Origin: Deltaproteobacteria bacterium
Lineage (GTDB): Bacteria > Bacillota > Desulfotomaculia > Desulfotomaculales > JAGUVT01
Length of the DNA: 35,268 nucleotides
NCBI GenBank assembly: GCA_020062745.1
Contig: JAGUVT010000109.1
Span: 1-35,268 of the forward strand
Direction: 5' to 3'
A program made the position numbers and the translations under genes. The notes below the pieces were generated by a model. The model was not told where the DNA came from. It saw only the letters and a list, made by a program, of their open reading frames with translations, and ran no database searches. Shown in pieces: positions 1-35,268 of the stretch (positions within the stretch are counted from its first letter, which is position 1; each line of letters starts with the position of its first letter).

Positions 1-93
1 CGGAATTCAGCTTCTGCTATCATGATTTCATTCTACATGATCAGCAGGATGGAGTCCAGTATTATTTTTTAATTCGATAAGGTGGCTGAGTAG

Positions 94-480
94 TTACGTC
101 AACACTTTGTTGGCCTTGTCATCTATTAACTTCACCAGGTCTTCGTATTGGCGCCGGAGATCTTTGTTAACCATGAGAGTCGCGGTCTTTTGCGAAGTGT
201 AATCCTCTACATACGGATCAACGACCAATATTTGCTCAGGGGCAATTGGTGAATCAGTTTCGTCCGTGATAGAGAAGGTGGTTACACGCTGAGGGAAAAT
301 GGCGTCTTTTGGCATTTGGTTTATAGAGACATCGTCGAACACCCGCGCAAAAGATGTCTTCATTGCGCCATTTGGCGCGTACACAAGAAACGCCCGCCCT
401 TCTGAGGTATCAAACTCGTGTACCAACTCCCGGATTCCGTAACAATTCTTGAGGTTGACTTTAATTTTATTCATCCTCAC
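94..480 (-). pseudogene. Truncated ATPase (P-loop, SMC/ABC-like) downstream of Type III R-M genes
   Basis: A 128-codon reading frame that looks like only the N-terminus of a larger ATP-binding protein. Residues about 33-45 read YAPNGAMKTSFAR, a degenerate Walker A in which the penultimate Gly before KT is Met. The preceding region (KIKVNLKNCYGIRELVHEF) resembles the first strands of SMC/RloC-type ATPases that sit in defence loci. No Walker B or signature motif is present because the frame stops at TAA (94-96). Reading on in frame gives only 21 more codons before a TGA. It lies 75 bp downstream of mod, on the same strand, so it was probably part of the defence operon. Either a premature stop has killed it or the remainder is outside the window in another frame. 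The family assignment is tentative; the truncation is seen directly. Confidence 0.5.
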
Positions 481-555
481 CCTCCAGTCTGAGCCGCTCT
501 AAAAACGGATAGATCGCAATGTTTTTTCGTGATTCGTTACATTGATTTTTGTTGC

Positions 556-3366
556 CTATTCACACACATCACCTTTCACCCTGAACACCTTCATTACTTC
601 ATCGCCGAGATGGTTGATAACTTTGACGGCGATGCGCCCGCTTTTGGGCTTATTGAACGGCCGCGAGGTGTCGCTGTATAGCGTGGCCCAAGCTTCTTCG
701 TTGATCTCGGCCTTGAGCGTTGTTTTGAGGGCTTTGTAGGGATCGTTGGCGCCGAGGAAGTAGGCGTGGCGCACGAAGAAACTCTCCTCGTTGTAGTCAG
801 TATCGATGAACCAGCAGGCGATTCCATCGGCCCCGTCGCTGTGGACTTCGCCGGTATTGGGGTGGAACACGTCCACGCCATTGATTTTCACCTGTATCTG
901 CCCTTCTGCGGCGTCAAGAATGTCGATGTCCGGCTCGCCAAAGATGACGAACAAGTTGCCCTTGCCGGTGTTCTTCAGGTCGTCGGCCATGTGCAGGTCG
1001 GCGTTCATCCGGGCTTTAAGCACTGGTATCCGGCCAAGCTTATTGAATTCCGACGAATGGGCGTCGTAGTTGAAGGCGCAGGCAACGAGCACATCGAAGT
1101 CCGCATCGCCGGCCTCGCGGGCCGCGGCGACAAGATCGGGGCGGGATACGGTGCCGAACTCCGGACCGATGAAGATCGCGGCGCGTTTCTCGGTAGCTGA
1201 ATCATCGTCGCCTTCAGTGTAGCGACCTTCGGCGCAGACCAACTCCCCCGGCCAGGGCGTGATCGAGGAAAAATTGATTTTGTCTTCCTTGTGCGCCTGC
1301 TGCACGCCGGCTGTCTTGAGGTTTTCCAGGATCATCCGGACGAAATCCCGCTCCTCTCCGTAACCTGCCGATGGCTCCGCAAGGCTGTCGATCAGTTCGT
1401 CATTCTCGTCCACCCCCAGCACGCGATGCGGCGACAGACTCTCGACGGTGAACGGCCCGGCTACGCGGACTTTCTTGTTGTCCTCGTATGGCTTGTCGTA
1501 GAGGTACTCGAAATCAGCCCTGGCGGCGATGGAAGCATCAATTTCCTTTTGCCGGGCGGTGCGCTGCTTCCACCATTGGGTGTGCAGGTCTTTAGCTTTA
1601 TCAGGCCAGTTGTCCCCGGCGTCGCGGGGGATTTCCCATTCTTCCCACTGCTTGCCCAGGGTCTTGTTGAGCTTTGCGCGCAGCGGTTCCAGCGTCTCTT
1701 GGAACTTCTCCCAGATGACGTCGATCTCGGCGTTGCTGGCGATGGACTTGAGGGTTATATGCGGCACGCGCTCGTAGACGAACCCCTGGCGGATGTCGCC
1801 GCGGGTGGGGGCCTCCGACGGTGCGGTGCGCGTGACCTCTGCCTCTTTGAGCTGGCCGTCGCGGCTGTCGGCAAGAAGGTAGTATGGGTAGCGGGCACCC
1901 ATGATACGCGCGCGGGCCAGGGCAAGAGCGACGCGCGATGTGTCGATGGTGATCCAGCGGCGGCCCCATTGCTCGGCGACGTAGGCAGTTGTGCCGGAAC
2001 CGCAGGTTGGGTCGAGAACGAGGTCGCCGGGATCGGTGGCCATGAGGATGCAGCGTTGAATAGGTTTTAGAGACGTCTCGACCACATAGCGCATTTCAGA
2101 GGGTGCTGAAGTGTCAACCCAAGTAGTTGAAACCGGAGTTGTTGGATAGTCAGAATGACGCAGTAAATAACGAAGCCGCTCGCCATCTTCATAGTAGACA
2201 AGCCTTTTTGCCCTACTTAACCGTTGTATACCCAGTTCGTCTGTCTTCCAGCTTTTCCCTTGAGCTGGTTGAAATTCCTTACCGTTTACTTCAACTGAGA
2301 ATACTCGATGTGGGCTGTAACCAATAGGCGACATCGAAATAAGCTGAGCGGGATCGAAATATTCATTTACAGCTTTATGATTATCCACCTCAAAACGTGA
2401 TAATTTTCGAGTCAATCCACCTTCAAAAACAGCAATATTCCAATGATTATCACCTTCAACTGAAGATAGTGTTAATAAACGGCGAAATTTTACAGATTCT
2501 TTTCTGCGTGCATAATGAACTATCCAATCCCCCATTTGCTCCAATAAATTGGCACCCAAAGGCATGGTTTTTTTCCGGAACCATATCTGAGAAACAAAAT
2601 TCTCATCCCCAAACACCTCATCCAACAACGTCCGCACCCGATGTACATTCTCATCCCCAATCTGCACAAAAATCGACCCCGATTCCGCCAGCAAATCCCG
2701 CGCCACGGTCAGCCGATCCCGCAGATAAGTCAGATAAGAGTGAATCCCGTCCCGCCACGTGTCCCGAAACGCTTTAACCTGCTCCGGCTCTCGTGTAATG
2801 TGCTCAATATTGCCATCTTTCACATCCCGGCTGGTCGTCGACCACTGAAAATTGGAGTTGAACTTGATACCATACGGCGGGTCGATATAGATGCACTGGA
2901 CCTTGCCGCGCAAGCCTTCCCGCTCGGCCAGCGACGCCATTACCTGCAGGCTGTCGCCGAGGATCATCCGGTTGGCCCAGTTGGCCTCGTGCCGGTAGAA
3001 CTCAGTCCTGGCGTTGTCGTCAGGCAGGCCGTTGAAATCGGCGAACAGGTCGAGTTGCTGGTATTCCGCCTTTCCCCGGGCCTTAGTGCGGCGGATCAGG
3101 TCGTCAATCAGCGCCTTGGGATGGATCTTTTCTTGAATATATAGCGGCGGCGCCTGGACGACGAGGTCAGACCAGTCCTGCTCGTCCTTGCCGCGCCATA
3201 CAAGCTGCGGGTCCAAATCCCGGTTGCGCCGCTCATAGGCTACACAGATGGGGCTCTGCTCTTCCTGCCGCATCACCGACTGGTACTCGGCGGTTGGGAT
3301 GTTTTTGCGCGACGCCTCATCGTGTGTGAGGGTTTCAACGGTCTTTCCCGTTGTGTTCTTGGCCAT
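556..3366 (-). CDS. mod: Type III-like restriction-modification methyltransferase subunit (Mod), N6-adenine
   Basis: Site-specific DNA methyltransferase that would use SAM to methylate adenine and supply target recognition to the neighbouring Res subunit. The catalytic motif DPPY is at residues 162-165 (IYIDPPYGIKF). It precedes the SAM-binding motif DPTCGSGTT near residue 450, the beta-class order typical of Type III Mod. The target-recognition domain should therefore lie between them, roughly residues 255-420. At 936 aa it is longer than classical Mod proteins (about 650 aa); the extra C-terminal part beyond about residue 550 is of unknown role. The ATG at 3366 follows a GGGGAG Shine-Dalgarno inside the end of res, with 1 nt between the res stop and this start, so translation is likely coupled. 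The recognition-domain segment is much more AT-rich than its flanks (see findings). Confident on family, not on the target sequence. Confidence 0.93.
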   Translation of the reverse strand: MAKNTTGKTVETLTHDEASRKNIPTAEYQSVMRQEEQSPICVAYERRNRDLDPQLVWRGKDEQDWSDLVVQAPPLYIQEKIHPKALIDDLIRRTKARGKAEYQQLDLFADFNGLPDDNARTEFYRHEANWANRMILGDSLQVMASLAEREGLRGKVQCIYIDPPYGIKFNSNFQWSTTSRDVKDGNIEHITREPEQVKAFRDTWRDGIHSYLTYLRDRLTVARDLLAESGSIFVQIGDENVHRVRTLLDEVFGDENFVSQIWFRKKTMPLGANLLEQMGDWIVHYARRKESVKFRRLLTLSSVEGDNHWNIAVFEGGLTRKLSRFEVDNHKAVNEYFDPAQLISMSPIGYSPHRVFSVEVNGKEFQPAQGKSWKTDELGIQRLSRAKRLVYYEDGERLRYLLRHSDYPTTPVSTTWVDTSAPSEMRYVVETSLKPIQRCILMATDPGDLVLDPTCGSGTTAYVAEQWGRRWITIDTSRVALALARARIMGARYPYYLLADSRDGQLKEAEVTRTAPSEAPTRGDIRQGFVYERVPHITLKSIASNAEIDVIWEKFQETLEPLRAKLNKTLGKQWEEWEIPRDAGDNWPDKAKDLHTQWWKQRTARQKEIDASIAARADFEYLYDKPYEDNKKVRVAGPFTVESLSPHRVLGVDENDELIDSLAEPSAGYGEERDFVRMILENLKTAGVQQAHKEDKINFSSITPWPGELVCAEGRYTEGDDDSATEKRAAIFIGPEFGTVSRPDLVAAAREAGDADFDVLVACAFNYDAHSSEFNKLGRIPVLKARMNADLHMADDLKNTGKGNLFVIFGEPDIDILDAAEGQIQVKINGVDVFHPNTGEVHSDGADGIACWFIDTDYNEESFFVRHAYFLGANDPYKALKTTLKAEINEEAWATLYSDTSRPFNKPKSGRIAVKVINHLGDEVMKVFRVKGDVCE

Positions 3367-3367
3367 C

Positions 3368-6300
3368 TTAGCAACTCCCCTTTACCGCCGGCTGGACAGC
3401 AACCGAATCAATCAGTCTGTCGAACCCGGCTTCGATCCGGTAAACCTCTGTGAACTCGGCGAATGCCCAGCGGCCATAATGACCGAGGTTGTTCACGCCG
3501 GGTATCCAGCAGGTCTCCATGGCGGCTTTCTTCTCCTTGGCGTCCTCGCGCCGGTAGCCTTTGATTTCGACAATCAGGTGCAGCGGGTCGTCATGACCGT
3601 CGTCGACCAGGACGATGAAATCCGGGATGTATTTCCGCGTCTCCGAGCCGTAACGGTACGGCGCTTCCAAGCCGAGGTTGTGGTTCTTGACATAAGCTTT
3701 GACCCGTGGATGAGACTCGGCAACCCGGCAGAATTCGGCTTCCCAGTCGCTGTCAAGGATGATCCAGTTGATGTGACAGCGGCGTGAATCGGTCTCCCAG
3801 CGGTTTTTCTTGGATGTATTGAAGCTCACGTAGATAGTGGAACCGGTGGGGTTATAGGGATCAAGCACGGCTTTGATGGGCCGTTCTCCTACCAGAGAGC
3901 GGGTGATGCCGGCGGTAATGCGTTCGCAGGCCATGTCGGCCAGTTCCTGGTACATCAATTGAGCGGGGTAGGTACCGCCCTTGCAGACCAGGCAGTTGTC
4001 GAGCCATTCTCTGGTGATCCGCTTGAGCTGCCCGAACAGGTGGAGTTTGGGCTCTTTGCCGGGGTCGCGCCACCTGGTGTAGAGCAAACGCCTGGTAACG
4101 TGAAACAGCAGCGTGGACCGCCGCATATCTTCCAGATGCTGCAGGCTGAGGTCAACGTCTTTGCCGATAATCCCAGCGTTTTTGGTGATCGAGGGGCCGA
4201 CGATATCGGGGGTCAGCTCAAGAACGGAGTCGTCGTTGAACTCTGCGGTGAGACGTTCCCCGGGCAGTTCCACACGGTAGCCTGCGACGCGCGGGAACCG
4301 GATCTCGAGATGGTCGCGATCGGGACGGACCGCTTTGACCTGGATGGTCTCGCGGGGCGGCTGCGGGGGCGCAACTACCGGCCTGGCGGTGAAGTCGAAC
4401 GGTATCCCCAGGACATCCGCGTATTCCACGTTGAACAGGCCGTCTTCATTGAGGTCATAAGACTGGCGGCGCAACGCGCGGCCGATGACCTGCTCGCATA
4501 ACAACTGGGTGCCGAAAGCACGCACGCCCAGCACATGTGTAACGGTGTTGGCATCCCAGCCTTCGGTGAGCATGGAAACCGATACCACGCAGCGAATCGA
4601 CTCGCCGAGGCGGCCTTGTTTGCCGACAGTGTTCATGACTTCCCGCAGCAAGTCCTGGTCCGTGAGGTTCTCGGCCTGACGGCGGTCGCCGGTGCGTTCG
4701 ATGATCTCGCGCCGGAAACGCTCAATCGCATCGGCAGACATTGACCGGAAGTTCTCATCCAGCGCATCGCCGGATTCTAGCTGTTCGCTGTCTATCAACA
4801 AAGTGTGCGGGCGGGGAAGCGGGTTGCCGGATTCGTCGAAATTCCGGAAGAGCGCCAGGCGCCCATTCTCAAGGGTGGTCGAACCGTCCCCGTTCTCCCG
4901 GTGGAAGCCCGAGATGTAGTCGTAAACCAACTTAGAGGTAGACGTATTGTTGCAAACCACAATGAAACAGGGGGGAACGTGAATACCACTTTCCTTCCAC
5001 AGCTCGTATGTCTTTTGATAATGCCCGTAGAGGGCTTCCAGAGCAGTTTGCAACTCGACGGGCAGACTTAGCGGATCGAGATTTTTAGCTTTGCCCCGGC
5101 CTTTTTTAGGCATCCGCGTGCGAATGTGCTCCCAAAGGTTGCGAAACCTGGGCATCTGCCCGCCGGGGATGTTGTCGGCCACGGGCACACGCGGGACCTT
5201 GACGATCCCGCATTCGATGGCATCCATCAGCGAGAAATCACTCATCGTCCAGGGAAAGAGCGTGCCCTCGGCGTAGCCCGAGCCCCGGAGGAAGAACGGC
5301 GTCGCCGACAGGTCAATGATCCGGGTGATGCCGAGCTTGCGATTGACGGCTTCGAGGCCGGAGATCCAGAGACGGGCGGCTTCGTTGTTTTTCTCGGCTT
5401 CCTTCCTGTCATCGCCCTTCAGATCCCCCTCGTCACCGCTGCCGGGCTTTTCACGGTAACAGTGGTGTGCCTCGTCGTTGAGCACCATGATGTTCTTTAT
5501 ACCCATCAGATCGGGCATCACCCGCTGAAGCATCTGCCCCTCGGTTTCCAAGGTATTGAGTTCTTCACCCCGGCCTTGCAGGAGCGAGCGGCCGCCCCTG
5601 GATAGCTCCAGGCGTTCGCGGAGCTTGAAGGCGTGGAAGTTGGTGATGACGATCTTGGCCCGTTCAAGATCCGCAAGCATGTCATTGGGGACGAGTTCGC
5701 GGCTCTGGTAGTAGCTGTCCGGATCGTTGGGCTGAAGTACGCGGAGCCGGTCGCGGATGGTCAGGCCGGGCGCGACGACCAGGAACCCGCGGGTAAATTT
5801 CCTGCTGGTGGGCCGGCGCACGGCATTGATGGTCTGCCACGCAATCAGCATGGCCATGACGGTGGTCTTGCCGGCCCCGGTGGCCAGTTTCAAGGCCAGC
5901 CGCAACAAGTCCGGGTTGGCGTCGTTGTTGGCATTGGCAAGATGTGCAAGGATGCCCTTGCCTGCCTTTCCGGCTTTTGGGGCGACTTCCGTCAACCAGA
6001 TGGCCGTCTCAACCGCTTCAATCTGGCAGAAAAACGGCCGGATGCTGTTGAACCTGTGGCGCCGCCAATGCTGGAGCAGCCGGGCTGTTTCGGGCGTGAC
6101 CTGCCAATCGTTGGGGTTCGGCCTGCTTCGCCACAGGTCCACGTGACGGCGAAGGGCGTTGATGATTGAAGTGGGATCATACTGTTGCGCTTCCGTGGAA
6201 AGGCCTTTGCCTTCGTCGAAAACCAGTCCCAGTTGGGCTGGCGAATCCTTGCGTTTCCTGGGTTTCGGAACCGGCGTAATGAACTCCGCGCTGCGGCGTC

Positions 6301-6409
6301 TTTCGATGATTCGTTGCGTTGGCTGGCCCTGCTCATCAAGCTCCCAGTGCCGCGCCGGGTACTCATAGGGGGAGTTGAGGACAGGTCTTTCGAAGAATTG
6401 ATTATCCAT
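3368..6409 (-). CDS. res: Type III-like restriction enzyme, helicase/nuclease subunit (Res)
   Basis: Superfamily 2 helicase-nuclease of 1013 aa that would translocate on DNA with ATP and cut when partnered with Mod. Walker A TGAGKTT is at residues 177-183, the DEAH box (NDEAHHC) is near 312, and motif III is SATPF. Motifs V-VI are in the stretch TEGWDANTVTHV...QVIGRALRR. A C-terminal PD-(D/E)xK nuclease core is visible as YIPDFIVLVDD...LIVEIKGY in the last 100 residues. All key residues of helicase and nuclease appear intact. The gene is first in the operon, res then mod, opposite to the mod-res order of EcoPI-type systems. A palindrome about 100 bp upstream (6512-6529) may be its operator. 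The intactness of both subunits suggests the system works. Confidence 0.93.
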   Translation of the reverse strand: MDNQFFERPVLNSPYEYPARHWELDEQGQPTQRIIERRRSAEFITPVPKPRKRKDSPAQLGLVFDEGKGLSTEAQQYDPTSIINALRRHVDLWRSRPNPNDWQVTPETARLLQHWRRHRFNSIRPFFCQIEAVETAIWLTEVAPKAGKAGKGILAHLANANNDANPDLLRLALKLATGAGKTTVMAMLIAWQTINAVRRPTSRKFTRGFLVVAPGLTIRDRLRVLQPNDPDSYYQSRELVPNDMLADLERAKIVITNFHAFKLRERLELSRGGRSLLQGRGEELNTLETEGQMLQRVMPDLMGIKNIMVLNDEAHHCYREKPGSGDEGDLKGDDRKEAEKNNEAARLWISGLEAVNRKLGITRIIDLSATPFFLRGSGYAEGTLFPWTMSDFSLMDAIECGIVKVPRVPVADNIPGGQMPRFRNLWEHIRTRMPKKGRGKAKNLDPLSLPVELQTALEALYGHYQKTYELWKESGIHVPPCFIVVCNNTSTSKLVYDYISGFHRENGDGSTTLENGRLALFRNFDESGNPLPRPHTLLIDSEQLESGDALDENFRSMSADAIERFRREIIERTGDRRQAENLTDQDLLREVMNTVGKQGRLGESIRCVVSVSMLTEGWDANTVTHVLGVRAFGTQLLCEQVIGRALRRQSYDLNEDGLFNVEYADVLGIPFDFTARPVVAPPQPPRETIQVKAVRPDRDHLEIRFPRVAGYRVELPGERLTAEFNDDSVLELTPDIVGPSITKNAGIIGKDVDLSLQHLEDMRRSTLLFHVTRRLLYTRWRDPGKEPKLHLFGQLKRITREWLDNCLVCKGGTYPAQLMYQELADMACERITAGITRSLVGERPIKAVLDPYNPTGSTIYVSFNTSKKNRWETDSRRCHINWIILDSDWEAEFCRVAESHPRVKAYVKNHNLGLEAPYRYGSETRKYIPDFIVLVDDGHDDPLHLIVEIKGYRREDAKEKKAAMETCWIPGVNNLGHYGRWAFAEFTEVYRIEAGFDRLIDSVAVQPAVKGSC

Positions 6410-6511
6410 GTCTAACTTCCCTCCTGATGGCAGTCATTACGAATCAAGGCGTGGGCGGCTTTGTTCACTATTGGTTTATTGAAAAGCCGGTTAAACCATG
6501 TGTCACTTTTA

Positions 6512-6529
6512 CAATATTCTATAATATTG
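6512..6529. promoter_or_regulatory. Palindrome upstream of res (possible operator)
   Basis: An 18-bp interrupted palindrome with 7-bp arms CAATATT and AATATTG around a 4-nt spacer. A further CAATAT half-site lies at 6533-6538. It sits in the AT-rich part of the 234-bp gap between res and baiN, where a promoter for the minus-strand res-mod operon is expected. A restriction operon often has its own control element, but no controller gene is seen here, so the role is a guess. Confidence 0.3.
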
Positions 6530-6643
6530 CGACAATATCCTTCAGGGTTAATGCTGATTTTACCATTTTACGCAACTAAAACCAGACAGGAAAGGTGAGT
6601 TCCGGCAGGCTGGGTTTTACGATGAGGGGTTAATGTTTTTTCA

Positions 6644-7921
6644 TCAGCGGCACGGGCGCCCGGCTGCCGACCGCCCGGCCACCCAGCCGGTGGAAAAAGC
6701 AATCTGCATGTTAAATCCGCCGGTATAGGCGTCCACATCCATGACCTCGCCGGCAAAATACAGGCCTTCCGCCAGACGCGAGGCCATGGTGCGGGGATCG
6801 ATCCCGTCCACGCTCACGCCGCCGACGGTAACCATTGCTTCAGACAGCGGGCGGGTGCCGGTCACAGCCAGCGGCAGATACTTAATCAAACGGGCGACTT
6901 TACGCCAGGTTTCTTTTCCTGCCTGTCCGGCCTTCCCGTGCTGAGCGAGCGGCAGTTTGCCGGCCTGCACGATTGCCAGCCGGCCGGGCAGAAACTGTTT
7001 TATTAAATTGAGGATGGATTTTCCGGGCTGAGCCGCGGCTGCAGACAACAATTCGCCGGCCAGGGCGTCTTCGGCAACGTCCGGCAGAACATCCGCCAGC
7101 AGGCGCAGACTGCCGCCGCCCGCGGCAGTCTGCGTCGATACCGCCCTGCTCAGCTTGAGCGCGGCCGGTCCGGAAACGCCGAAGTGAGTGAAAACAACAT
7201 CCCCTTGCTCAGCGGCAATCCTTTTGCCCTCCCCATCAAACAGGGTAAGAACAATGTCTTTCAATGACAGCCCCTGCAACTGCCCGCACAACTGCTTATC
7301 CCTGCAGCACAGCGGCGACAGACCCGGAAGCAACGGCACAATCCGGTGACCCGCCTGCTGCGCCAGTAAGTAACCGTCTCCCGTTGAGCCGGTCTGGGGG
7401 TAAGAAGCCCCGCCGGTGGCAATAATCACGGATTTACTGCGGAACACGCCCCCGCCGGCGGTACCCGCCCCCCGGCAGCGCCGGCCTGCAAACAACAACT
7501 CTGTCGCCCCGGCCCGGTAAAAAATTCTCACCCCCGCCCCCAGCAAGTATTTTTCCAGGGCCGTTACCACATCGCCGGCCCGCCCGCCGGCGGGGAAAAC
7601 CTGGCCGTGTTCCTCCTCTTTCGTACGCACTCCCAGGCTTTTAAAAAAATTAATGCAGTCGTCATTTGAAAAGCGGGACAGGGCGCCGAACAAAAATTTG
7701 CCGTTGCCGGGAATATTTTTTATAAACTCCGGCAAAGAAGCCGTATTGGTCAGGTTGCACCGGCCGCCCCCGGCAATGCTCATTTTACGCCCCGGCCGCC
7801 CGTTTTTTTCCAGCAAAGTTACTCTCGCCCCGGAAAGACTGGCGGCCGCGGCCGCAAACATGCCGGCCGGACCGCCGCCGATTACCAGCACGCCGGATAA
7901 GTCCTTACCCGCTCCGTTCAT
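6644..7921 (-). CDS. BaiN/HI0933-family NAD(P)/FAD-dependent oxidoreductase
   Basis: Flavoprotein of 425 aa. The N-terminus has the dinucleotide-binding GGGPAGMFAAAAAS motif at about residues 16-29 and then the family-specific GRPGRKMSIAGGGRCNLTN. The C-terminus carries TVGGVS...GLYFAGEVMDVDAYTGGFNMQIA, the FAD-binding end typical of the HI0933/YhiN/BaiN group. Members are annotated as aminoacetone oxidase-like or flavin reductases of bile-acid intermediates; the physiological substrate here cannot be told. The ATG at 7921 has an AAGGATG-type ribosome site. It is 33 bp downstream of the YbaK-like gene on the same strand and is probably cotranscribed with it. Confidence 0.9.
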   Translation of the reverse strand: MNGAGKDLSGVLVIGGGPAGMFAAAAASLSGARVTLLEKNGRPGRKMSIAGGGRCNLTNTASLPEFIKNIPGNGKFLFGALSRFSNDDCINFFKSLGVRTKEEEHGQVFPAGGRAGDVVTALEKYLLGAGVRIFYRAGATELLFAGRRCRGAGTAGGGVFRSKSVIIATGGASYPQTGSTGDGYLLAQQAGHRIVPLLPGLSPLCCRDKQLCGQLQGLSLKDIVLTLFDGEGKRIAAEQGDVVFTHFGVSGPAALKLSRAVSTQTAAGGGSLRLLADVLPDVAEDALAGELLSAAAAQPGKSILNLIKQFLPGRLAIVQAGKLPLAQHGKAGQAGKETWRKVARLIKYLPLAVTGTRPLSEAMVTVGGVSVDGIDPRTMASRLAEGLYFAGEVMDVDAYTGGFNMQIAFSTGWVAGRSAAGRPCR

Positions 7922-7954
7922 TAATTTGCATCCTTTTTGCTTGAGAATAATCTT

Positions 7955-8500
7955 TTACCCCAGGTCGCACAGCTCCCCTCCAGTAAACTCCAGCAACTGC
8001 TCCACCGTCACCGGAACGGCTGAATGAGGAGTGCCGGCGGCAATGTAAACCACGGGGAACCTTTTCATGCTCACGTCGATAAGAACCGGGACGGGCTGTT
8101 TAAGCGCAAAGGGGCACACCCCGCCGGGCGGAAAGCCGGTTACCTCCCGGATCGTCCCCGCATCAGGCAGTCTTACCTTGCCCGTCGCTCCCAGGTGTTT
8201 TTTCAGCTTGCTCTGATTTACCTTCACATCGCCGCTGGTGACCACCATCACCATGGAACCGTTGACGGCAAACAAAATGGTCTTGGCGATCTGGCCCGCT
8301 TCCACCCCGACCGCCCGGGCGGCCAGTTCCGCCGTATGGGTGCTTTCGTCAAACTCAAAGATCTCTATTTGATCGGATTGATCGGAAAATTGTTTTAAGT
8401 ACGCGCGCACGCGTTCAACAGGATTTATCTCTCTTCCCCCTCCCGGAGAAAGTTTCGGCGCAGTTCCGCCTTTCTCCTCCCTCCCTGAAAAGATAAACAT
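7955..8500 (-). CDS. YbaK/ProX-family aminoacyl-tRNA deacylase
   Basis: Single-domain editing protein of the YbaK/EbsC/ProX fold that hydrolyses mischarged tRNAs such as Cys-tRNA(Pro) in trans. Recognisable elements are TAELAARAVGVEAGQIAKTILF, the catalytic-lysine strand KVNQSKLKKHLG, and TGFPPGGVCPFA. The start is uncertain: the ATG at 8500 has no Shine-Dalgarno and adds about 35 low-complexity residues. A GTG lies further in, at the Val of RVRAYLKQ, about 20 nt beyond a GGAGGGGG stretch, which is too far for an ideal site. The gene is divergent from hflX and lies upstream of the BaiN-like gene. The exact editing substrate is not predictable. Confidence 0.85.
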   Translation of the reverse strand: MFIFSGREEKGGTAPKLSPGGGREINPVERVRAYLKQFSDQSDQIEIFEFDESTHTAELAARAVGVEAGQIAKTILFAVNGSMVMVVTSGDVKVNQSKLKKHLGATGKVRLPDAGTIREVTGFPPGGVCPFALKQPVPVLIDVSMKRFPVVYIAAGTPHSAVPVTVEQLLEFTGGELCDLG

Positions 8501-8507
8501 TTTTGCT

Positions 8508-8536
8508 TTGACACGCCGGCCGTCAGGCGGTATTAT
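8508..8536 (+). promoter_or_regulatory. Sigma-A type promoter for hflX
   Basis: TTGACA at 8508-8513, a 17-bp spacer, and TATTAT at 8531-8536. A transcript would begin near 8543, upstream of both candidate hflX starts. It overlaps the 5' edge of the divergent YbaK-like gene. Confidence 0.7.
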
Positions 8537-8604
8537 CGTAATAACCGGACGCTGCTTTTATGTTTACCGGGATAACTCCTGTTTATTGCCAGAAAGGAAT
8601 GCAG

Positions 8605-10401
8605 TTGGTCAAAAAGGTTTACGGAAATACCGCCGGCATGAAGAAAGCCGAACTGGAACTGCTGCAAGGCATTTACAGCCTGCAGGTGAACAAAAACGGC
8701 ATTATCCCCCTGGAAGCGGCTCAACTTCTGGCGGCCGTGTCGGGAAACAGCCGGCGCGAACTGGCCGTGCTGATCGACCGCCGGGGGAATGTAGTTTATG
8801 TGGGCGCCGGCGACGCCGACACGGCGCAACTGCAGGGGCAGGGCAGGCGCCGCGGCGAATACCGGCTCTCCGGCCTGCGCTGCATCCACACCCACCCCTC
8901 GGGGAGCGGTCTTTTAAGCCCGGCCGACTACGCCGCCATTTCGGCCATGCGTCTTGACGCCATGGTAGCCCTGGGGGTACGGGACGGTAAAATCGAGGAG
9001 GCGTACATAGCCTGCCCGGAGCCGCGGGAAGGCTCGCCGGAGCATGCCTTTCAAACCTTCGGACCCATGTCCGCCGAAGAAATGGCGGACTTCCCCCTGC
9101 TGCCGCTGCTCCGGGATATCGAGACAAAAATAAAACCCCCGGTGGCTCACGAAACAAGCGAGCACCGGGAAAGTGAAAAGGCCGTCCTGGCAGGCATCGA
9201 GAGCATGGAATCCCTGGAGGAACTGGCCCGCCTGGCGGAAACAGCCGGCGCGGCGCCCGCGGCAAAGGTGCTGCAGCAAAAAAGCAGGCCGGACGCGGCT
9301 TTTTTTATCGGTAGGGGCAAGGTAAAAGAACTGGCCCTTCTCCGGCAGAACCTGTCTGCCGAGCTGGTCATATTTGACGAAGAACTCACCCCCACCCAGA
9401 TCCGCAATCTGCAAAACGCCGCCGGCTGCCGCATTATCGACCGGACGGCGCTGATTTTGGATATTTTCGCCCGGCGTGCCCGGACCAGGGAGGGCAAGCT
9501 GCAGGTGGAACTAGCCCAGTTGAACTACCTGCTGCCCCGCCTCACCGGCATAGGAACGGAACTTTCCCGCCTGGGCGGCGGCATCGGCACCAGAGGACCC
9601 GGTGAAACCAAGCTGGAAACCGACCGCCGCCACATCCGGCGCCGCATTGAAGAACTAAACCGCGATCTGGAACAAGTGCGCCGGCACCGCAAAAAACAAC
9701 GGCAAAACCGCCGGGAGTCATCCATGCCGGTTGTTGCTCTGGTCGGATATACCAACGCCGGGAAAAGCACCCTGCTCAACGCGCTGACCGGGGCACAGGT
9801 GTTTACCGCCAACCAGATGTTCGCCACCCTGGACCCGACCACCCGCCGCCTGCAACTGCCGGACAACCAGGAAGCGCTGCTGACCGACACGGTGGGATTC
9901 ATCCGCAAGCTGCCCCACCATCTGGTGGCCGCTTTCCGCGCCACCCTGGAAGAAGTCGGGGAAGCCGACCTGCTGCTCCATGTGGCAGACGCCAGTCACG
10001 ACCGGTTCGCAGAACAGATCGAAGCGGTGGAAAGCGTATTAAAGGAACTGGGCGCCCGCGAAAAAAATACCCTCCTGGTTTTAAACAAAATAGACCGGCC
10101 GGTTGACCGCCAGGCGCTGGAAGACTTCAAAATCTCCTGCCGGCGCCAGGTGGCCGAAGTGTCCGCCAGAACCGGCACGGGGCTTGAAGAATTAAAACAA
10201 TTGATCGCCCGGCACATTGGCCGCCCGCAGCGGAAACTCAAAGGGTGGCTGCCCCACGGGCGGGCGGACCTGGTGGCCCGGCTATACCGGCATGGAGTGG
10301 TCTATGACGTAAAATACACCGAGGAAGGCATCTGGCTGGAAGCGGCAGCGGGCGACCCCCTCTGGTCGGCCGTGGCCCCTCTCCTTAAAGCCCCTTTATA
10401 A
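8605..10401 (+). CDS. hflX: HflX ribosome-associated GTPase with N-terminal JAMM-like domain
   Basis: HflX binds the 50S subunit and splits stalled ribosomes using GTP. The standard HflX body starts around residue 190 (ESMESLEELARL...FIGRGKVKEL). It continues through the coiled helices (LGGGIGTRGPGETKLE) to a G domain with GYTNAGKST (G1), DTVGF (G3) and NKID (G4). The protein is about 600 aa against roughly 420 for typical HflX. The extra N-terminus contains HTHPSGSGLLSPAD, an exact JAMM zinc-protease pattern (HxHx7SxxD), with a candidate catalytic Glu in RRELAVLIDRRG. TTG at 8605 is preferred because AAAGGA lies 6-7 nt upstream and homologous sequence begins at VYGNT. An in-frame ATG at 8560 would add 15 residues. 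The 3' end overlaps the convergent walJ by 17 bp. Confidence 0.92.
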   Translation: MVKKVYGNTAGMKKAELELLQGIYSLQVNKNGIIPLEAAQLLAAVSGNSRRELAVLIDRRGNVVYVGAGDADTAQLQGQGRRRGEYRLSGLRCIHTHPSGSGLLSPADYAAISAMRLDAMVALGVRDGKIEEAYIACPEPREGSPEHAFQTFGPMSAEEMADFPLLPLLRDIETKIKPPVAHETSEHRESEKAVLAGIESMESLEELARLAETAGAAPAAKVLQQKSRPDAAFFIGRGKVKELALLRQNLSAELVIFDEELTPTQIRNLQNAAGCRIIDRTALILDIFARRARTREGKLQVELAQLNYLLPRLTGIGTELSRLGGGIGTRGPGETKLETDRRHIRRRIEELNRDLEQVRRHRKKQRQNRRESSMPVVALVGYTNAGKSTLLNALTGAQVFTANQMFATLDPTTRRLQLPDNQEALLTDTVGFIRKLPHHLVAAFRATLEEVGEADLLLHVADASHDRFAEQIEAVESVLKELGAREKNTLLVLNKIDRPVDRQALEDFKISCRRQVAEVSARTGTGLEELKQLIARHIGRPQRKLKGWLPHGRADLVARLYRHGVVYDVKYTEEGIWLEAAAGDPLWSAVAPLLKAPL

Positions 10402-11170
10402 GAACATCCGACCAAAGCCCCGGTTCCCGGGAGGGCGCGCTCGCCAGGGCGACCTCCGGCTTCAGGCGCCGCCTGGCACTGCTGAGCGCCCTGGCCGGTT
10501 CGTTGTCGTCTTCACTGAGGTGTCCCAGCACCACCAGCCGGCAGTTTCCCTGCCCGATGGACCGCAGGGCACGGCCGCACTGATCATTGGACAGGTGGCC
10601 GGCCGGACCGAGATTGCGCCGTATCACATGACGCGGTTTCGCAGAGCGTCCGTACATTTCAACATCGTGGTTGGACTCTATGTACAAATAATCAAGAAAC
10701 CGGAAAGTACGCAGGCAGTTCTCCGGAACAAAGCCGGTATCGGTGATGAACCCCATTCTTTCCCCATTGCTGCTGATAATGAACCCCACCGTCTCCACGT
10801 CGTGGGACAACCTGAAGGGCGTCACCGCCATGCCGCCGATATTTTTCTTCACCCGCTCGTCCAAAACCTCAAACGCGGGATATTCGTCGAAACAATAACT
10901 TCCGGTGAGTTCTTTCAACACGGCGGCGGTGGAACATACAGGAACATTCCTTTCCTTGAGGAAAAACCGGAGGCCGTAAACGTGGTCGGTGTGACAATGG
11001 GTGACCAAAACCGCGTCGATATCGCCCGGCGAAAGCCCCACCCCGGCGAGAAACGGCTTTAGATCCCTTTTTCTGAGGCCGCAGTCAATCAACAGGCAGG
11101 TGTTTTCATCCCGGACAACTACACTGTTGGCATAGCTGCACGACGACAGGCTGCAGAACTTTAATCTCAA
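10385..11170 (-). CDS. walJ: WalJ/YycJ-like MBL-fold metallo-hydrolase
   Basis: A 261-aa metallo-beta-lactamase fold protein with the zinc-binding motif THCHTDHVYG near residues 57-66. It has the SLSSCSYANS N-terminus typical of the YycJ/WalJ group, and later His/Asp ligands are seen in ITDTGF and ESNHDVEMY. YycJ proteins are exonuclease-like enzymes often linked to the WalRK two-component locus; here there is no walRK neighbour. The start is TTG at 11170 with GGGGGA 8 nt upstream. The gene converges on hflX with a 17-bp overlap, so the two transcripts are antisense at their ends. The symbol is by family resemblance. Confidence 0.8.
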   Translation of the reverse strand: MRLKFCSLSSCSYANSVVVRDENTCLLIDCGLRKRDLKPFLAGVGLSPGDIDAVLVTHCHTDHVYGLRFFLKERNVPVCSTAAVLKELTGSYCFDEYPAFEVLDERVKKNIGGMAVTPFRLSHDVETVGFIISSNGERMGFITDTGFVPENCLRTFRFLDYLYIESNHDVEMYGRSAKPRHVIRRNLGPAGHLSNDQCGRALRSIGQGNCRLVVLGHLSEDDNEPARALSSARRRLKPEVALASAPSREPGLWSDVLIKGL

Positions 11171-11335
11171 AAGTCAATCCCCCTGAATCAATCTCCAAGC
11201 ATATTACTTAGACGATTCAAGGAGGAATTCCTTCCCATGCCCGGCGAATAATTAATGAAAGAACAGGTCAATTCTCCTGTTCAACAGGGTACTGCCGTGC
11301 ATGACGGACTGCCACTATGTTAACGGTTTTTCCTT

Positions 11336-11355
11336 TATATACGGATATATACGGA
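11336..11355. repeat. Two tandem copies of TATATACGGA upstream of the exporter
   Basis: A perfect 10-bp direct duplication 104 bp before the MFS gene. One helical turn spacing would put both copies on the same face of DNA, as for a regulator binding site. The rest of 11171-11458 shows no convincing gene, only 4- and 22-codon frames with poor support. Confidence 0.4.
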
Positions 11356-11458
11356 TTTTCATGTTTCAGAGGCTTTTATCAGTTTTTTTCTGGCCTGTTC
11401 GCTCGCTAAATCGGTACCAATGTCCATTTTAAAGGAATAATCCGGCCGGGATAGAATT

Positions 11459-12979
11459 ATGAATCTATTAATGAATGAAACACGCAGTGAAGAACAACCG
11501 GAAAACATACAGACCAATCGCACTTTAGTCGTCATCGCCGTTATGCTGGGAACGTTTCTGGCCGCCCTGGACGTAACCATTGTGGGTACGGCCATGCCCA
11601 CCATCATCGGCCGCCTCGGCGGAATGTCCCTGTTCCCGTGGGTTTTCTCCGCCTACCTGCTAACTTATACTGTCACTACACCCATCTATGGCAAACTGGC
11701 CGATCTTTTTGGACGCCGGGTGGTTTATGCCTGGGGAACAGGCATTTTTCTTCTGGGATCGGTCCTGTGCGGGTTGTCAGAAAATATGATCCAACTGATC
11801 GTTTTTCGAACCGTTCAGGGTCTGGGGGCCGGAGCGGTACTGCCGGTAACCATCACCATTATCGGCGACATTTTCACCCTGGAAGAAAGAGGCCGGATGC
11901 AGGGGTTATTCAGCAGCGTCTGGGGAGTGTCGGCTATTATCGGCCCGGCCCTGGGCGGCGTTATTGTCGATTATCTGGACTGGCGCTGGATTTTTTACCT
12001 CAACCTGCCTATCGGCATAGTTTCCATCCTGATGCTGCTTTTTTATCTGGAGGAAAGAAAGCCTTCCGGCCGTTTGCAACTGGACTACCCGGGCTCGACT
12101 ACCCTGATGTTGGGGGTAAGCGCCTTGCTGCTGGCCCTTCTCCAGGGCGGAACCGCCCACTCCTGGAGTTCGCCTTTCATATTGACAATGTTTTTGCTGG
12201 CTACGGGATTTTTACTCGCTTTCATCAAAATAGAATCAAGGGCGCTGGAACCAATACTGCCGCTAACCCTGTTCCAAAATCGTATAATCTCCATCTCGGT
12301 GGCCGTCAACTTTACAGCCGGCATGGTACTGATTGGCGTTTCTTCATATGTACCCCTTTTCGTCCAGGGAGTATCAGGAGGAACGGCGGTCAATGCCGGC
12401 GCGGCCCTGGCGCCGATGTCAATCGGCTGGCCCCTGGGCAGCATTGTGGGAGGCCGGTTCCTGCTGCGGGTGGGCTATAAAAAAATGGCTGTTCTGGGTA
12501 TGGCCCTGCAGGTTGTCGCCGCTGTGCTGCTCCTTACCCTTGGTCCTGCCTCAACCCGTGCTTTCATAGCCGCCACGACCTTTACCATGGGGCTGGGGCT
12601 GGGTTTTTGCACCACGGCGCTGATCGTTATGGTGCAGGCAGTGGTGGAGTGGAACCGCCGCGGAGTAGCTACGGCCATAGTCCAGTTCATGCGCACCCTC
12701 GGCGCAACTTTGGGCATCGCGGTTACCGGCACGGCGCTCAACAGCCTGCTGGTATCCCGGATCAACCAGCAGACGGGCGGCCGGGGTACGGAAGCAATTT
12801 CTATAGTTAACCGCCTGATGGACCCCCTGCAGCGCCACCTGCTCCCACCGGAGCAAATCGTACCTTTAAAAACAGCCCTGGCGGCAGCAATTCACGGCAG
12901 CTTCTGGCTTGTCCTAGCCGCAGCTGCAGTCGGGCTGGCATGTGTTTGTCTTCTGCCTGCCAAACCTCCGGAGGAATAA
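11459..12979 (+). CDS. DHA2-family MFS exporter (EmrB/QacA type), 14 TM
   Basis: Drug:proton antiporter of 506 aa in the cytoplasmic membrane. The first TM holds TFLAALDVTIVGTAMPTI, the DHA2 signature. Motif A is GKLADLFGRR between TM2 and TM3, and motif C is GPALGGVIVDYLDWRWIFY near residue 160. Length and hydrophobic periodicity fit 14 membrane spans. Start codons at 11459 and 11471 (ATG) are both possible; the Shine-Dalgarno is weak. A 10-bp tandem repeat lies in its leader. No adjacent TetR/MarR regulator or membrane-fusion protein is present, so the substrate is unknown. Confidence 0.92.
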   Translation: MNLLMNETRSEEQPENIQTNRTLVVIAVMLGTFLAALDVTIVGTAMPTIIGRLGGMSLFPWVFSAYLLTYTVTTPIYGKLADLFGRRVVYAWGTGIFLLGSVLCGLSENMIQLIVFRTVQGLGAGAVLPVTITIIGDIFTLEERGRMQGLFSSVWGVSAIIGPALGGVIVDYLDWRWIFYLNLPIGIVSILMLLFYLEERKPSGRLQLDYPGSTTLMLGVSALLLALLQGGTAHSWSSPFILTMFLLATGFLLAFIKIESRALEPILPLTLFQNRIISISVAVNFTAGMVLIGVSSYVPLFVQGVSGGTAVNAGAALAPMSIGWPLGSIVGGRFLLRVGYKKMAVLGMALQVVAAVLLLTLGPASTRAFIAATTFTMGLGLGFCTTALIVMVQAVVEWNRRGVATAIVQFMRTLGATLGIAVTGTALNSLLVSRINQQTGGRGTEAISIVNRLMDPLQRHLLPPEQIVPLKTALAAAIHGSFWLVLAAAAVGLACVCLLPAKPPEE

Positions 12980-13035
12980 AACCCCATAGTTAATAATTAC
13001 GTTAGAAATATAATGATTTGCAAATGTCAAAAGTA

Positions 13036-13077
13036 TTGTATATACTAGATAGTAACATAATGTATATATAATCGGAG
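13036..13077 (+). promoter_or_regulatory. Promoter/operator region of vapBC
   Basis: TATAAT lies at 13067-13072 and a GGAG ribosome site at 13074-13077, 9 nt before vapB. Two related blocks, GTATATAC and GTATATAT, about 24 bp apart, flank the core and could be the sites of VapB autorepression. No good -35 is seen. Confidence 0.35.
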
Positions 13078-13086
13078 TGGTGTTCT

Positions 13087-13362
13087 ATGGAAAAAACCAG
13101 GCTGACTCCTATCAGATTCCCAATTGATCTCTTAATGGAAATTGAAAAATTTGTCGGCGAACGGCAGCGGAGCAAATTTGTCATTGATGCCGCAAGAAAA
13201 GAATTAATCAGGCTGAAGCAAAGAACGGCTCTAAAAATGGCGGCTGGTGTTTTTAAGGCAGAAGATTATCCTGAACTTGGCTCACCGGAAGACGTCTCGT
13301 TATGGGTCAGAAAGTTGAGAGAAGAAACGGAAGCCAGGAGGAGGAAAGTTTTTGGCAAATAA
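13087..13362 (+). CDS. vapB: VapB-type antitoxin, ribbon-helix-helix
   Basis: A 91-aa protein whose first 45 residues (TPIRFPIDLLMEIEKFVGERQRSKFVIDAARKELIR) have the strand-helix-helix pattern of RHH DNA-binding domains. The charged C-terminal half (DYPELGSPEDVSLWVRKLREE) would wrap the toxin. It overlaps the PIN toxin gene by 11 bp, the usual antitoxin-first arrangement that ties translation of both. It likely represses its own promoter through the AT-rich repeats upstream. The symbol is by arrangement, not by close homology. Confidence 0.8.
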   Translation: MEKTRLTPIRFPIDLLMEIEKFVGERQRSKFVIDAARKELIRLKQRTALKMAAGVFKAEDYPELGSPEDVSLWVRKLREETEARRRKVFGK

Positions 13363-13741
13363 AGGATACTTGCTGGATACCACCGTTCTAATTGACTTTT
13401 TTCGTGGCCGGAAGGAGGCTGTTGGCCTTTTGAGCGCGCTGGTTGAAGAAGCGTCGCTTGCGTCCTGTCCCGTGACTGTGGCGGAGATTTTTTCCGGGGT
13501 AAGACCGCAGGAAATGCCCAAAGTGGAAGAATTACTTGATACTCTGGTTTACTATCCGATAGAATACGAAACAGCGCGCAAGGCCGGGTTATTTCGGAAA
13601 GCATACAGCGAAAAAGGAATCTCGCTGAGCATTTCCGACACCTTGATCGCATGTGTGGCAATAGAAAACTCTTTAACCCTGGTAACAAGGAATATAAAAC
13701 ATTTTCCGATGCCGGAGCTTTCAATCATAGAACATCAGTAA
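13352..13741 (+). CDS. vapC: VapC-type PIN-domain ribonuclease toxin
   Basis: A 129-aa PIN domain, expected to cleave tRNA or rRNA with Mg2+ when freed from VapB. The acidic active-site residues are all visible: D9 in LLDTTVLIDFF, E45 in VTVAEIFSG, D96 in SISDTLIA, and N114 in LVTRNIKHF at the fourth position. The start is TTG at 13352, inside the end of vapB, with AGGAGGAGGAAAG just upstream. Complete length suggests an active pair. It lies at the left border of the decayed patch. Confidence 0.87.
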   Translation: MANKGYLLDTTVLIDFFRGRKEAVGLLSALVEEASLASCPVTVAEIFSGVRPQEMPKVEELLDTLVYYPIEYETARKAGLFRKAYSEKGISLSISDTLIACVAIENSLTLVTRNIKHFPMPELSIIEHQ

Positions 13742-13757
13742 ATAACTGCCGTTCTCC

Positions 13758-14739
13758 TTAAAATTTTTCCAAACTCCTCTGAAAAAACGGTGAGTATGAC
13801 AAAACCGTCCCTTTGTCCCCCTGGTCCCCTTTTTTTCCTGGTTTAGTTGTCAACAGCTTTCCTCCAATAAAGTAAGGGTTCGTAATCAGCTCCTTGTAAA
13901 GATGCTGTCTGTAAATGCCTGGTCTTTCAGGTATTTTGTAATCTGCTATTATTTCCCGGTAGGAGTTTTTTTTGTTTCTATTACTGGTTCTTTTTTTATC
14001 ACATTAAAGTAGCAGATGGCATTAAGCCAGGGAAGTTCTGTTTTTAAGGTTTTTACGTCATATACCTGGTTGATCCACGCATTTTTAAAAGCGGCTTGCT
14101 CTGATTCGTTCAAGGGAACCCTTCCTCTCCTGAAGGTAGAGTCTTTATTGGGGTCAAAGGCAGCAGTTTCAACAATTAGCATCGGCTTGTTTTTCCCGAC
14201 GGCAAATTGCCAGTGAAAGTCTATGCCATCCTGACCCTTTTTAATATTGGCCAGAAAAAACCCTGGCGTTACCTGATTGTTTTCATCCCAGTCTTTGTCG
14301 TAAAAAGTTAATCCTACCCAGTCAACATAATCCCCATAAGCCCCTTTTCCTTCAGGATAGTATTCTGAATAGCCATCCCCGTAATCTCTTCCTCCCCAGG
14401 GATAACCCCAGTTCTGGTTGGGGTCCAGCAGATCTTGAAGTTGGGTGCTTCCTTATGAAAAAGCCCGGCAATTGCTTTAAATTTTTCTTGATACTTTTCC
14501 GGCTGATTGCCCCAAGGGTACCAGTTGCCATTCATCTCATGACCAAAAACGATAAAAATATCCGGACCAGGGCCTGTATTTAGAAGTTTCTTGCACTCAA
14601 ACACAAAATATTTAACATCGCTCATATTGATCTTATCCAGACCGCTCCAGGGGTCATAGAAAACGGAAACATCATTATTCGTTGCAAAAAATATCGTTTG
14701 GAAACGCTCCTGTCGCTGGTCACGCCTGAAAATGTTCAT
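13758..14739 (-). pseudogene. GH26-like glycoside hydrolase pseudogene, two frameshifts
   Basis: Three reading frames join into one protein. Frame A carries DIFIVFGHEMNGNWYPWG, the GH26 acid/base Glu motif, up to KICWTP. A missing base in the GGGG run at 14420-14423 then moves it to frame B, which reads NQNWGYPWGG...DYVDWVGLTFYDK...KPMLIVETAAFD with the likely nucleophile Glu, to CYFNVIKKEP. A missing base in the 8-T run at 13966-13973 moves it to frame C (NSYREIIADYKIPERP), which ends at 13758. Both catalytic glutamates survive. The N-terminus is unclear: the upstream part of frame A runs into the DUF763 promoter side and may be truncated. The last 25 or so codons pass through a G-rich repeat-like sequence and may not be native. 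GH26 enzymes are mannanases or related beta-glycanases; the substrate is unknown. Confidence 0.75.
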
Positions 14740-14814
14740 CACGAGTTTGATACCGGGCCACCGGTGGGGCGTGAAGCATGGTAAAAAACTTTTTGTATTA
14801 CGTAGGGTGATCTT

Positions 14815-15477
14815 TTGCTCACAGGTATAGCCGACCTGCCCCTGCACGGCCACCACTGCCCGCGCTGGTTGTTTGAGCGGATAGTCAGGCTCAGTTCAGC
14901 CGTTACCGAGGCCATCGTTGAAGAATACGGTCCGGCCGAGGTGCTGGAACGTCTTTCCGATCCCTTCTGGTTCCAGGCTTTCGGCTGTGTCGTGGGGTTT
15001 GACTGGCATTCCTCCGGCCTCACCACAGTTTTATGCGGCACGCTAAAGGAAGGATTGCGCCCCAAACAGCGCTATTTAGGACTTTACCTGGCGGGGGAAA
15101 AGCCCTGGCTTCCCGGAAAACCCCTCAGGAAATTGAAAGTTATGCCGGCCGTCACGGTCTGTCTGTAAACGTTAACTTGCTTCAATACGCCAGCCGGATG
15201 TCTGCCATGGTGGATAATTCGGCGGTGCAGGACGGCTTCAATATCTACCACCATGTTTTTGCTTTTACTGCCGACGGGCGGTGGGCGGCGGTCCAGCAGG
15301 GGATGAACCAGTCCAGCGGCTGGGCGCGCCGCTACCACTGGATGGGAGAAAAACTGAATTCCTTTGTCCGGGAGCCTCATGCCGCCATTTGCGGTAATCC
15401 GGTAGGGCTGGTGCTGAATATGGTGGCCGGTGACAGCGAAGGGGCCAGGGATGCTTCATTGTACCTGAACAAAAAGC
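14815..15477 (+). pseudogene. DUF763 family pseudogene (frameshift and 3' truncation)
   Basis: The first frame from TTG 14815 reads [20 protein letters not shown]...[21 protein letters not shown], and the second reads [16 protein letters not shown]...YASRMSAMVDNSAVQDGF..YHHVFAFTADG...GMNQSSGWARRYHW. Together they match the N-terminal two thirds of DUF763 proteins (usually about 370 aa). The frames join if one G is restored to the five-G run at 15093-15097, giving [12 protein letters not shown]. After about DASLYL the sequence abruptly becomes a tRNA-Ser fragment, so the C-terminal part, including the expected HhH region, is gone. The function of DUF763 is unknown. The start has a GTAGGGTGA-like ribosome site. 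Confidence 0.8.
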
Positions 15478-15478
15478 C

Positions 15479-15541
15479 GGCGGATAGAGTGGGATTCGAA
15501 CCCACGAGACCGCTCATCACGGCCTACTCGATTTCGAGTCG
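15479..15541 (-). pseudogene. Truncated tRNA-Ser(CGA) copy (3' two thirds), probable att remnant
   Basis: Read on the minus strand it runs from the anticodon stem (CGACTCGAAATCGAG, anticodon CGA) through the variable arm and T arm (GTGGG-TTCGAAT-CCCAC) to the acceptor 3' strand. The D arm and 5' acceptor strand are missing and replaced by unrelated sequence. A 36-nt part (15506-15541) matches the intact tRNA at 16582-16617 with one mismatch. It cannot make a functional tRNA. Confidence 0.85.
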
Positions 15542-15555
15542 TTGGGGATGAGGTT

Positions 15556-15945
15556 TCACTGGTGATTTTGGAGTGCTTTTGAATGCGGTTCAGAACGGGG
15601 GGAATGGCGTGGTGGTGCGGGGTTCAAGGTGAAGGAGCGGAGGATTGGACGGTCATTAATATCCCTGATATCCGGCTCGTCTGCGCTTGGAACGTCCTCG
15701 GATGTGAGCGTGACCAAATCGTAATGCGCAATTGAAAGAAAGCGCTCCATCGCTTGAATTTTAGCCGGAAATTTACGATTAAAAATTCGGCGAAGCTCGT
15801 CAATGACTTGGTCACAAAGCACCAGAACATATGGCGGCTCCGAAACCTTGCGGAACGCCTGAAAGGTTGTGCTGTTTGGATTATAAATAGCGGAGATTAG
15901 CACATTCGTATCAAGCATTACCTTTATTGTTTGATGCGTTCTCAT
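15556..15945 (-). CDS. PIN-domain toxin, C-terminally truncated
   Basis: Residues 8-103 match the PIN-family putative toxin group: VMLDTNVLISAIYNP (D12), DQVIDELRRIF (E50) and IRDINDRPILR (D98). The normal continuation with the last acidic strand (of the ILVTGDKDF kind) is absent. From about residue 104 (15636) the protein becomes a proline/histidine-rich tail unrelated to PIN domains, which runs toward the tRNA remnant. The start ATG overlaps the antitoxin stop by 4 bp (ATGA). Loss of the last strand probably inactivates the nuclease. No alternative frame restores the missing part. Confidence 0.75.
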   Translation of the reverse strand: MRTHQTIKVMLDTNVLISAIYNPNSTTFQAFRKVSEPPYVLVLCDQVIDELRRIFNRKFPAKIQAMERFLSIAHYDLVTLTSEDVPSADEPDIRDINDRPILRSFTLNPAPPRHSPRSEPHSKALQNHQ

Positions 15946-16214
15946 AAACCCTCAATCTCCGCTCTGACCTCGCGAACTAAGCTCATGATATCTTCTTCGC
16001 TATTAATTCCTGCCTTTTCAAATTCGCCGCTCATTTCCTTTTGCAGAGTACGCATAGCGTAGAGGTTTGCTTTCATCACGATTGCATAATCGCCCTCGCA
16101 GATGAACGTCACTCGGTCGCCCTCGGAGACCTTTAAAAGATTTCGTATCTCCTTTGGTATCGTAACCTGTCCTTTGGACATTATTTTTGCATTATCAATG
16201 ATGGGGACATTCAT
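15942..16214 (-). CDS. AbrB/MazE-type (SpoVT-AbrB) antitoxin
   Basis: A 90-aa protein with an N-terminal swapped-hairpin AbrB DNA-binding domain: IMSKGQVTIPKEIRNLLKVSEGDRVTF at residues 11-37. An acidic helical C-terminus (NSEEDIMSLVREVRAEIEGL) is of the kind that neutralises PIN toxins. It overlaps the downstream PIN gene by 4 bp. A GGAG ribosome site precedes the ATG at 16214. Tandem AGTAGGAA repeats about 30 bp upstream are the likely self-operator. It appears intact although its partner is truncated. Confidence 0.85.
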   Translation of the reverse strand: MNVPIIDNAKIMSKGQVTIPKEIRNLLKVSEGDRVTFICEGDYAIVMKANLYAMRTLQKEMSGEFEKAGINSEEDIMSLVREVRAEIEGL

Positions 16215-16242
16215 GCTATTTTGCTCCTTTCATGCGGGATAT

Positions 16243-16259
16243 TTCCTACTATTCCTACT
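16243..16259 (-). promoter_or_regulatory. Tandem AGTAGGAA repeats, likely antitoxin operator
   Basis: Two perfect copies of AGTAGGAA, 9 bp apart, 29 bp before the AbrB-type antitoxin start, with a weaker third copy next to them. Beyond it, 16260-16553 shows no gene; it is a mixed AT/GC spacer up to the tRNA. Confidence 0.45.
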
Positions 16260-16553
16260 TCTCCTGCTTCGTAGTATATGCTAAAGCAAGAAAAATTACA
16301 ACAGTAATATAAAATTAATTTGACGTTACCGAGCTTAAAATGGGTATGTATGATAGAGCCAAAGCTTGGGGGAATTGGGGTTGGCGAAAGTGTAAGGACT
16401 GATACTGATTAGACTTTCTTAATAATCTTACCTGGTTTCACCTATTCCGGCGGCCAAATGGCGACCACCGTCGGCTTTGCCCCAAATCCTGCCGCAAAAC
16501 CAACAAGGGCTCCTCACCTTAAACCGTGAGATGCTCTTGTCTTTTATCATATA

Positions 16554-16647
16554 TGGCGGAGAGACAGGGATTCGAACCCTGGAGACCGCTCATCACAGCC
16601 TACTCGATTTCGAGTCGAGCGCCTTCGACCAGCTCGGCCATCTCTCC
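16554..16647 (-). tRNA. tRNA-Ser(CGA)
   Basis: Complete class II tRNA with 7-bp acceptor GGAGAGA/TCTCTCC, anticodon loop CTCGAAA (anticodon CGA, reads UCG), a long variable arm, T loop TTCGAAT, G discriminator and encoded CCA. Its 5' half overlaps the last 48 nt of the tadA reading frame on the same strand. Confidence 0.95.
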
Positions 16648-17124
16648 GTGGTTTTTCTCCCGCAAATTTTTAAAAAAACGCTGCATTATCGCCCGGCATT
16701 CTTCCTCCAGCACTCCGGCCACGACCTCCACCCGGTGGTTGAAGCGCGGCTGGCGGACCACGTCGATCACCGAATCCACCGCCCCCGCCTTCGGGTCGGC
16801 AGCGCCGTAAACCAGCGTTTCCACCCGGAACTGGACCATCGCCCCGGCGCACATCGGGCACGGTTCAATGGTGGAATATACCGTGGCGCCCGGGAGGCGC
16901 CAGTCCCCGACGCGCCCGGCCGCCTCCCGCAGGGCCAGGATTTCCGCGTGGGCGGTGCTGTCCTTTAAAATCTCCCGCAGGTTGTGTCCCCGGCCGACAA
17001 CTTCGCCGTCCAGCACGACGACCGCCCCAACCGGCACTTCCCCCAGGGCGTAAGCCTTTTCCGCCTCAAGCAGGGCCTCCCGCATGTACCTTGCGTGATC
17101 CACTGAAGACCTCGGTTTTTCCAT
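16600..17124 (-). CDS. tadA: tRNA-specific adenosine deaminase TadA
   Basis: Zinc deaminase that converts A34 to inosine in tRNA-Arg(ACG), a gene for which lies at 18485-18561. Motifs are HAE (DSTAHAEILALREAA) and PCxxC (TIEPCPMCAGAMVQF), with the catalytic Glu in HAE. ATG at 17124 (MEKPRSS) is used here. A GTG at 17103 (giving MDHARYMREALLEAEKAY) has a better GAGGT site 5 nt upstream and may be the true start. The normal TadA end is around FFKNLREKN. Here the frame has no stop there and continues 16 codons into tRNA-Ser(CGA), terminating at TAG 16600-16602. The gene and tRNA are therefore on one transcript. Confidence 0.93.
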   Translation of the reverse strand: MEKPRSSVDHARYMREALLEAEKAYALGEVPVGAVVVLDGEVVGRGHNLREILKDSTAHAEILALREAAGRVGDWRLPGATVYSTIEPCPMCAGAMVQFRVETLVYGAADPKAGAVDSVIDVVRQPRFNHRVEVVAGVLEEECRAIMQRFFKNLREKNHGEMAELVEGARLEIE

Positions 17125-17185
17125 TTTTTTATCCGGACATAGAAACCTGCATCCCGGCAGAAGTAATTTTAACATGCCGGGCGGG

Positions 17186-18328
17186 TTATTGCAAACCCTT
17201 TCCGCTTCGCAAAAGGGCGTTGGCCGCAATAACACGCTGGATCTCGTTCGTTCCCAGAACCACTTCGTTAAACTTTGACTCCCGGTACAGCCTTTCTATG
17301 GTATATTCCTTTGACAGCCCGTAGGGGCCGTGCACCTGAAGCGCGTCCGCCGCCGCCTCCCTGGCCGCGGAACTGGAAAAGATCTTGAGCAGCGCCGCAT
17401 CCAGCGTAACGTCTTCTCCCCGGTCTATCCCGGCCCCGACGGCATAAAGCAGGGCCCGACTCGCCGCCACTTTTGCCGCTATCGCGGCCAGGTTCCATTG
17501 AGTCATCTGAAACTTGAAGCCGATCGGCGCATCCCGGTGCGTCTTTTCTTTCGCGTATTTCACCGCCTGGTCCAGGGCCGCCCGGGCCAGACCCACGTTG
17601 CCGGCGCAGGAAGCAACCTTGGCAAAGACCTCCACCCCAAGCAGAATATCGAAACCTCTCCCTTCTTCCCCCAAAAGGTTCTCCTTCCCCACGTGAGCGT
17701 TTTCCAGGATTACTTCGCCGTTGTCGGCGCTGCCGAAGGCCATAAACTCTTCTCTTTTCCCAACAATGTACCCCGGATTGGACGTTTCCACCATAAAGGC
17801 GGACACGCCGTTATCCGTCAGGGCAAATATTCCCGCCACGTCGGCTAGGGCGGAGTTGGTGATAAACCGCTTAACCCCATTGATAACCCATTGGTCCCCG
17901 TCCCGGACCGCCCTGGTATGCAGTTGCTTCGGGTCGGACCCGGTTCCCGGTTCGGTGAAGGCCCACGCCCCTTTGAGCGAACCGGACAGCAGGCCCTTGA
18001 GGTACTTCTCCTTCAGGTAATCGCTCCCGAACCGGAAAAGCCCGTAGGCGGCCATGGCTGAAACCAGAGGCAGAAACGAACAGGGAAGATAGACGTAGGA
18101 CAGCTCTTCTATCGCCAGCAAAAAGCCGGCGAAGGTTGAACCGGCGCCGCCCCACTCGCCCGGAAAGGGCAGGCCGGTAACCTTCATTTCCATGATCTTC
18201 TTAATCAGCTCATCGGGCATACGATTTTCCCGCTCCATCCGCCCAACCAGCGGTTCTATTTCCTTGCGGGCAAACTTTCTTATATTTTCCCTGATGTCCA
18301 ACTCTTCCCGGGTAAAGCCGTAATTCAT
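17186..18328 (-). CDS. Acyl-CoA dehydrogenase family flavoprotein with atypical active site
   Basis: A 380-aa FAD enzyme of the acyl-CoA dehydrogenase fold. Elements in order are the N-terminal helical domain (TREELDIRENIRKFARKEIEPL), the flavin-contacting strand WAFTEPGTGSD, the C-terminal helical motif GFKFQMTQWNLA, and the FAD/dimer motif VHGPYGLSKEYTIERLYRESKFNEVVLGTNEIQR. In medium/short-chain enzymes the catalytic base is the Glu of YEGT; the aligned position here is Leu358 (VLGT). No Glu is obvious at the alternative helix-G position (CAGNVGLARAALDQA). The start at ATG 18328 has AGGGGGG upstream. No ETF or CoA-ligase gene is nearby, so the pathway is unknown. Confidence 0.9.
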   Translation of the reverse strand: MNYGFTREELDIRENIRKFARKEIEPLVGRMERENRMPDELIKKIMEMKVTGLPFPGEWGGAGSTFAGFLLAIEELSYVYLPCSFLPLVSAMAAYGLFRFGSDYLKEKYLKGLLSGSLKGAWAFTEPGTGSDPKQLHTRAVRDGDQWVINGVKRFITNSALADVAGIFALTDNGVSAFMVETSNPGYIVGKREEFMAFGSADNGEVILENAHVGKENLLGEEGRGFDILLGVEVFAKVASCAGNVGLARAALDQAVKYAKEKTHRDAPIGFKFQMTQWNLAAIAAKVAASRALLYAVGAGIDRGEDVTLDAALLKIFSSSAAREAAADALQVHGPYGLSKEYTIERLYRESKFNEVVLGTNEIQRVIAANALLRSGKGLQ

Positions 18329-18353
18329 GATCAACCCCCCTAAATCCTGCACT

Positions 18354-18385
18354 TAAAAACAACCCCGCAATTCCTTGCAGGGTTT
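18354..18385 (-). terminator. Rho-independent terminator after the tRNA cluster
   Basis: On the minus strand AACCCTGCAA, a GGAA loop, then TTGCGGGGTT form a 10-bp stem with one G-T pair, followed by GTTTTT. It sits 11 nt past the encoded CCA of tRNA-Arg(CCT) and would end the tRNA operon. Confidence 0.75.
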
Positions 18386-18395
18386 GACTTTCTTC

Positions 18396-18472
18396 TGGTG
18401 CGCCCGGAGGGACTCGAACCCCCGGCACGCGGTTTAGGAAACCGCTGCTCTATCCGCCTGAGCTACGGGCGC
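18396..18472 (-). tRNA. tRNA-Arg(CCT)
   Basis: Complete cloverleaf with acceptor GCGCCCG/CGGGCGC, anticodon stem GGTTT/AAACC with anticodon CCT (reads AGG), T arm with TTCGAGT, discriminator A, and encoded CCA. Confidence 0.95.
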
Positions 18473-18484
18473 ACAGCAATACTT

Positions 18485-18561
<77 letters not shown>

Positions 18562-18576
18562 ACTTAAAATAAAAAC

Positions 18577-18671
18577 TGGCGGAGAGAGCGGGATTCGAAC
18601 CCGCGATACGAGTTTTAGCCCGTATAATCGCTTAGCAGGCGACCGCCTTCGACCTACTCGGCCATCTCTCC
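18577..18671 (-). tRNA. tRNA-Ser(GCT)
   Basis: Class II tRNA with acceptor GGAGAGA/TCTCTCC, anticodon loop CTGCTAA (GCT, reads AGC/AGU), a long paired variable arm and encoded CCA. Confidence 0.95.
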
Positions 18672-18736
18672 ATAACAATTTCAATTTAAATTATATACCA
18701 CTTAAAAAACATTCGCAACCTGTTTTAATTCGCAAA

Positions 18737-18826
18737 TGGCGGAGGGGGTGGGATTCGAACCCACGGAACCTTTAAGAGTTCAACGGTTTTCAAGACCGCC
18801 TCCTTCAACCGCTCGGACACCCCTCC
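18737..18826 (-). tRNA. tRNA-Ser(TGA)
   Basis: Class II tRNA with acceptor GGAGGGG/CCCCTCC, anticodon loop CTTGAAA (TGA, reads UCA), a long variable arm, T loop TTCGAAT and encoded CCA. It is first in the four-tRNA cluster. Confidence 0.95.
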
Positions 18827-19038
18827 AGACGGAAAAACCTTTTGGGCTAAACTTACGTCACTGCCGGTGAGTATTCCGCCGGGAGTTGCCAAAAATACGT
18901 CCCGGCGTGTGGCCTAGCAGCCTGTCTAAATATTAACAGTAACTTACAATTGACTCAACATAATGTAGTCGACACTGTTCTATAGCTGCTATATATTGTG
19001 GCAAGGAATTCAAATTTCTAATTCTCGGACAGTTTCCT

Positions 19039-19068
19039 AGTTTACCATACCCTAAGGGCCACTGTCAA
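19039..19068 (-). promoter_or_regulatory. Promoter of the tRNA cluster
   Basis: Minus-strand TTGACA (19063-19068), an 18-bp spacer and TAAACT (19039-19044), about 210 bp before tRNA-Ser(TGA) and just beyond the serS stop. The remaining spacer 18827-19038 shows no gene. Confidence 0.6.
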
Positions 19069-19098
19069 TATCATATGCCGGGAGTCCCGTCCCCGGTT

Positions 19099-20391
<1,293 letters not shown>

Positions 20392-20402
20392 TTACTTTAA
20401 TC

Positions 20403-20431
20403 ATTATACTACAGCCCTTCCTTCTTGTAAA
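20403..20431 (-). promoter_or_regulatory. Promoter of serS
   Basis: TTTACA (20426-20431), a 17-bp spacer and a perfect TATAAT (20403-20408) in the serA-serS gap. No T-box fits in the remaining leader, so serS is not under the T-box unless by readthrough. Confidence 0.7.
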
Positions 20432-20440
20432 ATTAAAGGA

Positions 20441-22021
20441 TTAAATTATCACCATTTTAACTCCCAGCACCCCGTCGATACGGGAAATTCCGGCCAGCGT
20501 TTCCTCCGGCACCGGGCCGTCCACCTGGAGCACCATCACCGCCTTGCCGCCGGCCTCCTTGCGTCCCACCTGCATGCCCGAAATATTGATGTTGTGCTCC
20601 CCGATCAGGCTTCCTACCGGTCCGATGATGCGGGGCTTGTCCAAATGCGGAACATAAAGCATGTATCCAGCCGGTACGGCATCGATGCGGTAGCCGTCGA
20701 TGGATACAATCCGCGGGTCGCTGCCCCCGAACACGGTGCCGGCCACCAGAATCTCCTCTTGGTTGGAAATAACCCTGACGCTGATTAAATTGGCGTAATC
20801 GCCGTCCCCCTCATATTGTTTTTGCATTACTTGAATGCCGCGCTCTTTGGCCAGCAGCGGCGCATTAACAAAATTCACCCTCTCCTGCAGCACCGCATCC
20901 AAAAAACCTTTCAACAGCGCCGTGGTGATCGGCCCCACTTCCTGACCGGCCAGGTCGCCGCTGTAAGTTACTTCCATTTCATGCACCCGTCCGCTGATTA
21001 ATTGGGCATTGAACTTGCCCATCTTTTCCGCCAGGTCGAGGTACGGCCTGACCGCCGCCAGGGTTTTCGGGCTGAGTGAAGGAATATTAACGGCATTCCT
21101 CACAAACTGATCTTTCAAGGCGGCTACAATTTCTTCCGCCACATCAACGGCTACATTAAGCTGGGCCTCCCGGGTGGACGCCCCCAGATGCGGAGTGGCG
21201 ATAAAATGATCATGCCCGTACAGGGGACTGTCGGTATTCGGCTCCTTTTCAAAAACATCCAGCGCCGCTCCGGCCACCTTGCCCGCCCGCATGGCCCGAT
21301 CCAGAGCCTCCTCATCGACCACCCCGCCCCGGGCGCAGTTGATTATCCGCACCCCGTCTTTCATCAGGCTGAAAGCCTTTTCCCTGATGATATGCCGCGA
21401 TTCTTTCGTCAGGGGCAGGTGCACGGTAATAAAGTCGGCCTGCCTGCAAACATCTTCTAAAGATAACAGCCCGACCCCGATCATTTCCGCCTTTTCTTCG
21501 GTAATATAAGGATCATAAGCCACTACCCGCATCTCCATGCCCTGGGCTCTTTTGGCCACCGCTGAACCAATCCGCCCCAGGCCGATCACTCCCAGCGTTT
21601 TATCACGCAGTTCCACACCCACGAAGGCCTTTTTGTCCCACTTGCCGGCGCGCAGGCTGGCGCTGGCCTGGGGGATATTGCGGGCCAGGGCCAGCATCAT
21701 GGCCATAGTATGTTCGGCTGCCGCAATAGTATTTCCTCCCGGTGCATTGACTACCAGAACGCCCCGGGCCGTGGCCGCCGCCAGATCTATATTGTCCACA
21801 CCCACACCGGCCCGCCCGACTACTTTCAGGCGGACGGCCCGCTCGAGAACCCGGGCCGTTACTTTGGTGGCGCTGCGCACAATCATGCCATCGTAATCGC
21901 CGATAACCGCCAGCAGTTCCTCTTCGGACAGCGTACCTCTGACGTCCACTTCTATCTCCGGCTCCCGGCGCAAAGCCAGCAGGCCTTCTTCGGCGACACC
22001 GTCAAGAACCAGTACCTTCAT
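20441..22021 (-). CDS. serA: D-3-phosphoglycerate dehydrogenase
   Basis: First enzyme of the phosphorylated serine pathway, oxidising 3-phosphoglycerate with NAD. It has the 526-aa long form. The NAD motif GLGRIGSAVAKRA is near residue 147. Catalytic Arg is in NCARGGVVDE, Glu in DVFEKEP and His in TPHLGAST. An intervening domain follows (about 320-450), then a C-terminal ACT domain (LIGEHNINISGMQVGRKEAGG), which gives serine feedback in many homologues. The start ATG shares one base with the stop of the aminotransferase (TAATG), so translation is coupled and both lie under the T-box leader. Confidence 0.96.
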   Translation of the reverse strand: MKVLVLDGVAEEGLLALRREPEIEVDVRGTLSEEELLAVIGDYDGMIVRSATKVTARVLERAVRLKVVGRAGVGVDNIDLAAATARGVLVVNAPGGNTIAAAEHTMAMMLALARNIPQASASLRAGKWDKKAFVGVELRDKTLGVIGLGRIGSAVAKRAQGMEMRVVAYDPYITEEKAEMIGVGLLSLEDVCRQADFITVHLPLTKESRHIIREKAFSLMKDGVRIINCARGGVVDEEALDRAMRAGKVAGAALDVFEKEPNTDSPLYGHDHFIATPHLGASTREAQLNVAVDVAEEIVAALKDQFVRNAVNIPSLSPKTLAAVRPYLDLAEKMGKFNAQLISGRVHEMEVTYSGDLAGQEVGPITTALLKGFLDAVLQERVNFVNAPLLAKERGIQVMQKQYEGDGDYANLISVRVISNQEEILVAGTVFGGSDPRIVSIDGYRIDAVPAGYMLYVPHLDKPRIIGPVGSLIGEHNINISGMQVGRKEAGGKAVMVLQVDGPVPEETLAGISRIDGVLGVKMVII

Positions 22022-23172
22022 TAATCCGACCCCCCTAAAAATACCTCTTGAGCCGCCTTCATCCCTCTGCCCAGTTCCGCCGGGTATCCCAGTTCGGCCA
22101 GCGCCATTTCCAGCGCGCCGACGGCCACCAGGACATCGGTTTTGCCGGCGTAACCCATATGGGCGATGCGGAAAATTTTACCCTTGAGTATACCCTGACC
22201 GCCCGCAAAAACCACCCCGTACCGGTTTTTCAGCACCTTGCGCAGTTCGTCGGCGCCGACGCCATCCGGGCCGTGGATGGCTGTGACGGTATTGGAAGCG
22301 CAGCGTTCTTCCGGTAAAAGCGTCAGCCCCAGCGCCCGGACGGCGGCCCGCACGGCACGGGCCAGCAGTCCGTGGCGAGCATAGACGTTATCCATCCCCT
22401 CGGCCATCATCAGTTCCAGGGCCGCCTCCAGGCCGTAAAAAAGCGATACGCCGGGCGTGTAGGCGGTGTTCCATTTTTCCACCGCCTTTTTGGCTGCCGG
22501 AAGGCTGAAATAAAACCGCGGCGAGCGGCACTTTTCCACAGCCTCCCAGGCTTTTTTGCTCACCGCCACCATGGCCAGGCCGGGCGGCAGCATCATCGCC
22601 TTTTGGGAAGCGGTGATCAGAACGTCGACGCCCCAGGCATCGGTTTTTATTTCAATCCCCCCTACCCCGCTGATCCCGTCCACCAGCAGTAAAGCCGGGG
22701 TTTTGGCCACCAGGGCGCCGATGCCCGCAATATCGTTGGTAACTCCGGTCGAGGTTTCATTTTGCGTGGCCAGCACCGCCTTATAGTCCGGATTGGCTTT
22801 TAGCTTTTCCTCTACTACCGCCAGATCCACATCCTTCCCCCATCCAAAATCAACCTCATCGACTAAAGCGCCGTAAGCCCGGGCAATTTTCGCAAAACGC
22901 TCACCGAAATTTCCGGTCACCAGCGCCAGCACTTTATCGCCGGGATTGACGGTGTTGGCCACGGCTGTTTCCATACCGCCGGTACCGGAGTGGGTTAAAA
23001 CAAAGATGTCGTTTTGGGTTTGAAAAACCGTCTTCAGTTTCTCTACAATGCCCTGGTGAATCCGGGCAAATTCGTCGGTCCGGTGGCCCCCTATAGGCCG
23101 GGACATGGCCGCCGACACCTGCGGCGGCACAGGTGTTGGGCCGGGAATCATCAGATACTCTTTTGCCGGCAT
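22021..23172 (-). CDS. Class V aminotransferase, likely serving as phosphoserine aminotransferase
   Basis: A 383-aa PLP enzyme of the alanine-glyoxylate / serine-pyruvate type. It begins YLMIPGPTPVPP; the phosphate-binding region is THSGTGGMETAVANT. The PLP Asp lies in LLLVDGISGVGG, the Schiff-base Lys in ITASQKAMMLPPG, and the C-terminal small domain includes FRIAHMGYAG. Start ATG 23172 has AAGGAGAG 9 nt upstream; an upstream in-frame ATG lies in the T-box terminator/antiterminator region and is not credible. Being first in a T-box operon with serA suggests it makes phosphoserine from 3-phosphohydroxypyruvate in place of SerC. Serine-glyoxylate activity cannot be excluded. Confidence 0.9.
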   Translation of the reverse strand: MPAKEYLMIPGPTPVPPQVSAAMSRPIGGHRTDEFARIHQGIVEKLKTVFQTQNDIFVLTHSGTGGMETAVANTVNPGDKVLALVTGNFGERFAKIARAYGALVDEVDFGWGKDVDLAVVEEKLKANPDYKAVLATQNETSTGVTNDIAGIGALVAKTPALLLVDGISGVGGIEIKTDAWGVDVLITASQKAMMLPPGLAMVAVSKKAWEAVEKCRSPRFYFSLPAAKKAVEKWNTAYTPGVSLFYGLEAALELMMAEGMDNVYARHGLLARAVRAAVRALGLTLLPEERCASNTVTAIHGPDGVGADELRKVLKNRYGVVFAGGQGILKGKIFRIAHMGYAGKTDVLVAVGALEMALAELGYPAELGRGMKAAQEVFLGGSD

Positions 23173-23214
23173 GAACAAACACTCTCCTTTTTTTAGCAAT
23201 AAAGCAGTCGGCCT

Positions 23215-23268
23215 TAAAAAACCAAACCTCCCGCCCCTGTAAATGTGCACAAACAGGGACGAGAGGTT
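23215..23268 (-). terminator. T-box intrinsic terminator
   Basis: On the minus strand AACCTCTCGTCCCTGT pairs with ACAGGGGCGGGAGGTT across a short loop and is followed by TGGTTTTT. It competes with the antiterminator formed by the T-box core. Confidence 0.85.
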
Positions 23269-23494
23269 TTTCTCCCGCGGTTCCACCCTTCGTGGCCGGA
23301 TAAAAACCCGGCCCTCTCAAGCTTATTTTAACGGTAATTACCCGTATCTGCCTACTACTGCTTTCAGCAGAAACCCCTTCGGAGAGCCTTTTCACCTGCC
23401 AGCCCTGCCGGTTCGCAGCTCCACCGGCTCTCTGGTAAACGAAGATGCCAACTCTTCGTTAAAGGGCGCCGACTGGTTACTTTACTCCTGCATC
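23215..23494 (-). promoter_or_regulatory. T-box leader riboswitch of the aminotransferase-serA operon
   Basis: The T-box core AGGGTGGAACCGCGGG is at 23274-23289. Upstream are the stem I start with GATG...GGAGTA (AGUA of the specifier loop side), the apical AGAGAGCCGGT...ACCGGC arm, and the GTGAAAAGG that normally precedes the specifier. Just after it come TCT and TCC, both serine codons, in the overlapping stretch CTCTCC; CTC (Leu) cannot be excluded from sequence alone. A 4-nt uncharged tRNA-end pairing with the T-box bulge would open the downstream genes. Stem I holds an unusual extra hairpin (23438-23460). The context strongly favours tRNA-Ser sensing. Confidence 0.9.
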
Positions 23495-23535
23495 GGGTTT
23501 TATCTTATTAACTTTTTTACTATGTACTTTTTTAG

Positions 23536-23564
23536 ATATTACATCAGACCGGGATTTTTTGCAA
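23536..23564 (-). promoter_or_regulatory. Promoter of the T-box operon
   Basis: TTGCAA (23559-23564), a 17-bp spacer and TAATAT (23536-23541); a start near 23529 would lead into stem I of the leader. Confidence 0.6.
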
Positions 23565-23573
23565 CAGTTATTT

Positions 23574-24140
23574 TTACATCCGGAGAAAATAATTATGAAT
23601 ACGGCGGTCACCGGTCAACTCCGGATGAAAAGCGGCTGCTAGGCAATTGTCCTGGCGGGCCAGTACGATTTTATCACCATGCCGCGCCAGCACTTCCACC
23701 CCTGCGCCAGCGCCGGTAATATAAGGAGCGCGAATGAATACCGCTCTGAAAGAAGGCTGCCCTATCGCCGGTATCTCCAAATCGGTTTCAAAACTGTCCA
23801 CCTGCCGGCCGAAAGCGTTTCGCTCCACTGTAATATCCATCAAGCCCAAACGGGGTTGCCGGGAGCCGGCAATCTCTCCGGCCAGCATGATCAGCCCGGC
23901 GCAGGTGCCGAAAATGGGCAGCCCTTCCCGGCCCATTTGTAAAATCACGTCGAAAAGGCCGAAATCCTGCAGTAGTTTACCGATAGTGGTGCTCTCGCCG
24001 CCGGGAATAATCAATGAGGATATGCCCTTTAATTCTTCCGGCTTGCGGATCGGGCGCGATTCCACTCCACAATCCGCCAGCATTTTCTGGTGTTCCTGGA
24101 AAGCGCCCTGCAGGGCCAGTACGCCAACTTTTGCCGCCAC
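23574..24140 (-). CDS. pdxT: Pyridoxal 5'-phosphate synthase glutaminase subunit
   Basis: Class I glutamine amidotransferase of 188 aa that releases ammonia for PdxS. Substrate loop IIPGGESTTIGKLL, nucleophile Cys in GTCAGLIMLAGE, and the catalytic His-Glu in AAFHPELTGD are all present. Start GTG 24140 is 1 nt past the pdxS stop, with a GGGTGG-like site; the longer frame upstream only re-reads pdxS. The PLP it helps to make is the cofactor of the aminotransferase encoded next door. Confidence 0.95.
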   Translation of the reverse strand: MAAKVGVLALQGAFQEHQKMLADCGVESRPIRKPEELKGISSLIIPGGESTTIGKLLQDFGLFDVILQMGREGLPIFGTCAGLIMLAGEIAGSRQPRLGLMDITVERNAFGRQVDSFETDLEIPAIGQPSFRAVFIRAPYITGAGAGVEVLARHGDKIVLARQDNCLAAAFHPELTGDRRIHNYFLRM

Positions 24141-24141
24141 T

Positions 24142-25023
24142 TCACCACCCGCGATCCTGCATCCGCTGTTCCGGCGCAACCGAGGCCATTTCCAGGCCGG
24201 GCATGGCCTCATCCAGATCCATGGAAACATCCGCCAGTATTTTCGGATCGTTATAGTGAGTGGTGGCAGCAACAATAGCCTTCGCCCGCATTGCCGGATT
24301 CTTCGACTTGAAGATGCCGGATCCAACGAAAATCCCATCGCAGCCTAACTGCATCATCATAGCCGCGTCGGCCGGCGTGGCGATTCCACCGGCGGCGAAA
24401 TTAACTACCGGCAGGCGGCCGGTTTCGGCCACCTGCGCTACCAGTTCAAAAGGAGCGCCCATTTCCCTGGCGGCAGACATCAGTTCTTCTTTCGGCAGAT
24501 TTTGCAGGCGGCGAATTTCCCCCATCACCATGCGCATATGCCGGACAGCTTCGACAACGTTGCCGGTACCTGGTTCCCCCTTGGTTCGGATCATAGCCGC
24601 ACCTTCACCGATACGCCGCAAAGCCTCCCCCAAATTACGCGCCCCGCAGACAAAAGGAACCTTAAACTCATGCTTGTTTATATGATGAGCCTCGTCGGCC
24701 GGCGTAAGAACTTCGCTTTCATCAACATAATCAACTCCCAGGGCCTCCAGAATCTGCGCCTCAACAAAATGCCCGATACGCGCCTTGGCCATCACCGGAA
24801 TGGTTACCGCTTCCATAATTCGTAAAATTACCGTCGGGTCGGCCATTCTGGCCACTCCCCCGGATGCCCGGATATCCGCCGGCACTCTTTCCAGGGCCAT
24901 TACCGCACAGGCGCCTGCTTCCTCGGCAATTTTCGCCTGCTCGGGAGTAGTCACGTCCATAATTACGCCACCCTTGAGCATTTCCGCCAAACCTTTTTTA
25001 ACTGTCCATGTCCCCTTCTCCAC
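24142..25023 (-). CDS. pdxS: Pyridoxal 5'-phosphate synthase lyase subunit
   Basis: A 293-aa TIM-barrel enzyme that condenses ribose 5-phosphate, glyceraldehyde 3-phosphate and ammonia to PLP in a 12-mer with PdxT. Signature segments are [14 protein letters not shown], the catalytic Lys in [13 protein letters not shown], the second Lys in [11 protein letters not shown], and the glycine-rich phosphate site [14 protein letters not shown]. Start GTG 25023 has GGAGG 10 nt upstream and gives [11 protein letters not shown], the usual N-terminus. It forms an operon with pdxT. Confidence 0.96.
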
Positions 25024-25060
25024 TACAAAAGCGCCTCCTAACACCTGGTTCTTGTTTATA

Positions 25061-25089
25061 ATTTTACAACAATCAACTGTTAAAAACAA
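25061..25089 (-). promoter_or_regulatory. Promoter of pdxST
   Basis: TTGTTT (25084-25089), a 17-bp spacer and TAAAAT (25061-25066). A 13-bp inverted repeat lies 10 bp upstream of the -35. Confidence 0.55.
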
Positions 25090-25098
25090 TTAAAAATC

Positions 25099-25148
25099 AA
25101 GAAAAGCGTTTTACCGCCTTTAACCTAAAACAAAGAAACGCTTTTCTT
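25099..25148. repeat. 13-bp perfect inverted repeat upstream of the pdxST promoter
   Basis: AAGAAAAGCGTTT at 25099-25111 and its exact complement at 25136-25148, with a 24-nt loop. There is no U-run on either side, so it is not a standard terminator. It could be a regulator site or a cruciform. The rest of 25024-25387 holds a terminator at 25193-25212 and no gene. Confidence 0.5.
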
Positions 25149-25192
25149 GTCCGCTTATAGAAATTCTTAACAGCATAATTCCCTATACAAGC

Positions 25193-25212
25193 AAAAAGCG
25201 CCCTGCGGCGCT
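25193..25212 (-). terminator. Rho-independent terminator after the small protein gene
   Basis: On the minus strand AGCGCC, a GCAG loop and GGCGCT are followed by TTTTTGC. It would end transcription coming from the small gene at 25388-25621 and possibly from gyrA. Confidence 0.65.
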
Positions 25213-25387
25213 ATATTAAACCCTTACGGTTTTCTACCGGAAAGCCGGTATATCCATAAAAACATCCTTTTTATTTTTCCGTACCTAACTACTTCCCCCT
25301 CCGTTTGACCACACCCCTCCCCTCCGCCCAAATGGAATAGCGTTCATCAACTCATACCCCCTGCCGGTCGTGCTGCCTCCTATTTAC

Positions 25388-25621
25388 TTAAGGCCCTCGC
25401 GGCCAGCACAAGTGATAAATCACCACCATCGCTTTGGAACGGAAATCTAAATATAGCAGGTTGTCTACAATTTCTTTAACCGGTTTAAGTTTTACCCCTT
25501 GCTCTATCAGCGGCTGAATAAAACGCAAGGTTTCTTCCAACAGGGCACCGGAAGTAAAAGAAAGTGAAAAGACTATCGCCAGAACCAAAGCCAGTTTAAG
25601 CATCCTCTTCAAAACCCGCAC
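25388..25621 (-). CDS. Small protein with N-terminal membrane/signal segment, unknown function
   Basis: A 77-aa frame starting GTG (25621). Two basic residues are followed by the hydrophobic stretch LALVLAIVFSLSFTSGALL, then about 50 polar residues (FIQPLIEQGVKLKPVKEIVDNLLYLD). This fits a signal-anchored or exported small protein. An ATG at codon 7 is an alternative start. It lies on the same strand 137 bp downstream of gyrA and is followed by a good terminator. I do not recognise a family. Confidence 0.5.
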   Translation of the reverse strand: MRVLKRMLKLALVLAIVFSLSFTSGALLEETLRFIQPLIEQGVKLKPVKEIVDNLLYLDFRSKAMVVIYHLCWPRGP

Positions 25622-25758
25622 CGCCAGTCATAAAGTGTTATTTAAGGTAAATACTACCACATCAATACAAATACCAAACATCCTTAAAAACACTCATTCT
25701 GGCCAGACAGCCAGACAAATTACTGCTTTTCCTCGCTGTCAATCAGTATTGCTGCTTT

Positions 25759-28188
25759 TTACGGCTCTACAGTTTGTACCCTGGCCATATCCACCACCTT
25801 ATCACCCTCGTCAAGTCGCATCAAAGTAACTCCCTGGGTCGATCGCTTCATAGTCGAAATATCCTTGGTATTCAAGCGGATAATAATCCCTTCTGCGCTG
25901 ATGATCAAGATTTCTTCTCCTTCCTTTACTGTTTGTAAAGCCACCACCGGGCCGTTACGCCTGGTGGTTTTAATATTGATGATACCCTTGCCACCTCTGG
26001 ATTGGGAACGGTACTGTTTAATCAGGGTGCGCTTGCCGAATCCGTTGGCTGTAACAGTTAACAAGAAACTATCCGGACAGGCAGTCACCATACCCACTAC
26101 CTCATCCCCCTCAGTCAAGGTAATCCCTTTCACCCCTCTGGTAGTACGGCCGGTGAAACGCACTTCTTCTTCTGAAAAGCGGATAGACAGCCCCTTGCGG
26201 GTACCGAGAATTATTTCTTCCCGGCCGCAGGTTAAATTAACATTAACCAGTTCGTCACCCTCGTCCAGGCGCAAGGCAATGATCCCGTCGCGGCGTGAAG
26301 AATCATATTCTTTCAGCACAGTCTTTTTTACGATACCGTTTCTGGTCGACATAAAAAGAAAGCGGTTGGAAGCAAACTCCCGCACTGGAATCACGGTAGT
26401 AACTTTTTCGTTATTTCCGGTATGCAGAAGGTTGACAATAGCGGTTCCCTTCGCCTGACGGCTGGATTCAGGAATTTCGTGCACTTTTAAGCGGTATACC
26501 TTTCCTTTGTTGGTAAAAAACAAAATATAGTGATGAGTGGTGGTAATAAAAATATGGCGGACGAAATCTTTTTCCTTGGTAACCATAGCAGTGATGCCCC
26601 GCCCGCCTCTGCGCTGGCTACGGTAGGTATCCAGCGGTAAACGCTTGATATACCCCTGCCGGGTGATGGTAACCACCACATCTTCTTCCGGGATGAGATC
26701 TTCTTCCACTACGGAGGTGTGTTCATCGGTTATAACGGTCCTCCTGGCGTCGGCAAATTTCTTTTTTGTTTCCATCAACTCGCTCTTTATTATCCCCAGA
26801 ATCCTCTTCTCATCGGCCAGAATTGAACGCAAAAAGGCTATCTTTTCTAGAAGAGCATTATATTCGGACTCGAGCTTCTCTCTTTCCAACCCGGTTAACT
26901 GCCTCAAGCGCATTTCCACGATCGCTTCAGCTTGTTTCTCTGAGAGGCCGAAACGTTCCTCCAGAGCTTTTTTAGCAGCTTCAACGGTTTGCGCAGTGCG
27001 AATAATTTTAACCACTTCATCCAGGTGGGCGATGGCGATACGCAAACCCTCCACAATATGGGCGCGGGCCTCGGCCCGGTCCAGATCGAAACGGGTGCGG
27101 CGGACAACAACATCTTTTTGATGCTCAAGGTAGTAAAAAAGCATCTGCTGGAGATTAAGAACGCGAGGCTGGCCGTTCACCAGGGCCAGCATTATAATCC
27201 CGAAAGATTCCTGCAGTTGGGTGTGTTTGTAGAGCCGGTTTAAAACAACTTTCGGGTCAGTATCTCTTTTTAACTCGATTACAATGCGCATGCCGTGGCG
27301 ATCCGATTCGTCACGCAGATCACTTATACCTTCGACCTTTCTATCTTTAACCAGTTCGGCAATTTTTTCAATCAACCGGGCTTTGTTAACCTGATAAGGA
27401 ATTTCATGGACGATGATGCTCCGCCGGCCGTTCCCGGTTTCTTCAATATCTGTCTGGGCCCGTATCTTCAGTGAGCCTCGCCCGGTACGGTAGGCGCTCC
27501 AGATGCCTTCCCTTCCCATAATCTTTCCCCCGGTAGGAAAATCCGGACCCTTAACTACTCCCATTAATTCTTCCAGGCCGGCGTCCGGCCTTTCGATAAG
27601 CATGATTACCCCGTCTACCACCTCGCCCAGATTGTGCGGCGGAATATTAGTAGCCATCCCGACAGCAATGCCGGCCGATCCGTTAACCAACAAGTTGGGA
27701 ATCCTGGCCGGCAGAATAACTGGTTCTTTATCCCTCCCATCATAGTTTGGAATAAAGTCCACGGTATCTTTCTCAATGTCGTTCAACATTTCCATGGTTA
27801 TCCTGGCCATGCGGACCTCAGTATAACGCATGGCCGCCGGCGAATCTCCGTCCACCGAACCAAAGTTGCCATGACCGTCTACCAAAGGGTAGCGGCAGGA
27901 AAAATTTTGTGCCAGTCTTACCAGCGCATCGTAAACAGCCACATCTCCGTGTGGATGAAACTTCTTCAGCACCTCGCCCACAACATGAGCGGACTTGCTA
28001 TGCGGTTTATCCGGAGTCATTCCGAGTCCGTGCATGGCGTAAAGTATGCGCCTGTGCACCGGTTTTAATCCATCTCTTACGTCAGGCAGGGCTCGTCCAA
28101 CAATTACGCTCATGGCATAGTCAAGGTAAGAGTGTTTCATCTCCTCATTCAGGTCAACTGAAACCACCCTGCCGGTTAAAGAAGGCAA
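25759..28188 (-). CDS. gyrA: DNA gyrase subunit A
   Basis: Type IIA topoisomerase subunit of 809 aa that cuts and rejoins DNA in negative supercoiling. The active-site Tyr is in AAMRYTE (about residue 122). The quinolone region reads HPHGDVAVYD, with Val at residue 83, where E. coli has Ser, and Asp at 87. The C-terminal wrapping domain has the GyrA box QRRGGRG and a related SQSRGGKG later. The start is TTG at 28188 with GGAG upstream. It follows gyrB by 63 bp, presumably in one operon. Confidence 0.97.
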   Translation of the reverse strand: MPSLTGRVVSVDLNEEMKHSYLDYAMSVIVGRALPDVRDGLKPVHRRILYAMHGLGMTPDKPHSKSAHVVGEVLKKFHPHGDVAVYDALVRLAQNFSCRYPLVDGHGNFGSVDGDSPAAMRYTEVRMARITMEMLNDIEKDTVDFIPNYDGRDKEPVILPARIPNLLVNGSAGIAVGMATNIPPHNLGEVVDGVIMLIERPDAGLEELMGVVKGPDFPTGGKIMGREGIWSAYRTGRGSLKIRAQTDIEETGNGRRSIIVHEIPYQVNKARLIEKIAELVKDRKVEGISDLRDESDRHGMRIVIELKRDTDPKVVLNRLYKHTQLQESFGIIMLALVNGQPRVLNLQQMLFYYLEHQKDVVVRRTRFDLDRAEARAHIVEGLRIAIAHLDEVVKIIRTAQTVEAAKKALEERFGLSEKQAEAIVEMRLRQLTGLEREKLESEYNALLEKIAFLRSILADEKRILGIIKSELMETKKKFADARRTVITDEHTSVVEEDLIPEEDVVVTITRQGYIKRLPLDTYRSQRRGGRGITAMVTKEKDFVRHIFITTTHHYILFFTNKGKVYRLKVHEIPESSRQAKGTAIVNLLHTGNNEKVTTVIPVREFASNRFLFMSTRNGIVKKTVLKEYDSSRRDGIIALRLDEGDELVNVNLTCGREEIILGTRKGLSIRFSEEEVRFTGRTTRGVKGITLTEGDEVVGMVTACPDSFLLTVTANGFGKRTLIKQYRSQSRGGKGIINIKTTRRNGPVVALQTVKEGEEILIISAEGIIIRLNTKDISTMKRSTQGVTLMRLDEGDKVVDMARVQTVEP

Positions 28189-28251
28189 TTTTCAATCACT
28201 CCTGTTCAAAGCGATCAGCATAAAGAAAGAATTCAGGTGACAGCTAATATC

Positions 28252-30183
<1,932 letters not shown>

Positions 30184-30186
30184 TCA

Positions 30187-30215
30187 ATTATATTATAAAA
30201 AAACTGCTTTCTCAA
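30187..30215 (-). promoter_or_regulatory. Promoter of gyrB-gyrA
   Basis: TTGAGA (30210-30215), a 17-bp spacer and TATAAT (30187-30192); a second overlapping TATAAT is at 30192-30197. The leader to the TTG start is short. Confidence 0.65.
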
Positions 30216-30248
30216 GTTAGTAACAGCTTTCCTTTTAACACACAAAGT

Positions 30249-30275
30249 AAAACCGTGATTTCAGATCACGGTTTT
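30249..30275. terminator. Hairpin terminator between remB and gyrB
   Basis: Perfect 11-bp stem AAAACCGTGAT / ATCACGGTTTT with a 5-nt loop, ending in TTTT on either strand. It would end the dnaA-remB transcript before gyrB. Confidence 0.75.
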
Positions 30276-30286
30276 GCAGGTGCTTT

Positions 30287-30541
30287 TTAAAGAGGCATTT
30301 GTCCTCTCTTTCTCAAAGTATCGCAAGATACCGGAGAAAAATAGATCCCTTTTTCAGTTAAAACATACGATTTTTCCTTATTCCCCGGATCTGATTCACT
30401 CCTGACAAGGTTGTTGCCGCGAGAGTATTGAATAAATTCCCTGGTAATAGAAGAAACCCTGGTATAAGCACTAAGAATTGCGATTACATCCCTTTTTAGA
30501 ACGGTACAATTTCCCCCAAGATACAAAAACACCACTTTCAC
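30287..30541 (-). CDS. remB: RemB-like protein (DUF370)
   Basis: An 84-aa protein beginning VFLYLGGNCTVLKRDVIAIL, the DUF370 pattern of B. subtilis RemB (YaaB), which sits between recF and gyrB. RemA/RemB proteins affect matrix gene expression. The listed start is GTG 30541; a GTG two codons further in has better spacing from AAGGGAG. Position in the origin cluster supports the call more than similarity does. Confidence 0.75.
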   Translation of the reverse strand: MKVVFLYLGGNCTVLKRDVIAILSAYTRVSSITREFIQYSRGNNLVRSESDPGNKEKSYVLTEKGIYFSPVSCDTLRKRGQMPL

Positions 30542-30552
30542 TCCCTTAATAA

Positions 30553-31656
30553 TTAACAGCAGGCAATGCTTCCATTATTGATAACAAACACCTTGCTGCC
30601 GTCCAGTTTACAAAAACCGAGAGCTTTATCATCTATAGTAGTGATAAATGTCTGAATATTACCATCCACATAACTTAGAAGTGCACTACGGCGGTTGCTG
30701 TCCAAATCAAAAAGGATATCGTCAAGAAGCAGTACCGGGCACTCTTTATATTCCTGCTTCCACTGTTCTATCTGCGCCATTTTCAGGGCTAGCAACAAGG
30801 TATATTGTTGTCCTCGGGAACCATAGACTCTGGCATCCGCTCCGTTTATCAAAAAAGAAATATCGTCTTTGTGCGGGCCGATTAATGTTTGTCCACGGTT
30901 AACCTCTTCATCTTTCAGCGCTGTGACTTCACTGATGAACTGGTTGTATAACTCCTTTTCAGATGCTCCTACTATCTTTAGAGAGGAGTTATAGCGAATC
31001 ACCAACCCTTCCTTATTCTCGGTAAGCTTACCGAAAAAATGCCTTATTAATGGGTTAATCTTCTTTAGCAGAAACAATCTGGTCGCCAATATTTTGCTTC
31101 CAAAATAACTTAACTGCTGATTCCAGACATCAATATCAATATAAAGCCGTTTCCGATCCCTTGACTCCCGCAAAAGATTGTTTTTCTGTATAACCACCCG
31201 CTGATACTGCCGTAAGTTATATTCATAGTAAGGGATAAAAGGACCCCATTCCTGATCTATAAAACGCCTTCTTTCATAAGGCGGTCCTTGCACCACATTA
31301 ATATCTCTGGGACTAAAAATTACCGCTCCTACCCATCCCAACGGGTAACCCCTTACAGCAGATCCATTTACTTTAACTTTTTTTTGCTGGGTCTTAGACA
31401 AACTTATTTCTATAACTAATTCCCGGCAAGCCTCTCTTAACTTAAAGTATAACTTGGAATAACTGTTACCCCACTTAATTACTTCTCTTTCCCTTTCAGT
31501 ATAATAAGAACGCCCGGTTATCCCAAAAAAAATGGCGTCTGTTAAATTAGTTTTTCCTTGTGCATTTTTCCCGTAGAAAACATTTAAAATATCCGGCTTT
31601 AAAATTAATTTCTCATAGTTCCGGAAATTCTCTAAAACTAAAAATTCTACATACAA
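30553..31656 (-). CDS. recF: DNA replication and repair protein RecF
   Basis: SMC-like ATPase of 367 aa that loads RecA at gaps. Walker A is YGKNAQGKTNLTDAI near residue 28-42; the signature and Walker B are in RGQQYTLLLALKMA and CPVLLLDDILFDLD. The start is TTG at 31656 with TTGGAGG 10 nt upstream. It is only 30 bp from dnaN, so no S4-domain rlbA/yaaA gene lies between them. Confidence 0.96.
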   Translation of the reverse strand: MYVEFLVLENFRNYEKLILKPDILNVFYGKNAQGKTNLTDAIFFGITGRSYYTEREREVIKWGNSYSKLYFKLREACRELVIEISLSKTQQKKVKVNGSAVRGYPLGWVGAVIFSPRDINVVQGPPYERRRFIDQEWGPFIPYYEYNLRQYQRVVIQKNNLLRESRDRKRLYIDIDVWNQQLSYFGSKILATRLFLLKKINPLIRHFFGKLTENKEGLVIRYNSSLKIVGASEKELYNQFISEVTALKDEEVNRGQTLIGPHKDDISFLINGADARVYGSRGQQYTLLLALKMAQIEQWKQEYKECPVLLLDDILFDLDSNRRSALLSYVDGNIQTFITTIDDKALGFCKLDGSKVFVINNGSIACC

Positions 31657-31686
31657 ACAGTTTAATCCTCCAACATTAATCTTGTT

Positions 31687-32838
31687 TCAAGTTTTTATTG
31701 GCATTAGAAGTGTCAGGTAGTCTTCTGAAGCCGACGGTCTAATCAAGGTTGGGACTAAAGGACCACCAAACTCGATAAAAATCTCTTTACTGTCAATAAC
31801 TTTTAATATATCACCCAAGTAACGAACATTAAATGCTATCTTGACGGGAGGTCCTTCTTGAGATACAGGAATTTCCTCATTCACGTATCCCGCACTACTG
31901 TTTGCTGATACCAATATACTGTTATTGTCAACAGATACCTTCATAACAGGCAAGCTATCTGACGTCAAAAGAGAAGCTCTTTCTACTGACTCTGTTATTC
32001 TCCTTGTGCAAAGCTTAACCTTTGTTTCCTGTTCCTTGGGTATTACAGATTGATAGTCTGGATACTGACCCTGTAACAACCTGGCAGACAGACAAGCATA
32101 ACTCGTGCTAAAAATAATTGTATTTTGTGTCAGTCCAACCCTAACTAACTCTTCTGTTGAATCGATAATTTTCGAAAGTTCCAAAAGTGCTTTGGCAGGG
32201 ATGATCACACTTAAATTATTATTATCAAGTAAATCTACTTCCCTCTTAACTCCCGACTCCTTTACTTTTTCTTCAATCCTTACTCTGCGCCACGCTAACC
32301 GGTGGGTGTCCGTCGCCACCATCTCCAATTCACCTTCTTTAACCGTAAAAAGGACCCCACTAAACAGCGGACGGTTTTCATCTTTCGTAACCGCGAAAAC
32401 AACCTGCTTGATTGCTTCTTTTAATAAATTTCCCTTAATTACACCTACGGGATCATCGGTTAAAAACGAAAGGGACGGGAACTCTTCTACTACGAAACCA
32501 TTTAGAAATATTTCAGACTGGTCGTATTTCAACAAGGCACCTCCGTCCGATGTTTCCAGCTTAACCGGAATATTAGGAAGGTGACGTATTAATTCAACAA
32601 TATGACGGGCCGGTAAAACAATTGAACCATGCTCTTCGATTTCTGTTGTCAGAGTGCACCGGATGCTTATTTCCAGGTCAGTAGCAGAAAGAACCAGTTG
32701 AACGGAATCCGACAGATTATCTGTATAAGTTGAGAATTTTATGCCGGAAAGGACAGGGAGAGGACTTTTAAGAGAAACCGCCCGTTGCACAATCTGAATA
32801 GCAAATAAGAGATTTTCCTTATCGATTATTAATTTCAT
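31687..32838 (-). CDS. dnaN: DNA polymerase III beta sliding clamp
   Basis: A 383-aa clamp subunit made of three repeated domains; it rings DNA and tethers polymerase. Typical segments are MKLIIDKENLLFAIQIVQRAVS at the start, SLKSPLPVLSGIKF, the central TDTHRLAW, and a C-terminal LMPIKT ending close to the binding-pocket strand. ATG 32838 has GGAG upstream. Confidence 0.97.
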   Translation of the reverse strand: MKLIIDKENLLFAIQIVQRAVSLKSPLPVLSGIKFSTYTDNLSDSVQLVLSATDLEISIRCTLTTEIEEHGSIVLPARHIVELIRHLPNIPVKLETSDGGALLKYDQSEIFLNGFVVEEFPSLSFLTDDPVGVIKGNLLKEAIKQVVFAVTKDENRPLFSGVLFTVKEGELEMVATDTHRLAWRRVRIEEKVKESGVKREVDLLDNNNLSVIIPAKALLELSKIIDSTEELVRVGLTQNTIIFSTSYACLSARLLQGQYPDYQSVIPKEQETKVKLCTRRITESVERASLLTSDSLPVMKVSVDNNSILVSANSSAGYVNEEIPVSQEGPPVKIAFNVRYLGDILKVIDSKEIFIEFGGPLVPTLIRPSASEDYLTLLMPIKT

Positions 32839-33055
32839 AAAAATTCTCCTATAAGAGTTGATTCTTGTTCCCCATCATAAGTATTATTAAGTATTGAATA
32901 GTATTACTAGTAGTAGTTGTGACTATGTGAATATCCTGGTTAACGCAAGATAAAAAGGTATACTTCGGCTGTTAATATTTTGTCTGTGCTTATCTTTATA
33001 GTTAACCAGTCTATATTATAAATAATAACACTTTAATACTATATTAATAATTGAG
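32839..33055. other. dnaA-dnaN spacer: candidate DNA unwinding element
   Basis: 217 bp of AT-rich DNA between dnaA and dnaN. On the minus strand two degenerate DnaA boxes (ATATTCACA, ATAGTCACA; 32918-32934) are followed at once by CTACTACTA and further GTA/ATA/CTA triplets (about 32899-32916). This is the layout of DnaA-box plus DnaA-trio unwinding elements. It is not a proven origin. Confidence 0.5.
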
Positions 33056-34387
33056 CTAATCCTTGAGTATCTGGTTGATAAGTGACTTTATGGTTTCTTG
33101 CAATGCCCGGTTTTTTTGTAATTCCTGGTTAATTTTGTCGTGGGCATGAAGTATGGTGGTATGATCGCGGCCCCCAAAATATGTGCCTATTTGTGGTAAC
33201 GAGAGATCGGTTAGTTCTCTCGTTAGATACATGGCAATTTGGCGTGGGTATACTACCGATCGAGTTCTTTTTTTAGCTTTAAATTCTTCTTTTGAGATAT
33301 TAAAAAAAGAAGCTGTGTTTTCTTGAATTAAGTCGACGGTGATTATTTTTGGTTTTTTTGGTGGTAGTATATCTTTTAAAATATCGGCGGCCACATCAGG
33401 AGTAATATCTTTTTCTGTAAAAGAGGCGAAAGCTGCCAGCCTTATCAATGCACCTTCTAACTCACGGATATTTGACTGTATCTTGTCTGCAATATAGATA
33501 ATTGTTTCGTCGGGAATGATTATGTTTTCTGTAAGAGCTTTTTTACGTAATATGGCGATGCGAGTTTCCAAATCTGGTGGCTGAATATCGGCTATTAATC
33601 CCCACTCGAAGCGGGAACGAAGACGGTTTTCCAGAGCCGGTATATCTTTTGGCGGGCGATCGCTGGAAATTATTATTTGCTTACTTGACTCGTATAGCGT
33701 ATTAAAGGTGTGAAAAAACTCCTCCTGAGTCCTTTCTTTTTTCGCTAAGAATTGTATATCATCAATTAGCAACACGTCCATACTACGGTACCTATTTCTG
33801 AAGCCGACCATTTTATCATCTCTGATAGAGTTAATCAGTTCATTGGTGAATTTTTCTGAAGTGATGTATAATACTTCTTTTTGGATACCGGATGCCAATA
33901 TAGAATGGCCAATAGCATGCAGCAGGTGGGTTTTTCCGAGACCTACACCTCCATAGATAAATAAAGGATTATACGCTTTTGCAGGCGACTCGCTAACAGC
34001 TAAACAGGCTGCATGGGCAAAGCGGTTGCTATCCCCAATAACGAAACTGTCGAAGCTATATTTAGGGTTTAAGGAGGAAGCAGAATGTTCTTCGTCGCTT
34101 TTATTCTCTGTTTGAAGTCTGTAGTTCGCTATTTCACTTGAAAGCAGGAATCGCAACCCGGTTTCCTGTTTTAGGATTGATTGCAACGAGTCTTTTATTA
34201 GTGGAGAATAGCGACTACTGAGCCAGTCTCTGGAAAAATGGTTAGGTACTTCAATAATAATGGTATTTTCTTGATAGTAAACAGGCTTCAGCGGTCTTAG
34301 CCAGGTTTCAAAGGAATGTTTGTTGAGTTTTCTCTCTAGAGAAAGTAGTGCTTGTTCCCATATTTCAAGCAGTTCCCCTTTTATCAT
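33056..34387 (-). CDS. dnaA: Chromosomal replication initiator DnaA
   Basis: AAA+ initiator of 443 aa. The N-terminal domain I ([24 protein letters not shown]), Walker [17 protein letters not shown], Walker [25 protein letters not shown] and sensor residues are present. The C-terminal DnaA signature [17 protein letters not shown] binds DnaA boxes. ATG 34387 follows AAGGAGCC. Its leader contains two DnaA boxes, consistent with autoregulation. Confidence 0.98.
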
Positions 34388-34439
34388 AAAAATAACAAAG
34401 GCTCCTTAAAAAATTATTTAGAGAAAAAAATTAACAGGT

Positions 34440-34460
34440 TTATTCACAAGCTTATACACA
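34440..34460. promoter_or_regulatory. DnaA boxes in the dnaA leader (oriC part)
   Basis: TTATTCACA (34440-34448) and TTATACACA (34452-34460), each one mismatch from TTATCCACA, 12 bp apart and in the same direction. An adjacent reversed partial box (TTTCACAA) follows at about 34464. They lie between the dnaA promoter and its start. Confidence 0.7.
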
Positions 34461-34491
34461 GGTTGTGAAAAGACCTTTATTTTTTTATGCA

Positions 34492-34520
34492 ATTATATCA
34501 AAACTGGAGGATACTATCAA
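34492..34520 (-). promoter_or_regulatory. Promoter of dnaA
   Basis: TTGATA (34515-34520), a 17-bp spacer and TATAAT (34492-34497), about 105 bp upstream of the dnaA start and divergent from the rpmH promoter. Confidence 0.75.
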
Positions 34521-34538
34521 CAGTTATTTTATGACCGG

Positions 34539-34567
34539 TTGACGCCTGGATTTAGGTAATATATAAT
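34539..34567 (+). promoter_or_regulatory. Promoter of rpmH-rnpA
   Basis: TTGACG (34539-34544), a 17-bp spacer and TATAAT (34562-34567). Start near 34574. Confidence 0.75.
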
Positions 34568-34628
34568 TGTTGTTGTATGTCCATTAATTTCCGCTAAATA
34601 ATTTAAGATGGGAGAGAGTTTGAGGAGT

Positions 34629-34763
34629 ATGAAGAGAACCTATCAGCCAAAAGCAAGGAAATATAAAAAAACATACGGGTTTCTTAAGCGTATGCGCACC
34701 GCGCAAGGGAGAAATATAATCAAGAGAAGACGGTTGAAGGGGCGGAAAAGATTGACTGCCTGA
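34629..34763 (+). CDS. rpmH: 50S ribosomal protein L34
   Basis: A 44-aa basic protein: [15 protein letters not shown], then HG-equivalent YGFLKRM, ending [10 protein letters not shown], the L34 pattern. Start ATG 34629 has AGGAG immediately upstream. It is first in the rpmH-rnpA-yidD operon, divergent from dnaA. Confidence 0.97.
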
Positions 34764-34838
34764 GTTTTGCCAGGAAAATCCTTCCTGGTTTTATAAACAA
34801 AGTTATAGCAGGGTGTCGGGTCAAGGCGCATAAGATTA

Positions 34839-35186
34839 GTGAGGCAAAAAAAGCAATCGATGGGATGTTTTAATATTCTAAAAAAGAGAAGGGATTTCCG
34901 GAAAACTTATGCCGGAGGAAAAGTTGTTGCTGATGGCCACTTAGTTATATATTATAAAGCTAATAATCTTGGTATTTCTAGATTTGGTTTTTCGGTTAGC
35001 AAAAAGGTGGGATGTGCGGTTAAGAGAAACAAAGTACGGAGGATTTTGAAGGAGATATGCCGGAAAAACCAGGAAAAGTTTTTAAATGGGAGGGATTATG
35101 TAATTGTTTCTCGGCCCGGGATTGTAGGTAAAAGTTATCAAAAAGTGTCTGAAATTTTATTGAGTAATCTAAGAAGATTAGGGTAA
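34839..35186 (+). CDS. rnpA: Ribonuclease P protein component
   Basis: Protein subunit that helps RNase P RNA bind pre-tRNA 5' leaders. The hallmark RNR segment is SVSKKVGCAVKRNKVRRILKEICR, preceded by the central strand ISRFGF. Starts: GTG 34839 gives 115 aa; ATG 34860 (MGCFNILKKRRDF) would give 108 aa and matches the usual RnpA length and N-terminus. Neither has a strong ribosome site. It lies 75 bp after rpmH. Confidence 0.95.
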   Translation: MRQKKQSMGCFNILKKRRDFRKTYAGGKVVADGHLVIYYKANNLGISRFGFSVSKKVGCAVKRNKVRRILKEICRKNQEKFLNGRDYVIVSRPGIVGKSYQKVSEILLSNLRRLG

Positions 35187-35206
35187 AATTTAAGGAGAGC
35201 CGTTTA

Positions 35207-35268
35207 TTGCAAAAGACAGTTCTTTTTCTAATAGGCTTTTATCAAAAATATATTTCTCTTTTTAAAAA
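35207..35268 (+). CDS. yidD: YidD membrane insertion efficiency factor (partial, runs off the window)
   Basis: TTG at 35207, 9 nt after AAGGAGAG, opens a frame reading QKTVLFLIGFYQKYISLFK, which matches the YidD N-terminus (FYQKYISPLK). Only 20 codons are in the window. Its position after rnpA is the usual one. Confidence 0.85.
   Translation, partial: MQKTVLFLIGFYQKYISLFK

Follow-up and report, generated by a model that had tools for sequence, protein, structure and literature searches.

The window, the whole 35,268-nucleotide stretch of DNA analysed here, encodes what appears to be an HflX variant that carries a RadC-like JAMM domain at its N-terminus and that has apparently not been described before. 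HflX rescues ribosomes and is widely conserved, and it has been studied mainly in species in which it lacks the JAMM domain. With the HflX proteins of E. coli, Listeria and Mycobacterium the variant shares all of the core domains and the GTPase motifs; it differs from them in having about 190 extra N-terminal residues. By comparison, the mycobacterial extension comprises only 39–58 residues according to a 2025 review, whose consulted passages also note N-terminal extensions of HflX in several Clostridium species and identify no domain in them (PMC12493154). A survey of prokaryotic JAB and ubiquitin-like domains leaves HflX unmentioned (PMC1779556). Our own full-text literature search, conducted at the level of titles and hit counts and with subscription journals mostly outside its reach, returned no apparent description of the fusion. 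The fusion, the family of the domain, its intact metal-site residues, its predicted fold and its spread were all computed.

The gene lies on the forward strand, as do all of its features given below, in an open frame (8560–10401) that encodes 613 amino acids when counted from its first ATG. Based on this frame, the TIGR03156 match, the ribosome-binding site and the relatives, we place the gene at 8605–10401, stop codon included, which yields a protein of 598 residues starting at TTG 8605. That start is plausible because a probable ribosome-binding site, AGAAAGGA (8591–8598, found by inspection), ends six bases upstream and because the N-termini of the relatives fall at approximately this point; the sequence-only reading had put the start of the gene at the same position. 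ATG 8599 and ATG 8560 are alternative starts, and residues are numbered here with M1 at 8599.

The C-terminal two thirds of the protein is an ordinary, complete HflX. The HflX equivalog TIGR03156 scored 485.6 bits (cut-off 216.75), with the HflX match beginning at about residue 216 of the open frame as counted from 8560, and PF13167, PF16360 and PF01926 all scored above their cut-offs in a Pfam scan. These matches define the HflX core (9175–10398): an N-terminal domain, a helical middle region, the GTPase and a C-terminal part. The GTPase motifs GYTNAGKS, DTVGF and NKxD are all there. The first of these, the G1/P-loop, occupies 9745–9768, and its residues G383, Y384, T385, N386, G388, K389 and S390 are invariant in our alignment A3.

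What, then, is the extra N-terminal stretch? We consider its membership in the JAMM superfamily to be well supported, given the invariant full motif, the Prok-JAB and RadC matches of its family, a RadC profile alignment that includes the Glu, and a confident predicted fold; all of these agree with the JAMM metallopeptidase-like domain that the sequence-only reading had proposed. The stretch HTHPSGSGLLSPAD is an exact HxHx7SxxD pattern. It occurs once in the protein, and the pattern arose by chance in 42 of 100,000 shuffles of that protein. The Glu in RRELAVLIDRRG lies 43 residues N-terminal of the first His, so that the full motif is E-x42-HxHx7SxxD. Our first alignment held 30 sequences from the same phylum; a second, of 80 rows, held the source protein, 78 loci from a collection of 84,980 species and one contig from a viral collection. 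In the latter, E54 (8758–8760; the putative catalytic Glu), H97-T98-H99 (8887–8895; the two His being putative metal ligands), S107 (8917–8919) and D110 (8926–8928; a putative third metal ligand) are invariant, the median column conservation being 41%, and P100 is kept in 79 of the 80 rows.

Searched as a single sequence, the extra ~190 residues matched nothing in Pfam, NCBIfam or the PDB sequences, and a family alignment was needed for this reason; the domain itself has no annotation in Pfam or NCBIfam. Among the 30 relatives, 17 matched Prok-JAB (PF14464; best 5.7e-5) and 12 matched RadC (PF04002; best 6.4e-4). Most of these matches were weak, and those to Prok-JAB were below the Pfam curated cut-off where scores were shown. 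A JAB-profile match, the lack of which the sequence-only reading had named as a refutation, was obtained for members of the family but not for the source protein by itself. When the family profile was compared with the PDB, AMSH-LP and Sst2 were aligned at HTHP...SSVD (E 0.002–0.007). Using hhalign, we aligned the domain family to 15 RadC proteins with a probability of 81.7 (E 1.1e-5), as opposed to 0.1 in the reversed-alignment control. Inspection of that alignment places E54 on the Glu of the RadC DREHF motif, and the HxH and the Asp on their counterparts. Against Prok-JAB, only the motif was aligned, and the probability was 1.7; by profile, RadC is thus the nearer relative.

The kinship with RadC has limits. 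RadC has the HxHPSG...S..D motif and a correspondingly placed Glu in common with the domain, and it gave the best profile-profile match; however, the HNHP of its HNHPSG motif, to whose NHPSG part the sequence-only reading had likened this domain, is replaced by HTHP in 79 of the 80 rows. The source protein also lacks the RadC N-terminal family, and its domain precedes HflX, to which it is always fused. We would accordingly not assign it to RadC itself, and the profiles suggest the description RadC-like JAB domain. The source genome encodes three RadC-like proteins with HNHPSG or HNHPAG motifs (L188, L190 and L191), one of which is short (a 159-amino-acid frame).

The predicted structure points in the same direction. 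An AlphaFold2 model of the domain had a mean pLDDT of 86.5 and a pTM of 0.80, and its order of secondary-structure elements is consistent with the clustering of a JAMM metal site. We place the domain at residues 32–177 (8692–9129): the structural matches span residues 32–169, and the secondary structure closes with a helix at 167–177. A structural aligner was run on the PDB chains that Foldseek ranked at the top; among the matches listed, almost all were JAMM/MPN proteins and most were deubiquitinases. The best of those listed was PfJAMM1 (Z 7.5 over 113 residues, rmsd 3.6), and others were RadC (Z 6.6), Rpn11, AMSH, BRCC36, CSN5 and AF2198. An EMC subunit and Prp8 MPN domains were also among the matches that the PDB profile comparison and the structural aligner gave between them. 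Z-scores below 8 fall in the tool's warning range and would not be decisive alone; for this predicted fold, the uniform agreement on JAMM/MPN proteins weighs more, since that superfamily is the only one to which the motif points. Foldseek itself gave weak E-values against the PDB (best 7e-3) and matched proteins annotated as RadC or MPN among viral models at E 1e-4 to 1e-5. With the JAMM/MPN+ isopeptidases (AMSH, Rpn11, CSN5, PfJAMM1 and the bacterial BubCD) the domain shares the complete E-HxHx7SxxD motif and the predicted fold; unlike them, it is joined to a ribosome-associated GTPase, and no ubiquitin-like partner was found nearby.

The fusion is not a peculiarity of the source genome. In a sample of 299 genomes of the phylum, 228 of which had an HflX above the cut-off, the domain profile matched 55. 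Fifty-four of these matches were in HflX-sized frames, and in all 54 genomes the domain was on HflX; the 55th (239 amino acids, E 2.5e-4) is probably a RadC, judging from its length. Roughly one in four of the sampled genomes with HflX has the domain, and most sampled HflX proteins are without it, also within the source's order, where it occurred in 5 of 60 genomes (the source genome included) and the others that were read had plain HflX. Named carriers include Desulfotomaculum, Desulfoscipio, Sporotomaculum, Sporomusa, Thermincola, Caloramator, Acetivibrio and Lutispora. Outside the phylum, the domain and its complete motif occur in a Fusobacterium animalis protein (WP_016339937.1) whose annotation says no more than GTPase HflX. 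On a tree of HflX cores the domain label was strongly clustered (12 changes vs. 35 in shuffles); the backbone is unresolved, and thus one origin followed by losses is not separable from several gains or transfers.

Several records deserve separate mention. Phages gave no match to the domain. A 15-kb IMG/VR contig (L111) carries a full JAMM-HflX and is probably host DNA filed as viral. Fusobacterium hflX was also found on two plasmid-labelled records, L198 (NZ_CP077186.1) and L199 (NZ_CP084075.1), of 219 kb and 2.1 Mb; the 2.1-Mb record is chromosome-sized and probably mislabelled. In four genomes (G049, G088, G123 and G205), HflX lies in frames of 740–830 amino acids that have no JAMM profile match, and these may merely reflect a long GC-rich open frame upstream.

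The complete E/H/H/S/D set was present in 124 of 130 aligned N-terminal domains, and not one of the 130 was short of exactly one of the five residues. The six departing domains form two clusters when placed on the HflX tree: in a group of four (L112, L116, L122 and L128) nearly the whole metal site is gone, and in a group of two (L144 and L145) the HxH is lost. R61 and G63 are among the further residues typical of the family that these degenerate domains still hold. We regard all six as natural pseudo-enzymes, i.e., HflX proteins with a JAMM-like N-terminal domain minus metal-site residues; the profile match of L122 (genome G177) also spans one stop codon. The loss of several residues at once from a domain that is itself kept argues for a real metal site and for a second role independent of it. 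This pattern suits a functional site in a domain that may be worth keeping without one, and the lineages with the domain but without the site indicate that catalysis would not be the domain's only use.

The genomic surroundings offered no clue to a substrate: no conserved neighbour pointing to one was found in 80 loci. The commonest neighbour was a gene for a PLP enzyme directly after hflX (19 of the 80), and some loci had SpoVK-, Hfq- and MiaA-like genes upstream, all as judged by reading the sequences rather than by profile. These surroundings are those of an ordinary clostridial hflX locus. In the window, the genes flanking JAMM-HflX are on the opposite strand. The neighbours at 6644–8500 (reverse strand) and 10385–12979 encode an aminoacetone-oxidase-type flavoprotein, a YbaK-type tRNA deacylase, an MBL-fold hydrolase and, judged by reading only, an MFS-like transporter. 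A search near JAMM-HflX for a ubiquitin-like partner found none. The source genome does hold ThiS-family proteins, which are common and hence uninformative, and RqcH, which is likewise uninformative.

How might such a protein work? Our leading proposal, to which we give about an even chance, is that a complete, ribosome-splitting HflX GTPase carries on a flexible tether of ~15 residues an active RadC-like JAMM zinc metallohydrolase, which cuts a peptide or isopeptide bond at the A-site side of the ribosome. The linker (residues 178–192; 9130–9174) is probably flexible: in the full-length model it separates the JAMM domain from the first HflX strand, and pLDDT drops below 50 at residues 183–189. 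HflX is known to bind the intersubunit face and to split 70S ribosomes that have stalled as well as 100S ribosomes in hibernation (PMC6912228). In the 2025 review, the mycobacterial N-terminal extension is located at uL16 and helix 38 and extends towards H69–H71 (PMC12493154). In our scheme, the HflX part acts as is established for HflX, docking on the intersubunit face of 70S ribosomes that are stalled or hibernating and splitting them. If clostridial HflX docks as its mycobacterial counterpart does, the JAMM domain would be held close to uL16 and 23S helix 38, on the A-site side of the 50S subunit. There it would most likely cleave an exposed protein at a peptide or isopeptide bond, either before or after splitting; candidate targets would be a hibernation or rescue factor, the tail of a ribosomal protein or a nascent chain that bears a modification. 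Metal binding, catalysis, ribosome position and substrate are the parts of this scheme that we infer. The processing of something at stalled ribosomes, as suggested from the sequence at the start, would be a plausible function.

A possible but clearly less probable explanation is that the domain serves chiefly for binding or positioning, so as to anchor HflX on the ribosome or tune it there, with a metal that is structural or sensing instead of catalytic. MPN-minus subunits of eIF3 or EMC exemplify such modules. The two lineages that retained the domain after losing metal-site residues fit this explanation, as do the EMC and Prp8 domains among the matches. So does the effect of the unrelated, short extension of mycobacterial HflX, which, according to the same 2025 review, disorders rRNA and improves splitting (PMC12493154). 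What tells against it is E54, which is conserved together with the H/H/S/D residues in all but the six degenerate domains. A second-shell Glu at this position is required for catalysis but not for a purely structural metal.

We think it unlikely that the domain, as an active metallohydrolase, is no peptidase and instead hydrolyses some other kind of bond at the ribosome, for example that of a tRNA ester, of a nucleic acid or of a small adduct. Its nearest relative by profile is RadC, whose chemistry is, to our knowledge, not established, and this leaves room for such a reaction, as does the reach of HflX to the peptidyl transferase centre (PMC6912228). Yet the structural matches listed were mostly deubiquitinases. 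All JAMM enzymes with a known reaction, so far as we are aware, cut peptide or isopeptide bonds.

Far less probable is that the domain takes the place of Prp, a cysteine protease by which many Bacillota trim their ribosomal protein bL27. The idea drew on the position of bL27 near the peptidyl transferase centre and on the failure to find Prp in the source genome; indeed, Prp (PF04327) was found in none of the 10 sampled genomes of the source's order (G000 and nine others), compared with 229 of 299 in the phylum. However, Prp is as frequent with the domain (43 of 54 genomes) as in the sample at large (186 of the 245 other genomes; Fisher p 0.72), and we rejected this candidate. Finally, a chance motif match or an assembly or gene-calling artefact, for which only the missing JAB match of the source protein alone could speak, is refuted by the recurrence of the fusion, with no stops between its parts, in more than 50 genomes of the phylum sample and at 78 loci of the second collection, together with the invariant motif and the confident fold.

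We return to the proposal of an active JAMM hydrolase joined to HflX. The HflX of many clostridia and of Fusobacterium has an unannotated, enzyme-like front domain, which suggests a cutting step at stalled ribosomes. Because the metal site is all-or-none and natural pseudo-enzymes exist, the question of activity is directly testable. We also venture, as a long shot, that in clostridia and fusobacteria the stalled or hibernating ribosomes, or the factors that they bind, bear a covalent protein modification so far unrecognised, and that JAMM-HflX is the enzyme that deconjugates or processes it; if true, this would be a bacterial counterpart of ribosome-linked deubiquitination inside a splitting factor. 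We know of no model of ribosome rescue that includes a proteolytic step coupled to splitting. Were the site active, these bacteria would have such a step physically coupled to the splitting of the ribosome.
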